From Arthrobacter sp. zg-Y1110 (lineage in GTDB: Bacteria > Actinomycetota > Actinomycetes > Actinomycetales > Micrococcaceae), in NCBI RefSeq assembly GCF_025244865.1, contig NZ_CP104272.1:1364001-1428000 (forward strand): DNA of 64,000 nucleotides. Direction: 5' to 3'. Every line of letters starts with the position of its first letter. The first letter of the stretch is position 1. Positions 1 through 64,000 of the stretch are shown piece after piece. The notes beneath the pieces were generated by a model, which was given only the letters and a program-made list of their open reading frames with translations, was not told the origin of the DNA and ran no database searches. A program made the translations under genes and the position numbers.

Positions 1-2019
1 CCGCGCGGTCTCGGCGCGCTGCCCCACATAGTTCGGAACCTCAACCATCCGCGGACCGAGGGAGATGGTCAGCGTGACGGTGGATCCCCGCTCCAGCAGC
101 CCGGATGCCGGCGTCTGGGCAACGACTGCGCCCGCCGGGACGGAAGGGCTGTTCACTTTTTCCGGAGCGACGGCAGCCGTGAGGCCGGCGTCTTCAATGG
201 CTTGCACCGCAGCGTCCTCGCCCAGCCCGGTGACTGCGGGGACCTCAACGGGCGCCGGTCCCTTTGAGACCGTGACGTCCACCGGAGCCCCCAGCCGCAG
301 CAGGGTGTCCGGCAACGGCTGCTGGCTGATGATGCTGCCCGCTTCTATGCTTTCGCTGTACTCCTCTGTGACTGCGCCGAGCGTGAGCTCGTCCGCTTCA
401 AGGTCTGTCCGGGCGGCGTCCAGCGTGCGCTGGAGAACGTTGGGCACGGAAAACAGCTGCGGTCCCTTGGAGACGAGCAGCGTCACCGGCTGGAAGCGGC
501 GGATTTCCCGGGCGGCGCCGGGATCCGTGCCGACGGCGAGCCCTGCGGCTACCACTTCGTCGAACACCTCATCGGTGGTGTAGTTCAGGCCGGCGTCGAC
601 CAGCTGTGTGCCGGCTTCCTCGACGGAAGCGTTGCTCACGTCCGGTACGGAGACCAGGGCGCCGGGTCCGGCACCGAAGAACCAACCGGCAAAGGCAACC
701 GCCGCGAGCAGTACAGTCAGCAGCACGGCCAGCAGGATGCCCCGGCGGCGCGGCTTTCCGCTGCGAAGGGATACCTGCGGGCGGTGGGCTTCACGGTCGT
801 TTAGCCGTTGCCGGTCGCGTTCATCCCGCTGGGCTCTGCGCCGACGCGCGTTCGGGCTGAGGCCGGCTTCGTCGTCTGTGGCATAGTCGTCGTCCGGGCC
901 CTCGGCGTCGTATCCGTCCCCGTGGTCCGCACCGTCATCGCCTGCACCGCGGCTGCCGGCAGGAAATACCGTGGTGGCGTTGTCGTTTCGGTGGATGACC
1001 TCGGTGTGGTTCCCGCGGGGATCGCCGGGGCCTAAGGCGGCGGACGTGTCCATGACGCTCGTGGCGGCACCGGCGGCAGTAAGGACCTCCGTGGCGCCGG
1101 ACAACGCTTCGGTGGGCGTGCCGGCGTCGGACGGTCGGCTGCCCGGCCCCGGAGCGCACCGGAAGTCAAGCTCCGCGTCGCTGAGGGAGGTGCGGATGTG
1201 CCGCAGTTCGCCCAGCAGGGCGCGGCCGTTGACGGGGCGTTCCTCGGGGTCCTTTGCGGTGCACCAGCGGACAAGCTCGTCCAGGTCCTGGGCCAGTCCC
1301 GGGCACAGATCCGAAGGGGCGGGAACGGAGGAGTGGACATGCGCGAAGGCCACCTGGATGGGTGAATCTCCCGTGAAGGGCTGCCGGCCAGTGAGCATCT
1401 CATAGAGCATGATGCCGGCTGAATAGACGTCACTGCGTTCGTCGGCACCGCCCGCCGTAACCAGTTCGGGTGCGAGGTAGGCGACGGTGCCCACCAGTGT
1501 TCCGGTGTTGGTGCTGGTGGACACGGCACGGGCCAGTCCGAAGTCAGCAATCTTGATCCTGCCGTTGTCCGCGAGGAGCACGTTCTCCGGCTTGACGTCG
1601 CGGTGGACCAGTCCGGCGTCGTGCGCAGCAGCCAGCCCTTCAACCACCGCATCCATCAGGGCCAGCGCCAGGCGCGGCGAGAGGGGTCCGCGCTCGTCGA
1701 GCAGCCCGCGCAACGTCCGTCCGGGCACATACTCCATCACGAGGTAAGCCAGGCTGTCGGTGATGCCCTGGTCCAGGACGCCCACCACGTGGGGGTGGGA
1801 AAGCCGTGCAGCCGATTTGGCTTCGCTTTCGAAACGCCTAAGGAAGCCGCGGTCCGCGGCCAGGTGCGGGTACAGCACCTTGAGGGCCACATCGCGGTCC
1901 AGGCGGCGGTCGGTGGCCAGGTAAACACTGGACATTCCGCCGCGCGCCACCAGGGACCTGACGAAGTAACGGTCGTCGACCAGCGTCTCAACGAGGGAGT
2001 CTTTCACGGGCTCATGCAC
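1..2019 (-). CDS. PASTA-domain Ser/Thr protein kinase (PknL/PknB type), 3' end outside window
   Basis: Membrane Ser/Thr kinase of the Hanks type. Read from 2019 downward, 673 codons stay open to the window edge. Residues about 15-275 form the kinase domain, with a Gly-rich loop (ARGGMSSVYLA), VALK, HRDVKPEN near residue 136 and ADFGLA. A basic, Asp-rich linker and one membrane helix (about 425-446) follow. Outside the membrane come three complete PASTA repeats and the start of a fourth, which in this family sense muropeptides or lipid II. I chose GTG at 2019 because the hexamer TAGGAT ends exactly 6 nt upstream, the usual leaderless arrangement; GTG at 2007 is an alternative. The neighbouring Rv2175c-like gene and polyprenyl synthase match the M. 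tuberculosis pknL locus, although the M. tuberculosis PknL itself lacks PASTA repeats. Function is secure; the PknL versus PknB name is inferred from context. Confidence 0.93.
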   Translation of the reverse strand, partial: MHEPVKDSLVETLVDDRYFVRSLVARGGMSSVYLATDRRLDRDVALKVLYPHLAADRGFLRRFESEAKSAARLSHPHVVGVLDQGITDSLAYLVMEYVPGRTLRGLLDERGPLSPRLALALMDAVVEGLAAAHDAGLVHRDVKPENVLLADNGRIKIADFGLARAVSTSTNTGTLVGTVAYLAPELVTAGGADERSDVYSAGIMLYEMLTGRQPFTGDSPIQVAFAHVHSSVPAPSDLCPGLAQDLDELVRWCTAKDPEERPVNGRALLGELRHIRTSLSDAELDFRCAPGPGSRPSDAGTPTEALSGATEVLTAAGAATSVMDTSAALGPGDPRGNHTEVIHRNDNATTVFPAGSRGAGDDGADHGDGYDAEGPDDDYATDDEAGLSPNARRRRAQRDERDRQRLNDREAHRPQVSLRSGKPRRRGILLAVLLTVLLAAVAFAGWFFGAGPGALVSVPDVSNASVEEAGTQLVDAGLNYTTDEVFDEVVAAGLAVGTDPGAAREIRRFQPVTLLVSKGPQLFSVPNVLQRTLDAARTDLEADELTLGAVTEEYSESIEAGSIISQQPLPDTLLRLGAPVDVTVSKGPAPVEVPAVTGLGEDAAVQAIEDAGLTAAVAPEKVNSPSVPAGAVVAQTPASGLLERGSTVTLTISLGPRMVEVPNYVGQRAETAR

Positions 2020-2025
2020 CCTTCG

Positions 2026-2031
2026 ATCCTA
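2026..2031 (-). promoter_or_regulatory. -10 hexamer of the leaderless PASTA kinase gene
   Basis: TAGGAT on the minus strand ends 6 nt before the GTG start at 2019, so transcription should start at or next to the start codon. No clear -35 was assigned. Confidence 0.55.
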
Positions 2032-2043
2032 ATGGCGGTACGC

Positions 2044-2080
2044 GGAAGGGTCCGGATCGACACCCGATCCGGACCCTTTC
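2044..2080. terminator. Stem-loop between LysM transglycosylase and kinase genes
   Basis: A 14-15 bp near-perfect inverted repeat (arm GGGTCCGGATCG) with a 5-nt loop lies just past the stop of the LysM gene (minus strand). There is no long T-run, so termination efficiency is uncertain. Confidence 0.65.
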
Positions 2081-2099
2081 GATGCACTCCTGGACTGCC

Positions 2100-3464
2100 T
2101 TACTGGAAGGACGCCCGGCGGGCAAGCACGGAACTGACATAGTTGCGGGTATCCGCGAACATGCCGTGCGTGGTCACCGAGTACTGGCCCTGGTAGTAGG
2201 ACGCGATTGCGGTTTCCAGGCTGTCGCTGCTGCGGATCAAAGCGCTGATGATCGCGACGCCGGCCGTGGCATTGTCATACGGATCCAGCAGGTTCAGCTG
2301 CCGTCCTACCAGCTGCGAAGCCCATTCCCCGGAGGAAGGAATAACCTGCATGGTGCCGATGGCGTTGGCCGGGGAGACCGCCCGCTGGTCGAAGCCGGAT
2401 TCCTGGAGGGCAAATGCCTGTGCCAGGGCCGGGTCGACGCCCATCTGTGCTGCCGTATCGGCCACGATCTGCTGCATCTGCGCCCGGCTGGGAACGGGCA
2501 TTGAGTTGAGGGTCTGCTTGTTGAGGTTGGCGTCGGCGACAGTGTGCTCGGGGTAGGTGTAGTGCAGGAAGGTATTGGGAACCAGATCCGTGGGTGCGGC
2601 TGCCACGGGTGCGGAGGCAGTGACGCTGACGGTGCTGCCGTCGACGGTGATCTTCTGGCCCGGGCGGATCACCGAGGTCTGCGACAGGCCGTTGGAGGCC
2701 ATGATGCCGGAGAGGCTGACGCCGTGCTTGGCAGCGATTGCGCTGAGGGTATCCCCGGCGGCAACCGTGTACGAGCTGCCGTTGCCGGGGGCCGGCTGGG
2801 CGCCGGTAGGTGCCGTGGGAGCGGCCGGCGCTGCGGAGGGTGCCTGGCCGTCGATGCGGATCGACTGGCCCGGGTAGATGACGGAGGTGAGGGTCAGGCC
2901 GTTCGCGGCGAGGATGCTGGAGAGGCTGACGCCGTGCTTTCCGGCAATGGCGCTCAAAGTATCGCCGGAGACCACCGTATAAGTGCCTTCGCCGGCAGCC
3001 GAAGCGGCAGCGGGAGCAGCGGGTGCGGATGCCCCGCCAAGGCGGAGGTCGTCGCCTGCGAAGATCAACGAGGACGGCTGCAGGTTGTTCACGCGCAGCA
3101 GTTCCGTCACGGACAGTCCGTACTGTGCGGCAATTGAACTGACCGTGTCGCCGGAAACGATCCGGTGCGTGGCAGGAACAGCCGACTCTGCCGGCAGCGT
3201 CGCGGGAACCTGGGTGGCCAGCTGCGAGGCGGTAACGCCGGTGGCAGCCCCGGTGTTCAGGTTCTTGATGGCCTGCAGGGGGAGCTGGGGAAACAGGGTG
3301 TTCTGGGGTGCGGCGGGGGCAGCGGCAGCCGGCTCGGCAAGAGCCAGGGCGGACATCATCACTGCAGGAATGGCGGCGGTCGTCACGGCAACACTCAGTT
3401 TGCGCGGTATTCCTGTAGCAACGGGACGCGCCTCTGGCGTTCCCGTGGTGGACTGAGCGTTCAT
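2100..3464 (-). CDS. Secreted lytic transglycosylase with three LysM domains
   Basis: Cell-wall hydrolase predicted to be exported and bound to peptidoglycan. A Sec-type signal (basic residues, then a hydrophobic stretch ending in an Ala-rich AEPAAAAPA segment) is followed by three LysM modules at about residues 100-145, 160-207 and 230-277, each with a GDT(V/L)S.IA core and separated by Ala/Pro linkers. The C-terminal 120 residues are a soluble lytic transglycosylase domain; ALQESGF carries the probable catalytic Glu (about 355), followed by the GTMQV motif. ATG 3464 is preferred over ATG 3482 because GAGGAAA sits 9 nt before it, while 3482 has no Shine-Dalgarno. It lies beside a PASTA kinase and diverges from an Rv2175c-like gene, consistent with wall growth control. 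The family is secure; the exact bond cleaved is inferred. Confidence 0.9.
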   Translation of the reverse strand: MNAQSTTGTPEARPVATGIPRKLSVAVTTAAIPAVMMSALALAEPAAAAPAAPQNTLFPQLPLQAIKNLNTGAATGVTASQLATQVPATLPAESAVPATHRIVSGDTVSSIAAQYGLSVTELLRVNNLQPSSLIFAGDDLRLGGASAPAAPAAASAAGEGTYTVVSGDTLSAIAGKHGVSLSSILAANGLTLTSVIYPGQSIRIDGQAPSAAPAAPTAPTGAQPAPGNGSSYTVAAGDTLSAIAAKHGVSLSGIMASNGLSQTSVIRPGQKITVDGSTVSVTASAPVAAAPTDLVPNTFLHYTYPEHTVADANLNKQTLNSMPVPSRAQMQQIVADTAAQMGVDPALAQAFALQESGFDQRAVSPANAIGTMQVIPSSGEWASQLVGRQLNLLDPYDNATAGVAIISALIRSSDSLETAIASYYQGQYSVTTHGMFADTRNYVSSVLARRASFQ

Positions 3465-3721
3465 ATGGTGATGTTTCCTCATCTGTGTTGGCCGCGGCCT
3501 TTACCGCAAATCCTTGGATTAAAAACAAGTAATGGAACGGGTGTTACCACTGTTCTTTATGTGACTAGTGGTGTGCTAGTTACGCATGTGATTACAGGTA
3601 CTAATGTGAATTTACACTAACCAGAGTCCGGCACAATACCCGAGTAGTGCTTTTTGTGTTTCAGTTCAGTCGCCAAACGGCAAAGTGGCCCGGGCGACCC
3701 CGGACGTGGCACCCTTGAAGG
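3465..3721. promoter_or_regulatory. Divergent control region, AT-richer, with repeated GTnAC words
   Basis: This 257-nt gap separates the LysM transglycosylase (minus) from the Rv2175c-like gene (plus). Positions 3540-3620 are clearly AT-richer than the flanks and carry GTTAC/GTGAC words at 3543, 3561 and 3578 plus GTGATTAC near 3588. A short stem (GCAC, AA bulge, TAC pairing with GTA-GTGC) followed by five T lies at 3631-3655 and could be a weak terminator or attenuator in the plus-strand leader. I could not assign a convincing -35/-10 pair. No c-di-AMP riboswitch consensus was recognised. Confidence 0.45.
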
Positions 3722-4075
3722 GTGAATGAACTCGAGGAACTTGTTTCCGACTGGCTGACCCTGCCCGATGTGGCTGAACAACTCGATCTCCCTATTAACA
3801 AGGTGCATAGCCTGCTGGAGGAGCGCGCCCTGCTGGCTGTGCGCCTCGGCGACCGGAAGATCCGCAGCATCCCGGCTGCCTTTATCGCTGACGGCGCCGT
3901 GCTGGACAGCCTGAAGGGCACCATTTCGGTGCTCAATGACGCAGGCTTCCACGACGACGAAATGATCCGCTGGCTCTTCACGGCCGACGACACGCTGCCT
4001 GGCCGTCCCGTGGACGCGCTCCGCGAAGGGCGCAAGACGGAGATCCGCCGCCGTGCACAGGCCTTGGGCTGGTAG
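3722..4075 (+). CDS. Rv2175c-family small DNA-binding protein
   Basis: A 117-residue protein with a winged-helix/HTH-like N-terminus (LTLPDVAEQLDLPINKVHSL, about residues 13-32) and a C-terminal region rich in Asp and Arg ending in a basic ALREGRKTEIRRRAQALGW tail. This matches the Rv2175c family, whose M. tuberculosis member binds DNA and is phosphorylated by PknL. The neighbouring kinase gene on the other strand supports the same pairing here. GTG 3722 is used; GAAGG lies immediately upstream with very short spacing, and no -10 hexamer sits close to it, so the start is moderately certain. The target DNA is unknown. Downstream is a strong bidirectional terminator shared with the convergent polyprenyl synthase gene. 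Confidence 0.82.
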   Translation: MNELEELVSDWLTLPDVAEQLDLPINKVHSLLEERALLAVRLGDRKIRSIPAAFIADGAVLDSLKGTISVLNDAGFHDDEMIRWLFTADDTLPGRPVDALREGRKTEIRRRAQALGW

Positions 4076-4112
4076 CAACGCCTCACGCAGCGCCTGAATC
4101 ACGCAGCACCTT

Positions 4113-4152
4113 AATAAGGAGCTGCCAGTCTCCGGACTGGCAGCTCCTTATT
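4113..4152. terminator. Strong bidirectional terminator
   Basis: A perfect 18-bp stem (4113-4130 with 4135-4152) closed by a TCCG tetraloop; the arms begin AATAAGG and end CCTTATT, so both strands have an A/T-rich tail. It lies between the convergent Rv2175c-like and polyprenyl synthase genes. Confidence 0.9.
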
Positions 4153-4186
4153 CGTTTGGGATCCTTCTCTTGTTCGTGCCGGCTCC

Positions 4187-5287
4187 CTAGGAGCTGCGCC
4201 GAACGGCTGAGTGGGCCAACGCGTCAAGGGCGGCCCGGGGTACGCCGTCAAGGGGGAGTGCGGCCAGTGCGGAAAACGCTGTTTCCGTATGCCTGGAGAT
4301 GAGCTCCTCCGTCGCGGCCAGTGCCCCGGTATCGACGATGATTCCGCGGAGCAGGGCCACGCCGTCGTCGTCCAGCCCCGGATCCCCGAGCCGCGCCGTG
4401 ATCTCTTTCCGGGCGCTCTCGCTTCCGCTGGACAGGGCGTAGGCAATCAGGACCGTGCGTTTACCCTCACGGAGGTCGTCTCCTGCCGGTTTTCCCGTGG
4501 TCCGGGGATCTCCGAACACACCCAGTACGTCGTCCCGCAGCTGGAATGCTTCGCCCAAGGGCAGGGAGAAGCGGGAATAGCCTGCCAGGATCTCTTCGCC
4601 GGCACCGGCCAGGGCGCCGCCGAGGGTGAGGGGATGCTCCGTGGTGTACTTCGCTGCCTTGTAGCGCAGGATATTCAACGCCCGGACGACGGCGTGCTCG
4701 GGGTCGTGGCCGGGACCGACAACCTCTTCGAGGATGTCAAGGTACTGCCCGGCCATGACCTCAGTGCGCATGCGGTTGAAGATGCGCCGGGCTTCGGTGC
4801 CGTGCGCCGCGCGCGGACCCACGGCGGAAAACATTTCCTCGCTGAGGGACAGGCAAAGATCACCGGCAAGGATTCCGGCCGATGAACCGAAATGGAATCC
4901 GTCCAGGTGCCAGTTGGCGTCCGCGTGCGCCATCGAGAAGGTGCGGTGAACGCTCGGGCCGCCCCGGCGGGTATCGGACCGGTCAATGATGTCATCGTGG
5001 ATCAATGCGGCACTCTGGAACAGTTCCAGTGCGACGCCGGCCCGGACGGCTTCGGGATGCAGGGGAGTTCCTCCGGCGCCGCGCCATCCCCAGTAAGCAA
5101 GGAGGGCCCGCAGCCGCTTCCCTCCACGGGCAAGGTTGTGTACTGCGTCCAGGAGGGGAAGCGCCTCGAGGGAAACCTCGGCAAGCACCGAGTGCTGGAC
5201 TGCCAGGAAATCCTCGAGTTCCGTGCCCAACAGGTCTCGGTATGCGGCCTGCTCCTGCTGTGCGGATTCGGCCGGGGTAGCGGACAC
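4187..5287 (-). CDS. Polyprenyl diphosphate synthase (IdsA/GrcC type)
   Basis: A 366-residue all-helical trans-isoprenyl diphosphate synthase that condenses isopentenyl diphosphate with an allylic diphosphate. Both Asp-rich motifs are present: DDIID at 98-102 (first, allylic substrate and Mg2+) and DDVLG at 252-256 (second), with GGKRLR at 55-60 for diphosphate binding. The product chain length cannot be read reliably; geranylgeranyl or a longer chain for quinone or carotenoid synthesis is possible. GTG 5287 begins 2 nt after the stop of the upstream lipoprotein gene, so the two are almost certainly co-transcribed. Position next to the kinase and Rv2175c-like genes corresponds to idsA2 (Rv2173) in M. 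tuberculosis. Confidence 0.93.
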   Translation of the reverse strand: MSATPAESAQQEQAAYRDLLGTELEDFLAVQHSVLAEVSLEALPLLDAVHNLARGGKRLRALLAYWGWRGAGGTPLHPEAVRAGVALELFQSAALIHDDIIDRSDTRRGGPSVHRTFSMAHADANWHLDGFHFGSSAGILAGDLCLSLSEEMFSAVGPRAAHGTEARRIFNRMRTEVMAGQYLDILEEVVGPGHDPEHAVVRALNILRYKAAKYTTEHPLTLGGALAGAGEEILAGYSRFSLPLGEAFQLRDDVLGVFGDPRTTGKPAGDDLREGKRTVLIAYALSSGSESARKEITARLGDPGLDDDGVALLRGIIVDTGALAATEELISRHTETAFSALAALPLDGVPRAALDALAHSAVRRSS

Positions 5288-5289
5288 CG

Positions 5290-5769
5290 TTATTTCACCG
5301 TTTCTGCGAGGACCGTGGCGCCGACAGTCACCGTCGCCGGGCCGCCCTCCTTGGTAATCGCGGTGATGTTGACCGTTTCGGGCTCACTGGTGCCGGTGCG
5401 GACGTAGTCGCGCGAGGATGGGGAACCGGTGGCCGCTTCGGCCGCAGTGAAACCCTGCGCAACCAGCTTGGCATCGTAGAAGGCGAGGATGTCGGCTGCG
5501 GGAGCATCCGAGGACTCCACTAATACGGCGGTGAGCGTGCCGTTGGCCCGGTCCACGCTGCTCGAAAGCAGCTCCGCGCCATCCATCACCGGAATGAGAT
5601 CGGACGGGAACCCGTCCGCGAGGGCAACGGCAGACGCCGTAGGTGTCGGGGTGGGGGATGCAGCCTGCGTGTCGGACGGGGAATCTCCGTCCGCTGCGGT
5701 GCCGGTGGAGCATCCGGCTGCCGCCAGGATCAGGGCCGCGGCAGAGAGCATCGTGAGCGTCTTTTTCAT
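5290..5769 (-). CDS. Small secreted lipoprotein, function unknown
   Basis: A 159-residue protein starting MKKTLTMLSAAALILAAAGC: a lipoprotein signal peptide with the lipobox Cys at residue 20, to be acylated and cut by LspA (encoded at 28.1 kb). A Ser/Thr/Pro linker leads to a compact domain of about 100 residues with alternating strands and helices. I do not recognise a named family. The gene overlaps no other and is followed after 2 nt by the polyprenyl synthase gene. A TAGACT hexamer at 5806-5811 on the minus strand could be its -10, giving a leader of roughly 30 nt. No functional assignment is supported beyond a surface lipoprotein. Confidence 0.85.
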   Translation of the reverse strand: MKKTLTMLSAAALILAAAGCSTGTAADGDSPSDTQAASPTPTPTASAVALADGFPSDLIPVMDGAELLSSSVDRANGTLTAVLVESSDAPAADILAFYDAKLVAQGFTAAEAATGSPSSRDYVRTGTSEPETVNITAITKEGGPATVTVGATVLAETVK

Positions 5770-5902
5770 CGGGTTCCGCTTCGGTGGGGGTCAGGGTCCT
5801 GCCACCCAGTCTAGGCGAACCGAAAACCGCTCCAGGGAAGGTGGTTAGGGCGCCGAAAAGAAGCGATGAAGCAGGAAAGGCAGGAATGGGGGCGCGGCTG
5901 GC

Positions 5903-5908
5903 TACGAT
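5903..5908 (+). promoter_or_regulatory. -10 hexamer of leaderless dinB
   Basis: TACGAT ends 6 nt before the GTG start at 5915; a leaderless transcript is expected. No SOS (LexA) box was recognised between the divergent lipoprotein and dinB genes. Confidence 0.5.
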
Positions 5909-5914
5909 GATGGA

Positions 5915-7150
5915 GTGAGCAATGGTCCCGACGCCGGCAGCGGCAACCGCGACTGCACCATAATGCACGTGGACATGGACGCTTTTTATGTTTCCGTGGA
6001 GCTGCTCAAACGGCCCGACCTGATTGGCAGGCCGGTCATCGTAGGCGGCCTCGGGGGTCGGTCCGTCGTCCTGTCCGCATCCTATGAGGCGAGGCGTTAC
6101 GGTGTCCGTTCTGCCATGCCGATGGCCGTTGCCCGCCGGCAGTGCCCGCAGGCAGTGGTCCTGGAGCCGCACCAGGAGGTCTACCGGACCTTCTCCGCCC
6201 AGCTGATGCAGATCTTCGAATCCATTACTCCGCTGGTGGAACAGCTCAGCGTCGACGAGGCCTTCCTTGATATCGCAGGAGCCATGCGCAGGCTCGGGCC
6301 GCCCCGCGCGATCGGTGAGCATATCCGTGAGCGTGTTGCTGCCGAACTGGGCATGACCGCCAGTGTCGGCATTGCCGCCACCAAGTTCGTGGCCAAGATC
6401 GCTTCCACCCGATGCAAACCCAACGGACTGCTGCTGGTACCAAAGGAGCAGACGGTGGACTTCCTCCACACTTTGGACGTTTCTGCGTTGTGGGGAGTAG
6501 GGGCCAAGACCCGCGAGGTGCTGGCCCGCGTCGGCATTGCCACGGTGGCGGATGTGGCCAATACTCCGCCGACTGTGCTCCGCCGGCTGCTCGGGGCCGT
6601 GGGGGACCACGTGTATGAATTGTCCTGGGGGCGGGATGGCCGGGCTGTAACACCCGTACGGCGCGAAAAGAGCATCGGCGCCGAGGAGACCTTCGCGTCC
6701 GACGTCAGCGACGACGACGTGCTGCACACGGAGCTGCTTCGGCTCGCGCACCGCAGTGCTGTCCGCCTGCGGGCCGCCGGACTCCAGTGCAGGTCGGTTT
6801 CCCTGAAGCTGCGTTATGCGGACTTCACGACGCTGACCCGCACCCGCACCCTCCCCGAGCCGGTGGGCAGCGCCCAGATGATCTACGAGACGGCCAAAGG
6901 GCTGCTGACCGCCCTGGGGCCGCGGCCGCAAAGCGTCCGGCTGATAGGGCTGCGGGCCGAACAACTTGAATCCGCAGAAGGTGCTGCCATGCAGCTGACC
7001 CTGGACGGACGGGAGGACAGTTGGCGTTCGGCAGAGGACGCGCTGGATCGGATCAACCGGCGGTTCGGCGAACTGGGCGTTGTTCCTGCCCGGCTTATCG
7101 CTCCGTCTCCCCGGAAGCCTCCGGCGGAACCGGACCGGTTCGAGGACTGA
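5915..7150 (+). CDS. dinB: DNA polymerase IV (Y-family translesion polymerase)
   Basis: A 411-residue error-prone polymerase that copies past damaged bases. The catalytic carboxylates are in place: MHVDMDAFYVSVE near residues 17-27 and LSVDEAFLD at 111-119 (D114, E115). A thumb with GVGAKTREVLARVGI (helix-hairpin-helix-like) and the little-finger domain follow, where KSIGAEETF is typical. I see no obvious beta-clamp-binding peptide of the Q-L-x-L-F type at the extreme C-terminus, which ends RKPPAEPDRFED, although MQLTLD near residue 350 could serve. GTG 5915 is supported by the -10 hexamer TACGAT 6 nt upstream. It diverges from the lipoprotein operon and is followed by an independent DUF3040 gene. 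Confidence 0.96.
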   Translation: MSNGPDAGSGNRDCTIMHVDMDAFYVSVELLKRPDLIGRPVIVGGLGGRSVVLSASYEARRYGVRSAMPMAVARRQCPQAVVLEPHQEVYRTFSAQLMQIFESITPLVEQLSVDEAFLDIAGAMRRLGPPRAIGEHIRERVAAELGMTASVGIAATKFVAKIASTRCKPNGLLLVPKEQTVDFLHTLDVSALWGVGAKTREVLARVGIATVADVANTPPTVLRRLLGAVGDHVYELSWGRDGRAVTPVRREKSIGAEETFASDVSDDDVLHTELLRLAHRSAVRLRAAGLQCRSVSLKLRYADFTTLTRTRTLPEPVGSAQMIYETAKGLLTALGPRPQSVRLIGLRAEQLESAEGAAMQLTLDGREDSWRSAEDALDRINRRFGELGVVPARLIAPSPRKPPAEPDRFED

Positions 7151-7365
7151 ACGCCCCGGGTCGCTCTGCCCGGAGCCGGACCGGCTTTGCGTCGGGGCTG
7201 GTTTCCTACCCGGTGGAATACGTGGACCGGCCGCTTTCGTGCGGACCGGTTGCCACCTATCCTTGGACTAAGTGCAAAGCAGCAGCGAGCCTGCGCGGGA
7301 ACATCCGTCGCCACACGTTCGTTGGTTGGTTTACAGGGGCAGGACCGGACGGCAAGGAGGCAGCA

Positions 7366-7740
7366 ATGGCACTGTCGGAACACGAGCAGCGCTTGCTGGA
7401 TCAACTGGAGCAGCAATTACACGCAGAAGATCCAAAATTCGCGAACTCAATGGCGACGTCCGCGGGCCGTGGGATCTCGACCAGGCGGATAGTCCTCGGC
7501 GCATTGCTGGCTGTGGTGGGCTTGGGTGTGCTGCTTCTGGGAATTACGGAAGCGGGCATCCTGGTCGGTGTACTGGGGTTCCTCATCATGGGGGCAGGCG
7601 TGTACTACGCAACCACCCGGGGACGGAAGAATCCGCCGGCGGCAACGGACGGGCGCAAGGAGCGCGAGTCCAGTACGCAGCGTGGATTCATGAATAACCT
7701 GGAAAGCAAGTGGGACGAACGCAAACGCGACCAGCCGTAG
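7366..7740 (+). CDS. DUF3040 membrane protein
   Basis: A 124-residue protein with an N-terminal amphipathic segment MALSEHEQRLLDQLEQQL, characteristic of the DUF3040 family of actinobacteria, two closely spaced membrane helices (about 38-58 and 61-80) and a charged C-terminal tail. The molecular role of the family is unknown; in many actinobacteria members lie just upstream of mraZ and the division cluster, as here. ATG 7366 is chosen because AAGGAGG lies 5 nt upstream and the family N-terminus begins there; the longer open frame that starts at 7021 runs inside dinB and is not coding. A clear terminator follows, so it is separate from the mraZ transcript. Confidence 0.9.
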   Translation: MALSEHEQRLLDQLEQQLHAEDPKFANSMATSAGRGISTRRIVLGALLAVVGLGVLLLGITEAGILVGVLGFLIMGAGVYYATTRGRKNPPAATDGRKERESSTQRGFMNNLESKWDERKRDQP

Positions 7741-7818
7741 GAACACCCGCTCGGTGCCGCAGGCCCTGGACCCCGTAAGACTCCAGAACCAAAGGGTGGC
7801 AGGCAGGTAGGAAGCGCA

Positions 7819-7849
7819 AAAAGGACCCGTTTCGGCGGGTCCTTTTTTG
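7819..7849 (+). terminator. Rho-independent terminator after the DUF3040 gene
   Basis: A 12-bp perfect stem (AAAAAGGACCCG pairing with CGGGTCCTTTTT) with a 6-nt loop and a T6 run. It separates the DUF3040 gene from the mraZ promoter. Confidence 0.92.
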
Positions 7850-7988
7850 TGCCCTTTTTCCTGTCCGGAACGCGTTTCCCGAGCCGATGCCGGTCGCGTA
7901 AACCCCTCCACTGCACTCCGCCCGCAAGAATCCGCTCCAACCCGCGGATTTTGAATGCGACGCGCCCGGAATACAACGCGCCAAGGCG

Positions 7989-8020
7989 TTGACTGTGGAG
8001 GGAAGTGGAGTAAAGTGGGG
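7989..8020 (+). promoter_or_regulatory. mraZ promoter with three phased MraZ boxes
   Basis: TTGACT (7989-7994), a 16-bp spacer and TAAAGT (8011-8016) form a good promoter. Within it lie three direct repeats TGGAG, TGGAG and TGGGG starting at 7996, 8006 and 8016, exactly 10 bp apart, the known MraZ repeat-box pattern (TGGGN separated by 5 bp). Their overlap with the spacer and -10 predicts repression of the cluster by MraZ. Confidence 0.88.
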
Positions 8021-8082
8021 GACATAAGAGGGTAGGGGCGGTACTCAAGGGGTTTACCCCCAATCGGACAGGGCGGTGCGGG

Positions 8083-8514
8083 ATGTTCCTAGGAACACAT
8101 TCGCCGCGTCTGGACGAGAAGGGGAGGCTGATCCTGCCGGCCAAGTTCCGCGAGGAACTGGCCGACGGCCTTGTCCTGACCAGGGGTCAGGAGCGCTGCA
8201 TCTACGTCTTCAGCCAGAAGGAATTCGAACGGGTCCACGACCAGATGCGGGAAGCTCCACTTTCCTCCCGCCAGGCGCGTGACTACATTCGGGTCTTTCT
8301 CTCAGGAGCCTCTGACGAAGTTCCAGACAAGCAGGGCCGGGTAACCATCCCGCCGGCGCTGAGGTCGTATGCAGGGCTCGGACGCGAACTGGTCGTCATC
8401 GGCGCCGGTACGCGGGCAGAGATCTGGGATGCAACCGCTTGGCAGAACTATCTGGCAGAACAGGAAACCGCGTTCTCGGAAACAGACGAAGACGCGATTC
8501 CAGGGATTTTCTAG
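8083..8514 (+). CDS. mraZ: Transcriptional regulator MraZ
   Basis: A 143-residue regulator that opens the division/cell-wall cluster. It has two SpoVT/AbrB-like DNA-binding halves: residues about 5-47 ([19 protein letters not shown]) and 76-119 ([20 protein letters not shown]), both with the conserved D-K-x-G-R core. Members form ring-shaped oligomers that bind phased TGGGN repeats and autorepress. Three such repeats lie in its own promoter at 7996-8020. ATG 8083 is the family start ([15 protein letters not shown]); the leader is about 60 nt. A 186-nt gap separates it from rsmH with no obvious terminator, so read-through into the cluster is likely. Confidence 0.97.
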
Positions 8515-8700
8515 CAGTACCGCCCGCTACACGGACAACCCGGGCCGGGTCTTGAATGAGATCTCCCGCCGCCCCACCGCAAGACCGTCTGGCTTCCCTT
8601 CCCCGGAGCCAGAAGGTGTGAAGCGGTGAGGCGCGGATGGGGGTCTGGTTTAAGAACCGGCCGCACAGCAAAAAACACTACGAATGGAAGGAAGCCTCAG

Positions 8701-9699
8701 ATGAGCGAAGAGCGCCCCACCGAGGAACGGCATGTTCCGGTGCTGCGCGACCGCTGCATCAACCTCCTGGCTCCTTCCATCGAAAGCGCCGTAGCCGACC
8801 ACGGCCGTGCCGTTGTAGTGGATGCCACCCTGGGCATGGGCGGGCACACCGAAGCCATGCTGCAGCGGTTCCCCCAGCTCCACGTGATCGGTATTGACCG
8901 GGACCGGCAGGCACTGGCGCTGGCCGGCGAGAGGCTGGAACCCTTTGCGGACCGGATTGACCTGGTCCATGCGGTCTACGACGAAATAGCAGACGTCGTT
9001 ACGGACCTTGGATTCGAGGGTATCGACGGTGCGCTGTTCGATCTGGGCGTTTCCTCGCTGCAGCTCGATGAACGGGACCGCGGCTTCGCCTACTCCTACG
9101 ACGCACCCCTGGATATGCGGATGGACACCACCCGCGGGCGTACCGCTGCAGACATCGTCAACACCTACGGCGAGGCCGAGCTGGTAGGCATCATCCGGAA
9201 ATGGGGCGAGGAGAAGTTCGCGGGCCGAATCGCCTCGGCCATTGTTGCTGCACGTGCTTCGAAGCCCTTCACCACCACCGGCGAGCTTGTCGAAGCGATC
9301 CGCGGGGTTGTCCCGGCGGCAGCTGCGCGAACCGGCGGGCATCCTGCCAAGCGAACGTTCCAAGCGCTGCGCATCGAAGTGAACGAGGAGCTCGATGTCC
9401 TCGAGCGGGCCATTCCGGCATCGTTGTCGGTGCTGAACATGGGTGGACGCGTGGTCGTGATGTCCTACCACTCGCTTGAAGACAAGATCGTCAAGGGCGT
9501 CTTCGCCGCGGGCGCGCGGTCCTCCGCGCCCAAGGGGTTCCCGGTTGAACTTGAACAACACAAGGCCCAGCTCAAGAGGCTGACCAAGGGCACCGAGGTG
9601 CCTACGGACGAGGAAATTGCAGAAAATCCCCGTGCAGCCTCCGCAAAACTCCGTGCAGTAGAACGAATCCGCAAACCCATGGATGGGGCCAGGAAATAA
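8701..9699 (+). CDS. rsmH: 16S rRNA (cytosine1402-N4)-methyltransferase RsmH (MraW)
   Basis: A 332-residue SAM-dependent methyltransferase that methylates N4 of C1402 in the ribosomal P site. Motif I is [10 protein letters not shown] at 41-50; further family motifs are [40 protein letters not shown] and [11 protein letters not shown] near the C-terminus. ATG 8701 is chosen because GGAAGGA lies about 8 nt upstream and the family N-terminus (HVPVLRDRC) follows shortly; the open frame extends upstream to 8626 without a good start. Its stop TAA overlaps the ATG of the next gene (taatg), so ftsL is translationally coupled. Confidence 0.97.
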
Positions 9700-10421
9700 T
9701 GAGCGAACGTCGGCCATCGGCCCGATTCAGCACCATGGCGTCAAGCGCCGTCGTCGGCAACACGGCGCGCGCGCTTGATTGGGATGCTGCGGCGCCTGCC
9801 ACCACCGTCAGGCGGCGCACCCCGCTGTCGCTGGTGCCCGCCGCCTCGCGCCGCAAACGTGCCCCGTTCGCGGTTTTCTGCTTCGCTGCCCTCGTTCTCG
9901 GACTGGCCTCGGTGCTGTTGCTGAACATCTCGGTTTCCAGCGGCCAGTACGAGCTGGTGCAGCTGCAGAGCCAGAAGGCCGAGCTGGCCCAGCGCAACGA
10001 AGCGCTGACCCAGAAGATCGAAAACCATCAGGCACCGCAGGTCCTGGCTGCTTCCGCGGCAGACCTCGGCATGGTTTCTTCGCCCAGCTTCGGCACCATT
10101 GACCTCCAGACACTTGCAGTCACCGGCAGCCCGGAGGCAGCCAAGGAAGGCGAGCCGGCCGAGCTGCTGATCGGGGCGCCGAGTGTCCTGACCCAGCCGA
10201 TCACCCCCGCACCCTCCGTGGTTCCGGCAGAACCGCAGGAATCGGTCCGGGCACTTGAGGAGCGGGAGGAAGCAGCGGCAAGCGAAGCAGCGGCCGCCGC
10301 AGCAGCGGAAGAGGCCGCCCGGATTCCGGAAGCGGATCCGGCCCAGCCCTCGGACGTCGTCCCTGAAGGCGAATTGAACGGCGGAACCATCCCTGCCCCC
10401 GTGCAGCGAAGCGGAAACTGA
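9699..10421 (+). CDS. ftsL: FtsL-like septum protein
   Basis: A 240-residue bitopic membrane protein in the position of ftsL. It has a basic cytosolic N-terminus, one membrane helix at about 56-78, and then a leucine/glutamine-rich coiled coil (QLQSQKAELAQRNEALTQKI, about 89-108) ending in AADLGMV, the FtsL/DivIC-like layout. The last 100 residues are an Ala/Pro/Glu-rich low-complexity tail, longer than in most FtsL proteins. FtsL bridges FtsQ to the FtsW-FtsI synthase. ATG 9699 overlaps the rsmH stop by one base. FtsL sequences diverge strongly, so the name rests on topology and position between rsmH and ftsI. Confidence 0.85.
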   Translation: MSERRPSARFSTMASSAVVGNTARALDWDAAAPATTVRRRTPLSLVPAASRRKRAPFAVFCFAALVLGLASVLLLNISVSSGQYELVQLQSQKAELAQRNEALTQKIENHQAPQVLAASAADLGMVSSPSFGTIDLQTLAVTGSPEAAKEGEPAELLIGAPSVLTQPITPAPSVVPAEPQESVRALEEREEAAASEAAAAAAAEEAARIPEADPAQPSDVVPEGELNGGTIPAPVQRSGN

Positions 10422-10468
10422 TCCAAGCGAAGCAGTCATCAAAACTTAGGCATGAACGAGGACACGTT

Positions 10469-12250
10469 GTGGCACAAAAATCCGGCCCGGACAACCACAG
10501 GGTGGCCATCGTTACCGGACGGCTGCGCGCCGGACTGATCCTTGCCCTGGTGTTGCTGACCGTTCTCGGACTTCGGCTTTTCCACGTCCAGGCACTGGAC
10601 CCGGACGGCATGGCACAGAGCGCCGTGGATAACCGGCTCGTGACGGTGACCGTGCCGGCCCTGCGCGGCAGCATCCTCGACTCCAAGGGCAATTACCTGG
10701 CCCGAAGCGTGGAGCGGTTCGACATTGTGGTGGACCAGCGCCTTTCGCAGGACATCGGCGAGGAATTCAAGCGCCGCGACGCCGAGGGGAAACTCCAGGA
10801 CGTTACCTTCGACCAGGCGTTTGAGGAACTTGGAGCCATCCTCGGGCAGGATCCGGAAACCCTGCGCTCAGCACTGCTGGGGGAGAAGGGCTTCAACTTC
10901 GTCGCCAAAACCGTCACCCCCGAAGTCAAGGAAAAGGTCCTCGCCGTAAAGTTCCCGGGAATCTATGCGGACCGGACCACGCTGCGGACCTACCCCTCCG
11001 GCTCGGTGGCCGGGTCCATTGTGGGCTTCCTCGGCACCGAAGGCGCGCAGGAAGGCCTCGAGCTGACCCAGGACGAGATCCTCGCCGGCGAGGCCGGCAG
11101 CAAGACCTACGAAATCGGCGGAGACGGCATCCGCATTCCTTACGCCACCAATGAGGACGAACCCGTCCACGACGGGGAATCGATAAAGCTGAGCATTGAC
11201 CAGGACCTTCAGTGGTTTGCCCAGCAGACCATTGCGGCGCAGGTGAATGAATACGACGCCGAGTGGGGCAACATCGTGGTCATGGAGGCCGATACCGCCC
11301 GGGTGATCGCGCTGGCGGAATCCACCACTGTGGACCCCAACAACCCCGGTGCGACCCCGGCGGAGTCGCGCAAGGCGAGGTCCGTCACGGACTTCTTCGA
11401 GCCCGGTTCCACCACCAAGGTCATCACCATGGCCGCCGCCATCGAAGAAGGCATCACCACCCCCGAAACGCGGCTGGAGATCGAACCCACCTACACCGTC
11501 GACGGCCAGACCTTCAAGGACGCCGTCCCGCACGGGACCGTCCAGATGACCGTAGCGGGTGTGCTGGCCAAGTCCATGAACACCGGAACGGTGATGGTCG
11601 GACAGCAGCTGACGCCGCAGCAGCGGTACGACTGGCTGCGGAAGTTCGGGATCGGCCAACCGCTGAACGTTGGACTCAACGGGGAAACCGCAGGCCTGCT
11701 GCCGGAACCCGACGCCTGGGACGGACGCCAGCAGTACACCGTGCTGTTCGGACAGGGCCTGACGCAGACAGCGCTGCACACGGCAAGTGTCTTCCAGACG
11801 ATTGCCAATGACGGCGTCCGCGTCCAGCCGAGCATCATCGACTCCGTCATCAAGGAAGACGGTACGGAGCAGCCCATCGAAAAGGAACCGGGTACGCGGG
11901 TTGTCTCCGAGGACACCGCGGAGCAGGTCCAGCACATGATGGAAACGGTCACCAAAGACGGCTCCGGCAAGACCGGCGAGTTGAAGCAGTACCGGGTCGG
12001 TTCCAAGACGGGAACGGCTGAAGCCCCCGGGCCGAACGGCGGCTATTCAGGCTCGACCCTCTCTTATGCTGGTATTGCACCCATGGATGATCCGAAGTAC
12101 GTGGTTGTGGTGACCCTCCAGCGGCCCCAGGGCGACCTCTACTACATCATTCCGGGCCAGTCCTTCCAGAAGGTCATGGAACAGGCGCTGGTGAGCAACA
12201 ACGTGCCGCCTTCCACGGGTGAACCCGAGACTTACCCCATTGAGTACTAA
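10469..12250 (+). CDS. ftsI: Septal peptidoglycan transpeptidase (class B PBP3/FtsI)
   Basis: A 593-residue division-specific penicillin-binding protein that crosslinks septal wall. A short cytosolic tail and one membrane helix (about 20-40) precede the PBP dimerisation domain (LRGSILDSKGNYLARS) and the transpeptidase domain. The three active-site motifs are present: STTK with Ser314 and Lys317, SMN from Ser369, and KTG from Lys513. GTG 10469 follows an ACGAGGACA Shine-Dalgarno-like stretch. ATG 10452 is out of frame. Its last codons overlap a possible TTG start of murE (12240), though GTG 12267 is preferred there. It forms the septal synthase with FtsW, encoded at 18.1 kb. Confidence 0.97.
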   Translation: MAQKSGPDNHRVAIVTGRLRAGLILALVLLTVLGLRLFHVQALDPDGMAQSAVDNRLVTVTVPALRGSILDSKGNYLARSVERFDIVVDQRLSQDIGEEFKRRDAEGKLQDVTFDQAFEELGAILGQDPETLRSALLGEKGFNFVAKTVTPEVKEKVLAVKFPGIYADRTTLRTYPSGSVAGSIVGFLGTEGAQEGLELTQDEILAGEAGSKTYEIGGDGIRIPYATNEDEPVHDGESIKLSIDQDLQWFAQQTIAAQVNEYDAEWGNIVVMEADTARVIALAESTTVDPNNPGATPAESRKARSVTDFFEPGSTTKVITMAAAIEEGITTPETRLEIEPTYTVDGQTFKDAVPHGTVQMTVAGVLAKSMNTGTVMVGQQLTPQQRYDWLRKFGIGQPLNVGLNGETAGLLPEPDAWDGRQQYTVLFGQGLTQTALHTASVFQTIANDGVRVQPSIIDSVIKEDGTEQPIEKEPGTRVVSEDTAEQVQHMMETVTKDGSGKTGELKQYRVGSKTGTAEAPGPNGGYSGSTLSYAGIAPMDDPKYVVVVTLQRPQGDLYYIIPGQSFQKVMEQALVSNNVPPSTGEPETYPIEY

Positions 12251-12266
12251 TTCCTGGAGCATTGAA

Positions 12267-13898
12267 GTGCCAATAAGTGAAAATCCCCCCGCCGGATCCG
12301 GTCTCCGTCCCGGTGCCGTCGATCCGGTTACCGTGCGTGCCGCCGTGCAGGCGCTGCCTGCGCAGGTGCGGGACGTTGCACCGGCCGCAGGAACGGCGGA
12401 AGCAGCCTGGGGTACGGAGCTTTCGGGACTCACGATCAATTCCCGTGAGGTGCTCCCCGGTGACCTGTATGTGGGCATTGCCGGCGCCCGGCACCACGGC
12501 GCCAGCTTCGCAGGAGCAGCGGAAGCGGCTGGAGCGTCGGCGGTCCTGACCGACGAGGCAGGGCTGGCGCATCTTGCCGAGCTGCACATTCCGGTCTTCG
12601 TCGCCGGTGATGTCCGCCGGCTGGTCGGGCCGCTGGCCGCCGCCGTCTTCAACAGCGTTCCTTCGGACGGCCCCCGCCCCACCCTGTTCGGCATCACGGG
12701 CACCAACGGCAAAACCACCACTTCCTACTTCGTGAATTCGCTCCTGCAGGCGCTCGGGCGTACCACCGGGCTGATCGGCACGATCGAGATCCTCGCCGGC
12801 GGGGAAGCCATTCCCAGCGTCCTGACCACGCCCGAATCACCGCAGGTGCACGGGCTGCTGGCCTTGATGCGCGAGCGGGGCCTGGACGCCGCCACCATGG
12901 AGGTCTCTTCCCATGCGATCACCTACCGCCGCGTTGACGGTGTCCGCTTCGACGTCGCCGGGTTCACCAACCTCACCCAGGACCACCTGGACCTGCACGG
13001 CTCCATGGAGGAATACTTCGCTGCCAAGGCAGCACTGTTCCAGCCCGACCGCGCCCGCCGGGCCGTCGTCACGGTAGACGACGAATGGGGAGTGAAAATG
13101 GCGGCCCGGGCGGGGGTACCCGTCCTGACGCTTGCAACGGACGGCACCGGCCGCGATGCCGATTGGTTCGTCACGGACATTGAGCCCCGCGGGCTTGGAC
13201 ACTCCTTTACTATCCGCGGTCCGGAAGGGGAGCAGCTGCGGGCCTCCACGGCACTGCCCGGAACTTTCAACATCTCCAACGCCGCGCTGGCCACAGTGAT
13301 GGTGCTGGCCTCCGGCGTTCCCGCAGAAACCGTGCAGGCAGCGCTGGACTCCTCTGATCCGTTTACCGTCGAGGTCCCCGGCCGGATGCAGCTGATCGGT
13401 GAAGAACCGGCGGCCATCGTTGATTTTGCCCACAACCCCGATGCCCTGACCCGCACCCTCGCCTCCGTTCGGCGTCCCGACGGCGAGTCACGGGTGATCA
13501 TCGTCTTTGGAGCCACCGGCGAGAGGGACCAGACCAAGCGCCCGCTGATGGGGGCCATCGCGGCCCGCCTTGCCGACGTCGTCGTCGTCACCGACGATGA
13601 CCCGCACGGCGAAGACGCCGCCGCCATCCGCGCGGACGTCCTGCGCGGTGCCGAGGGCGCACGGACCGGGGAAGACCTGGCGTGTGTCATTGAGGAAGTC
13701 GCGCCCCGTGCAGCTGCCATCGACCGTGCCGTTGAACTGGCGCGTCCGCAGGACACCGTGCTGGTGGCCGGGCGCGGCCACGAAGTGTGGCAGGAAGTCA
13801 TGGGGGAGAACCTTGCCCTGGATGACCGGGTGGAACTGCGCCGGGCTTTGACAAGATACGGATTCAGTGCCCTTTCGAGCGACGGGGTAGAGTCCTAA
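12267..13898 (+). CDS. murE: UDP-MurNAc-tripeptide synthetase MurE, probably L-lysine type
   Basis: A 543-residue Mur ligase adding the third stem-peptide residue to UDP-MurNAc-L-Ala-D-Glu. Domains in order: N-terminal UDP-binding domain (LTINSREVLPGDLYVGI), ATP domain with [11 protein letters not shown] from residue 142, and a C-terminal ligase domain. The residue-selecting motif reads DDDPHGED (443-450) where meso-diaminopimelate enzymes have DNPR; loss of the Arg argues for L-Lys, as in Arthrobacter peptidoglycan. GTG 12267 is chosen because GGAG lies 7 nt upstream; TTG 12240, overlapping ftsI, is the alternative. ATG 12219 lies inside ftsI. The murF start follows 6 nt after the stop. Confidence 0.96.
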   Translation: MPISENPPAGSGLRPGAVDPVTVRAAVQALPAQVRDVAPAAGTAEAAWGTELSGLTINSREVLPGDLYVGIAGARHHGASFAGAAEAAGASAVLTDEAGLAHLAELHIPVFVAGDVRRLVGPLAAAVFNSVPSDGPRPTLFGITGTNGKTTTSYFVNSLLQALGRTTGLIGTIEILAGGEAIPSVLTTPESPQVHGLLALMRERGLDAATMEVSSHAITYRRVDGVRFDVAGFTNLTQDHLDLHGSMEEYFAAKAALFQPDRARRAVVTVDDEWGVKMAARAGVPVLTLATDGTGRDADWFVTDIEPRGLGHSFTIRGPEGEQLRASTALPGTFNISNAALATVMVLASGVPAETVQAALDSSDPFTVEVPGRMQLIGEEPAAIVDFAHNPDALTRTLASVRRPDGESRVIIVFGATGERDQTKRPLMGAIAARLADVVVVTDDDPHGEDAAAIRADVLRGAEGARTGEDLACVIEEVAPRAAAIDRAVELARPQDTVLVAGRGHEVWQEVMGENLALDDRVELRRALTRYGFSALSSDGVES

Positions 13899-13904
13899 AT
13901 CGTC

Positions 13905-15410
13905 ATGATTGAACTTAATGCAGCCGAAATAGCGGCAATTACAGGCGGCGAGCTGATCGGCCCGGCCGCACAGACGCCGGGTCTTGTCGTGACTTCCGCC
14001 ACCACGGATTCGCGCGACGCCGTACAGGGCTCGCTCTTCATCGCCAAGCCCGGCGAGAACTCGGACGGCCACCTGTTCGTGGGCGCCGCTTTTGCCCGCG
14101 GCGCCATGCTGGCGCTTCTCGAACGGCCGGTGGCCGACGACGCCGGAGCGCTCTACCCGGGCGTGATGGTTCCCGACGTCGTCCTGGCCATGGGCACCCT
14201 TGCCGCGGAAATTGTCCGCCGGCTCCGGGCGCACGGCGAACTGACCGTCATCGGCATCACCGGATCAGCCGGTAAGACCACCACCAAGGACCTGCTGGCC
14301 GGTGTGCTGAGCGAGTCCGGTCCCACCGTCGCTCCGGTAGGTTCCTACAACGGCGAAGTCGGCCTTCCGCTGACCGTGTTCACTGCCGGCTACGGAACCC
14401 GCTACCTCGTGATGGAAATGGGTGCCACCCGCATCGGCAACATCCGTTACCTGGCGGAGATGGTGAAGCCGGATATCGGCGTCGTCCTCTTCGTGGGTTC
14501 CGCGCACGCCGGTGAGTTCGGCGGCGTGGACAACATTGCCGTCGCCAAGGGAGAGCTCGTCGAAGCGCTGCCCGCCGGCGGGACCGCCATCCTGAACGCC
14601 GACGACATCCGCGTTGCGGCGATGGCTGATCGCACCGACGCACCGGTCCTCTACTTCACCTCCTCGCCGGAGGAAGCGCACGGTGCCAAGAACGCCGTCC
14701 GTGCCCTGCATGCACGCACCGACGCCGAGGGCAGGCCCGTCTTTACGCTGCTGCTGCCCGACGGCAGCCGGCACGAAATCCGGTCCGGCCTCATCGGCGC
14801 CCACCACACGGCGAACCTGCTGGCGGCCGCTGCCGCAGCCTACGCAGCGGGCATTCCGGGCGAGCAGATTGCCGCAGGGCTCTCCGGCCGCGCGGCGGCC
14901 AGCCGCTGGCGCATGGAGCGCACCGACCGCGCCGACGGCGTCACAGTGATCAACGACGCGTACAACGCGAACCCGGAATCCATGCGTGCGGCCCTGCGCA
15001 CCCTGGCCGAACTCGGCCGGGAACGGCGCACCTGGGCTGTCCTGGGCGAAATGCTGGAGCTGGGCGAGGATGCCGTCACCGAACACGACGCCATCGGCCG
15101 CTACGCCGTCCGGCTCAATATTTCCAAACTCATTGTCGTGGGCACCGGTGCCCGCGCCATGCACACCGGCGCGGTCATGGAGGGCTCCTGGGGGGAGGAA
15201 TCCACCTTCGTGGAGACGGTGGAGGACGCCGAGCGCATCCTTGCCGAATCCCTCGCGCCCGGAGACCTTGTCCTGTTCAAATCCTCCAACGGGGCGGCCC
15301 TGCGCTTCCTCGGCGATCGGATAGCCTTGACCCCTGTACCACCGTCCGCAGCAACTGATCCGGCGACCGCGCCGGCGCGCACCGAAGGGACCGGAGGAGA
15401 GAACCTGTGA
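13905..15410 (+). CDS. murF: UDP-MurNAc-tripeptide-D-alanyl-D-alanine ligase MurF
   Basis: A 501-residue ATP-dependent ligase that attaches D-Ala-D-Ala to the UDP-MurNAc tripeptide, completing the cytoplasmic pentapeptide precursor. It has the Mur ligase three-domain layout: N-terminal domain ([15 protein letters not shown]), central ATP domain with [13 protein letters not shown] near residues 116-128 and [10 protein letters not shown], then a C-terminal domain with [10 protein letters not shown] and [13 protein letters not shown] 13905 follows murE after 6 nt; the stop TGA overlaps the GTG start of mraY (gtga), indicating coupled translation. No Ddl ligase or MurB gene is present in this window. 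Confidence 0.97.
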
Positions 15411-16510
15411 TCTCCCTGCTTGTAGGGTCTTCGCTGGCTCTGGTCTTCGCCTTTGCCGGAACACCCCTGTTCATCCGTTTCCTGGTGCGGAAAGGGTACG
15501 GCCAGTTCGTCCGCGACGACGGCCCCACCTCCCACCACACCAAGCGCGGCACCCCCACCATGGGCGGCGCCGTCATCGTGGCGTCGGTGGTGGCTGCGTA
15601 CTTCCTTACCCACCTCATCAGCGGCATGCTGGGCTTCGGCTCCTTCAGCCCGACGGCGTCCGGACTGCTGGTCCTGCTGCTCACCGTGGGCATGGGCATG
15701 GTCGGCTTCATTGACGACTACACCAAGATTTCCAAGCAGCGCAGCCTCGGCCTGAACGCCAAGGCAAAGATCATCCTGCAGGCAGTCGTCGGCATCACCT
15801 TTGCCGTGCTCGCCCTGCAGTTCCCCAATGAGCAGGGGAGGACGCCGGCGTCGACCGCGGTCTCCTTCATCCGGGACACAAACTTCGACCTTGCCTTCGC
15901 GGGAACGGTGATCGGCGCGATCCTGTTCGTGATCTGGTCCCTGGTCATCATCACCGGCACCACCAACGGCGTGAACCTCGCCGACGGCCTCGACGGCCTG
16001 GCTGCCGGTGCCTCCGTGCTGGTGTTCGGCGCCTACTTCCTGATCGGGATCTGGCAGTACAACCAGAGCTGCGGTACACCGGGCGCAGAAGGCGTCTGCT
16101 ACGAAGTCCGCGACCCGATGGATCTTGCCCTGCTGGCCGGAGCCATGGCGGGTGCCCTCATCGGTTTCCTCTGGTGGAACACCTCGCCCGCGAAGATCTT
16201 CATGGGCGACACCGGCTCGCTGGCGATCGGCGGCGCCATTGCGGCCTTCGCCATCCTCTCGCGGACCGAACTGCTGCTGGTGATCCTTGCCGGCCTGTTC
16301 GTGATCATCACCCTCTCCGTCATCATCCAGGTGGGCTACTTCAAGCTCAGCGGCGGCAAGCGCGTGTTCAAGATGGCTCCGCTGCAGCACCACTTCGAGC
16401 TCAAGGGCTGGGCCGAGGTCACCGTGGTGGTCCGGTTCTGGATCATCGCCGGCCTCTGCGTGGCCGTAGCGCTCGGAATCTTCTACGCCGAATGGGTGGT
16501 GGGACAGTGA
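15407..16510 (+). CDS. mraY: Phospho-MurNAc-pentapeptide transferase MraY
   Basis: A 367-residue integral membrane enzyme that transfers phospho-MurNAc-pentapeptide to undecaprenyl phosphate, making lipid I. About ten membrane helices are visible. Conserved cytoplasmic motifs include the Mg2+-binding FIDDYTK near residue 102, [13 protein letters not shown] (about 186-198) and the C-terminal [13 protein letters not shown]. The start GTG 15407 overlaps the murF stop, and the stop TGA overlaps the murD start GTG (16507), both four-base gtga overlaps. Length matches the family (about 320-370). Confidence 0.98.
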
Positions 16511-18060
16511 GTGCACCCCTTGCCGAACTGACCACATGGGACGCCGACTGGAGCGGACTGCGCGTAGTCGTCACCGGCATCGGCCTCTCCGGCTTCTCCG
16601 CAGCGGACACCCTGATCGAACTCGGCGCCCGGGTTGTCGTGGTGGATGCCAGGGACACCGAGGAGAACCGCGCCAAGGCGGACACCCTTCGGATTGTCGG
16701 CGCCGCGGACATCCTGCTCGGCGCCGACGCGGTAGCCGGGCTTCCCGAGGTCGACGGGGCTGCCCCTGACCTCGTGGTGACCTCACCGGGCTTCCGCCCC
16801 ACCCACCCGGTGCTGGCCGCAGCCGCCGCAGCGGACATTCCCGTCTGGGGCGACGTCGAGCTGGCCTGGCGGGTGCGTATCCGCGAAGGCCGCAAGACCG
16901 CCCAGTGGCTGGCCATCACCGGCACCAACGGCAAGACCACCACGGTCTCGATGACCGAAAGCATGCTCCGGGCCGCCGGACTGCGCGCCATCGCGGCCGG
17001 CAACGTCGGAACTCCGATCCTGGATGCGATCCGGGATCCGGAAGGCTATGACGCCATTGCCGTGGAACTCTCCAGCTTCCAGCTGCACTGGACACACTCC
17101 ATGTCCCCGCTGGCCAGCGTCTGCCTGAACATCGCCGAAGACCACGTGGACTGGCACGGCTCCTATGAGGCCTACCTCGCCGACAAGGCAAAGATCTACG
17201 AAAACACGCAGGTCGCCTGCATCTACAACGCCGAGCAGTACGAGACCGAGCACATGGTCGAGGAAGCCGACGTCGTGGAAGGCTGCCGTGCGGTCGGCTT
17301 CACCACCTCGGTGCCGGCGGTCAGCATGGTCGGAGTGGTCGAAGGACTGCTGGTGGACCGGGCCTTCATTGAACAGCGCAAGGACTCCGCGGCGGAGCTT
17401 GCCGCCATGGCCGACCTGGGGGAGTACGCTCCCCGGCACATGGTGGCCAATGCCCTGGCCGCGGCTGCGCTGGTGCGTGCCCTCGGCGTCGAACCCGCCG
17501 CGGTCCGGGACGGACTGCGCGCCTATGCACCGGGAGACCACCGGATCCAGCCGGTGGCCCGCCTTAACGACATCCTGTGGGTCAATGACTCCAAGGCGAC
17601 CAATCCGCATGCCGCGGCGGCGTCGCTGGCCGCCTTCACCAGCGTTGTCTGGATTGCCGGCGGCCTGTCCAAGGGCGTTCACTACAACGACCTGGTTGCT
17701 GAGCACCGGGGCCGGCTCAAGGCAGTGGTGCTGATCGGAGCGGACACCGCGGACCTGCAGGCAGCCCTGGCACAACACGCACCCGATGTACCGGTCATCC
17801 ACGCCCTTGTGGAGCAGACTGGGGAACGGCCGCTGACGGCGGCACCGGTCACCAGTGCTGAAGAGATCATGGTCAGGGCAGTCGCCGCGGCGGCTACCGT
17901 GGCCGAAGCAGGAGACACGGTGCTGATGGCGCCGGCAGCAGCTTCCATGGACCAGTTCACCTCCTATGCCCACCGCGGCGAGGCTTTCATCGAAGCCGTC
18001 GCAGGATATATGAGCGAACAGCAGGCACCGGGACAGGCACAGACTCCGAAGGAGCCCTAG
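16507..18060 (+). CDS. murD: UDP-MurNAc-L-alanine-D-glutamate ligase MurD
   Basis: A 517-residue Mur ligase adding D-Glu to UDP-MurNAc-L-Ala. The N-terminal Rossmann-like domain ([20 protein letters not shown]) binds the UDP moiety; the ATP domain has [10 protein letters not shown] near residues 136-146; the C-terminal domain contains [10 protein letters not shown] and [15 protein letters not shown] 16507 is chosen because it overlaps the mraY stop and the protein family begins shortly after; the open frame upstream of it runs antiparallel to conserved mraY codons and is not used. It is longer than the typical 450-470 residues because of an internal insertion around residues 245-300 and a short C-terminal tail. 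Confidence 0.96.
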
Positions 18061-18061
18061 A

Positions 18062-19384
18062 TTGGTCACCACGCCCACCGGCAGCAAACGCAAACCGGTC
18101 CTGCGCCGGAACCCAGCGGCCACAGCCAATACCGGCACGGGCGCGGTGACACCGAAAACCGCTCCGGGGAAGCCCCCGGCCGGCAAGGCAGCGCCCAAGC
18201 CGGCCAAACCGGCGTCGCGCCTTGAACGTTTCCTCGTCTTCCTCGAGGGCAGCGGACGCAGCGCCACCGGCTCCAGTTACTACACGATCCTCGGTGCCAC
18301 CCTGGCTTTGACCGCCATCGGCCTGATGATGGTGCTTTCGGCATCCTCGGTGGAATCCATTGCCGCCGCTGCCGGCAGCGATGCAGGCGCGGCTACGACG
18401 TTCGATCTGTTCCTGAAGCAGTCCATGTTCGCTGCGGCGGGCGTTGTGGCCATGCTGGGGCTCTCGCGGCTCGGGCCGCCCCACTACCGCTTCCTCTCCT
18501 GGCTCCTTTACGGCGTTGCCGTCCTCCTGCTGGTGCTTGTGCTGGTGATCGGCAAGGAAGTCAACGGCAACAAGAACTGGATCGAGATCGGGCCCATCAC
18601 GGGTCAGCCCTCCGAAGCCGCGAAGCTGGCCATGGCCATCTGGTTCGCGGCGGTCCTGTCCCGGAAGGGGCGGCTGATCAACGAATGGAAGCACGCCCTT
18701 ATTCCGGTCGTGCCCGGCGGCGGGCTCCTGATCCTCCTGGTCATGCTCGGAAGCGACCTCGGCACCGTGATCGTGATGGGCATGATCATGGTTGCGGCCC
18801 TGTTCTTCGCCGGTGCCCCGCTGCGCTTCCTGGGCGTCCTTGCGGGCGGAGCAGCCGTGGGAGCGGTACTGATGTCCCTGGTGAGCAGCAACCGTTCCAG
18901 CCGGATCAGCGCCTGGCTCCAGCTGGACTGCAGCACCGGCCTTTGCGACCAGGCCAACGCCGGCATGTACGCGCTGGCCTCCGGCGGCTGGCTGGGAGTG
19001 GGCATCGGCCAGAGCCGGCAGAAATGGAACTGGATCCCGGAAGCCCACAACGACTTCATCTTCGCCATTATCGGCGAGGAGTTCGGCTTGCTGGGAACGC
19101 TCGTCGTCGTTAGCCTCTTTGCCGTCCTCGCGGTCGCGACGGTCCGGGTCACCATGCGCCACACCGACCCGTTCATCCGCATTGTCTGCGGCGCCATCCT
19201 GGTCTGGATCATCGGCCAGGCCTCCGTGAACATTGCGATGGTGACCGGGTTGCTTCCCGTCATCGGCGTACCGCTGCCGTTCATTTCGTATGGCGGCTCC
19301 TCGCTGACCTTCACGCTCGCCGCCGTCGGCGTCCTGCTTTCCTTTGCCCGTAAAATCCCCGAAAGTGAACCAACAGCTCCATGA
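18062..19384 (+). CDS. ftsW: Septal lipid II glycosyltransferase FtsW (SEDS family)
   Basis: A 440-residue SEDS glycosyltransferase that polymerises lipid II at the septum together with FtsI. A basic, Ala/Pro/Lys-rich cytosolic N-terminus of about 60 residues precedes ten membrane helices. Family motifs: [12 protein letters not shown] in the first helix, [11 protein letters not shown], the QPSEAAKLA segment, [35 protein letters not shown] with the catalytically important acidic residues, and the closing [13 protein letters not shown]. The start is a rare TTG at 18062, one base after the murD stop, supported by AAGGAG ending 7 nt upstream. Its stop overlaps the murG ATG (atga). Confidence 0.96.
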
Positions 19385-20490
19385 CGCAGCCTTCCCTCTC
19401 CGTAGTCCTGGCCGGAGGCGGCACCGCCGGGCACATCAGCCCTCTCCTGGCCATTGCAGATGCCGTTACGGCACTGCGCCCCGACGCCCGCATCACAGTG
19501 GTGGGGACCGCGTCCGGAATGGAAACACGCCTGGTGCCCGCAGCTGGCTATGAGCTGGCCACCATTGACCGGGTCCCCATGCCCCGGCGGCCTTCCGCGG
19601 ACCTGGTGAAACTGCCGGGCCGGCTAGTCCGTGCCGTGCGGCAGGCGGGCGAGATTCTGGACTCCGCACAGGCCGACGTCGTTGTGGGTGTGGGCGGCTA
19701 CGTTTCCACACCGGTGTACCTGGCGGCACGCCGCCGTTCGCTTCCCGTGATCGTGCACGAGGCCAACGCGCGTCCCGGGCTGGCCAACCGTGTGGGTGCC
19801 CGCTTCGCGGCCGTGACAGGCGTGGCCTTCGAATCCACCAGCCTGCCCCGGGCGACGTGGGTCGGCATGCCCATGCGCCGGGAAATCTCGGGGTTGGACC
19901 GCAACGCTGCGCGGAATGCCGCACGGTCCGCGCTGGGGCTGGAGCAGGACCGGCCCACGCTGGTGGTGACCGGAGGTTCTTCCGGAGCCGCAAGCATCAA
20001 CCGGGCCGTGGAACAGGCCCTTCCGGCATTGGCTGCGGCCGGCATCCAGACACTGCACATCACCGGCCGTGGAAAGTCCCTGGTGGACGCCGACGGAAAA
20101 CCGATCGCCGCCCGCGGCTACACGCAGGTGGAGTACGTCGACGGCATGGAGCAGGCCTACGCGGCTGCGGACCTGCTGCTGGCCCGCTCCGGGGCAGGAA
20201 CCGTCTGTGAAATCAGCGCAGTGGGGCTGCCTGCCGTCCTGGTTCCGCTGCCGCACGGCAACGGCGAACAGGCACTCAACGCCGAAGCCCTCGTGGCTGC
20301 CGGCGGGGCGCTTACGGTTGCCGATGCCCTCTTCACAGCCGAGTGGATTTCCGACAGGCTGATACCTTTGCTGGCCGATCCGGCGGCGCTGGAAGCCATG
20401 GCAAAAGCATCGTCGGCGCTGGGCATCCGTGACGCGGACTCCCGGATGGCTGCATTCATCCTCGAAGCAAGCGATAGGTCAAAGGCATGA
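19381..20490 (+). CDS. murG: UDP-GlcNAc:lipid I N-acetylglucosaminyltransferase MurG
   Basis: A 369-residue membrane-associated GT-B glycosyltransferase that adds GlcNAc to lipid I, giving lipid II. The N-terminal GGGTAGH (12-18) binds the lipid phosphate; [16 protein letters not shown] and [12 protein letters not shown] are further N-domain motifs. The C-terminal domain contains [12 protein letters not shown] and the UDP-GlcNAc pocket [29 protein letters not shown] sequence, here split as [18 protein letters not shown] then [13 protein letters not shown] 19381 overlaps the ftsW stop and the stop overlaps the murC ATG, both four-base overlaps. Confidence 0.97.
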
Positions 20491-21920
20491 ACCGGCTGAA
20501 CCCGACAGACCTTGGGAAAGTACACTTCATCGGCCTGGGCGGTGCCGGTATGTCGGCCGTTGCCCGGGTACTCCTGGCCCAGGGCATTGAAGTCTCCGGC
20601 TCCGATTCCAAGGACTCGCAGGGACTGCGTGCCCTTGAAACGCTGGGGGCCGAGGTGTTTGTGGGGCACGACGCCGCACACGTTGCGGGCGCCGACACGG
20701 TAGTCGTGTCAACGGCCATCCGCGAGCAGAATCCGGAACTTGCGGCGGCGCGTTCCCGCGGGCTGCGGATCATCCACCGCTCAGTGGCGCTCTCCGCGGC
20801 CATGGGCGAGCAGGACCTCATTGCGGTGGCGGGTACCCACGGCAAAACCACCACCACGGCCATGGTGACCGTGATGCTGCGGGAGGCCGGACTGGATCCT
20901 TCCTTCGCCATCGGCGGCGACGTTGCCGCCCTTGGCGTCAATGCCGCCCACGGGGCGGGACCGGTCTTCGTGGCGGAAGCCGATGAATCGGACGGTTCCT
21001 TCCTCAACTACAATCCGCGGATCAGCGTGGTCACCAACGTCGAGGCCGACCACCTGGACCACTACGGCACGGAGGAAGCGGTCTTCGCCTCCTTCGACGC
21101 CTTCACGGCGCTGCTGCCGGCGGAGGGGCTGCTTGTGGCCTGTGCGGACGACGCCGGTGCCGTAGCCCTCGTTGAACGCTGCCCGGGCGTCCGGGTCGCC
21201 ACCTACGGTTACGCGGCCGGCGCGGACGTGCGGGTCACGGACACCCGTCCGGCCGGTGCCGGCTCGGCCAGCACCCTGCAGTACAACGTGGACGGCCGCG
21301 ACGGCGAGGTGCAGCTTGTCCTGCAGGTTCCGGGCGCGCACAACATCCTGAACGCGGCTGCCGCCTTTGCCGTCGCCCTGGAACTGGGCGTTGATCCCCG
21401 GGTGGCCGCAGCGGGGCTGGCTACGTTCTCCGGGGCCGCCCGGCGGTTCGAATCCCGCGGCAGCGCACGCGGCGTGCAGGTGTTCGACGATTACGCCCAC
21501 CATCCCACCGAAGTCGACGCCGCACTGAAGGCTGCCCGCACAGTGGCCGGAGGGCACCGGGTGCACGTCTTGTTCCAGCCGCACCTGTTCAGCCGCACCC
21601 GCAACTTTGCGGCCGAGTTCGCGGCCGCCCTGGATCTGGCCGATACCGCCACCGTCCTGGACATCTATCCGGCACGGGAAGATCCGATTGAAGGCGTCAC
21701 CAGTGAGCTGATCACCTCCCGGCTGCACGTCCCGGGCGGCTATGCCGACAGTCCGGAACGCGCGGTGGCCCAAGTTGCAGACAGCGCCCACGAGGGAGAC
21801 ATCATCCTGACCGTCGGCGCCGGTGACGTCACCGTGCTCGGATCCGAACTGGTTGCCCGCCTGGCCGCCGTTCCGGCCCGTTCAGCCGCCGGAGCGGGGA
21901 AAGCCGCCAATGGCCGGTAG
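20487..21920 (+). CDS. murC: UDP-MurNAc-L-alanine ligase MurC
   Basis: A 477-residue Mur ligase that starts the stem peptide by joining L-Ala to UDP-MurNAc. Motifs: [19 protein letters not shown] in the N-terminal domain, [14 protein letters not shown] (about 112-125) as the ATP loop, [21 protein letters not shown], and the C-terminal [16 protein letters not shown] and [11 protein letters not shown]. Length and motif order are typical. ATG 20487 overlaps the murG stop; the ftsQ start at 21910 lies within the last 11 bases of the gene. The cluster lacks murB and ddl, which must be elsewhere in the genome. Confidence 0.97.
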
Positions 21921-22905
21921 GAAACGCTCCGGGAGCGACGACGAGACCATTACGGCCACACGTGCCCTGGATCCGGAAGACCAGGCGGTCGCAGACAGGC
22001 CTGCCGCCGGTTCCACCGTCGTCCGGCCTGCTGCCGGCGCGTCCAAGGCGAAGCCGGCGGGGAAGCGGAAATCCGCAGGGAAGCCTGCGGGCGCTCCGGC
22101 CGACAAGGCCCCGCGCCGCTTTGCCGGCAGCCGGCGCTCCGCAGGCAAGTCCCCGGTGCCGGGTGCCTACAGTGCAGGCAGCGACGGAACGGTCCTGGCA
22201 TTTCCGGAACCGCCCGGCAAGCGGCGGCGCAGGGCAGCATGGATCACGGTCGGCTCCGCGCTGTCCGTCACCGCACTGTTCTTTGCCCTGCTGTTCTTCT
22301 CACCGATGCTTGCCCTGAAGACCGTAGTGGTCGAGGGCACCATGCTGCTGCCCCGTGAACAGGCTGAAGCAGCGCTGGAACCGTTGAAGGGGCAGACCCT
22401 GCCCACCATTTCCGACGCCGACGTGGAAGGGCTGCTGAAAGACCGCCCGGAAATCGAAAAGGTCGAGGTCGCAGCACAGCCGCCGTCCACCCTGGTGGTT
22501 ACGGTCACCGAACGCATTCCGGTGGCCGTACTGCAGGACGGCGACACGCATGTCCTCATCGACGAAGAGGGTCGCCGGCTGGCAGTAGCGGCTGACCGGG
22601 CAGCGGTCGCCCTTCCGCTTATCGCGGGCGGAAGCGAAGCCATTCACGCGAGTGTCTTCCCCAGTATTACGGCCGTACTGGCGGCGCTGCCGCCGGAGGT
22701 TCTTGGCCGGCTGGAGAACGCCTCCGCCCAGACGCTGGATTCGGTCGAACTGAAGCTTAAGAGCGGGCAGACAGTATTCTGGGGGAGTGCCGATGCCAAC
22801 GAGGCAAAGGCGCGGGTGCTTGAGGCGCTCCTGAAGATGGAGCCGTCCGATCCGCCGGTGCAGGTTTACGACGTCAGTACCCCCGACCGTCCGGTGACAC
22901 GTTGA
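21910..22905 (+). CDS. ftsQ: Cell-division protein FtsQ (POTRA domain)
   Basis: A 331-residue bitopic protein. About 110 basic, Ala/Gly/Lys/Arg-rich cytosolic residues precede a single membrane helix (WITVGSALSVTALFFALLFF). Outside it are a POTRA domain (LKTVVVEGTMLLPREQAEAA...) and the FtsQ domain with TVTERIPVAVLQDGD and LIDEEGRRLAV. In the divisome FtsQ recruits FtsL and the partner DivIC/FtsB. ATG 21910 overlaps murC by 11 nt and is favoured by the family layout; the frame stays open upstream to 21823 inside murC. It is followed by a 398-nt control region before ftsZ. Confidence 0.94.
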   Translation: MAGRKRSGSDDETITATRALDPEDQAVADRPAAGSTVVRPAAGASKAKPAGKRKSAGKPAGAPADKAPRRFAGSRRSAGKSPVPGAYSAGSDGTVLAFPEPPGKRRRRAAWITVGSALSVTALFFALLFFSPMLALKTVVVEGTMLLPREQAEAALEPLKGQTLPTISDADVEGLLKDRPEIEKVEVAAQPPSTLVVTVTERIPVAVLQDGDTHVLIDEEGRRLAVAADRAAVALPLIAGGSEAIHASVFPSITAVLAALPPEVLGRLENASAQTLDSVELKLKSGQTVFWGSADANEAKARVLEALLKMEPSDPPVQVYDVSTPDRPVTR

Positions 22906-23303
22906 CCGGCGCGGAGGACGGCTGAAAACCAGGTGCCGGACCGGAGCCTCCCTGAGGGCATCCCCAGGGGGCGGAGCAGGTAGCGTGCCGCGGGCGTGAC
23001 GAAAGAATCCTCCGACACGCGGGGGCGGTATTTGCGGAAGCGGCGCTGGCCCCATAGCGTCTCAAGTAATGGATTACTTGACATAACTATAACCCTCAAG
23101 TTGAGGGTTAGGGTTGTGTAGGTTCAAGGTTTTCGGCCGGGCGTCCAGTGGAGATCTCCGGGATTCCGCTGGAAACCACGGGGGCGTCGGCGGCCGGGAA
23201 CCGGTTTGTACGCAGGCCGGTTCAGCAAGACACATGCAGCTGCAGAATGAACGCAGCTGCGAAAACATAAAAGTTGCAGAGATTCGAACAAGGGACACAG
23301 GAC
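22906..23303 (+). promoter_or_regulatory. ftsQ-ftsZ intergenic control region with two palindromes and a structured leader
   Basis: This 398-nt gap holds no gene I can support. At 23063-23080 is CAAGTAAT-GG-ATTACTTG, a perfect 8-bp inverted repeat; ten bases later at 23091-23109 is AACCCTCAA-G-TTGAGGGTT, a perfect 9-bp inverted repeat. TTGACA (23078-23083) and TATAAC (23088-23093) overlap them but are not spaced as one promoter. The probable leader (from about 23110) can form several hairpins, including GCAGCTGC twice (23236-23243 and 23253-23260) around a 9-nt loop. The region most likely contains the main ftsZ promoter and binding sites for an unidentified dimeric regulator. Confidence 0.65.
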
Positions 23304-24503
23304 GTGGCAGCACCGCAGAATTACTTGGCCGTCATCAAGGTCGTCGGCATCGGCGGCGGTGGCGTGAACGCCGTAAACCGGATGATCGATGTAGGCCTCC
23401 GCGGCGTGGAGTTCATCGCCATCAACACCGATGCACAGGCACTGCTGATGAGCGACGCCGACGTCAAGCTCGACGTCGGCCGCGAACTCACGCGTGGCCT
23501 GGGCGCCGGCGCTGATCCCGAGGTCGGCCGCAAGGCCGCCGAGGACCACGCCGAGGAGATCGAGGAAGTCCTTCGCGGAGCGGACATGGTCTTCGTGACC
23601 GCAGGCGAAGGTGGCGGAACCGGTACCGGCGGCGCTCCCGTCGTCGCCCGGATCGCCCGTTCGCTCGGCGCCCTGACCATCGGCGTGGTTACCCGTCCCT
23701 TCACCTTCGAAGGCCGGCGCCGCTCCAACCAGGCCGAATCCGGTATCGATACGCTGCGCGACGAAGTCGACACGCTGATCGTCATCCCGAATGACCGGCT
23801 GCTGTCCATCAGTGACCGCAACGTCTCCATGCTGGATGCCTTCCGCTCCGCGGACCAGGTCCTGCTCTCCGGTGTTCAGGGCATTACCGACCTGATCACC
23901 ACCCCGGGCCTGATCAACCTCGACTTCGCGGACGTGAAATCGGTTATGCAGGGTGCAGGCTCGGCGCTCATGGGTATCGGTTCGGCCCGCGGCGAGGACC
24001 GTGCAGTCAAGGCTGCCGAGCTGGCAATAGCTTCTCCTCTGCTCGAAGCTTCGATCGACGGCGCCCACGGCGTGCTGCTCTCCATTCAGGGCGGTTCCGA
24101 CCTCGGCCTGTTCGAGATCAACGAGGCAGCGCGCCTGGTCCAGGAAGTTGCCCACCCCGAAGCCAACATCATCTTCGGCGCCGTCATTGACGACGCCCTG
24201 GGCGACGAAGCGCGGGTCACCGTTATTGCGGCAGGCTTCGACCAGGTGGATGTCACCTCGCAGCCGGCGCAGCACAACAAGCCGGCCGAGCCGGCCACGC
24301 CGCCTGCCTCGGCAGCGGCTGCAGGCGGCTTCGGGGCTGCCGCTCCGGCTTCCGCAGGCCTGTCGGCCTGGTCCCAGCGGTCGCACCAGCACAGTGATGT
24401 CCCGGCCGACGCCGGCTTCGACATCGATCTTCCGGCAGTCGTGGAATCGGATCTGTCCACCGGCCGTCCGGATGACCTGGACGTGCCGGACTTCCTGAAG
24501 TAG
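23304..24503 (+). CDS. ftsZ: Cell-division GTPase FtsZ
   Basis: A 399-residue tubulin homologue that polymerises into the Z-ring. The GTP-binding T-loops are intact: [13 protein letters not shown] near the N-terminus, the tubulin signature [12 protein letters not shown] (about residues 100-111), and the synergy-loop [11 protein letters not shown]. An Ala-rich, variable linker leads to the C-terminal peptide [10 protein letters not shown], the conserved tail that in actinobacteria docks SepF (encoded at 26.2 kb). GTG 23304 is chosen because the family begins [15 protein letters not shown] and AAGGGA lies about 9 nt upstream; TTG 23274 is unlikely. It has its own long leader rather than a tight junction with ftsQ. 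Confidence 0.97.
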
Positions 24504-24544
24504 GAAGACCGGCAGGCAGAACAGCAAAGCAAGAACAGCTGAGC

Positions 24545-25267
24545 ATGACAGCGGGGTTGTCCCGGATGTTTTGGTGGCACCGCCAGGTTGGCGACAACCT
24601 GTGGGCGGGATTCACCAACGCGTCCGCGGGCAACCTCGCTTTGCATGTGGGGGATGACCCGGATGCGGTCCTGAAGCGGCGTGCGGAACTCGAGTCCGCG
24701 ATGGGCGTCCGTCCGGGCTCCCTGCGGTTTATGAACCAGGTCCATTCCGCACTGGTGGCAGAAGCAGCAGGCCCCGGCTCCGGTGCTCCCACGGCGGACG
24801 GCCTAATCAGCGCCGACGGCGCAGCCCCGCTGGCGGTCATGGTTGCCGACTGCGTGCCGGTCCTGCTGGCCGGTGCCGGCCCGGACGGGAGGCCGGTTAC
24901 CGCCGCCGTGCATGCCGGCCGCCGCGGCCTGCTGGATAACATCCTGCCCGTCGCCGTCGACCGGATGCGTTCCGTCGGCGGAACCGGGCTCCGGGCCTGG
25001 ATAGGACCCTGCGTGTGCGGGAAGTGCTACGAGGTTCCGGCTGCCATGCAGGCCGAATCGGTTGCCCTGCTGCCGGCTACTGACGCAGTAACCCGCAGCG
25101 GGACCCCCGCGCTCGATCTTCCCGCGGGAGCCCAGGCGCAGCTCCTCGCCCTGGGGGTATCAGTAGAACGGGTCGAGGGCTGCACCTTGGAGAACGACCA
25201 GCTGTTTTCCCACCGCCGGGACCCCGCCACCGGACGGTTCGCCGGCGTGATCTGGCAGCGTTCCTGA
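24545..25267 (+). CDS. pgeF: Peptidoglycan editing factor PgeF-like (YfiH/laccase-domain family)
   Basis: A 240-residue member of the family that includes E. coli YfiH/PgeF, proposed to remove wrongly incorporated residues (such as L-Ser) from UDP-MurNAc precursors; older annotations call it polyphenol oxidase or laccase. Metal-site motifs are visible: MNQVHS, VADCVPVLLAG, AVHAGRRGLL and IGPCVCGKCYEV. The usual HAGWRG reads HAGRRG here, a Trp-to-Arg change beside the metal-binding His. A second motif, CTLENDQLFSHRRD, closes the domain. ATG 24545 starts 41 nt after ftsZ, a conserved position in Gram-positive bacteria. Confidence 0.9.
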   Translation: MTAGLSRMFWWHRQVGDNLWAGFTNASAGNLALHVGDDPDAVLKRRAELESAMGVRPGSLRFMNQVHSALVAEAAGPGSGAPTADGLISADGAAPLAVMVADCVPVLLAGAGPDGRPVTAAVHAGRRGLLDNILPVAVDRMRSVGGTGLRAWIGPCVCGKCYEVPAAMQAESVALLPATDAVTRSGTPALDLPAGAQAQLLALGVSVERVEGCTLENDQLFSHRRDPATGRFAGVIWQRS

Positions 25268-25302
25268 ATCCACACCGGCGCATCGAAGGCCGGCGGGCCG
25301 GA

Positions 25303-25308
25303 GATAAT
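25303..25308 (+). promoter_or_regulatory. Possible -10 hexamer upstream of yggS
   Basis: GATAAT lies 9 nt before the yggS ATG (25318). It could drive a transcript with a very short leader inside the cluster. Confidence 0.35.
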
Positions 25309-25317
25309 GGAAAGACC

Positions 25318-26076
25318 ATGACTTCAATATCCGAGAATCCCACCCGCGCCGATGAGCTACGGGACAGGCTGCAGCGCGTCCGGAACCGCATCGCCGCAGC
25401 CGAGCGCCCCGCCGGTGCCGCAGAACCGCACCTGATTGTGGTTTCCAAGTATTTCCCCGCCTCCGACGTCGGGATCCTCGCCGGGCTGGGAGTCCGGGAC
25501 GTGGGCGAGAACAAGGACCAGGAAGCCGCCGCAAAGGCCGCTGACCTGGCGCATCTGGACCTGGACTGGCACTTCATCGGCCAGCTGCAGTCCAATAAGG
25601 CAAAGTCCGTGGTGCGTTACGCCGCGTCCGTCCACTCGGTGGACCGCCGTTCCCTGGTGACTGCACTGGGCAAGGCGATGGCAGCAGAGCAGCGGCGCCG
25701 TGATTCCGAAGGGCTGGTTCCACGCGGGGACCTGTCCTGCTTCCTCCAGGTGGATCTGCGGGACGATGCCGCACGGGCTGCGGATCCCGGCCGAGGGGGA
25801 GCGCTGCCCGAGGATCTGCCGCTTCTGGCCGAGTCCGTTGCCGCTACTCCGGGGCTGCTCCTGTCCGGGCTGATGGCCGTTGCGCCGCTCGGCGCGGATG
25901 CCGGGGAGGCCTTCGCGCGCCTCCGGGAACTTTCGGGGCAGTTGCAGGCGCAGCACCCAGGGGCGCGAAGCATCTCCGCCGGCATGAGTTCCGACCTCGA
26001 GGCCGCCCTCGCACACGGGGCGACACACCTGAGAATCGGGTCCGATGTTCTGGGCCCGCGCCCGCCGGTACGGTAG
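25318..26076 (+). CDS. yggS: PLP-binding protein YggS/PROSC (pyridoxal phosphate homeostasis)
   Basis: A 252-residue single-domain TIM-barrel protein of the alanine-racemase N-terminal fold that binds PLP and balances its pools; no racemase partner domain is present. The PLP Lys lies in LIVVSKYFPASD, and HFIGQLQSNKAK, SVDR and the closing SAGMSSDLEAALAHGATHLRIGS (phosphate-binding region) are diagnostic. ATG 25318 follows pgeF after 50 nt. Its place between ftsZ and sepF is conserved in Gram-positive bacteria. A 106-nt gap with clustered CAGTA words separates it from sepF. Confidence 0.95.
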   Translation: MTSISENPTRADELRDRLQRVRNRIAAAERPAGAAEPHLIVVSKYFPASDVGILAGLGVRDVGENKDQEAAAKAADLAHLDLDWHFIGQLQSNKAKSVVRYAASVHSVDRRSLVTALGKAMAAEQRRRDSEGLVPRGDLSCFLQVDLRDDAARAADPGRGGALPEDLPLLAESVAATPGLLLSGLMAVAPLGADAGEAFARLRELSGQLQAQHPGARSISAGMSSDLEAALAHGATHLRIGSDVLGPRPPVR

Positions 26077-26182
26077 CGTCAAAGTACGAACACCATACAG
26101 CCGCCGCGCAGCACCCTGCAGTACCGTGCAGTAACAGTACAGTAATGGGCAGCTAGGCGTTGAAGGATTAAGAGGAGCAACC

Positions 26183-26713
26183 ATGGCTGGCGCAATGCGC
26201 AGGACAATGATCTACCTTGGGCTCGCCGACGGTGACGAGCACTACGAGTCCGAACAGCGGCACCTGCGGGAAGCCCCTGCCCGGGAGGAAGACTTTGCTC
26301 CCGTCCATGAGCCCGATGAGGAAGCGCCGGAAGCGGTTCCTGCCCCCGTCGTCCGTAATGCAGTGGAGGAGTACCGCGCACCCGTGACACCCATCAAGCG
26401 TGCCCCGTCGTCCCGTGAGGACGTATCCGGCCTGCGTCAGATCACCACCGTCCACCCCCGCTCCTACAACGACGCCAAGATCATCGGTGAGAGCTTCCGT
26501 GACGGCATCCCCGTCATCATGAACGTCACCGATATGGGAGAAGCGGACGCCAAGCGCCTCGTTGATTTCTCCGCCGGCCTCGTTTTCGGCCTGCGCGGTA
26601 GCATTGAGCGTGTCACCAACAAGGTCTTCCTGCTCTCGCCGTCCTACGTTGAGGTTTTGGGCGACGACAAGAAGATCAGTGAATCACAGTCCACTTTCTT
26701 CAACCAGAGCTAG
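26183..26713 (+). CDS. sepF: FtsZ membrane anchor SepF
   Basis: A 176-residue division protein. The N-terminal [19 protein letters not shown] forms the amphipathic membrane-binding helix; an acidic, Pro-rich linker follows; the C-terminal about 85 residues form the dimeric SepF core ([57 protein letters not shown]). In actinobacteria, which lack FtsA, SepF links the FtsZ C-terminal peptide to the membrane. ATG 26183 has AAGAGGAG about 6 nt upstream. No ftsA gene is present in the cluster, consistent with this role. Confidence 0.97.
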
Positions 26714-26745
26714 CCCACGGCCCGCACCGACGGGCCGCGGGGGCT
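26712..26745 (+). terminator. GC-rich hairpin after sepF
   Basis: CGGCCCG and CGGGCCG pair around a 6-nt loop, extended by AGCCC/GGGCT with mismatches. There is no T-run, so it may only slow transcription before yggT. Confidence 0.4.
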
Positions 26746-26776
26746 GCCGACCGACTTCGGAAATGAAACCCTGCGC

Positions 26777-27067
26777 GTGAATATCATTCTTCCCCTGGTG
26801 TACCTGGTGCTGGTGCTCTTCCAGCTCGCCCTCATCCTGCGGATCGTGTACGACGCCGTGCAGATGTTTGCCCGGCAGTGGCGGCCAAAGGGGCCGGCAC
26901 TCGTGCTCGCTACCGGCGTATATGGTGTTACCGACCCGCCCGTCCGGCTGTTCAGGCGCATCATCCCGCCGCTGCGGCTTGGGGGAGTGGCCCTGGACCT
27001 TGCTTTCCTGGTCCTGTTTATCCTCGTATCGATCCTCACGCAGATTGTCGTCGGCGTCTCGCGCTAG
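26777..27067 (+). CDS. YggT-family membrane protein
   Basis: A 96-residue protein with two membrane helices (about 3-25 and 68-92) and the family motifs RQWRPKGPALVLATGVYGVTDPP-type loop, here seen as RPKGPALVLATGVYGVTDPP, then RLFRRIIPPLRLGGVALDL. The family sits between sepF and divIVA in many Gram-positive bacteria and is linked to division or envelope integrity, but no biochemical role is established. GTG 26777 starts 63 nt after sepF. It lacks the second repeat found in the longer proteobacterial YggT. Confidence 0.9.
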   Translation: MNIILPLVYLVLVLFQLALILRIVYDAVQMFARQWRPKGPALVLATGVYGVTDPPVRLFRRIIPPLRLGGVALDLAFLVLFILVSILTQIVVGVSR

Positions 27068-27174
27068 CGTTCCGCGCCGCAGGGGTCCGGTTAGTTTTCG
27101 GAAACCAAACGATATAGTGTGAAACCGAATACAACCCTGCATTTTTGTATGTCCGTAATTCTCTACGTAGAACC

Positions 27175-27205
27175 GCCTGCTTGACTCGCAGGCGAATCTT
27201 ATAAT
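27175..27205 (+). promoter_or_regulatory. divIVA promoter region
   Basis: A consensus TATAAT lies at 27200-27205, 18 nt before the divIVA ATG. Just upstream, GCCTGC and GCAGGC (27175-27193) form a 6-bp inverted repeat around TTGACTC. The best -35 at 17-bp spacing is CTGCTT, so the inverted repeat may mark a regulator site. A second TATAGT lies near 27113. Confidence 0.55.
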
Positions 27206-27223
27206 CCAGTATGAGGTGACCAG

Positions 27224-27886
27224 ATGGCTCTGACGCCAGAAGATGTTGTCAACAAGCGGTTCCAGCCGACCAAGTTCCGGGAAGGCTATGACCAGGATGA
27301 AGTCGATGACTTCCTCGACGAGATCGTGGTGGAACTGCGCCGGCTGAACTCCGAAAACGAAGATCTCCGCAGCCAGCTGGCTGCAGCCGCAGCCGGTGGG
27401 TCCACCGCTTCGGCGAACTCGGTCCCGGCTCCGGTAGCCGCCGCACCGAAGATCGAAAAGGTTCCGGAAGAGCCCAAGCCCGAGCCGAAGGTTGAAGCTC
27501 CGGTCGTAGAAGAGCGTCCGGCACCCGTCGAGGCCAAGCCGGAGCCCGTTCCGGCTCCCGCCGCCAACAACACGGAGACCGCTGCCGGCATCCTGGCCAT
27601 GGCCCAGAAGATGCACGACGACTATGTCGGTGCCGGTATCGAGCAGCGCGACAAGATCATCGCCGAAGCGCAGATTGAGGCCAGCGGCCTCGTCACCGAC
27701 GCCCAGGAGAAGAGCCGCAAGATCCTCAGCACCCTGGAACAGCAGAAGGCTGTCCTGGAGCGCAAGGTCGAGCAGCTGCGCGGCTTCGAGCGGGACTACC
27801 GTTCACGCCTGAAGGCTTACATCGAAGGCCAGCTGCGCGATCTGGATGCACGCGGTTCCGTAGCTTCGGAAACCGCCGACGCGTAA
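27224..27886 (+). CDS. divIVA: Polar growth/cell-shape scaffold DivIVA (Wag31)
   Basis: A 220-residue coiled-coil protein that marks negatively curved membrane and organises polar wall growth in actinobacteria. The N-terminal lipid-binding domain is clear (MALTPEDVVNKRFQPTKFRE, then YDQDEVDDFLDEIV), followed by a short coiled coil, a Pro/Ala/Glu/Lys-rich linker (about 72-120) and a second coiled coil from about 125 to 205. GAGGTGA precedes the ATG by about 4 nt. A TATAAT just upstream gives it its own promoter. Family members in mycobacteria are phosphorylated by PASTA kinases; a kinase of that type lies at the window start. Confidence 0.95.
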   Translation: MALTPEDVVNKRFQPTKFREGYDQDEVDDFLDEIVVELRRLNSENEDLRSQLAAAAAGGSTASANSVPAPVAAAPKIEKVPEEPKPEPKVEAPVVEERPAPVEAKPEPVPAPAANNTETAAGILAMAQKMHDDYVGAGIEQRDKIIAEAQIEASGLVTDAQEKSRKILSTLEQQKAVLERKVEQLRGFERDYRSRLKAYIEGQLRDLDARGSVASETADA

Positions 27887-28010
27887 TTGCCTCGGGCACG
27901 GCGCTCCTGGAAGATCGGTTAAACTGATGTACAGGCAGCAGCCGGCATTCCAGAAGTCGAGTTATTGAAGAAGCTGAACAATGCAGAAGTTAAGCAGGGT
28001 ATTAGCTGAA

Positions 28011-28064
28011 TAAAACCTAAGGGCCGGCGGCCGGGTCACCCCGGCCGACGGCCCTTAGGTTTTA
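28011..28064 (+). terminator. Strong stem-loop after divIVA
   Basis: A perfect 16-bp outer stem (TAAAACCTAAGGGCCG with CGGCCCTTAGGTTTTA) encloses an inner GC stem (GGCCGGG/CCCGGCC type). It ends the cluster transcript and also overlaps an ATG at 28064 that is in frame with lspA but unlikely to be its start. Confidence 0.9.
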
Positions 28065-28138
28065 TGCACGAACATTCGTTTCACCGCGCAGTTCAGCCGG
28101 CACCTGATTCCCGCCGGCATTCCGATCACGAAAGCACC

Positions 28139-28732
28139 ATGACTCCTTCCTCACCGCAGACCCCGGACAGCACGGGAGCCGGACGCAGCCGTGCCCGCAG
28201 GGGCAAGCCCGCTGCCATCATGCTTGCCGTCGCGGTCATCGCCGTTATCGCCGACCAGCTCACGAAACTGTGGGTGGTCAGCACCATGGCCGAGGGCCAG
28301 ATCACCGATGTCCTGCCCCCGATCCTGCGGTGGCACTTCATCCGCAATCCCGGTGCAGCGTTTTCGATCGGCACCGACTACACCTGGGTCTTCACGATCA
28401 TCATGGTCCTCGTGTCCGGTTTCCTGGCCTACCTGATGTTCCGGGTCCGCTCCCTGGCCTGGGCCACGGCCCTGGGTTTGGTGCTCGGCGGCGCGCTGGG
28501 CAACCTGACCGACCGGCTCTTCCGGGAACCGTCCTTCGGCCAGGGCCATGTCGTGGATTTCATCGCCTTCCCGAACTTCGCGATTTTCAACATCGCCGAT
28601 TCCTGCGTGGTCTCCGGCGTGATCCTGGTCTGCCTGCTCACGCTGCGCGGAATCGGCCTGGACGGCGTACGCACGCCCTCCGGCAAGACAGTTACGACAG
28701 ACCAGCGCAATGACGACGAGGCAACACGATGA
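28139..28732 (+). CDS. lspA: Lipoprotein signal peptidase (signal peptidase II)
   Basis: A 197-residue membrane aspartyl protease that cuts the signal peptide of acylated prolipoproteins, such as the product at 5290-5769. Four membrane helices carry the conserved motifs [21 protein letters not shown] (catalytic Asp about 124), VVDFIAF and FNIADSCV (catalytic Asp about 153). ATG 28139 is preferred because homologues begin close to the first helix and the in-frame ATG 28064 overlaps the preceding terminator stem. The stop overlaps the ATG of the downstream pseudouridine synthase (atga), so the two are coupled. Confidence 0.95.
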
Positions 28733-29664
28733 ACGAGCTCCACACAGTATTCGCAGTCCCCGAGGAAGCCGACGGCAAGCGGGCCGACGCCGTAGTGGCA
28801 GGCCTGCTTGACGTCTCCCGTTCCGTCGCCGCCACCTGGTGCACGGACGGCTACTTCAGTTCCAACGGCAAGGTGCTGACGAAATCGGACAAGCTGCACG
28901 CCGGGCAGGAAATCACCGCGGACGTCCCGGAACAGCGGGACCCGCTGGCCGTCGTCGTCGAACCGGTTGACGACCTGCTGATCCTGGCCGATGACGAACA
29001 CTTCGTCGTCATCGACAAGCCGGTAGGCGTGGCCGCGCATCCCTCGCCCGGCTGGGTGGGGCCAACGGTGGTCGGGGCGCTGGCCGCTGCCGGCTACCGG
29101 ATCTCCACCTCCGGCGCCCCCGAGCGGCAGGGCATTGTCCACCGGCTCGACGTCGGCACCTCCGGGGTCATGGTGGTTGCCAAGACCGAGCACGCCTACA
29201 CACTCCTGAAGCAGGCCTTCAAGGACCGCACCGTGGACAAGATGTACCACGCAGTGGTCCAGGGGCTGCCCGACCCGCTCAAGGGCACCATTGACGCTCC
29301 GATCGGCAGGCATCCCGGCTACGACTGGCGTTTCGCCGTCGTGGAGGGCGGCCGGCCGTCGGTGACGCATTACGAGGTGCTGGAAGCCTTTGGCAAGGCC
29401 TCGCTGGTGGAGGTGCACCTGGAGACCGGCCGCACCCACCAGATCCGTGTCCACTTCTCGGCCCTGCGCCATCCCTGCGCCGGCGACCTGACCTACGGTG
29501 CGGATGCAAAGCTGGCCGCGGAGCTTGGCCTGACCCGACAGTGGCTGCACGCCCGCAAACTGGGCTTCACCCACCCCGCCTCGGGGGAGTACGTGGAGTT
29601 CACCAGCGAGTACCCGCAGGACCTGCAGTACGCCGTCGACGCCCTGCGCAGCGGCGAGGTCTAG
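28729..29664 (+). CDS. 23S rRNA pseudouridine synthase, RluD family
   Basis: A 311-residue RluA/RluD-family enzyme converting specific uridines to pseudouridine. An N-terminal S4 RNA-binding domain ([18 protein letters not shown]...) precedes the catalytic domain with [16 protein letters not shown] (catalytic Asp near residue 141) and [18 protein letters not shown]. Coupling with lspA is a widespread arrangement in Gram-positive bacteria, where the gene is often called rluD or ylyB; the exact target uridines cannot be read from sequence. ATG 28729 overlaps the lspA stop. Confidence 0.94.
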
Positions 29665-29698
29665 GCCCGCTCGAGAGCGGCGGCACACGTGCCGGCGG

Positions 29699-29735
29699 CC
29701 CGGCGCGGCGGCGTCCGACGCGCCGCGCGCCGGGG
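29699..29735 (+). terminator. GC-only hairpin after the pseudouridine synthase gene
   Basis: CCCGGCGCG and CGCGCCGGG pair in a long stem with one bulge around CCG. There is no T-run and it lies directly before the dnaE -10 hexamer. Confidence 0.4.
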
Positions 29736-29737
29736 CC

Positions 29738-29743
29738 TAGAAT
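29738..29743 (+). promoter_or_regulatory. -10 hexamer of leaderless dnaE
   Basis: TAGAAT ends 6 nt before the dnaE GTG start at 29750, so a leaderless mRNA is expected. Confidence 0.6.
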
Positions 29744-29749
29744 GTACAG

Positions 29750-32700
29750 GTGGCTTCAGCAACTAGTACGTCGAAATCGTTTGTCCATCTTCACAACCAC
29801 ACCGAATATTCGATGCTCGACGGGGCTGCCCGGCTGACGGATCTGTTCAGCCACGCCGACGAGCTGGGCATGAACGCCCTGGCAACGACCGACCACGGTT
29901 TCGTGTTCGGCGCCTTCGACTTCTGGAACAAGGCCCGCAGTGCCGGCATCAAGCCGATCATCGGTGTGGAGGCCTACCTGACGCCCGGTACGGCGCGCAG
30001 GGACAAGACCCGCGTGAAGTGGGGCGACGGCGGCAGGAACGACGTTTCCGGTGCCGGTGCCTACACCCACATGACCATGTGGGCCGAGAACACCGAGGGC
30101 ATGCACAACCTCTTCCGGATGTCCTCCCTGGCTTCGCTGGAAGGCTACCTCTACAAGCCCCGCATGGACCGGGACCTGCTGCAGACCTACGGCAAGGGAC
30201 TGATTGCCACCACCGGCTGCCCCTCCGGCGAAGTCCAGACCAAGCTGCGCCTGGGGCTGTACCGGGAAGCCGTCCAGGCGGCATCGGACTTCCGTGACAT
30301 CTTTGGCAAGGAAAACTTCTTCTGCGAGCTGATGGACCACGGGCTGGACATTGAGCGCAACGTGCAGGCGGACCTGATCAAGCTGGCCCGCGAGCTGCAG
30401 CTGCCCCTCGTGGCCACCAATGACCTGCACTACACCCACGCCGAAGATGCCTCCGCGCATGCTGCGCTGCTGTGCGTCCAGTCCGGCTCCTCGCTGGCCG
30501 ACCCCAAGCGCTTCAAGTTCGACGCCGACGAGTTCTACCTCAAGTCCCCGGACGAAATGCGGGCCATCTTCCGCGACCACCCGGACGCGTGCGACAACAC
30601 CCTGCTCATCGCCGAGCGCTGCGACGTCGAATTCAATACCAAGGCGAACTACATGCCGCGCTTCCCGACTCCGGAGGGTGAGAACGAGGAGTCCTGGTTC
30701 GTCAAGGAAGTCGAAGCCGGACTGCATCGCCGCTACCCGAACGGGATCAGCGACGCCGTGCGCAAGCGCGCCGACTACGAAGTGGGCATCATCGCCCAGA
30801 TGGGCTTCCCGGGCTACTTCCTCGTGGTGGCCGACTTCATCAACTGGGCCAAGGAAAACGGAATCCGTGTCGGCCCCGGCCGCGGCTCCGGTGCCGGCTC
30901 AATGGCCGCCTACGCGATGGGCATCACCGACCTGGACCCGCTGCAGCACGGCCTGATCTTCGAGCGCTTCCTGAACCCGGACCGCGTCTCCATGCCTGAC
31001 TTCGACGTCGACTTCGATGATCGGCGCCGCTCCGAAGTGATCCACTACGTCACAGAGAAGTACGGCGACGAGCGCGTTGCGATGATCGTCACCTACGGCA
31101 CCATCAAGGCCAAGCAGGCCCTGAAGGACTCCTCCCGCGTGATGGGCTACCCCTTCTCGGTCGGAGAGCGCCTGACCAAGGCCATGCCGCCGGACGTAAT
31201 GGGCAAGGGCCTGTCCCTGGCCGACGTGCACAACAAGGAAGCCAAGCGCTACGGGGAGGCCGAGGAGCTGCGCGAACTGCTGCGCACCGACCCCGATTCC
31301 CAGCGTGTGTTCGAGACTGCGCTGGGACTTGAAGGCCTGAAGCGCCAGTGGGGCGTCCACGCCGCCGGTGTGATCATGTCCTCAGACCCGCTGATCGACA
31401 TCATCCCGATCATGCGCCGCGAGCAGGACGGGCAGGTCATCACGCAGTTCGATTACCCCACCTGTGAAGGCCTGGGGCTGATCAAGATGGACTTCCTCGG
31501 CCTGCGGAACCTGACGATCGTCTCCGACGCGGTGGAGAACATCAAGAAGAACCGCGGCGAGGACCTGGTCCTGGAGGACCTGCCGCTGGACTTGAAGGAA
31601 GCCTACGACCTCCTTGCCAGCGGTGACACGCTGGGCGTGTTCCAGCTCGACGGCGGGCCCATGCGGTCGCTGCTCAAGAGTATGCGTCCGGATAACTTCG
31701 AAGACATCTCCGCTGTCATCGCCCTGTACCGGCCGGGTCCCATGGGTGCGAACTCGCACACGAACTACGCCCTGCGTAAGACCGGCCAGCAGGAAATCAC
31801 CCCGATCCACCCGGAGCTCGAGGAACCGCTCGCGGAAATCCTGAACACCACCTACGGCCTGATTGTCTATCAGGAGCAGGTTATGGCCATCGCCCAGAAG
31901 GTGGCCGGCTTCTCGCTGGGCCAGGCAGATATCCTCCGCCGTGCCATGGGCAAGAAGAAGAAATCGGAGCTGGATAAGCAGTACGCCGGTTTCCACCAGG
32001 GCATGGTGGACCGCGGCTACTCCGAAGCGGCCATCAAGGCGCTCTGGGACATCCTGCTGCCATTCTCCGACTACGCCTTCAACAAGGCGCACTCCGCGGC
32101 CTACGGCGTCGTCTCCTACTGGACCGCCTATCTGAAGGCCCAGTATCCGGCCGAGTACATGGCGGCCCTGCTCACCTCCGTGGGCGATGACAAGGACAAG
32201 CTCGCCCTGTACCTCAACGAATGCCGCAAGATGGGCATTACGGTGCTTCCGCCGGACGTGAACGAATCGTCGGTGAACTTCACCCCTGTCGGCAAGGACA
32301 TCCGCTTCGGTATGGGCGCCATCCGCAACGTCGGTGCCAACGTGGTGCAGGCCATGGTCGCCGCCCGTGAGGAAAAGGGCGCGTACACCAACTTCAAGGA
32401 CTTCCTGATGAAGGTGCCGGCGGTGGTCTGCAACAAGCGCACCATCGAGTCCCTGATCAAGGCGGGTGCCTTCGACTCGATGGGCCATGCCCGGCGTCCG
32501 CTGGCAATGATCCACGAAGAAGCGATCGACTCCGTGGTGGTGCTCAAACGCAACGAGGCCGTAGGCCAGTTCGACCTCTTCGCCGCCATCTCCGACCAGG
32601 AGCCCGAGGACTCGATCAGCATCGATATTCCGGACCTGCCGGAGTGGGAAAAGAAGGACAAGCTGTCCTTCGAACGCGACATGCTCGGCCTCTACGTCTC

Positions 32701-33289
32701 GGACCATCCGCTGCAGGGCCTGGAAGGCATCCTCAGCCAGCACGCGGACTCCACGATCACCAACATCGTGGGGGAGGAAGGCCCGCCCGACGGCGCCATC
32801 GTCACCATCGCGGGCATGATCACCTCGCTGCAGCGGCGCATTGCCAAGAACAGCGGCAATGCGTACGCCCGCTGCGAGATCGAGGACCTTGCCGGGTCCA
32901 TGGAAGTGATGTTCTTCGGGCAGGTGTACGGGCCGATTGCCGCCGTGCTGGCCGAGGACCTGATTGTGGTGGTCCGCGGCCGGCTGCAGCGGCGCGACGA
33001 CGGCGCCGTCACGCTGAACGCGCAGGAACTCACCGTTCCCGACCTCAGCGAAGGCCATTCCGGACCCGTGGTGATTTCCATGGCCACCTACAAGGCCACG
33101 GAAACAGTGGTCTCCCAGCTCGGCGACGTGCTGAGGACGCACCCGGGTACCTCCGAGGTGCAGATCCGGCTCAACGGCTCCCGCACGGTGGAAGTGATGA
33201 AGCTGGGCGTGGACATGCGGGTGAACCCCACTCCGTCGCTGTTCGGTGACCTGAAGGTGCTGCTCGGCCCTGCCTGCCTGGACGGCTAG
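29750..33289 (+). CDS. dnaE: DNA polymerase III alpha subunit (replicative)
   Basis: An 1179-residue C-family replicative polymerase. The N-terminal PHP domain starts HLHNHTEYSMLDG; the palm holds the catalytic aspartates in MPDFDVDFDDRRR (about 415-427); the fingers, tandem helix-hairpin-helix region, an OB-fold (GAIVTIAGMITSLQRR, CEIEDLAGSMEVMFF) and a C-terminal domain follow. Length and layout match DnaE1 of actinobacteria rather than the mutagenic DnaE2. In relatives such as M. tuberculosis the DnaE1 PHP domain provides proofreading; several PHP metal ligands (HNH, DH, E) are visible here. GTG 29750 is supported by TAGAAT 6 nt upstream. Confidence 0.98.
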   Translation: MASATSTSKSFVHLHNHTEYSMLDGAARLTDLFSHADELGMNALATTDHGFVFGAFDFWNKARSAGIKPIIGVEAYLTPGTARRDKTRVKWGDGGRNDVSGAGAYTHMTMWAENTEGMHNLFRMSSLASLEGYLYKPRMDRDLLQTYGKGLIATTGCPSGEVQTKLRLGLYREAVQAASDFRDIFGKENFFCELMDHGLDIERNVQADLIKLARELQLPLVATNDLHYTHAEDASAHAALLCVQSGSSLADPKRFKFDADEFYLKSPDEMRAIFRDHPDACDNTLLIAERCDVEFNTKANYMPRFPTPEGENEESWFVKEVEAGLHRRYPNGISDAVRKRADYEVGIIAQMGFPGYFLVVADFINWAKENGIRVGPGRGSGAGSMAAYAMGITDLDPLQHGLIFERFLNPDRVSMPDFDVDFDDRRRSEVIHYVTEKYGDERVAMIVTYGTIKAKQALKDSSRVMGYPFSVGERLTKAMPPDVMGKGLSLADVHNKEAKRYGEAEELRELLRTDPDSQRVFETALGLEGLKRQWGVHAAGVIMSSDPLIDIIPIMRREQDGQVITQFDYPTCEGLGLIKMDFLGLRNLTIVSDAVENIKKNRGEDLVLEDLPLDLKEAYDLLASGDTLGVFQLDGGPMRSLLKSMRPDNFEDISAVIALYRPGPMGANSHTNYALRKTGQQEITPIHPELEEPLAEILNTTYGLIVYQEQVMAIAQKVAGFSLGQADILRRAMGKKKKSELDKQYAGFHQGMVDRGYSEAAIKALWDILLPFSDYAFNKAHSAAYGVVSYWTAYLKAQYPAEYMAALLTSVGDDKDKLALYLNECRKMGITVLPPDVNESSVNFTPVGKDIRFGMGAIRNVGANVVQAMVAAREEKGAYTNFKDFLMKVPAVVCNKRTIESLIKAGAFDSMGHARRPLAMIHEEAIDSVVVLKRNEAVGQFDLFAAISDQEPEDSISIDIPDLPEWEKKDKLSFERDMLGLYVSDHPLQGLEGILSQHADSTITNIVGEEGPPDGAIVTIAGMITSLQRRIAKNSGNAYARCEIEDLAGSMEVMFFGQVYGPIAAVLAEDLIVVVRGRLQRRDDGAVTLNAQELTVPDLSEGHSGPVVISMATYKATETVVSQLGDVLRTHPGTSEVQIRLNGSRTVEVMKLGVDMRVNPTPSLFGDLKVLLGPACLDG

Positions 33290-33361
33290 GCCCGGCCGGG
33301 CGCCCCGGCGTCATTGCTCCGTCCGGCGACATATTCGCCGTCGGCCGTGAACAGGGCTGGG

Positions 33362-33367
33362 TAGAAT
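33362..33367 (+). promoter_or_regulatory. -10 hexamer of leaderless hisD
   Basis: TAGAAT ends 6 nt before GTG 33374, the same hexamer and spacing as dnaE. Confidence 0.6.
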
Positions 33368-33373
33368 GGTGGT

Positions 33374-34723
33374 GTGAATTCATCCAGCCCCGCAGCAGCC
33401 TTTGATTCCTTCCGCACGATTGACCTGCGCGGGCAGCATCTCAGCCCCGCTGAACTGAAGGCTGCCATGCCGCGGGCCGAAACCACGTTCGACGCCGCGT
33501 CGGACGCCGTCTCCGCCATCATTACCGATGTCCGCACGCGGGGCTTTACCGCATTGACGGAACTGGCCCAGCGGTTCGACGGCGTGGACCAGCAGGAGGT
33601 CCGGGTGCCGGCGGCCGCGCTCGACTCGGCGCTCGAGCAGTTGGACCCGGCCGTGCGTGCCGCCCTGGAAACAGCTATCGAGCGCACCCGGATCTTTGCC
33701 CGGGCCCAGCGCCCTGCCGATGCCGAGGTGGAAATCCGTCCCGGTGCGGTCCTGACGCACAAATGGATGCCCGTCTCCCGCGTAGGGCTCTATGTTCCGG
33801 GCGGGCTGGCGGTATATCCGTCTTCCGTGGTGATGAACGTGGTGCCTGCCCAGGAAGCGGGCGTCGCCTCGCTGGCGCTGGCCTCTCCGCCGCAGAAGGA
33901 ATTCGGCGGACTGCCGCACCCCACCATCCTTGCCGCCGCCAAGCTGCTCGGCATTGACGAGGTCTACGCTGTGGGCGGTGCCCAGGCTATTGCCGCGTTT
34001 GCCTACGGCGTTCCTGCGGACGACGCCAATGCCGCCGTCCTGCCCGTAGATGTGGTGACCGGTCCCGGCAACGTTTTCGTGGCGACTGCCAAGCGATTGG
34101 TCAAGGGCGTGGTCGGCATTGATTCCGAGGCGGGTCCCACCGAGATCATGGTCCTGGCGGATGAGACGGCCGATGCCCGGCTGGTCGCAGCGGACCTGGT
34201 CAGCCAGGCCGAGCATGATCCCAACGCCGGATCCGTCCTGGTCACTGCGTCGGAGCAGCTTGCCGGGAAGGTCCGGGAGGAACTGGGCCGCCAGGTCGCA
34301 GACACCAAGCACAGCGAACGCGTGCGCACGGCCCTCTCCGGAGCCCAGTCCGGGGTAATCCTGGTTGACGGGTTGGAGCAGGGCATTGCCGTCTGCGACG
34401 CCTACGCCGCCGAGCACCTCGAAATCCAGACGGCCGACGCCGAGGCCGTGGCGGCACGGGTCCGGAGCGCCGGTGCCATTTTCGTGGGGGACTACAGTCC
34501 CGTCAGCCTGGGCGATTACTGCGCCGGTTCCAACCACGTGCTGCCCACCGGCGGCACGGCGGCTTTTTCCTCCGGGCTGAACGTCACCACCTTCATGCGT
34601 GCCATCCAGGTGGTCAACTACAACCGCGAAGCGCTGGAGGAAGTGAGCGCCGACATCGTGGCCCTCTCGCGGGCGGAAGACCTGCCGGCGCACGGCGACG
34701 CCGTCAGCATCCGCTTCGAATAG
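33374..34723 (+). CDS. hisD: Histidinol dehydrogenase
   Basis: A 449-residue zinc enzyme performing the last two NAD-dependent oxidations of histidine synthesis, histidinol to histidine. Motifs: [22 protein letters not shown]-binding region [40 protein letters not shown], the catalytic region [26 protein letters not shown]. The start GTG 33374 follows TAGAAT by 6 nt. No other his genes follow within the window: a 430-nt gap with a repeat element and the nrdR promoter comes next, whereas in many actinobacteria hisC and hisB follow directly. Confidence 0.97.
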
Positions 34724-34871
34724 CGCACGGGTCGGGCCGGGGCGGCTTCGGAGCCTGGAACGCTTCGGCGCACGGAACGGCGGCAACGAAATCCCTTGCT
34801 CGCAGAACTCGCCGGGATATTAAAGCCGCCTAACCCTGCCGCCTACGTGTTCCGGGGCCGTGGTTTCCCCT

Positions 34872-34959
34872 CGGTTTGTCCGGACCCCTGCGGTTTGTGC
34901 TGATCCCTGCGTCGCGCGAGGCAGGAATCGCGACAAACTGCTGGGATTGCGACAAACTG
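34872..34959. repeat. Inverted array of four 19-bp repeats
   Basis: Two tandem 19-bp units (34872-34890 and 34891-34909, starting CGGTTTGT and ending CCCTG), a 12-nt GC-rich spacer, then two tandem inverted units (34922-34940 and 34941-34959, each ending CGACAAACTG). Reading the last two on the other strand gives C(G/A)GTTTGTC...CCTG, so all four share one consensus. The arrangement can fold into a hairpin. It lies between hisD and nrdR and may be a REP-like intergenic element. Confidence 0.75.
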
Positions 34960-35041
34960 TGGGGTTTTCCTCAACGGGAGTGGTTCCGGCCCGGGCCCCG
35001 GCACCCCTGACCCGCGCGCTTCGCAGTCCGGCACGTGGCGC

Positions 35042-35078
35042 TACCTACATGTAGTAATACCGGCACTACATGTTGTGG
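35042..35078 (+). promoter_or_regulatory. Two NrdR boxes upstream of nrdR
   Basis: Palindromes CTACATGTAG (centre 35049/35050) and ACTACATGTTGT (centre 35070/35071) fit the NrdR-box pattern acaCwAtATaTwGtgt at its conserved positions. The centres are exactly 21 bp (two helical turns) apart, as paired NrdR boxes require. They sit just upstream of the nrdR -35, predicting autoregulation. Confidence 0.8.
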
Positions 35079-35086
35079 TTACGCAC

Positions 35087-35116
35087 TTGGTGATGCGGTG
35101 GCGCGGGCCCTATAGT
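35087..35116 (+). promoter_or_regulatory. nrdR promoter
   Basis: TTGGTG (35087-35092), an 18-bp spacer and TATAGT (35111-35116). The start site would lie near 35123, giving a leader of about 30 nt with AAAGGACGGG before the ATG. Confidence 0.6.
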
Positions 35117-35153
35117 GAGAGCACCATAAGGCCCCTTCGCGAAAGGACGGGAC

Positions 35154-35654
35154 ATGTACTGTCCGTTTTGCCGCAACGCTGATTCCCGCGTCGTGGACAG
35201 CCGCCTTGCCGACGACGGGTCGGCGATCCGCCGCCGCCGACAGTGCCCGCAGTGCGGGCGCCGTTTCTCCACAGTGGAAACCACCAGCCTGAGCGTGATC
35301 AAGCGATCCGGGGTGGCAGAGCCCTTCAGCCGCAGCAAGGTGATCAACGGCGTGCGCAAAGCCTGCCAGGGCCGTCCCGTTAGCGAAGACGACCTCGCCA
35401 TGCTGGCTCAGGAAGTGGAGGAGTCCATCCGGGCCAGCGGGGTAGCGGAGATCGATGCCCACGAAGTGGGGCTGGCCATCCTCACTCCGCTGCAGAAGCT
35501 GGACCAGGTGGCGTACCTGCGCTTTGCCAGTGTCTACCAGTCCTTCGACTCCCTCGAGGATTTCGAGACCGCCATCGAGAAGCTGCGGACCGAGGCCCGG
35601 GAAAACTCGGGACGGGTCCCGTCCGGCGCCCAGCGCCCGCTCACCGCGCAGTAA
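35154..35654 (+). CDS. nrdR: Ribonucleotide reductase repressor NrdR
   Basis: A 166-residue repressor that senses ATP/dATP and shuts off ribonucleotide reductase genes. The zinc ribbon uses Cys3, Cys6, Cys31 and Cys34 ([17 protein letters not shown]); an ATP-cone domain occupies about residues 49-139 ([20 protein letters not shown]), followed by a short C-terminal tail ([18 protein letters not shown]). ATG 35154 has GAAAGGACGGG upstream. Two NrdR boxes in its promoter imply feedback on itself. No nrd reductase genes lie in this window. The stop sits inside the first copy of a degenerate short tandem repeat. Confidence 0.97.
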
Positions 35655-35713
35655 ACGGACCCCGCGCAGTAAATGGACCCCGCAGTAAAAAAGGCCCTTG
35701 CGCAGTAAAAAGA
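35645..35713 (+). repeat. Degenerate ~18-nt tandem repeat overlapping the nrdR stop
   Basis: Four imperfect copies of a unit like CGCGCAGTAAACGGACCC follow each other; the first contains the nrdR stop codon TAA. Later copies decay (AGTAAAAAAGGCCC, AGTAAAAAGAGC). Confidence 0.65.
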
Positions 35714-35761
35714 GCTCGCGTCGTAGACGGGCACCGCACAATAACTGATTTCAGGCATAGC

Positions 35762-35795
35762 AAAAGCGGCGGAAGGAACCCCTTCCGCCGCTTTT
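35762..35795. terminator. Bidirectional terminator between nrdR and ppgK
   Basis: A perfect 15-bp stem (AAAAGCGGCGGAAGG with CCTTCCGCCGCTTTT), 4-nt loop AACC, with A/T tails on both strands. It serves the convergent nrdR and ppgK genes. Confidence 0.92.
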
Positions 35796-35807
35796 CGGCT
35801 GTAACAG

Positions 35808-36611
35808 CTACTTGATGTACTTGAAGTGCATGGCTGCCTGCAGGGCGGCGCCGACAATACCCGCGTTGTTCTTGAGGTTGGCCGTGACCATCGGAGTCCG
35901 CAGCTCGAGCATCGGCAGGAAGTCTTCGCTGCGCTTGGAGATGCCGCCGCCGATCACGAACAGGTCGGGGGAGAAGAGGAATTCCACGTGCGAGAAGTAG
36001 CGCTGCAGCCGCTGGGCGTATTCTTCCCAGTCGATCCCGTCGCGTTCCCGGGCTGAGGCGGAGGCCTTGGTTTCGGCGTCGTGCCCGTCGATTTCCAAGT
36101 GGCCGAGCTCGGCGTTGGGAACCAGCATGCCCTTGTAGATCAGGGCCGAACCGATGCCGGTGCCCAGGGTGATCACCAGGACAGTGCCGTCTACTTCACG
36201 GCCTGCACCGTAGCGGGCTTCCGCGAGTCCCGCGGCGTCGGCGTCGTTCATGACCTGCACATCGCGGCCGAGTGCCTTGGTGAGCAGTGTGTCGACGTCG
36301 GTGTCGATCCAGCTCTTATCCACGTTGGCCGCAGAGCGGGCAATGCCGTGCTGGATGATGGCCGGGAAGGTCACGCCCACCGGGACCTCGGGGCCGGGAC
36401 CGCCGGGACGGGAGGACAGCTCCGCGACGATCTGGCCCACCACTCCGGCCACTGCCTCGGGCGTTGCAGGCTGCGGGGTGGGAATGCGGAAACGATCGCC
36501 AATCAGCTTGCCCTTGGACAGGTCGACGATGCCGCCCTTGATGCCCGTGCCCCCGATATCAATTCCAATGACGGCGTCGACGTGCTTGTCGGACTTATGC
36601 TTCTTGGCCAT
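35808..36611 (-). CDS. ppgK: Polyphosphate glucokinase
   Basis: A 267-residue ROK-family kinase that phosphorylates glucose using inorganic polyphosphate (and usually ATP), typical of actinobacteria. The phosphate-binding motif GIDIGGTGIKGGIVDL is at 16-31, NDADAAGLAEARYGAG holds the catalytic-base region, and LGTGIGSALIY and HLEIDGHDAE follow; the last carries family-typical glucose-binding residues. Near the C-terminus FVIGGGISKRSEDFLP is the second phosphate loop. ATG 36611 has GGAGA 5 nt upstream. It is downstream of map on the same strand, separated by 37 nt, so the two may be co-transcribed. Confidence 0.95.
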   Translation of the reverse strand: MAKKHKSDKHVDAVIGIDIGGTGIKGGIVDLSKGKLIGDRFRIPTPQPATPEAVAGVVGQIVAELSSRPGGPGPEVPVGVTFPAIIQHGIARSAANVDKSWIDTDVDTLLTKALGRDVQVMNDADAAGLAEARYGAGREVDGTVLVITLGTGIGSALIYKGMLVPNAELGHLEIDGHDAETKASASARERDGIDWEEYAQRLQRYFSHVEFLFSPDLFVIGGGISKRSEDFLPMLELRTPMVTANLKNNAGIVGAALQAAMHFKYIK

Positions 36612-36648
36612 GATTCTCCAGTAGTAGTTCTGAGCTCGGGTCGGCAGA

Positions 36649-37527
36649 TCAGGGAAGGGTCAGAACTTCGGCGCCGTCATCAGTGACGAGCAGGGTGTGC
36701 TCGAACTGCGCGGTGCGTTTGCGGTCCTTGGTGAGGACTGTCCAGTTGTCATCCCACATGTCCCACTCGATGGTGCCGAGAGTGAGCATAGGTTCAATCG
36801 TAAACACCATTCCCGGTTCAATCAGCCTGCTGTAGGCGGGCGCGGCGTCGTAATGCGGAATGATCAGGCCGGTGTGGAAGGCTTCCCCGACGCCGTGGCC
36901 GGTGAAGTCACGGACAACACCGTAGCCGAAACGCTTGGCGTAGGACTCGATGGTGCGGCCGATGACATTGATTTCCCGGCCCGGGGCGACGGCCTTGATG
37001 GCCCGGCGCAGCGATTCCTGGGTGCGCTCCACGAGCAGCCGGGACTCGTCGTCGACGTCTCCGACGAGGAAGGTCCAGTTGGTGTCGCCGTGGACGCCGT
37101 TGATGTAGGCGGTGATATCGATGTTGATGATGTCGCCGTCCTGCAGCACCGTGGTGTCCGGAATGCCGTGGCAGATGACTTCGTTCACGGAGGAGCACAG
37201 GGACTTCGGGAATCCGCGGTAGCCCAGCGTGGACGGGTAGGCGTTGGAGTCCAGCAGGAACTGGTGGCCGATCCGGTCCAGTTCGTCGGTGGTGACGCCG
37301 GGAGCAATGTGCCGGCCGACCTCAACGATGGCCTGCGCGGCAATCCGGCTGGCGATCCGGATCTTCTCGATGGTTTCCGCGGACTTAACCTCGGACCCGG
37401 TGAACGGTGCGGGTGCTTCCCTGTCCACGTATTCGGGGCGGGGGATCGACGCCGGAACCCGGAGCCGGGGGCTCACGCTCCCCGGTGTCAGGTGTCCAAC
37501 GGGTGCAGTGGCAAGTTTCTGGGGCAT
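36649..37527 (-). CDS. map: Methionine aminopeptidase
   Basis: A 292-residue metalloprotease that removes the initiator Met from nascent proteins. The five metal ligands are recognisable: [16 protein letters not shown] (two Asp), GHGVGEAFH (His), TIEPM (Glu) and QFEHT (Glu). An N-terminal extension of about 40 residues with [16 protein letters not shown] is typical of the actinobacterial MetAP-Ic form with a Pro-rich SH3-binding-like segment. ATG 37527 is supported by TAAGAT ending 7 nt upstream and the family N-terminus; the open frame extends upstream to 37641 without support. ppgK follows on the same strand. Confidence 0.96.
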
Positions 37528-37534
37528 ACCATCG

Positions 37535-37540
37535 ATCTTA
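37535..37540 (-). promoter_or_regulatory. -10 hexamer of leaderless map
   Basis: TAAGAT on the minus strand ends 7 nt before the map ATG at 37527. Confidence 0.5.
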
Positions 37541-37663
37541 TCGCCAGCGCGCCCGAGGGTGGGACGGGACGGCCGGCAGGGCACGTCCGATCCATGCGCA
37601 ACGCACACGCACGGGATACGCAAGGCATCAGCAAGTTCCAAGGCACGTCAACAGGAGGACCCC

Positions 37664-37825
37664 ATGACCGATTACTGGTTCAACGTAGTGACCCACGAGG
37701 TGGAGGAGGGCCCGCAGTCGGACTGGACAAAGCTGCTGGGGCCGTACCCCACCCGCGAGGAAGCCGAGCTCGCGCTGCAGAAGGTGCAGGCACGGAACAA
37801 GGCCTGGGACGCCGACGAAGACTAG
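37664..37825 (+). CDS. Small SPOR-like protein, 53 residues
   Basis: A 53-residue soluble protein (starts MTDYWFNVVTHEVEEGP) with the pattern GPYPTREEAELALQKVQARN typical of a minimal SPOR-like fold; annotated in many actinobacteria as SPOR domain-containing or methionine-aminopeptidase-linked small protein. There is no signal peptide or membrane helix, so septal peptidoglycan binding in the usual exported sense is doubtful. AGGAGG lies about 5 nt before ATG 37664, one of the best Shine-Dalgarno sequences in the window. It diverges from map and converges on panB, whose stop lies 12 bp away inside a shared palindrome. Confidence 0.85.
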   Translation: MTDYWFNVVTHEVEEGPQSDWTKLLGPYPTREEAELALQKVQARNKAWDADED

Positions 37826-37840
37826 GGGCTAGGCCCCTAG
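37822..37840. terminator. Short palindrome shared by two convergent stop codons
   Basis: CTAGGGG and CCCCTAG pair around CTAGG; the left arm holds the stop of the SPOR-like gene and the right arm the stop of panB. Without T-runs it is at best a weak terminator. Confidence 0.4.
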
Positions 37841-38703
37841 AAGCTGTGCTCCGGGCCGGGGAAGGAACCGCTGCGTACCTCATCGGCGTATTCCTTCGCC
37901 GCCCGGGACAGTTCGGTCCGCAGGTCCGCGAACGCCTTGACGAAACGCGGCTGCTTCCCGCCGCGCAGGCCGGCCATGTCCTGCCAGACCAGCACCTGCC
38001 CCGTGGTGGCGTTGCCCGCGCCGATCCCGATGGTGGGTACCCGCACTGCGGCGTCGACCTCCGCGGCGACGTCGGCGGGCACCATTTCCATCAACACGCA
38101 GAACGCGCCGGCCTCCGCGAGGGCGACGGCGTCCTGCACCACTGCGGCTCCCGCATCGCCGCGGCCCTGCACCTTGTAGCCGCCGAGCGCGTGCTCGGCC
38201 TGCGGAGTGAAGCCCACGTGCGCCATGACCGGAATGCCTGCCGCTGTCATGGCGCGGACATGGTCAACGTAATGCCGCCCGCCTTCCATCTTCACCGCAT
38301 GGACCAGGCCTTCCTTCATGAGCCGCACCGAGGACTCGATGGCCTGGGCGGGGGAAACCTCGTAGGAGCCGAAGGGAAGGTCGCAGACCACCAGCGAGTG
38401 GCTGGCTCCGGCGGTAACGGACCGGGCGAAGACGATCATCTCGTCCATGGTGATAGGCAGGGTGGTGGCATGGCCCATCACATTGTTCGCGGCCGAATCG
38501 CCCACCAGCAGCACCTCGATGCCGGCTTCGTCGAAAATGCCGGCGGCGTACTGGTCATAGGCGGTCAGCATGGCGAACCGGCCGCCGTTGTCTTTCAACT
38601 GCTGCAGGTGCGAGATGCGGATTTTCTTCAGCACCGGTGCTTCAGGAACGGAAGGGTCCGCGGGACTGGCTGCGTACGGGGAGGGCTGTTCGGCACTGGT
38701 CAT
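37837..38703 (-). CDS. panB: 3-methyl-2-oxobutanoate hydroxymethyltransferase
   Basis: A 288-residue TIM-barrel enzyme of pantothenate synthesis that transfers a hydroxymethyl group from 5,10-methylenetetrahydrofolate to ketoisovalerate. Motifs: RISHLQQLKDNGGRFAMLTAYD, VGDSAANNVMGHATTLPITMDEM (Mg2+ Asp within), DLPFGSYEVSP, VKMEGG, VMAHVGFTPQ and GIGAGNATTGQVLVWQDMAGL. ATG 38703 follows TAGGCT by 6 nt. No panC or panD lies nearby, so the pathway is scattered. An N-terminal extension of about 25 residues precedes the barrel. Confidence 0.97.
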   Translation of the reverse strand: MTSAEQPSPYAASPADPSVPEAPVLKKIRISHLQQLKDNGGRFAMLTAYDQYAAGIFDEAGIEVLLVGDSAANNVMGHATTLPITMDEMIVFARSVTAGASHSLVVCDLPFGSYEVSPAQAIESSVRLMKEGLVHAVKMEGGRHYVDHVRAMTAAGIPVMAHVGFTPQAEHALGGYKVQGRGDAGAAVVQDAVALAEAGAFCVLMEMVPADVAAEVDAAVRVPTIGIGAGNATTGQVLVWQDMAGLRGGKQPRFVKAFADLRTELSRAAKEYADEVRSGSFPGPEHSF

Positions 38704-38709
38704 GCTTCG

Positions 38710-38715
38710 AGCCTA
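38710..38715 (-). promoter_or_regulatory. -10 hexamer of leaderless panB
   Basis: TAGGCT on the minus strand ends 6 nt before the panB ATG at 38703. Confidence 0.5.
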
Positions 38716-38854
38716 CTAAACAACGCACCGCGGGGACCCGCCCGGCGGGTTCGTTGCGGGGATCCCCGCGGGCTGCCGACCAAATCCTGCACACGTAGGT
38801 AGAGTGAAGAAGGTTTCACATGTCTCTGAGCCGTGTACAGGAAAGAAGGTAAGG

Positions 38855-40195
38855 ATGAACCGCCAGCAGGAATTCGTTCTGCGCACCATCGAGGAGCGCG
38901 ATGTCCGGTTTGTGCGGTTGTGGTTTACCGACGTCGTCGGCCAGCTGAAGTCCGTGGCGCTGGCGCCGGCGGAAGTGGAAGGCGCCTTCGAGGAAGGCCT
39001 GGGCTTTGACGGTTCCTCGGTCGAGGGCCTGGCCCGGATCTTCGAGTCGGACCTGCTGGCCCAGCCGGATCCCTCCACCTTCCAGATCCTGCCCTGGCGC
39101 GGCGACGAGGAGCAGACCTCACGGATGTTCTGCGACATCCTCACCCCGGACGGCCAGCCGTCGGCTGCCGACCCGCGGAACGTGCTCAAGCGCCAGCTGG
39201 CGAAGGCCGCGGACATGGGCTTCACCTGCTACACCCACCCCGAGATCGAGTTCTACCTGCTGAAGTCGGACGAACTCGGCGAAGACGGCCAGCCCGTTCC
39301 CGTGGACCAGGCCGGCTACTTCGACCACGTCCCGGGCGGCGTCGCGCAGGACTTCCGCCGCACGGCCGTATCCATGCTTGAAGCAGTGGGTATCTCCGTG
39401 GAGTTCAGCCATCACGAGGCCGGGCCGGGTCAGAACGAGATCGACCTGCGCTATGCCGATGCCCTGCAGACCGCGGACAACATCATGACCTTCCGCACAG
39501 TGGTCAAGGAAGTCGCGTTGATGACCAACTGCTACGCGAGCTTTATGCCCAAACCGTTCTCGCACCATCCCGGTTCCGGCATGCACACCCACTTCTCCCT
39601 CTTTGAGGGCGACAGCAACGCCTTCTTCCAGGCCGGTGCCGAGTTCCAGCTCTCCACCACCGCACGCCAGTTCATGGCGGGCATCCTGCGGCACGCCCCG
39701 GAATTCACGGCAGTCACCAACCAGTTCGTGAACTCCTACAAGCGGCTTTGGGGCGGCGGCGAAGCCCCGAGCTACCTGTCCTGGGGCCACAACAACCGGT
39801 CCGCACTGCTTCGGGTGCCGCTGTACAAGCCGAACAAGGGGCAGTCCGCCCGCATCGAGTACCGCGGTATCGACGCCGCAGCCAACCCGTACCTGTCCTA
39901 CGCGGTGCTGCTCGGGGCCGGCCTGAAGGGCATTGAAGAGGGCTATGACCTGCCCCCGGGCGCCGAAGACGACATCGAGAGCCTGAGCGCCGCAGAACGC
40001 AGGGCCATGGGCCACGACCCGCTGCCGGCGTCCCTGCATGACGCCGTGCGCGTTATGGAGGAGTCCGAGCTGGTGGCCGACATCCTGGGCGAGCAGGTCT
40101 TCGAGAACTTCCTGCGCAACAAGCGTGCGGACTGGAACGAATACCGCCAGCAGGTGACCAGGTTCGAGCTGCAGAAGAACCTGGGCATCCTCTAG
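38855..40195 (+). CDS. glnA2: Glutamine synthetase, GlnA2 type
   Basis: A 446-residue type I glutamine synthetase homologue. The beta-grasp segment (FVRLWFTDVVGQLKSVAL) and catalytic signatures are present: GFDGSSVEGLARIFESDL, EIEFYLL, GPGQNEIDLRY, FMPKPFSHHPGSGMHTHFSL and NRSALLRVP. It is shorter than GlnA1 at 49.4 kb and lacks the [10 protein letters not shown] adenylylation segment, having GYDLPPGAEDDIE instead. With glnE directly downstream (16 nt) the order matches M. tuberculosis glnA2-glnE. ATG 38855 has AAGGTAAGG upstream; a possible -10, TAGAGT, lies near 38797. The enzyme may act as a secondary or non-glutamine-specific synthetase; GlnA1 is likely the main one. Confidence 0.94.
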   Translation: MNRQQEFVLRTIEERDVRFVRLWFTDVVGQLKSVALAPAEVEGAFEEGLGFDGSSVEGLARIFESDLLAQPDPSTFQILPWRGDEEQTSRMFCDILTPDGQPSAADPRNVLKRQLAKAADMGFTCYTHPEIEFYLLKSDELGEDGQPVPVDQAGYFDHVPGGVAQDFRRTAVSMLEAVGISVEFSHHEAGPGQNEIDLRYADALQTADNIMTFRTVVKEVALMTNCYASFMPKPFSHHPGSGMHTHFSLFEGDSNAFFQAGAEFQLSTTARQFMAGILRHAPEFTAVTNQFVNSYKRLWGGGEAPSYLSWGHNNRSALLRVPLYKPNKGQSARIEYRGIDAAANPYLSYAVLLGAGLKGIEEGYDLPPGAEDDIESLSAAERRAMGHDPLPASLHDAVRVMEESELVADILGEQVFENFLRNKRADWNEYRQQVTRFELQKNLGIL

Positions 40196-40211
40196 GAAGG
40201 GGCCGGCACCG

Positions 40212-43200
40212 ATGAGCCTGACTCGACGGCTGATCGCCACGGGTTTCCGCGACCTGGAAAAAAGCACGCGGTTCCTGGCGGCTTCGGAGCTCGAGGGCAT
40301 CGATGAGGACGCGCTGTTCGCGGGCTTCAACTGCTCGGCGGATCCGGACCTGGCACTGCAGTCGCTGGTTCGGCTGATCGGCCGTGCCCCGGAGCTGGTG
40401 GAACTGGTCAACGGCGGCGCCGAGCGCAGCGAAGCCCTGTTCCGGCTCCTGGGGGCCTCGGACGCCTTGGCGGAGTTCCTGATGCGGCATCCCGGGGATG
40501 TCGGCGTGCTGCACCGCGAGCTGCGCGCCGAACCGGGCAGCACGGATGAACCCACCCTGCGGGCCTCGCTGCTGGACGCCGTACATGCGGGCAGCGGCGC
40601 AGCACCCGTGGCCGGCCTGACGGGCACCGAAGCCTACGTGGCGCTGCGGGCCCGGTACCGCCGGCACCTGCTGGACCTTGCCGTGCGGGACCTTGGCGCG
40701 GCGTCGCCCACTGACTTCCTGCCTGCGGCCGGACGCGAGCTCGCTGACCTGGCCGGCGCGGCCCTGGAAGCTGCGTTGGCGGTCTCCCGGGCGGAGCTGA
40801 CGGCAAGCTACCCGGCCGAAGAAATCTCCGCCGTGCGCCTGGCCGTCATCGGGATGGGCAAGGCCGGCGCGCGCGAACTGAACTACATCTCCGACGTCGA
40901 CGTCATCTACGTGATCGAATCCTCCGGGCTGCCGGAAGAGCGGGCCTCCGCCATCGGCACGGCTCTGGCCGCCGGGATTTCCCGCGCCATCAACGCTTCA
41001 GCACCGGAGCCCCCGCTTTGGGAGGTGGACACCAACCTGCGTCCCGAGGGCAAGGACGGCCCGCTGGTCCGCACCTTGGACTCGCATCTGAACTACTACC
41101 AGCGCTGGGCGCACAGCTGGGAGTTCCAGGCGCTGCTGAAGGCCCGCGCCATGGCCGGGGACAGGGACCTGGGCCGGCGCTACGAAGAAGCCGTCGCCCC
41201 CTTGATCTGGAGCAGTTCCGAGCGGGACGGATTCGTCGAATCGGTGCAGGCCATGCGCCGCAGGGTCACCGACAACATTCCCGCCCACGAAGAGGCGCGG
41301 CAGCTGAAGCTGGGCAGCGGCGGACTGCGCGACGTCGAATTCACCGTCCAGCTGCTGCAGCTGGTGCACGGGCGGGTCGACGAATCCCTCCGGGTGCGCA
41401 CCACAACCGCTGCGATTGCCGCGCTCAGCGACGCCGGGTTCATCGGGCGTACCGATGCCCGGGAACTGGACGAGTCCTACCGCTACCTCCGCGTGCTGGA
41501 ACACCGCATCCAAATGGTGCACATGCGCCGCACCCACCTGATGCCCGAGAGCGAAGCCGCACTGCGGGCCCTCGCCAAGTCCAGCGCCGGGTCCCTTTCC
41601 CCTGAGCGGCCCAGCGCCGAACGCCTGCAGGAACAGTGGCAGCGCCGCAAGCGCCTGGTGCGGCGGCTGCATGAGAGTATCTTCTACCGCCCGCTGCTGA
41701 GCACCGCGGCGAACCTGAGCGCGGACGAGGTCCGGCTGACACCCGAGGCAGCCCAGGCCCGCCTGGCCGCACTGGGCTACGCGGATCCCCGCGGCGCCAT
41801 GCGCCACATCGAGGCGCTGACCGTGGGAGTCAGCCGCCGTGCCGCGCTGCAGCGGCAGCTCCTTCCGGTGCTGCTGGCGTGGCTGGCCGACGGCGTGGAC
41901 CCCGACGCCGGCCTGCTGGGATTCCGGCGGCTCAGCGAAAACCTGGGCGATACGCACTGGTACCTGGGCATGCTGCGCGACTCTTCGGCCGCGGGGGAGC
42001 GGCTGTGCTCCATCCTGTCCTCGAGCCGGTTCATTACCGACCTGCTGGAGGTCTCGCCGGAATCCACCTCCTGGCTGGCCTCCGACAAGGACCTGGTGCC
42101 GGCGTCCTTTGACACGCAGTGGCAGGAAATCCAGTCAAAGATGTCCCGCCATCCCCTCCCTGCGGAGGCCATGCGGCTGATCCGGCTGATCCGCCGGCGG
42201 GAGATGCTGCGCATTGCCATCGCCGACAGCGCTGGCCTGCTCAGCCAGCAGGACGTCGGCCGTGCCCTGGCCGATGCCGACCGTGCCGCTGTCCTTGGAG
42301 CCCTGCATGTTGCGGAGTCGGAGGTGTTCGGCAGCAGCGAGAAGCTCACCGATCTGCTGGTAGTCGCGATGGGCCGCCAGGGCGGACGGGAGATCGGCTA
42401 TGGTTCCGACGCCGACGTGATGTACGTGCACCGCCCGCTGCCCGGCGTCGACCCGGCGGCAGCGCAGGCGCAGGCGGAGAAGGTTGTCTCGCAGATCTCC
42501 ACTTTCCTGCAGCAGCCCTGCAGCCCGGCCGTCCAGGCCGAACGCCCCCTGGTCCTCGACGCCGGACTGCGCCCCGAGGGCCGGCAGGGGCCGCTGGTAC
42601 GCAGCCTGGAGTCGTACCGCGGCTACTACGAGCGCTGGTCGGTGATCTGGGAAGCGCAGGCCCTGCTGCGGGCGCGTCCGATGGCCGGCAGCGATGCTCT
42701 TGCCGAGGACTTCATGGCCCTGATCGATCCGGTCCGCTACCCGGAGGAGGTCACGGTCAAGGACGTACGGGAAATCCGCCGGATCAAGGCCAGGGTGGAA
42801 GCCGAACGGCTGCCCCGAGGGGCCGATCCCTCCCGCCAGCTCAAACTCGGACGCGGCAGCCTCAGCGACGTTGAGTGGCTGGTCCAGCTGCTCCAGCTGC
42901 AGCACGCGCACCGCGTGCCGGAGCTGCGGACGACGGCGACCCTTCCCGCACTGGACGCGATCGAGGCGGCGGAGCTGCTTCCCGCCGTCGACGTCGACAC
43001 CCTCCGCCAGGCCTGGCTGCTCGCCAGCCGGGTCCGAAGCGCAAATGTTATCCGCGGCGGACGGAACCCCGACGTGCTGCCCTCCTCCCGCCGGGAACTG
43101 GACGCCGTGGCCCGCTGGTGCGGTTACGGCGCAGGCCAGGGCGGAGTCCTGGAGGAGGACTACCTCAAGCTCACCCGGCATGCCCGGGCCGTTTTCGAAC

Positions 43201-43226
43201 GGTATTTCTACGGATACGGGACCTAG
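40212..43226 (+). CDS. glnE: Bifunctional glutamine synthetase adenylyltransferase/adenylyl-removing enzyme
   Basis: A 1004-residue two-headed enzyme that attaches and removes AMP on a Tyr of glutamine synthetase. Two nucleotidyltransferase domains are visible: an N-terminal one with GMGKAGARELNYISDVDVIY (about 213-233) for adenylyl removal and a C-terminal one with AMGRQGGREIGYGSDADVMY (about 719-738) for adenylylation. Each is followed by a helical GlnD-UR domain (LKLGSGGLRDVEFTVQLLQL and LKLGRGSLSDVEWLVQLLQL). Its target is probably GlnA1, whose Tyr402 segment is conserved. It starts 16 nt after glnA2. Length matches the family (about 950-1000). Confidence 0.97.
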   Translation: MSLTRRLIATGFRDLEKSTRFLAASELEGIDEDALFAGFNCSADPDLALQSLVRLIGRAPELVELVNGGAERSEALFRLLGASDALAEFLMRHPGDVGVLHRELRAEPGSTDEPTLRASLLDAVHAGSGAAPVAGLTGTEAYVALRARYRRHLLDLAVRDLGAASPTDFLPAAGRELADLAGAALEAALAVSRAELTASYPAEEISAVRLAVIGMGKAGARELNYISDVDVIYVIESSGLPEERASAIGTALAAGISRAINASAPEPPLWEVDTNLRPEGKDGPLVRTLDSHLNYYQRWAHSWEFQALLKARAMAGDRDLGRRYEEAVAPLIWSSSERDGFVESVQAMRRRVTDNIPAHEEARQLKLGSGGLRDVEFTVQLLQLVHGRVDESLRVRTTTAAIAALSDAGFIGRTDARELDESYRYLRVLEHRIQMVHMRRTHLMPESEAALRALAKSSAGSLSPERPSAERLQEQWQRRKRLVRRLHESIFYRPLLSTAANLSADEVRLTPEAAQARLAALGYADPRGAMRHIEALTVGVSRRAALQRQLLPVLLAWLADGVDPDAGLLGFRRLSENLGDTHWYLGMLRDSSAAGERLCSILSSSRFITDLLEVSPESTSWLASDKDLVPASFDTQWQEIQSKMSRHPLPAEAMRLIRLIRRREMLRIAIADSAGLLSQQDVGRALADADRAAVLGALHVAESEVFGSSEKLTDLLVVAMGRQGGREIGYGSDADVMYVHRPLPGVDPAAAQAQAEKVVSQISTFLQQPCSPAVQAERPLVLDAGLRPEGRQGPLVRSLESYRGYYERWSVIWEAQALLRARPMAGSDALAEDFMALIDPVRYPEEVTVKDVREIRRIKARVEAERLPRGADPSRQLKLGRGSLSDVEWLVQLLQLQHAHRVPELRTTATLPALDAIEAAELLPAVDVDTLRQAWLLASRVRSANVIRGGRNPDVLPSSRRELDAVARWCGYGAGQGGVLEEDYLKLTRHARAVFERYFYGYGT

Positions 43227-43336
43227 GTCACGCTCCTGAAGGCCCTTCCAGTTCGTTGCATTGCCACTGCTCTAGGTACGCTCTATGAGGGCATTTGCGG
43301 CGTGGGCCGCAGTGAAAGAGCTAGGAGACGTTTACT

Positions 43337-44797
43337 TTGCTTAGTGGCAAACGGGCCTTAAAGGGCCCGGCTAAACTGGCCGTACCGCTGACCACCTTCC
43401 TCGCAACCCTGGCTTTGCTGCTGGGGATACCTGCGGCCGGAGCCTTTGCAGCGGACGGCGTCGAGGGTGAGACCTTCGTCATCGGCACCGATACCACCTT
43501 CGCACCGTTCGAATTCCGTGAAAACGGCGAACTGGTCGGTATCGATATGGACCTTCTCAACGCAATCGCCGAGGAGGAGGGCTTCAATGTCGAAATCCAG
43601 TCCCTCGGCTTTGACGCGGCACTGCAGTCGCTGCAGTCCAACCAGGTGGACGGCGTCATCGCCGGCATGTCCATCACCGACGAGCGCCGGCAGGTCTTCG
43701 ACTTCTCGGATCCGTACTTCGAGTCCGGCATCCAGATGGCCGTCGCCGAGAACAACGACGACGTCGCCGGGTACGAGGATCTTCGCGGCAAGCGCGTAGC
43801 GGTCAAGACCGGGACAGAAGGTCAGACGTTCGCCGAGTCCATCAAGGACGAGTACGGCTTTGAGGTGGTTGCGTTCGCGCAGTCCGCCCAGATGTACGAC
43901 GACGTCAAGGCCGGCGGCTCCGTGGCCGTGTTTGATGATTACCCCGTGCTTGCCTACGGTGTGGCTTCCGGCAACGGCCTGAAGACCGTCACCGAGAAGG
44001 AAGCCGGCAGCTCGTACGGTTTCGCCGTGAACAAGGGTGCCAACCCCGAACTCCTCACCGCCTTCAACGCCGGCCTCGCCGACCTGAAGGAAAGCGGCGA
44101 ATACGACGAAATCCTGGACACCTACCTGGAAGCCGGCGCCAAGGACTCAAGCTTCTGGTCCCTCATCACGGACAACGGCCCGGCCTTCGCCAAGGGCATG
44201 GGGCTGACCCTGCTGGCAACCGCACTGTCGTTGCTCTTCGCGCTCGTCCTGGGCGTGTTCTTCGGCTTCCTGAAGGTCGGCTCGTCAAAGATCCTGCGCG
44301 GCATCGCCACCGTGTACGTGAGTATTTTCCGCGGCACCCCGGTGCTGGTCCAGGCCTTCTTCTTCTACTTCGGCCTGCCGCAGATCATCGGCCAGCCGGT
44401 GGACGTGCTGACGGCCGGCGTGCTGACCCTGAGCCTCAACGCGGGCGCCTACATGACCGAGATTGTCCGCGGCGGCATCCAGTCCGTGGATCCCGGCCAG
44501 ATGGAAGCGGCACGCAGCCTCGGACTGGGCTACGGGAAGACCATGCAGAAGGTCATCATTCCCCAGGCCATCAAGATCATGACGCCTTCCTTCATCAACC
44601 AGTTCGTCATTACCTTGAAGGACACCTCCCTGCTTGCCGTTATCGGCTTTGCGGAGCTGACGTACCAGGGCCAGCAGATCTACGCGGTGAACTTCCGTAC
44701 CGCAGAGGTCCTGATCATCGTGGCGGCCCTGTACTTCATCGTCATTACGCTGCTGACCAAGCTGGCGGACGTCCTGGATAAGAGGTTTAACAAGTGA
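43337..44797 (+). CDS. Amino-acid ABC transporter: substrate-binding protein fused to permease
   Basis: A 486-residue fusion. A signal-anchor (about 14-38) leads to a periplasmic-type binding domain of the glutamine/polar amino-acid family (about 46-265: [53 protein letters not shown]). Then comes a HisM/GlnP-type permease with several helices (about 290-480) and the EAA loop [23 protein letters not shown] that docks the ATPase. Tethered binding-protein/permease fusions of this GlnPH type occur in Gram-positives. A TTG start at 43337 is supported by AGGAG 9 nt upstream. The ATPase gene overlaps the stop. Glutamine, glutamate or a related amino acid is the likely substrate given the glnA2-glnE neighbours, but this is not proven. 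Confidence 0.93.
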
Positions 44798-45522
44798 GCA
44801 AGATCCAAACCATCGGACTGCGGAAGTCCTACGGATCCAACGAGGTCCTCAAGGGCCTGGACGTCAGCGTGGCCGAAGGCGAAGTGGTCTGCGTGATCGG
44901 CCCCTCCGGCTCCGGCAAGTCCACGTTCCTGCGCTGCCTGAACAAGCTCGAAGACATCACCGGCGGCACGGTGAAAGTTGACGGTTTCGACCTCACCGAT
45001 CCGAAGGTGAACCTGAACGAGGTGCGCCAGCACATCGGCATGGTCTTCCAGCACTTCAACCTGTTCCCGCACATGAGCGTGCTGGACAACATCATGCTCG
45101 CTCCGGTGCAGCTGAAGAAGGCACCGAAGGCCGAGGTCCGCAAGACCGCGCTGGCACTGCTGGACCGGGTTGGCCTGGCAGACAAGGCCGACGCACGCCC
45201 GGCTCAGCTGTCCGGCGGCCAGAAGCAGCGTGTGGCTATTGCCCGCGCGCTGGCCATGCAGCCTGACATCATGCTCTTCGACGAGGCCACCTCTGCCCTC
45301 GACCCGGAAATGGTGGGCGAAGTGCTCCAGGTCATCCGTGACCTGGCCCGGGAAGGCATGACCATGGTCGTTGTCACCCACGAAATGGGCTTCGCCCGCG
45401 AAGTCGCCGACCGCGTGATCTTCATGGCCGACGGCCACATTGTCGAAGAGAACACCCCGGAGCTGCTCTTCGGCAGCCCGCAGGCTCCGCGGCTTCAGGA
45501 CTTCCTGGCCAAGGTGCTCTAG
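44794..45522 (+). CDS. Amino-acid ABC transporter ATP-binding protein
   Basis: A 242-residue GlnQ/HisP-type ATPase that drives the upstream fused transporter. Walker A is GPSGSGKST (36-44), followed by the Q-loop [14 protein letters not shown], the signature [15 protein letters not shown], Walker [13 protein letters not shown], the D-loop and the switch His in [19 protein letters not shown] 44794 overlaps the stop of the permease fusion (gtga), so subunit synthesis is coupled. It forms a homodimer with two permease copies, a complete importer from two genes. Confidence 0.96.
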
Positions 45523-45563
45523 CGCTCCACCCCGCCCCCGCAGTGGCCGCCGCCGGTATTCGT

Positions 45564-45569
45564 TATGCT
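45564..45569 (+). promoter_or_regulatory. -10 hexamer of the Nudix gene
   Basis: TATGCT ends 7 nt before ATG 45577 and overlaps the in-frame ATG 45565, arguing for the downstream start and a leaderless transcript. Confidence 0.5.
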
Positions 45570-45576
45570 CTTATCA

Positions 45577-46287
45577 ATGAGCGAACTAACCGGTACGGCG
45601 GCCACTGTCGTACTGCTGCGGGATTCCGACGCCGGCCCCGAGGTGCTGCTGCTGGAGCGGCCGACCGCGGGCTCCTTCGGCGGTGCCTGGGTCTTTCCTG
45701 GCGGCCGGGTGGACCCGGACGACCGTGTGGAGGGAGAGCCGGAAGCAGCGGCCGCCCTGCGGGCCGGAGTACGCGAAACCGCTGAAGAAACCGGGCTGGT
45801 CCTTGCTGCCGCGGACCTCATGCCGCTGTCCTGCTGGATTCCGCCGGAGAACATTCCCCGGCGCTACCAGACCTGGTTCTTTGCCGCGAAGGCTCCTGCC
45901 GGGGATATCCACCTCAACCCGGGGGAGCTGCTCAACCACCTGTGGCTCCTGCCGGCGGAGGCTTTGGACCGGCACCGCAACGGGCTGATGCAGCTGGTTG
46001 CGCCGACCTGGGTCACGCTGCACTCCCTGACCTCCGATACCTCCGTCGGTGCGGCCCTGGCCCGGCTTGCGGGTGCTGAACCGGAAACCTTCCGGACCCG
46101 TCCCCTCACCGGATACGAGCCCATGACGGTCCTTGCCTGGGCCGGTGATGAGGAGTACGACGCCGTGGGCGGCACTTCCGGCGCGGCTGCCGGCGGGGCT
46201 TCTGCTCCAGCTTTGGATGCTTCCAGGCCGGCACGGCACCGGCTCGTGATGGACAAGACCTCATGGCGCTACGAGCGCACCCCGTAG
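45577..46287 (+). CDS. Nudix hydrolase
   Basis: A 236-residue protein of the Nudix superfamily, which cleaves nucleoside diphosphates linked to another moiety (substrate unknown; CoA-, sugar- or dinucleotide-type possible). The Nudix box is recognisable but with an insertion: GGRVDPDDRVEGEPEAAA then RAGVRETAEETGLVL, where RETAEETGL supplies the metal-binding Glu residues. Longer than minimal Nudix enzymes; the C-terminal half (TWVTLHSLTSDTS...) resembles the NUDT19/RNR-like long actinobacterial group. The end contains a Gly/Ala-rich loop. ATG 45577 is preferred over 45565, which lies within a -10-like hexamer. Confidence 0.86.
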   Translation: MSELTGTAATVVLLRDSDAGPEVLLLERPTAGSFGGAWVFPGGRVDPDDRVEGEPEAAAALRAGVRETAEETGLVLAAADLMPLSCWIPPENIPRRYQTWFFAAKAPAGDIHLNPGELLNHLWLLPAEALDRHRNGLMQLVAPTWVTLHSLTSDTSVGAALARLAGAEPETFRTRPLTGYEPMTVLAWAGDEEYDAVGGTSGAAAGGASAPALDASRPARHRLVMDKTSWRYERTP

Positions 46288-46314
46288 TTCCGGGATGGGC
46301 CCGGAGCTATTGGC

Positions 46315-47259
46315 TCAAGACTGCAGCAGCTCCAGAATCTTCTTCCGTGCGGCCCGGCCTTCGGGCACGGGAAGCAGGGGGTAGACATGGACAGCGCCGT
46401 CAGCAACGTGCAGCGAAACAGGGATGCCGGCAGACCTCATCAGACTTTCCAGCCGGAGCACATCGGGATAGGGCAGGTCATGGGTTCCGACAAACACATC
46501 CGTCGGCGGCAGCCCCGAGATTATGCCGTTGACGGGACTGATCCGGGGATCTCCGAGGGGATCACCGGACGCCCAAGCACGTGCCGCAACCCGAAGTCCG
46601 GCACGGCTTAGCCACGGATCCACCGCTTCAACCGCGGCAAGCTCCGGATTTTCCATCGCCACGTCCACCCATGGGGAGAGCAGAATCAAACGCCGCGGCT
46701 GAGGCAGAGAATATTGAGCTAGCCGCTGGGAAAAAGCCAGGGCCAGCCCGCCACCGGCTGAATCGCCCATAAAAGCCACATCCTGTGGCTCGTAGTCTTC
46801 AAGGAGCCTCCGGTACACGGACGCCAGCAGTGCTGGTGCATCACGATGGCTGTAGTCCGGCGCCAGACCGTACAACGGAACTTCCACCCGGTGGCCCGCT
46901 GCCGCAAGACGGCCGATGAACCGCCAGTGCCAGGCGCTGATCGGACTGATGTAAGAACCCCCGTGCAGGTACAACACCGCTCGGGCGGCAGTTCCGGGCA
47001 CGGAGGTGCCCGCGGACCGGGGCACCACCGAATAGCAGGAGAACCCCTCGACGCTCCTCTGCTCCACGCGGTACTTCCGCAACAGCCTTCGGGGTGGCGG
47101 GGCAGCCTGTTTGCCCCTCGCCAGTCTCGCCTCCGCGCGTTCCGCAGTGGCGGTCAGAGGCTTCCGAGTCAGCCGCAGATACGGCGTCAACAGCCTCATC
47201 CCAATACTGGGTGTCATTTCCTCCCGGCCTGCAGTTTCGTCGGGCGACACGGCGCTCAC
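46315..47259 (-). CDS. Alpha/beta hydrolase, hormone-sensitive-lipase type esterase
   Basis: A 314-residue serine esterase of the HSL group (family IV). The oxyanion motif YLHGGSY has HGG at 99-101; the nucleophile is Ser167 in GDSAGGG; the acid/base pair is suggested by GTHDLPYPDV and GAVHVYPLLP. It probably hydrolyses short-chain acyl esters in the cytoplasm; the substrate is unknown. ATG 47259 overlaps the stop of the upstream alpha/beta hydrolase gene (atga), so two hydrolases of different subfamilies are made in a coupled way. It converges on the Nudix gene with a 27-nt gap. Confidence 0.9.
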   Translation of the reverse strand: MSAVSPDETAGREEMTPSIGMRLLTPYLRLTRKPLTATAERAEARLARGKQAAPPPRRLLRKYRVEQRSVEGFSCYSVVPRSAGTSVPGTAARAVLYLHGGSYISPISAWHWRFIGRLAAAGHRVEVPLYGLAPDYSHRDAPALLASVYRRLLEDYEPQDVAFMGDSAGGGLALAFSQRLAQYSLPQPRRLILLSPWVDVAMENPELAAVEAVDPWLSRAGLRVAARAWASGDPLGDPRISPVNGIISGLPPTDVFVGTHDLPYPDVLRLESLMRSAGIPVSLHVADGAVHVYPLLPVPEGRAARKKILELLQS

Positions 47260-47927
47260 GGCTTCGCGCCGTCCCGGATAAAGTCGAGGACCGGCGCAGC
47301 CAGAGAAGCTCCGATCGCCTCCGGCGTGCGCTTCTGTCCGCGGACCTCAAAGGAGTGGTTTCCGCCTTCCACGCGCTGGACGTGCGCGTTCGGGCCAATG
47401 CGCTCGGCCACCGGTTCCAGCTCGCCGGGCAGGGCAAAAGTGTCACGTGTGCCCTGCAGGAACAGCATCGGCAGGGTCAGGCCGTATAAGTGCTCGTCAC
47501 GCAGCTTCTCCGGCTTACCCGGCGGATGCAGCGGATAACCCAGGTACACCAGGCCGGCCGCAGGCATACCCTCCGCCACCGCCATGGACGCCATCCGGCC
47601 GCCGAATGACTTCCCGCACGCCCAGACCGGCCCGCCGCCGTCGTGCTCCGCAGCAGTGTCCATAACGGCCTTCCACGTCTCGACGGCCACGGGAGCCCGG
47701 TCCGGAAACTTCTTCCCGGCTTCGCGGTACGGAAAGTTGAAGCGCAGAGTGGCCGCGCCGCCGTCGTTCAGGGCGCCGGTGAACCCGGTGAGGAAGGGGT
47801 GCTCCATCCCGGTTCCGGCTCCATGGGCGACGACGACGGTGACCGCCGAGCCCTCGGGACGGGACAAAACGGCCGATACGTTCGCCTCGCCGACGGGAAT
47901 GGTCAGGTCAAGATGATCAACTTGCAT
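47256..47927 (-). CDS. Alpha/beta hydrolase, KANL3/Tex30-like (dienelactone-hydrolase-like)
   Basis: A 223-residue small alpha/beta hydrolase. It begins with a beta-strand region, then VVVAHGAGTGMEHPFL (oxyanion loop), a nucleophile elbow ACGKSFGGRMA with Ser107, QGTRDTFALPGE (acid) and EGGNHSFEV (His). These are traits of the KANL3/Tex30 family. Its substrate is unknown. ATG 47927 is chosen from the family start; the frame stays open upstream to 48134 but the extra sequence has no homologue-like pattern. It is translated upstream of, and coupled to, the HSL-type esterase. Confidence 0.88.
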   Translation of the reverse strand: MQVDHLDLTIPVGEANVSAVLSRPEGSAVTVVVAHGAGTGMEHPFLTGFTGALNDGGAATLRFNFPYREAGKKFPDRAPVAVETWKAVMDTAAEHDGGGPVWACGKSFGGRMASMAVAEGMPAAGLVYLGYPLHPPGKPEKLRDEHLYGLTLPMLFLQGTRDTFALPGELEPVAERIGPNAHVQRVEGGNHSFEVRGQKRTPEAIGASLAAPVLDFIRDGAKP

Positions 47928-48190
47928 GTGTTCAAACGTACTGCCATCCCGGGCTTCGCACCTTGAGCACAGAAGGTAATACCAGTAGACTTGATAGCGG
48001 ACAGGATCCGAAGGCCCCATAAGCGCAGCCAGTAAGTGCAGCACGCGCAGCCTCTCCTGAATTCCGCGGTCCGCCTTGGGCGACGAACCGCAAAACCACC
48101 ACTCCGGCGCAGAAGCCACCGCTTTTCGGCACATCGATTCAGTGTGTCCGGAGTGCTATCCCATGCCTCTCGAAGGGAGCATCAAGCTAT

Positions 48191-48367
48191 ATGTTGAAGC
48201 ACGTCAATGTCACACGCAGCAGGACCACCACTTCACGATTCACCGCACAGATCACGGCCATTGCCGCCGGATGTGCGCTGGTTGCCGGGGGAGTATCGGC
48301 AGCCGAAATCGCGATGCTGAACGCGGAACCGGCCACGAGCCAGGTCATCGCCGAAGCAACCGCGTAA
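48191..48367 (+). CDS. 58-residue putative exported or membrane peptide
   Basis: A short open frame beginning MLKHVNVTRSRTTTSRF: basic N-terminus, a hydrophobic stretch at about 18-38 (ITAIAAGCALVAGGVSAAEI) that looks like a signal or single membrane helix, and a short Ala/Glu/Thr tail. GAAGGGAGC lies about 10 nt before the ATG and a hairpin with T-run follows 30 nt after the stop, so it has the look of a complete transcription unit. I do not recognise a family. Signal-peptidase cutting after VSAA or ATA would leave only about 20 residues. It may be a small secreted peptide or membrane microprotein. Confidence 0.6.
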   Translation: MLKHVNVTRSRTTTSRFTAQITAIAAGCALVAGGVSAAEIAMLNAEPATSQVIAEATA

Positions 48368-48395
48368 CGCACAAGGCACAGCGCAGAAGAAGTCT

Positions 48396-48433
48396 CCGCC
48401 GTCGTTCCCGCCCGGGAATGGCGGCGTTTTGTG
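48396..48433 (+). terminator. Probable terminator after the small peptide gene
   Basis: CGCCG and CGGCG arms enclose a TTCCCG/CGGGAA stem; a GTTTTGTGTTT tract follows on the plus strand. Confidence 0.65.
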
Positions 48434-48498
48434 TTTCCGGGCCGGAACCGTTGAACTCCTAGAATGGGAGGACACCACTTCTACATCCGGGGAGCACC

Positions 48499-49152
48499 GT
48501 GCCCAGAGGCAAACACCATCCGCCGCGTCCCAAACCGGCAAACAGCGAGGGCATGCTCATCGCCAATGACCTGAAGAAGGAGCGGGGCTGGACCGACGGG
48601 CAGATCAAGACCTTCCTGCCCGAACCGGACAAGACGGCACGGAACCCGTTTTCCCGCAAGGCAGCCCCCATGAAGCTCTACGCCCTGGAACGCGTCGAAG
48701 CCATCGAGGCCACCCCGGAGTATGCCAAAGCCCGTGAAGCCTCCCGCAACCGGCAGCTGGCGGCACGGGAACGTGCCTTGGTGAAGAAGAAGGCAGCGGT
48801 CGCCGTCGCCGAAGCGCTGGAGCTGCGGATTGTTCCCGAGCCGTGGGAAACCATGCAGCGTAAGGCGATCGAGCATTTCAACGGACGTCTCCGCGGCAAG
48901 CAGTCGCCGGCCAGCCTCTCCACGGCACCGTCGCGGCTGAACCGGCTGACCGTGAACTACCTGCGCCACCAGCAGACCTCCTACGAGGAGGAGCTTAAGG
49001 AATTCAAGGGCGTGGTGGGCGTCGGGGAGGCCTATCTGGTGGTCCGCAACCGCATCCTTGACCTGATTGCCGCCACCTACCCGCAGCTGAAGGCCGAGTG
49101 TGACCGGCAGAAATTCGATGCACCGGACCTTCCCGACGGCGTGACGCTGTAG
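48499..49152 (+). CDS. Unrecognised basic protein, 217 residues
   Basis: Soluble, basic, no signal peptide or membrane helix. The N-terminal third contains KERGWTDGQIKTFLPEPDKT, then ARNPFSRKAAPMKLYALERV and EAIEATPEYAKAREASRNRQ; this pattern (a short helix-turn segment, EPD, N-P, APM-LY, RVEA-E) recurs in bacterial and plant proteins of unknown function and resembles a small nucleic-acid-binding module, which is inference. The rest is helical with a coiled-coil-like Arg/Lys/Ala segment and YLRHQQTSYEEELKEFKG. GTG 48499 follows GGGGAGCACC. A TAGAAT about 30 nt upstream could be its -10. It is not part of an evident operon. Confidence 0.8.
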   Translation: MPRGKHHPPRPKPANSEGMLIANDLKKERGWTDGQIKTFLPEPDKTARNPFSRKAAPMKLYALERVEAIEATPEYAKAREASRNRQLAARERALVKKKAAVAVAEALELRIVPEPWETMQRKAIEHFNGRLRGKQSPASLSTAPSRLNRLTVNYLRHQQTSYEEELKEFKGVVGVGEAYLVVRNRILDLIAATYPQLKAECDRQKFDAPDLPDGVTL

Positions 49153-49306
49153 CCGCCGGGAGGTCCTGCAGGTCCTGCAGCGGGTTCGGCCGCCGGCACA
49201 GCATCCCACGGAACGGTACGGATGTTTCCCGAAGTGGTTACAGCAGTCACACCGGCCCCACTTCGTGGGACACCCTGCGGACGCCGAAAAGCCCGAGGGA
49301 AGACAA

Positions 49307-49340
49307 AACCGCCCCCGCCCGGTGACGGGCGGAGGCGGTT
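49307..49340 (-). terminator. glnA1 terminator
   Basis: On the minus strand, AACCGCC-CCGCCC type arms pair around a 6-nt loop (one mismatch), followed by TTTTGTCTT. It lies 44 nt beyond the glnA1 stop. Confidence 0.8.
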
Positions 49341-49383
49341 GGGGTGTCCGGGCTGCGGCTGGAGGCTGCAGCTTGGAGGCGGA

Positions 49384-50808
49384 TTAAACGCCGTAGTACA
49401 GCTCGAACTCGAACGGGTTCGGGCGCAGTGCCAGCGGCATGATTTCGAATTCACGCTTGTACGAGATCCAGCTGTCGATCATGTCCTGGGTGAACACGCC
49501 GCCGGCCTGGAGGAACTCGTTGTCGTTCTCCAGGGCAACCAGTGCCTCTTCGAGCGATGCCGGTGCCTTCTGGATGTGCTTGGCCTCTTCGGGCGGCAGC
49601 TCGTAGAGGTCCTTGTCGATCGGGTCCGCCGGCTCGATGCGGTTCTTGATGCCGTCCAGGCCCGCCATCAGCTGTGCGGAGAACGCCAGGTACGGGTTGG
49701 AGGAGGGATCCGGAGCGCGGAACTCGAGGCGCTTGGCCTTCGGATTGGAACCGGTGATCGGGATGCGGATAGCGGCGGAACGGTTGCCCTGCGAGTAGAC
49801 CATGTTCACGGGAGCTTCGAAGCCCTTGACCAGGCGGCGGTAGGAGTTGACCGTCGGGTTGGTGAAGGCAAGCACGGCCGAGGCATGCTTCAGCAGGCCG
49901 CCGATGTACCAGCGGGCCAGGTCGGACAGGCCGGCGTAGCCCTTCTCGTCGTAGAACAGCGGCACGCCGCCGTTCCACAGCGACTGGTGGCAGTGCATGC
50001 CCGAACCGTTGTCACCGAAGATCGGCTTCGGCATGAAGGTGGCGGACTTGCCCCAGGCATCGGCCACGTTCTTGACGATGTACTTGAACTTCTGCAGATC
50101 GTCGGCCGCATGCGTCAGCGTGGTGAACTTGTAGTTGATCTCAGCCTGGCCGGCACCGCCGACCTCGTGGTGGGCACGCTCGACTTCGAGGCCCACGTTG
50201 TCCAGCTCCACGCTGATGGCGTCACGCAGGTCGGCCTGCTTGTCCACGGGTGCCACGGGGAAGTAGCCGCCCTTGTACGGGGTCTTGTTGCCCAGGTTGC
50301 CGCCCTCTTCCTCGCGGCCGCTGTTCCAGGGCGCCTCCTCGGAGTCCACCTTGTAGAAGCTGCCCTTGGGGGAGGACTCGTACTGGACGTTGTCGAAGAT
50401 GTAGAACTCGGCCTCGGAACCGAAGAAAGCCGTGTCGGCGATGCCGGTGGAGGCCAGATAGGCCTCGGCACGCTCGGCAACGCCGCGCGGGTCGCGGTGG
50501 TACGGCTCGCCGGTGCGGGGGTTCACAATCGAGAAGTTCAGCGCCAGGGTCTTCTCGATGCGGAAGGGATCAATAAACGCCGTCGTGACATCCGGGATGA
50601 GCTGCATGTCGGACTCTGCAATGCCCTGGAAGCCGCGGATGGATGAGCCGTCGAACAGCTGACCGTTGACGAAGAAATCGGCATCTACGGTTTTGGCCGG
50701 CACATTGAAGTGCTGCTGCACTCCGGGTACGTCGGTGAATCGGATGTCGACGAACTTCACTTGCTCGTCAGCGATGAACCTGAGGACTTCGTCCGCGTTC
50801 TTGAACAT
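49384..50808 (-). CDS. glnA: Glutamine synthetase type I (main)
   Basis: A 474-residue GSI-beta enzyme forming glutamine from glutamate, ammonia and ATP as a dodecamer. Signatures: [79 protein letters not shown]. The adenylylation loop [10 protein letters not shown] carries Tyr402, the AMP acceptor for GlnE (encoded at 40.2 kb). ATG 50808 has ATAGGAGT about 8 nt upstream. A perfect four-part GlnR operator lies 113-150 bp upstream, predicting activation under nitrogen limitation. It diverges from the RDD gene, as rv2219A-glnA1 do in arrangement order in M. tuberculosis. Confidence 0.98.
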
Positions 50809-50904
50809 CGTTTATGTACTCCTATACAACTGTTTGGGTGGAAGACCTCGGGCTGCAAGACCTGGCTGGCGCCGGGCCCTTTGAACGTCCGGCGGCTCAC
50901 CTTG

Positions 50905-50910
50905 ACCCTA
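50905..50910 (-). promoter_or_regulatory. Possible -10 hexamer of glnA1
   Basis: TAGGGT on the minus strand lies 10 bp downstream of the GlnR operator. The -35 position (ACCGCC) is poor and falls inside the operator, as expected for an activator-dependent promoter. Confidence 0.45.
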
Positions 50911-50920
50911 AAGGGGTCGG

Positions 50921-50958
50921 GTTTCCCGGCGGTGACACATGTGTTTCCGGTACGTTAC
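50921..50958 (-). promoter_or_regulatory. GlnR operator (four half-sites) upstream of glnA1
   Basis: On the minus strand, GTAAC, GAAAC, GTCAC and GAAAC follow one another, each separated by exactly 6 bp. This matches the actinomycete GlnR consensus gTnAC-n6-GaAAC-n6-GTnAC-n6-GAAAC at every defined position. Confidence 0.9.
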
Positions 50959-51043
50959 GCAGTCGATGGTCTCTCTTCCACCCTATCCGCAACCTCGGGG
51001 GACAGTGATAACGGAGTGTTTATTTCCGCCGTTGCCACCCGGG

Positions 51044-51049
51044 TAGTCT
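51044..51049 (+). promoter_or_regulatory. -10 hexamer of the leaderless RDD gene
   Basis: TAGTCT ends 6 nt before the GTG start at 51056. Confidence 0.5.
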
Positions 51050-51055
51050 TTAACC

Positions 51056-51496
51056 GTGGTCGATAGAAGCGATATAGGTTCCTGGCTGGAAGGCCCTCCC
51101 TCCGACGAGAGTACGTGGCCGGGCAAACGCCTCGGCCGCCCGCGTACCGGCCCGGGGTCCATTGCGCGCGTCGGCCCCCGCCTGGGCGCCTTGGTGATCG
51201 ACTGGGCCATCGCCTCGCTCATTGCCTACTGGCTCTTCGGCGGAGATGACTTCGCCATCCTGGCGATCTTCGCCGTCGAGCAGATCCTGCTCGTCAGCCT
51301 GCTCGGTTACAGCATCGGGCACCGTGTGTTCAGCCTGCAGGTGCAGAAAATGGACGGCCGCGCGGCGGGAATTCCGGCGGCAGTGGTCCGCACGCTGCTG
51401 CTGTGCCTGGTGATTCCGGCGGTGGTGTTCGACGCCGACCAGCGCGGCCTGCACGACCGGGCACTGGGCACGGTGCTGGTGAAGGTTAAACACTAA
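51056..51496 (+). CDS. RDD-family membrane protein
   Basis: A 146-residue protein with the RDD motif set: a basic cytosolic N-terminus, PRLGALVIDWAIASLIAYW (first helix with R and D), a second helix AILAIFAVEQILLVSLLGYS, GHRVFSLQVQKMDG, and a third helix LLLCLVIPAVVF followed by DQRGLHDRALGTVLV. The family is linked to ion or solute transport in some bacteria, but its role here is unknown. The neighbourhood RDD-glnA1 with DUF4191 and lipA beyond matches M. tuberculosis Rv2219A-glnA1. GTG 51056 is supported by a -10 hexamer 6 nt upstream. Confidence 0.9.
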   Translation: MVDRSDIGSWLEGPPSDESTWPGKRLGRPRTGPGSIARVGPRLGALVIDWAIASLIAYWLFGGDDFAILAIFAVEQILLVSLLGYSIGHRVFSLQVQKMDGRAAGIPAAVVRTLLLCLVIPAVVFDADQRGLHDRALGTVLVKVKH

Positions 51497-51534
51497 GCTT
51501 CCCTGAATTGCCGGAATCTGGCAGATTCCTGCAT

Positions 51535-52596
51535 ATGAAACTACTGATTCTGGGCGGAACCGCCTGGCTTGGCCATCAGACCGCCGTCGCCGCGCTGGCC
51601 GCAGGCCACGACGTCACATGCGCCGCCCGTGGAAGCTCGGGCGAGCCGCCGGCTGGAGCGGATTTCCTGCGGGTGGACCGCGACGCCGACGACGGCCTCG
51701 CAGCCGCCGCAGGGGAGCAGTGGGACGCTGTCATCGACGTCTCCCGCCAGCCCGGACAGGTGCGCCGCTCCGTCCGCGACCTGAGGGCCGCCGGGGGCTT
51801 TTACGTGTTTGTTTCCACCGGCAACGTCTATGCCGGCCAACGGGAATTCGGCCAGGAGGAGGACGCCCCGCTTCTGGCACCCCTGGCGGCAGACGTTATG
51901 GACAGCATGGAAAGCTACGGTCCCGCCAAGGTCGCCTGTGAGCAGGCCGTCGCTGCAGGCTTTGGCGCCGGCTCCCATGCCCTGGTCCGTGCCGGGCTGA
52001 TAGGCGGCCCGGGGGATACCTCGGGGCGCAGCGGATACTGGCCGCTGCGTTTCGCCCAGGGCGGCCCTGTCCTCGTGCCGGATGTGCCGGGACAGCCTAC
52101 GCAGCTCATTGACGTCCGGGACCTGGCGCAGTGGCTCGTGCAGGTGGCTGAGCAGCGGACCGCCGGAGTGTTCAATGCCGTGGGGGAGACGGTGCCGTTC
52201 TCGGAGCACCTGGCCGAGGCAGCGGCGGCAGCAGGAGTCGGGGAACCAGATGCACCGAACTCCCGGGTGGCAGAATCACCCCTTCCACGGATCACCGTCC
52301 CGGCAACGCCGCAATGGCTCCGCGAGCAGGGCGTGAACGAGTGGTCCGGTCCCCGGTCGCTGCCGCTCTGGCTGGAAGATCCGGACTGGCACGGCATGAA
52401 CGCCCGGTCCCATGCACGGGCGCGTTCCGCCGGACTCCGGCTTCGACCGCTGCGGCAGACGCTTAAGGACACCCTCGCCTGGGAGGAAGCCGCCGGCGTC
52501 GGACGTCCGCGTGGAGCGGGACTCACCCCCGCGGAAGAACACGACCTGCTGGCCCGGCTGGCGGACGCGGCTTCCCTGCTGCCGGAAGGGAGCTAA
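51535..52596 (+). CDS. NAD(P)-dependent epimerase/dehydratase-like protein (extended SDR)
   Basis: A 353-residue Rossmann-fold protein. The dinucleotide loop is LILGGTAWLGH at residues 3-13, and DAVIDVSRQPGQ plus FVSTGNVYAG and SYGPAKVACEQAV follow; the last is the usual YxxxK region. It resembles the plant/bacterial CSP41/NmrA-like reductases of sugar nucleotides or other small metabolites; the substrate is unknown. ATG 51535 is chosen because the family starts MKLLILGG; the open frame begins at 51508. A 16-nt direct duplication covers its stop codon, then a perfect bidirectional terminator. Confidence 0.85.
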   Translation: MKLLILGGTAWLGHQTAVAALAAGHDVTCAARGSSGEPPAGADFLRVDRDADDGLAAAAGEQWDAVIDVSRQPGQVRRSVRDLRAAGGFYVFVSTGNVYAGQREFGQEEDAPLLAPLAADVMDSMESYGPAKVACEQAVAAGFGAGSHALVRAGLIGGPGDTSGRSGYWPLRFAQGGPVLVPDVPGQPTQLIDVRDLAQWLVQVAEQRTAGVFNAVGETVPFSEHLAEAAAAAGVGEPDAPNSRVAESPLPRITVPATPQWLREQGVNEWSGPRSLPLWLEDPDWHGMNARSHARARSAGLRLRPLRQTLKDTLAWEEAAGVGRPRGAGLTPAEEHDLLARLADAASLLPEGS

Positions 52597-52623
52597 GGGC
52601 AAAACAAGCTAAGGGCAAAACAA
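52592..52623 (+). repeat. Perfect 16-nt tandem duplication at a stop codon
   Basis: GCTAAGGGCAAAACAA occurs twice back to back; the TAA in the first copy is the stop of the epimerase-like gene, so the second is a silent duplicate. Confidence 0.85.
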
Positions 52624-52650
52624 AAGGGCCCCCGGTAAGGGGGCCCTTTT
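52622..52650. terminator. Bidirectional terminator
   Basis: A perfect 12-bp stem (AAAAGGGCCCCC with GGGGGCCCTTTT) with loop GGTAA between convergent genes. Confidence 0.92.
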
Positions 52651-52663
52651 GGTGGAGAATCGG

Positions 52664-53416
52664 CTAGCGTCCGCGGGTTGCCTTGCGGTCCGGACGGGCG
52701 CGGTAGGGGTCGATGCCCTTGGGGATCGGCAGCCGGGTGCCAAGCGCCGAGAGCCGCTTGTTGACGGTGGCGACTTCCTGCTTGGTCAGTGCCTTGGGGA
52801 GCTTCTTGGCCGTGGTTGCCACCTTGGACAGCGGAACCTGGCCCTCGCCGCGGCCGGTGTGGATGACCGTGATCGGAACCTTGGGGACGATCCGGTTCAT
52901 CCGGCGCCGTTCGCCGTCGGCAAGTGCCTTGGCGCGGGCGGGCGAACCTTCGGTGACCAGGACGATGCCGGGACGGCCGATGGCCCGGAACACGGCTTCC
53001 TGGGTCCGGGGGTTCACGGCGACGGGCTGTTCCTCAAGGATCCAGCCGCGGCGCAGCACGCTCAGGGCAGCGCCGGAGGCTCCCGGCTGGCCTTCAATCT
53101 GCGTGAATGCCGCCCGTTCTGCGCGGCGGGACAGGATGAACACTGCCGCGAGCAGGCCGAGCGGGATGGCGATGATGAGCATCGTGATCCAGTTGTCGAT
53201 CAGGAAGCCGATCAGCAGGCCCACGGCGATGATGCCGAGGAACGCGCCGATCATCAGCCACACGACGTTGGGATCATTGCGCCGGGTCATCTTGAAGACC
53301 TGGGCAATCTGCTTCATGCGCCCTTCCTTCTTGGGCTTCTTTTCCCCCTTCGGCTTGCGGGAAAAGACGCCTTTGCGGGCGCTCTGGGATGCGTCTGAAT
53401 CGGTGCTTTTGGCCAT
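52664..53416 (-). CDS. DUF4191 membrane protein
   Basis: A 250-residue protein with a very basic N-terminus (KGVFSRKPKGEKKPKKEG), two membrane helices (about 50-72 and 76-95) and a cytosolic C-terminal domain (FTQIEGQPGASGAALSVLRRGW, GRPGIVLVTEG, RMNRIVPKVPI). This is the DUF4191 family, found in actinobacteria next to lipA and glnA1 (Rv2219 in M. tuberculosis). Function unknown. It follows lipA on the same strand after a 108-nt gap, with TAGAAT ending 9 nt before its ATG, so it may also have its own promoter. Confidence 0.92.
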   Translation of the reverse strand: MAKSTDSDASQSARKGVFSRKPKGEKKPKKEGRMKQIAQVFKMTRRNDPNVVWLMIGAFLGIIAVGLLIGFLIDNWITMLIIAIPLGLLAAVFILSRRAERAAFTQIEGQPGASGAALSVLRRGWILEEQPVAVNPRTQEAVFRAIGRPGIVLVTEGSPARAKALADGERRRMNRIVPKVPITVIHTGRGEGQVPLSKVATTAKKLPKALTKQEVATVNKRLSALGTRLPIPKGIDPYRARPDRKATRGR

Positions 53417-53524
53417 AATGAGTTCATTCTACGTGATGTAAGGCGTGCGGTTAGGAAGGCTGCACGGTTAGGCGGAAGTCGGGGACGCAGGGGTTGGCGC
53501 AGTGCCCGGGTAACCGGGCCGCCG

Positions 53525-54529
53525 TCACCCGCGGGCGAGGATGGAGGAAGCTTCCTGGAGCGTGCTTCCCGAATCCTCGATGTGCGCCAGCTGCGGAGGA
53601 AGCTCGCGCCCCTTGCGGCGCATGGCCCCGGCCCAAAGCCTTCCGGCACGGTAGGAGGACCGAACCAGCGGGCCGCTCATCACGCCGAGGAAACCCAGTT
53701 CCTCTGCCTCGGTGCTGATCTCGACGAATTCCTGCGGCTTGACCCAGCGATCCACCGGCAGGTGGCGTTCGCTGGGACGCAGGTACTGCGTGATGGTGAT
53801 CAGGTCGCAGCCGGAGTCCTTCAGGTCCTTCAGCGCGCCCGAGATTTCCGCGCGCGTCTCACCCATCCCCAGGATCAGGTTGGACTTGGTGACCATGCCC
53901 ATGTTCTGGCCCTGCGTGATGACGTCCAGGGACCGTTCGTAGCGGAAGGCGGGGCGGATGCGCTTGAACAGGCGCGGAACCGTTTCCACATTGTGGGCGA
54001 AGACCTCGGGCCGGGCTTCGCAGATGTCGATGATGTGCTCCACTTTCCCGGAGAAGTCCGGAATCAGGATCTCGACGCCGGTGCCGGGGTTCAACTCGTG
54101 GATTTTCCGGATCGTTTCGGCATAGAGCCAGACGCCCTCGTCCGCGAGGTCGTCGCGGGCCACACCGGTGACCGTGGCGTAGCGCAGGTTCATCTGCTGG
54201 ACGGAGCGTGCCACCTTGGTGGGTTCCATCAGGTCCAGCGGCGAGGGCTTACCGGTGTCGATCTGGCAGAAGTCGCAGCGCCGGGTGCATTCGGACCCGC
54301 CGATGAGGAACGTCGCCTCGCGGTCCTCCCAGCATTCGAAAATATTGGGGCAGCCCGCTTCCTCGCAGACCGTGTGCAGGCCTTCCTTCTTCACCTGCTT
54401 CTTCAGCTCCACGTATTCAGGGCCCATGTCTACCTTGGCCTTGATCCATTCGGGCTTTCGTTCCACGGGGACGGCGGCGTTGCGCTGTTCAATGCGCAGC
54501 AGGCGCCGGCCTTCAGGGGCGAGGGTCAC
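53525..54529 (-). CDS. lipA: Lipoyl synthase
   Basis: A 334-residue radical-SAM enzyme that inserts two sulfurs into octanoyl groups on carrier domains, making lipoyl cofactors for 2-oxoacid dehydrogenases and the glycine system. The auxiliary cluster Cys are C55, C60 and C66 ([12 protein letters not shown]); the radical-SAM cluster is C81, C85 and C88 (CTRRCDFC). The C-terminal RSSYRAG motif provides the Ser ligand. The GTG start at 54529 overlaps the lipB stop (gtga), so the pair is translated in series: LipB transfers octanoate, LipA adds sulfur. Confidence 0.98.
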
Positions 54530-55254
54530 AGCAGGGCTCCTTTCGGCCGGCTGCCGGCAGGGAGGGCGCCGATGCCGGGGAAGTTCTTCGAGGGGGTGGT
54601 GCCGGTCAGGTCCGCCTCACGGGCGGCAAGTTCGTCTTCCACTCGGGCGACGACGTCGGCCGGGGACACTGCTTGTCCCGTCTCGACGCTGATCGACGTG
54701 GTGCCCGCGTCGCTGATACCGCAGGCGATGATCTGGCTGTAGGGGGCCAGATCGTTGCTGCAGTTCAGTGAGAATCCATGCATGGTGACGCCCTCGTGGA
54801 CGCGGATCCCGACGGCTGCAATCTTGCGGTCCGGACGCCCGAAAGGTTGCCCGTCTCCGCGGATCCACACACCCGAACGCCCTTCGACGCGGACGCCCGG
54901 GATTCCGTAGTCCTGCAGCACGCTGATGACCGCCGCCTCCAGGCCGTCGACATAGGCCAGGACGCGTGCGGGATCGGCGAGCTTCAGGATCGGATATCCC
55001 ACCAGCTGTCCCGGACCGTGCCAGGTCAGCTTCCCGCCGCGGTCCACGTTGACTACTTCAGTTCCGTCGAAAGGCCGCTCGTGCGGCTCCGTACGCCGCC
55101 CGGCGGTATAGACAGGGGTGTGTTCAAGCAACAGCACCGTGTTCGGTGCCTTGCCCTCACGTACCTGCCGGTGCAGTTGCTGCTGGAGGTCCCAGCCTGC
55201 TGAATATTCCACGTAGTGCGGAGACAGGCCTACGCGGGTGAACTCCAAAGCCAT
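54526..55254 (-). CDS. lipB: Lipoyl(octanoyl) transferase
   Basis: A 242-residue acyltransferase moving octanoate from acyl carrier protein to lipoyl domains. Motifs: [29 protein letters not shown], and the catalytic pair in [11 protein letters not shown] (Lys) and YSQIIACGI (Cys). ATG 55254 is used because the family starts there and TAGGCT ends 7 nt upstream; the open frame extends to 55296 without support. lipA overlaps its stop. It diverges from an unusual kinase gene. Confidence 0.96.
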
Positions 55255-55261
55255 GGCCACT

Positions 55262-55267
55262 AGCCTA
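55262..55267 (-). promoter_or_regulatory. -10 hexamer of leaderless lipB
   Basis: TAGGCT on the minus strand ends 7 nt before the lipB ATG at 55254. Confidence 0.5.
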
Positions 55268-55400
55268 GACCCCCGCAGACGTAATGTGGACCACACTTCA
55301 GGGCTGCTCGGCCGGGGGTGTTTTCCTGGTCTTCCCGCTGGTTTAGCTACCTTGTGGATAACTGCTCCGCGGCCTGGGTGGAGGGTAAGACTTTGCTTTT

Positions 55401-57320
55401 ATGGACACGACCCAGCCGGCGGAACATCCCGCGACCAGTGGCGGCATTCCAGTACCTCCCGCACCCGAGGTGCCCGGTTTCCGGGTAGAGCGATTGCTGG
55501 GAGTGGGCGGCAGCGCCGCCGTGTGGCTGGTGCGGGACGACGACGGCGCTCCGTTCGCCCTCAAAGTCCCGGTAACCGGGGGAGACGGGGCGCTGAACGC
55601 CTTCGAAGCCCGACGGGAGGTGAATATCCTTGCCCGCCTGGAGCACCGGCATCTGCTGCGGATGCACGCGGTGGTCGAGACGAATCACGGCGCGGGCCTC
55701 ATCTGCGGATACGCGGCCGGCGGCAGTGCTGCCGGTCTGGTGGCTGCCCGGGGGCCGGTGCAGCCCGGAGAAGCGGTCAGTATCCTCGTGGGAATAGCCG
55801 AAGCCCTGGGGTACCTCCATTCCCGGGGTGCGGCCCACGGGGATGTTTCACCGGGAAACATCCTGTTCACTTCCGAGGGCAGGCCGCTACTGGGGGATTT
55901 CGGCTCGGGACGGCTGCTGGGAGAGCCGGGGGCGCAGCGCCTGGGGACACCCGGGTTCTCTGCGCCGGAGAGCACGGACGATGCAGAGCCCGGGCTGGGT
56001 GCGGCAATGGATATGTATGCGCTGGCCGCCGTGGGCTGGTTTCTGCTAACCGGACGGACTCCTCCGCCCAGCCGCGACCGTCCCCCGCTGTCGATCCTGG
56101 TACCGGATGTGGGCCGGGAGCTGCCGGCACTGCTGGAGGCGGGATTGGCGGAGGATCCTGCCGATCGGCCCGCAGCCGACGAATTTGCGGCGGCAGCGTA
56201 CCGTGGCGCTCCGGCGCTGCCGGTAGACCTGGTGGCCGCAGTCCATCCGGATGTTCATCCCGAGCTGCTGACGCGCCGGACCGGCTCCGCCGGATCCGGG
56301 ACGGAGAAACGGAAGCGCCGGCGGGGCAAGCGGGGTCCGTCCGGAGTAGTTGGAGGAACGGAACTGGAACGGGGCCGCAGCAGGGCACTGGGGCGAAGGC
56401 GGGGGCGCGGACTAAGGCAGGCGCACGGAGGAAGGCAGGCGCGTGGAACGGGCGGGATGCCGGGTGCAGCGGGAAGGGAATGGTGGGGAAGCGGTCGGCG
56501 GGGGAACGCTTTGCCAGGCGGCGGGGCTGACGCGGATAGGGCACCGGCTGTTCGGGAGCGGAGCATCGAAGGAAATGCCGCGCCGGACCAGGCACTGAGG
56601 ACCCGCAGGGACGCTCAGGGCACTGTACGCGGCCGCGGATCCCGCAGTTCCCCCATGAGTAGCAGGGTGTTCCCCGTGGCAGCCGCGGTGGTGGTTGCTG
56701 CTGTCCTGCTTCTTGCCGGGATAGCGCTCGCCGCCCCTGATCTCCTGCGTGCCCGTGGTGCCGGTGCCCCGGATAAGTCCCCCGGCGGTTCCCAGGCGGC
56801 TGCCCAGGACACCTCAGCTCCTGCGCCGGCACCAACGCTCGAAGCCTCAACACCCGAAGCTCCAACACGACCCGCACCGGTGGACCCCGCAGAAACCGTG
56901 GAATCGCTCCGGGCAGTGACCGCGGCTGAGGATCCGGCACAGGCGCTGCCCGCGCTCGCCGAACTACGGAGCCGGGCCTTTACCAGTGCGGACCCGGCGC
57001 TGCTTCACTACGTGAATGCTCCGGGGTCGGAAGCGCTGCAGGACGATCAGGAGCAGATTGCCCGGCTCGCTGCTGAAGGGCATGCCCTGTCCGGACTGGT
57101 CACGGAAGTAGCCGTGGTGGACGGCAGCGGGGCTGCCCGGGCGGCGCAGGGAACAGCAACGGCGGAACTGCGGGTTCGGATGCAGGTTTCCGGCTACACG
57201 CAGGTAGACAGTGCCGGTGCGGTGCTGCGTTACGGGCAGGCACAGCAGCAGGAGGTGCTGCTGGTGCTGGTGCGAAGCGGGGGAGAATGGCGGATCAGCC
57301 GGATCCTGGCTCCGCCATGA
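55401..57320 (+). CDS. Atypical membrane Ser/Thr protein kinase (HGD catalytic loop)
   Basis: A 639-residue protein with an N-terminal kinase fold (residues about 27-270), a long Arg/Gly-rich linker (about 295-420), one membrane helix (about 425-447) and an extracytoplasmic domain (about 500-639) with a beta-rich NTF2/Tim44-like look, which is inference. The Gly loop GVGGSAAVW, Lys55 (FALKV) and DFG (166-168) are present, but the catalytic loop reads HGDVSPGN (146-153): Arg147 is Gly and the Lys expected at 150 is Ser. Activity may be weak, phosphotransferase-like or absent. The linker uses AGG, GGA and CGG codons far more than the flanks. No PASTA repeats. Diverges from lipB. Confidence 0.88.
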   Translation: MDTTQPAEHPATSGGIPVPPAPEVPGFRVERLLGVGGSAAVWLVRDDDGAPFALKVPVTGGDGALNAFEARREVNILARLEHRHLLRMHAVVETNHGAGLICGYAAGGSAAGLVAARGPVQPGEAVSILVGIAEALGYLHSRGAAHGDVSPGNILFTSEGRPLLGDFGSGRLLGEPGAQRLGTPGFSAPESTDDAEPGLGAAMDMYALAAVGWFLLTGRTPPPSRDRPPLSILVPDVGRELPALLEAGLAEDPADRPAADEFAAAAYRGAPALPVDLVAAVHPDVHPELLTRRTGSAGSGTEKRKRRRGKRGPSGVVGGTELERGRSRALGRRRGRGLRQAHGGRQARGTGGMPGAAGREWWGSGRRGNALPGGGADADRAPAVRERSIEGNAAPDQALRTRRDAQGTVRGRGSRSSPMSSRVFPVAAAVVVAAVLLLAGIALAAPDLLRARGAGAPDKSPGGSQAAAQDTSAPAPAPTLEASTPEAPTRPAPVDPAETVESLRAVTAAEDPAQALPALAELRSRAFTSADPALLHYVNAPGSEALQDDQEQIARLAAEGHALSGLVTEVAVVDGSGAARAAQGTATAELRVRMQVSGYTQVDSAGAVLRYGQAQQQEVLLVLVRSGGEWRISRILAPP

Positions 57321-57356
57321 GGCAGCACGCTACACGGACAAGTCAGCGGCGAAAGA

Positions 57357-57362
57357 TAGGAT
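57357..57362 (+). promoter_or_regulatory. -10 hexamer of the leaderless tricorn-like gene
   Basis: TAGGAT ends 6 nt before the ATG at 57369. Confidence 0.5.
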
Positions 57363-57368
57363 CGTCAC

Positions 57369-60300
57369 ATGAGTCCAACCGCATACCTCCGTTACCCCGA
57401 CCTGCACGGGAACCTCGTCACCTTTGTCGCCGAAGACGATGTCTGGATGGCTCCCGTGAGCGGTGGCCGCGCCTGGCGGGTTTCCGCGATGCAGCTGCCG
57501 GCCCGTAGCCCGAAGTTCTCCCCGGACGGAACCCGGCTTGCCTGGCAGGTGGTCCAGGGCGGGGCACCTGAAATCGTCACGGCAGACGTCGACGGCGGGG
57601 ACTTCCGGCAGCTGACCTTCTGGGGCAGCCAGAGCACCCGCCTGAAGGGATTCAACTCCGCCGGAGAGGCCATTGCCACGTGCTCCGTGGAACAGGAAGA
57701 TAACCGGCTCCGCTGGGCCTTCGCGGTTCCTCTCGACGGGTCGGCGCCGGTCAAGCTCCCGTACGGCCCGGTGGAAACCATTGCCGAGGGGCCCGCAGTC
57801 GGCGACGAACGCCCGATGGTGATCGGCAGCCTGCTCACCCGGGAGCAGGCATGGTGGAAGCGCTACCGCGGCGGCACCGCAGGAAAGCTCTGGATCGACG
57901 CCGACGGCAACGGGGAATTCCTCCGCCTCGTGCCGGAACTGGACGGCAACCTGTCGGACCCGATGTGGATCGATGGCCGGGTGGTCTTCCTTTCGGACCA
58001 CGAAGGCTACGGCAACCTGTACTCGGTGACACCCCGGGGGGAGGATCTCCGCCGGCACACCGACTTCGAAGGATTCTATGTTCGGCACGCTTCCTCCGAC
58101 GGCAGCCGCATCGTGTTCGAATCCGCGGGACGTATCTGGCTCCTTTCCTCGCTGGACGCCGAAGCAGAGCCGCTGGACATCGTCCTAGGCTCGGCCGGCA
58201 CTGCCCGCCGGCCGCGTCCGCTCAACGTCGCAAAGCACCTGTCAGCGGTTGTTCCTGATACCAAGGGAACCGCCAGCGTGGTGGAGAGCCACGGAACCCT
58301 GCACTGGCTGACCCACCGGGACGGGCCGTCGCGCGTGATCGAGGCAGATTCGACCGTCCGCGCCCGTCTGGGCAGGCCGTTGGACAGCTCCCGCGCCGTG
58401 TACGTGGCGGACCGCAACGGCGAGGAAGCGATCTACATCAAGGACGTTTTCGCCGGGCTCGGCACGGTTGCGGCCACTCCGGCTGCCCAGGCAGGAGTCT
58501 CCGAAGGGATTCCGGCTGCCGGTGCCGGTGAGGACAACGGTTTGGTTCTGCCCAGCCCGGTGTCCGCTTCCGGAGCTGCCGTTTCGGCCGTTCGGGAAAC
58601 CGGTAGCAGGGGATCGGGGCACGACGGCGGGACGGAGAGCGCCGAACCGGCACCTACAGGAGCACCAGGGGATTCTGCGGCCGCTGCCGCGACCATCCGG
58701 GTAGGGTTCGACCGCCCCACCCGCGTCAGCCAGCTCGTTCCCAGCCCGGACGGACGGCACGTAGGCGTCTCCACCGAATACGGTGAGGTGTTTGTGCTGG
58801 ACGTGGCGACGGCCGAGCTGTTCCCGGTTGCGTCTTCCGACTTCGGGGCCGTCGACCAGCTGGCTTTCTCACCGGACTCGCAGTGGCTCGCCTGGGCTGA
58901 ACCGTCCAGCGGCGAAGGCCGGTCGCGGATCCGCCTGCGGTCCGTGCGGGATGCAGCAGCGCCCGTAGTGGATATAACCGACGGCCGGTTTAGCGACCAT
59001 GATCCTTCGTTTACCACCGACGGCCTTTATCTGGCGTTCCTTTCGGAGCGCAGCTTCGACCCGGTGTACGACACCCACCGGTTCGACCTCAGCTTCCCGT
59101 CCTCCACCAAACCCTTCCTGGTGGCACTGGCCGCCGGGACGCCTTCGCCGTTCGGGCCGTCGGTATCCGGTACTTCCGCAGCAGCCTCCAAAACCACGGC
59201 GGCGTCCGGAACCGAGGCAGACACGTCGCAGGACACGGTGCCGCCTGTGCAGGTGGACGCCGAGCGGATCGGGGACCGCCTGATTGCCGTGCCGGTACCC
59301 CAGGGACGCTACGAAAAGCTCCGGGCTGCAGAGGGTGGACTTCTCTGGCAGTCCTCGGACATCTACGGGGTGACCGGTGACGGCCGCGCATCGGCAGCGG
59401 ACCGTGATCCGGCCGCCAGGCTGGAGCGCTTTGACCTGGAGAAGAAGGACGTATCCGTCCTGGTTGCGGCGCTGGACGATTTCGAAGTCAGCGGCGACGG
59501 CACCAAGGTGGTGCTGAAGCACGAAGGCAGCGTCCGCATGGTTCCAGCAGTTTCCCGAGTGGAAGAGGACTCGGCCGAGAACATCCGCGTGGACCTGGAA
59601 CGGATCCGGATCCGGATTGATCCCGTGAAGGTGTGGGGACAGGCCTTTGACGAGGCCTGGCGCCTGCAGCGCGACTTCTTCTGGGCCCCGGACATGGGCG
59701 GGCTCGATTGGGAAGGTGTCCATGCCCGGTACCGTCCGCTGGTCCAGAACCTCGGAAGCCATGACGACCTCGTGGACCTGCTTTGGGAAATGCACGGGGA
59801 ACTCGGCACTTCCCACGCCTATGTCACTCCCGTTCCGGTCACCGAGCAGGGCTCGGGCGGTCAGGGTTTCCTCGGTGCGGATCTGCGCCCCGGCGCCGGC
59901 GGCTGGGAAGTGGTGCGGATCCTCGGCGCCGAGTCCTCGGACCCGGCGGCCACGTCTCCCTTGAGCGCGCCGGGTGCCGACGTCCACCCCGGTGACGTCA
60001 TTGCCGCAGTGGACGGGCAGCCGGTTCCCCCGAACGAGGGACCGGCCGTCCTGCTCGCCGGAGCAGCCGGCAGGACTGTCGAACTGACTGTTGTGTCCGC
60101 CGGCAGCGACGGTGCGCCGGAACAGCGGCGGATCGCCGTCGTTCCGCTGCGAAGCGAGGAACGCCTGCGTTACCAGAACTGGGTCAGCGCCAACCGCCGC
60201 CTCGTGCGGGAAGCCTCCAACGGTGAGTTCGGCTACCTGCATATCCCCGACATGATGGCCAACGGGTGGTCCCAGCTGCACCGGGACCTGGATCAGGAAG

Positions 60301-60944
60301 CGTCCCTGCGTGGCCTGGTGGTTGATGTCCGGCGAAACCGGGGCGGACACACGTCCCAGCTGGTTGCCGAGCTGATCGGGCGGAAGGTCACCGCGTGGAG
60401 CGTTCCCCGCGGCGGCACTCCCACCCCCTACCCGGCGCATGCGCCTCGCGGCCCCGTAGTGATCCTGACGGACGAGTTCGCCGGGTCCGACGGCGACATC
60501 GTCACCCAGGTGTCCAAGCTGCGCGGCATCGGCCCGGTCGTGGGCACGCGGACCTGGGGCGGCGTCGTCGGAATCGACGGACGTTTCAACCTGGTGGACG
60601 GAACCATGGTGAACCAGCCGAGGCACGCCTACTGGTTCACGGGCGGTGTCGGCTGGGACGTGGAAAACCGCGGAGTGGAGCCGGACATTGAGGTGGCCTT
60701 CCCGCCGCACGCCTATGTGGCCGGGGACGACCCGCAGCTGGAACACGGTGTGGGCATCCTGCGCGAAATGCTGTCTGAGCTGCCTACGGACGAGCCCCCG
60801 GCCATGTCCGGCTACCGTAATCTCCAGCCCGCTCCGTTGCCGAAGCGGCCCCAGGAGAACACGGAAGAGGCGGACCCGTCCTTGCCTGCACCGGTGAGTG
60901 CCGGTACCGGAGCGGACGGAACGAGCCGGGACAACCGCCACTAG
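57369..60944 (+). CDS. Tricorn-like protease (S41 family)
   Basis: An 1191-residue cytoplasmic peptidase resembling tricorn, which degrades peptides released by proteasomes or ATP proteases. The N-terminal 600 residues are beta-propeller repeats (SPKFSPDGTRLAW, LAFSPDSQWLAW, VFLSDHEGYGNLYSV). Then a C1 helical region, a PDZ domain (VHPGDVIAAVDGQPVP) and the S41 catalytic domain with VDVRRNRGGHTSQLVAELI and the nucleophile Ser1040 in EFAGSDGD. A low-complexity Ala/Gly/Ser insertion occurs near residue 380-450. ATG 57369 follows TAGGAT by 6 nt. Transcribed after the atypical kinase, with a 48-nt gap. Confidence 0.93.
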   Translation: MSPTAYLRYPDLHGNLVTFVAEDDVWMAPVSGGRAWRVSAMQLPARSPKFSPDGTRLAWQVVQGGAPEIVTADVDGGDFRQLTFWGSQSTRLKGFNSAGEAIATCSVEQEDNRLRWAFAVPLDGSAPVKLPYGPVETIAEGPAVGDERPMVIGSLLTREQAWWKRYRGGTAGKLWIDADGNGEFLRLVPELDGNLSDPMWIDGRVVFLSDHEGYGNLYSVTPRGEDLRRHTDFEGFYVRHASSDGSRIVFESAGRIWLLSSLDAEAEPLDIVLGSAGTARRPRPLNVAKHLSAVVPDTKGTASVVESHGTLHWLTHRDGPSRVIEADSTVRARLGRPLDSSRAVYVADRNGEEAIYIKDVFAGLGTVAATPAAQAGVSEGIPAAGAGEDNGLVLPSPVSASGAAVSAVRETGSRGSGHDGGTESAEPAPTGAPGDSAAAAATIRVGFDRPTRVSQLVPSPDGRHVGVSTEYGEVFVLDVATAELFPVASSDFGAVDQLAFSPDSQWLAWAEPSSGEGRSRIRLRSVRDAAAPVVDITDGRFSDHDPSFTTDGLYLAFLSERSFDPVYDTHRFDLSFPSSTKPFLVALAAGTPSPFGPSVSGTSAAASKTTAASGTEADTSQDTVPPVQVDAERIGDRLIAVPVPQGRYEKLRAAEGGLLWQSSDIYGVTGDGRASAADRDPAARLERFDLEKKDVSVLVAALDDFEVSGDGTKVVLKHEGSVRMVPAVSRVEEDSAENIRVDLERIRIRIDPVKVWGQAFDEAWRLQRDFFWAPDMGGLDWEGVHARYRPLVQNLGSHDDLVDLLWEMHGELGTSHAYVTPVPVTEQGSGGQGFLGADLRPGAGGWEVVRILGAESSDPAATSPLSAPGADVHPGDVIAAVDGQPVPPNEGPAVLLAGAAGRTVELTVVSAGSDGAPEQRRIAVVPLRSEERLRYQNWVSANRRLVREASNGEFGYLHIPDMMANGWSQLHRDLDQEASLRGLVVDVRRNRGGHTSQLVAELIGRKVTAWSVPRGGTPTPYPAHAPRGPVVILTDEFAGSDGDIVTQVSKLRGIGPVVGTRTWGGVVGIDGRFNLVDGTMVNQPRHAYWFTGGVGWDVENRGVEPDIEVAFPPHAYVAGDDPQLEHGVGILREMLSELPTDEPPAMSGYRNLQPAPLPKRPQENTEEADPSLPAPVSAGTGADGTSRDNRH

Positions 60945-60977
60945 CCACCACATAGGCTACGGAAAACCCGGTTTATG

Positions 60978-61008
60978 GGCCCGGACCGCTGCACCAGCGG
61001 TCCGGGCC
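60978..61008 (+). terminator. Stem-loop after the tricorn-like gene
   Basis: A perfect 13-bp stem (GGCCCGGACCGCT with AGCGGTCCGGGCC) with loop GCACC, 33 nt after the stop. No T-run follows, so it may be an incomplete terminator. Confidence 0.65.
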
Positions 61009-61038
61009 GTTCCGCACGGTGCCCCGGTCATGGAACGC

Positions 61039-61211
61039 GGCAGGCCGGAGACATACCCGATTGGCGCCGCACAGTGGACCAAGGCCTGCCTGCCGTTGAA
61101 GACAGGAAAAGGCAGGAGTAGCCTCAAACGTGGGGAATTTCCCCCGATTCCCCGCGAAACCACGCCTTATTCTCAGGCGTGGCCCCGGACAACCCGTGCA
61201 CGTGTCCTGCC
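61039..61211 (+). ncRNA. Candidate structured leader RNA upstream of crcB pair
   Basis: Between the tricorn terminator and crcB lies about 170 nt able to form: a first stem GGCAGGCC (61039-61046) with GGCCTGCC (61083-61090); an outer stem GGCAGGA (61111-61117) with TCCTGCC (61205-61211); and inside it two hairpins, CGTGGGGAAT/ATTCCCCGCG (61129-61156) and CCACGCCT/AGGCGTGG (61160-61182). CCTGCC at 61085-61090 could instead pair with GGCAGG at 61111, giving alternative folds. The known fluoride riboswitch motif was not recognised. Structure from complementarity only; function is inference. Confidence 0.4.
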
Positions 61212-61251
61212 AAGCAGTCCGCGCCGATGCCACCCATCCTCGAAGCAAGGA

Positions 61252-61707
61252 ATGAGTACCGGAATGCGCCCACAATACCTGCGCTGGGGCCCCATCGGAC
61301 TGGTCGCCCTCGGAGGCGGAGCCGGTGCTGCCAGCCGCGAGGGCCTGTCCCTGGTCATACCGAACCTCGGTGAAGTGCCGGTGGCGATCCCGATCATCAA
61401 CGTGGTCGGTGCCTTTCTGCTCGGCTACCTCTACGAGGCTGTGACCCGCTTCGACAGGTCGGGCCCGACCGGGAAGAACCTCAAACTGCTGCTCGGTACC
61501 GGCTTCTGCGGCGGCTTCACCACTTACAGTTCGCTGGCCACCGACACCGCTGTACTCTTTCGCGACGGTTTTCCCTGGACCGCCATAATCTACGCCCTCG
61601 GCACGGTAATCGTCGGTGCCTGCGCCACTTGGGCGGGCATCGCCGCCGCAAGCGGTCTCCACGCCCGCGGCTCGGACCCGCAGCATAAGCAGGAGGATGC
61701 TTCATGA
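61252..61707 (+). CDS. crcB: Fluoride exporter subunit CrcB/Fluc (first of pair)
   Basis: A 151-residue four-helix membrane protein of the Fluc family that exports fluoride as a dual-topology or heterodimeric channel. Motifs: GGGAGAASREGL, IINVVGAFLLGYLYE (pore Asn) and GTGFCGGFTTYSSLATDT (phenylalanine/threonine track). The C-terminus is a short basic/acidic tail. ATG 61252 has CAAGG immediately upstream; ATG 61264 is in frame and also possible. Its stop overlaps the ATG of the second copy, and the two probably form one heterodimeric channel, since many Gram-positive bacteria carry such pairs. Confidence 0.93.
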   Translation: MSTGMRPQYLRWGPIGLVALGGGAGAASREGLSLVIPNLGEVPVAIPIINVVGAFLLGYLYEAVTRFDRSGPTGKNLKLLLGTGFCGGFTTYSSLATDTAVLFRDGFPWTAIIYALGTVIVGACATWAGIAAASGLHARGSDPQHKQEDAS

Positions 61708-62081
61708 CCCCCGGAATTTTCCTGCTGCTGGCGCTGGCCGGCGGGGTAGGTGCAACGGTGCGGTTTGTCATCGACGGACTCATCCGAGCCCACCTCAAGA
61801 CGCGGTTTGCCTGGGCGACGACCATCATCAACGTCTCCGGTTCCGTGGTGCTCGGCCTGCTCACCGGCCTCACCATCGAGCACTTTGTGTCGACCGACCT
61901 CAGTATCGTGATCGGGACCGGCTTCCTCGGCGGCTACACCACCTTCAGCACTGCGAGCTACGAGACGGTGCAGTTGATTAAGGAGGGCCGCTACGGTGCA
62001 TCCTTCATCAGCGGTATCGTCATGCTCGTGCTCTCAGTGGCGGCCGCCGTGATCGGCCTCTGGGTGGGTGCCTCGGTGTAG
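61704..62081 (+). CDS. crcB: Fluoride exporter subunit CrcB/Fluc (second of pair)
   Basis: A 125-residue Fluc-family channel subunit with four membrane helices. Motifs: LAGGVGATVRFVIDGL, IINVSGSVVLGLLTG (pore Asn) and GTGFLGGYTTFSTASYETV, which bears the Thr/Phe fluoride track. It overlaps the first subunit by 4 nt and is the more canonical length. It is convergent with the urea transporter gene; the 24-nt gap holds no recognisable terminator. Confidence 0.95.
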   Translation: MTPGIFLLLALAGGVGATVRFVIDGLIRAHLKTRFAWATTIINVSGSVVLGLLTGLTIEHFVSTDLSIVIGTGFLGGYTTFSTASYETVQLIKEGRYGASFISGIVMLVLSVAAAVIGLWVGASV

Positions 62082-62105
62082 GAAGAAGCGAAGCACAAGG
62101 GGCGC

Positions 62106-63035
62106 TTATGTGCGCTTGGCGGCGGGAATGTAGTGGGCGATGACCAGGAACACCCACGTTGTGAGAATGTACGGCCAGGTGTAGGTGGGAGCTGAAAGAT
62201 CATGCATGATCACTGTCACCACCGCAGTGACCACCGTGCCGATCACGGCCAGAACCCACGAGAGCGTGCTGCTGCGGAGGAAGACCACGGCGAGGGCAAT
62301 CGCGGTGAGGACACCGGAGTAGCCGGCCAGGCCGTTCGCGGTCTCGGTCAGGTTCTCGCCCATTGCCAGCGCGCACAGGCTCCCCACCACGCTGCCAAGG
62401 AGCCCGGCCAGCCCCACTTTCCAACTCGCCACGAACAGCCCGAGCAGAATGAGGGCTCCCGACCATTCGTTGTTGATCAGCACCACTTCGGACACATTCG
62501 TCAATAACGAGCGGACGAAGGCCAGCGGCTCCGAGTCGATGGTGGCCGACGGCGCCGAGGTCACGTGCAGTGCCTCCGTGCTGAGCAGAATGCCCGTCGC
62601 CACGATGCAGAACGGTGCCGTCGTGGACGGCAGGGAGAACACCCTCAGCGGTGTCCTGGTGAACAGCGCAACCACCAGCCACGTCACCGTGGCACACAGT
62701 AAGCCGCCGATGAGCGCGATGGGATACGCCGCCCACTGACCCCCAATGGTTGAGAACGTCGCAGCCCCAGCGAGGGCCCCGCAAAAACCCTGCAGGCCTG
62801 ATGTCACCGAGGACGGGTCGGCCTTGAGCAGGCGCCCTCCCACTGTGTTTCCCGCGCAGCCAATCAGCACAAGCACGGCCATGCGCCAGTCGGCCACAAC
62901 GAAGGCAGCCAGAATAAGCAGAGCGGTGTAAATGTTGCTTTGGAAAAAGATCTGCGATAGCCCTTGGCCCCACCCCTTCAGCCAGCCAGCACTCGAGATG
63001 GATGGGTTCGGCGAGGCCGCACTTGCGCTGCTCAT
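62106..63035 (-). CDS. Urea transporter (UT family)
   Basis: A 309-residue membrane protein of the urea transporter family, passive urea channels (mammalian UT-A/UT-B, bacterial dvUT). About ten helices in two homologous halves are visible, with the L-P/T-x-T-x-P-F signature LPSTTAPFCI and the paired NxxxG segments GCAGNTVGGRL and GYSGVLTAIAL. ATG 63035 overlaps the stop of the upstream nickel-transporter gene (atga on the minus strand), so both are made from one message. Together they point to urea breakdown by a nickel urease. Confidence 0.93.
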   Translation of the reverse strand: MSSASAASPNPSISSAGWLKGWGQGLSQIFFQSNIYTALLILAAFVVADWRMAVLVLIGCAGNTVGGRLLKADPSSVTSGLQGFCGALAGAATFSTIGGQWAAYPIALIGGLLCATVTWLVVALFTRTPLRVFSLPSTTAPFCIVATGILLSTEALHVTSAPSATIDSEPLAFVRSLLTNVSEVVLINNEWSGALILLGLFVASWKVGLAGLLGSVVGSLCALAMGENLTETANGLAGYSGVLTAIALAVVFLRSSTLSWVLAVIGTVVTAVVTVIMHDLSAPTYTWPYILTTWVFLVIAHYIPAAKRT

Positions 63036-64000
63036 CCTTGCTCCGTTCGCGGGGCGTCGTCAGGCGGCGAGCCCTTTCCAGGCCTCTGCCTCAACTCCGG
63101 CCCGCCGGGCGCGGTTGAGGCGCCAGATGCGCCCGCCCCGCCTGCCAGCGCCCATCGTTCCTCCACATGGCCCAACCGCCAGTAGGCGGTAGAGGTCAAC
63201 CAGACCAGTATCAGCGTGGCCACGACAATGTAGCCCACGTTCTCAAGGTCGATGGCGGCTACCCAGCCGGTGAGTGGATCCCTCAGCCCGAGCTTCTCAT
63301 TCAGCAACCCGACCAGCTCAATGCCACCGATCATGACGGCAATCATGACTGAGAGCCCGGTAATGGTGAGGTTGTAGTACAGCTTGCGAACCGCGTTGAC
63401 GCTCGCCCAGCCATAGGCTTTCACCATGACGGCTGAATCGAGGGTGTCGAACAGGCTCATGCCTGCGGCAAAGATCAGGGGCAGGCAGAGGACGGCATAC
63501 CAGGGAAGCCCCGTCGCTGCCCCGGTTCCCGCCAGCACCAGCAGGGCAATCTCGCTGGCGGTGTCGAAGCCGAGCCCGAACAAAAAGCCAACGGCATACA
63601 TCTTCCCCGGGCGGTCGATGGTACGAAGCATCGGCCGGATGAGGCGGCTGATGAGGCCGCGGCCCTGCAGATGCCGCTCCAGCTCCAGCTCGTCGAGGTC
63701 GCCGTTGCGCGAGGCCCGCCAGACCTTGAGGATTCCGATGAACGCGACGGCGTTGATGAGTCCGATGAGCAGCAGGAAGACCCCGGACACCACCGTGCCG
63801 AAGACTCCGAGGCCGGCGCGTACACCGTTGCCGTCATCGCTGAGCCCTACCGCCCAGCTCACCCCGAGGGCCAGAAGCGCAGCCATCAGGAACACAATGG
63901 TGGAGTGCCCCAGGGAGAAGAACAATCCGACCCCGGCGGCCGGCTTGCGCAGGTCCACGAGTTTGCGGGTGGTGTTGTCGATCGCAGCGATGTGGTCGGC
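63032..64000 (-). CDS. HoxN/NixA-family nickel transporter, 5' end outside window
   Basis: The last 322 codons of a NiCoT permease that takes up Ni2+ (or Co2+). The window edge begins with ADHIAAIDNTTRKLVDLRKP, the tail of the signature HX4DH motif of helix II, followed by FFSLGHSTIVFLMA (helix III signature), GFLFGLGFDTASEIALL (the LGFDTATE motif) and AAGMSLFDTLDSAVMVKAYGWA. A GTG at 63958 is in frame but internal to this motif, so the true start lies beyond 64000. It overlaps the urea transporter downstream. A long charged Pro/Gly C-terminal tail (ELRQRPGKGSPPDDAPRT) may bind metal or be disordered. Confidence 0.94.
   Translation of the reverse strand, partial: ADHIAAIDNTTRKLVDLRKPAAGVGLFFSLGHSTIVFLMAALLALGVSWAVGLSDDGNGVRAGLGVFGTVVSGVFLLLIGLINAVAFIGILKVWRASRNGDLDELELERHLQGRGLISRLIRPMLRTIDRPGKMYAVGFLFGLGFDTASEIALLVLAGTGAATGLPWYAVLCLPLIFAAGMSLFDTLDSAVMVKAYGWASVNAVRKLYYNLTITGLSVMIAVMIGGIELVGLLNEKLGLRDPLTGWVAAIDLENVGYIVVATLILVWLTSTAYWRLGHVEERWALAGGAGASGASTAPGGPELRQRPGKGSPPDDAPRTEQG

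Follow-up and report, generated by a model that had tools for sequence, protein, structure and literature searches.

The gene glnA1 lies on the minus strand of the window, the 64,000-nucleotide stretch of the Arthrobacter sp. zg-Y1110 genome that was analysed here (Table 1). Its product scores 642.5 bits against TIGR00653 (cut-off 429) and is matched by both Pfam glutamine synthetase models, and glnA1 is this organism's main glutamine synthetase gene. A divergent gene for an RDD-family membrane protein shares the intergenic region with glnA1. On its side of that region, at 51044-51058 of the plus strand, a TAGTCT motif ends 6 nt 5' of the GTG start codon of the RDD gene, which suggests a leaderless transcript. 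About 4 kb past the 3' end of glnA1 there is an amino-acid ABC transporter (43337-45522, plus strand), which, judging from the translations, consists of a fused binding protein-permease followed by an ATPase.

Table 1. Features of the glnA1 locus, in window positions
Feature	Position	Strand	Basis or remark
glnA1, type I glutamine synthetase, 474 aa	49384..50808	-	TIGR00653, PF00120, PF03951
AGGAG, likely glnA1 ribosome-binding site	50819..50823	-	read from sequence
Proximal -10 element TAGGGT	50905..50910	-	begins 11 nt past operator end
Predicted GlnR operator, four half-sites	50921..50958	-	pattern searches of window and genome; conserved in relatives
Half-site a1 GTAAC	50958-50954	-	
Half-site b1 GAAAC	50947-50943	-	
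Half-site a2 GTCAC	50936-50932	-	
Half-site b2 GAAAC	50925-50921	-	
Candidate distal -10 TAGGGT	50980..50985	-	27 nt upstream of operator start; function inferred
Divergent RDD-family membrane protein gene, common intergenic region	51056..51496	+	PF06271, 36.2 bits

The element upstream of glnA1

Upstream of glnA1, a nitrogen-assimilation gene, and on its coding strand, the sequence GTAAC-n6-GAAAC-n6-GTCAC-n6-GAAAC occurs with exact six-base spacers; read on the minus strand from 50958 to 50921, the element is GTAACGTACCGGAAACACATGTGTCACCGCCGGGAAAC. The earlier note had described a perfect match with four half-sites, 113-150 bp 5' of glnA1, and both the match and the distance hold, the latter counted from an ATG at 50808. 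As quoted in the excerpt of PMC10704036 consulted, the GlnR consensus of S. coelicolor is gTnAc-n6-GaAAc-n6-GtnAC-n6-GAAAc, and the element fits it at each defined base.

The pattern that we searched has one exact match in the whole window and one in the 3.9-Mb genome. A chance origin of the element is ruled out by the mean of 0.00 matches over 100 shuffles of the window and by the zero exact matches of a reversed control pattern in the genome. The second-best place in the genome differs from the operator pattern at 2 positions. With up to 3 mismatches allowed, the genome holds 34 matches to the pattern and 22 to the control; thus the weak matches alone carry little information, and the exact site alone is informative by itself. 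Ten of the 34 consist of two overlapping matches in a sequence that is identical at five chromosomal places and resembles, by eye, the start of a 16S rRNA gene.

GlnR and the element across the Micrococcaceae

The OmpR-type DNA-binding domain is matched eight times in the genome. A protein encoded at G000:C1:2795030-2795731 combines such a domain (PF00486) with the GlnR-type receiver domain PF21695 (GlnR_1st; 142 bits, cut-off 27), and because the PF21695 search gave this one match over the genome, GlnR was counted as single. A check for a glnR gene, advised by the earlier note, therefore came out positive, with one GlnR-type regulator encoded. Among the best 25 of 39 NCBIfam rows, no model exceeded its cut-off for the regulator, and Pfam GlnR_1st served as the GlnR criterion. 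The best PDB relatives of the protein are 8hih (E 1e-77) and 8hig (3e-77), labelled in the search table as OmpR-type regulators; we take both to be GlnR and the entries to be the GlnR transcription activation complex. Our GlnR matches the chains of that complex, a likeness seen at the level of sequence, and the stretch TRTVDVHVRRLRAKLGP, presumably the GlnR recognition helix, is identical to both full-length chains. The receiver domain has its own PDB relatives, 4o1h (labelled GlnR) and 4o1i.

On the 3' side of the GlnR gene are a duplicated-GNAT protein and then the start of a polyphosphate-kinase-like frame, which by eye we take to be mshD and ppk. Inspection by eye of the 3.2-kb GlnR locus revealed no kinase gene, consistent with an orphan regulator. 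Asp50 and Arg52, whose roles in GlnR are described in the excerpt of PMC10704036, are present in the receiver; where that source names a third residue, Thr9, our protein has Asn by its own numbering, with a Thr at position 8.

Among 149 genomes of the family, GlnR_1st was over cut-off in 129, only below cut-off in 8 and absent in 12. When the complete GlnR protein was used as query, the top score did not exceed 99 bits in any of the 20 genomes without GlnR over cut-off, and was 205-502 bits in four GlnR-positive genomes. We compared glnA1 upstream regions in 60 of the 149 genomes. These were 41 of the 129 GlnR-positive genomes, hand-picked for genus coverage (27 genera, including that of our organism), and 19 of the 20 GlnR-less ones (L048-L066), which belong to six genera (g12, g15, g17, g18, g22 and g26); G070 was left out of the latter set, as a full-length glnA1 was not among its matches listed.

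A best upstream site with no more than 4 mismatches out of 16 was present in 41/41 GlnR-positive and in 1/19 GlnR-less genomes (Fisher p = 2e-14, uncorrected for shared ancestry and with the 4-mismatch limit chosen after the counts were seen). The control pattern came within the same limit in 2 of 61 glnA1 upstream regions. The GlnR-positive sites all lie on the glnA1 strand and start 86-170 bp before the matched start; 5, 6, 23, 6 and 1 of them have 0, 1, 2, 3 and 4 mismatches, respectively, the one with 4 being that of G043, at a level that the control also reached in 2/61 regions. In 18 of the 19 GlnR-less genomes the best site has 6-7 mismatches; the remaining genome, G046, has 2. The contrast is repeated inside genus g15, where three GlnR-positive genomes have 2, 2 and 3 mismatches and four GlnR-less ones 6, 7, 7 and 7. 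Within one family, then, the site is present with GlnR and absent without it, with G046 as the exception and the GlnR status of g12 less certain, and this contrast serves as a natural experiment linking operator and regulator.

The two qualified cases differ in kind. In genus g18, the GlnR-positive G017 has an exact site, and in G046 both b half-sites differ from those of G017 by one base, which would suit an orphan operator in decay; the alternative is an assembly gap that hides GlnR. In the four g12 genomes, which we scored as GlnR-less, GlnR_1st gives a weak match that stays below cut-off, and the search with the protein finds a nearly full-length relative of 31% identity (72-74 bits), so these genomes may have a divergent GlnR. 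In L050 and L053 (genus g26) a short inverted repeat lies upstream of glnA1 (AAAAGCCTCC and GGAGGCTTTT in L053), and by eye it adjoins an apparent operator remnant. Our literature search, in which subscription journals were little covered, found nothing on GlnR loss in Micrococcaceae.

The same contrast bears on the possibility that the site is occupied mainly by another OmpR-family regulator, such as MtrA, PhoP or a GlnRII-like protein, and only secondarily by GlnR. According to the excerpt of PMC10704036, PhoP and MtrA cross-regulate GlnR targets and a PhoP-protected sequence lies among the amtB boxes, and the eight OmpR-type domains of our genome would supply candidates. However, the 20 genomes without GlnR over cut-off each keep 4-8 relatives of GlnR, yet the site is missing in 18 of the 19 examined, and the 11-bp repeat of GTnAC and GAAAC is itself the GlnR consensus published in that source. 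We therefore rejected MtrA or PhoP as main occupant and regard such a reading as very unlikely.

Control of glnA1 and nitrogen assimilation by AmtR, a TetR-family regulator, as in Corynebacterium, would turn the GlnR-like site into a relic. The part of PMC4222082 consulted lists AmtR for Arthrobacter aurescens TC1; in the table given there, however, it accompanies a urea carboxylase operon, and the best urea carboxylase match in our genome reaches 543 bits against a cut-off of 1304, although an AmtR gene itself may still be present. Because the operator is intact, its presence tracks GlnR and no urea carboxylase is over cut-off, AmtR control was rejected, and we would be greatly surprised to see it reinstated.

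Closer to our organism, a collection scan covered the best 80 glnA1 loci, i.e., the nearest relatives; it is not independent of the family survey, because some genomes may be in both. The site is present in 80/80, always on the glnA1 strand, with 0, 1, 2 and 3 mismatches in 13, 25, 39 and 3 loci, and the reversed control reached 3 mismatches in 1/80 and 4 in 2/80. The closest glnA1 relatives among the matches listed are Arthrobacter.

The operators of glnA and amtB in S. coelicolor and S. venezuelae (Tiffert 2008; PMC3087709, in the portions available) resemble the present one in having tandem half-sites with 6-bp spacers, arranged as two boxes on the coding strand and, for glnA, upstream of that gene. 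Unlike them, sites of this family mostly have A as the second base of the third half-site (29 of 43 aligned sites, namely our own, the 41 GlnR-positive ones and that of G046), whereas the window has GTCAC. Given that exact matches occur in 5 of the 41 GlnR-positive relatives, the present site is nearer to the Streptomyces consensus than most.

Promoter layout and control of glnA1

The spacing between the operator and the proximal -10 element is fixed. In the alignment of 43 family sites, the T, A and T columns of TAnnnT at 11-16 nt past the operator end are conserved in 39, 40 and 40 sequences. Of the best 80 loci, 79 have a TAnnnT starting precisely 11 nt past the operator (33/33 in the Arthrobacter group and 46/47 of the other loci). 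The corresponding -35 zone, which was scored for the window only, overlaps half-sites a2 and b2; none of the hexamers 15-19 nt before the proximal -10 shares more than 2 of its 6 bases with TTGACA, and a sigma-70 scan of the window found no promoter. A -10-like TAGGGT that lacks a good -35, as the earlier note had it, is thus what the window contains. Such a layout is expected where an activator replaces the -35 contact. It also fits the published activation complex (Shi 2023, as reported in the excerpt of PMC10704036), in which four GlnR DNA-binding domains sit head to tail on four half-sites together with RNA polymerase.

Given that the intergenic region is common to two genes, the conserved block could in principle belong to the divergent RDD gene, or have another cause such as an RNA element. 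Against this, the operator stands at a fixed distance from a -10 that points at glnA1, all 41 GlnR-positive genomes sampled and all of the best 80 loci have it on the glnA1 strand, and its absence tracks that of GlnR. On the fixed -10 spacing and the strand toward glnA1 we rejected an element of the divergent gene, and we consider this whole class of explanations extremely improbable.

The 38-bp element is, we are confident, an operator of the OmpR-family regulator GlnR that would activate glnA1. GlnR would bind the four half-sites head to tail, with one DNA-binding domain on each, and thereby sit just upstream of a -10 without a recognisable -35, where it may recruit or stabilise RNA polymerase at the glnA1 promoter. 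Under nitrogen scarcity GlnR would then raise glnA1 transcription, so that more ammonium would be assimilated by glutamine synthetase. The nitrogen signal itself may affect binding, or activation only. In the part of PMC3087709 consulted, GlnR of S. venezuelae occupied the glnA promoter at every time point, even when ammonium was plentiful, and glnA was induced just 1.9-fold; nitrogen may therefore control a step other than binding at glnA.

GlnR control of ammonium assimilation, which the earlier note predicted, gains support from the GlnR gene, from the contrast between 41/41 and 18/19 genomes and from the fixed -10 spacing. The nearest case in the literature is Arthrobacter sp. M7-15, in which glnA was up on nitrate versus ammonium and GlnR was proposed as the controller (excerpt of PMC12010642). 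GlnR sites before glnA are conserved in all but one of the actinomycetes listed in the available text of PMC10704036. A GlnR site before glnA is a known switch in many actinomycetes, and ours is a well supported, expected example of it: GlnR control of ammonium assimilation requires a regulator and a site, and this soil-type, Arthrobacter-type bacterium possesses both. With the fixed spacing, GlnR-activated promoters can additionally be modelled more sharply, as an operator combined with a -10.

A candidate distal promoter and a possible second target

A second TAGGGT, the candidate distal -10, is present upstream of the operator in 8/8 genomes sampled from the organism's own genus. Among the best 80 loci, a second TAnnnT at 25-27 nt upstream of the operator occurs in 26/33 of the Arthrobacter group versus 0/47 of the others. 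Record titles defined the group, except that L138 (title: Arthrobacter sp. MYb213) was counted among the other loci; moving it gives 26/34 and 0/46. The -35 of this distal element is poor (best 3/6). The conservation suggests that in the Arthrobacter group two glnA1 promoters may be placed around one operator, a detail that is new here.

A similar arrangement is described for glnA1 of M. tuberculosis and M. bovis in the excerpt of PMC3852478, where a proximal low-nitrogen promoter with a GlnR site is accompanied by a distal promoter upstream, which is the high-nitrogen promoter. Unlike in mycobacteria, the putative distal -10 here is only 25-27 nt above the operator, and its role is read from conservation in the Arthrobacter group.

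By analogy, the distal promoter could be the one used in nitrogen-rich growth, with GlnR acting as a roadblock to it, while the same bound GlnR activates the proximal promoter. On a distal transcript, GlnR would be bound at about +16 to +53. If so, one operator would switch promoters rather than just add activation, and lineages without GlnR would have lost the operator together with its promoter and would rely on other promoters instead. We put such a promoter switch forward tentatively and think it less likely than not, in part because constant GlnR occupancy, as in the S. venezuelae excerpt, would always block the distal promoter.

Just 5' of the distal -10, 46-47 nt upstream of the operator, some loci carry an inverted repeat, G(A/G)CCAC-n3-GTGGAC, that is absent from the window. 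It occurs in 13/33 loci of the Arthrobacter group (L116, L118-L120, L122, L124, L126, L129, L135-L137, L142 and L169) and in 0/47 other loci among the best 80, and is possibly the site of another regulator.

Two of the 34 weak matches in the genome were followed up, because their position made sense. Both have 3 mismatches, which is inside the background range, and both immediately precede a gene for an ammonium transporter (PF00909, 381.5 bits); the genome holds two more PF00909 genes. In a survey of the organism's own genus, which yielded 20 ammonium transporter loci and 1 of 21 genomes without the locus, a box with at most 5 mismatches lies upstream of the gene in 19/20 loci versus 1/20 for the control pattern; in the L221 locus the best box has 6 mismatches. 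The gene-proximal box is degenerate in its third half-site, and in our genome a -10-like CAGAGT is found 11 nt past the end of this box. The ammonium transporter gene is followed by a 112-aa frame that, by eye, resembles a PII protein.
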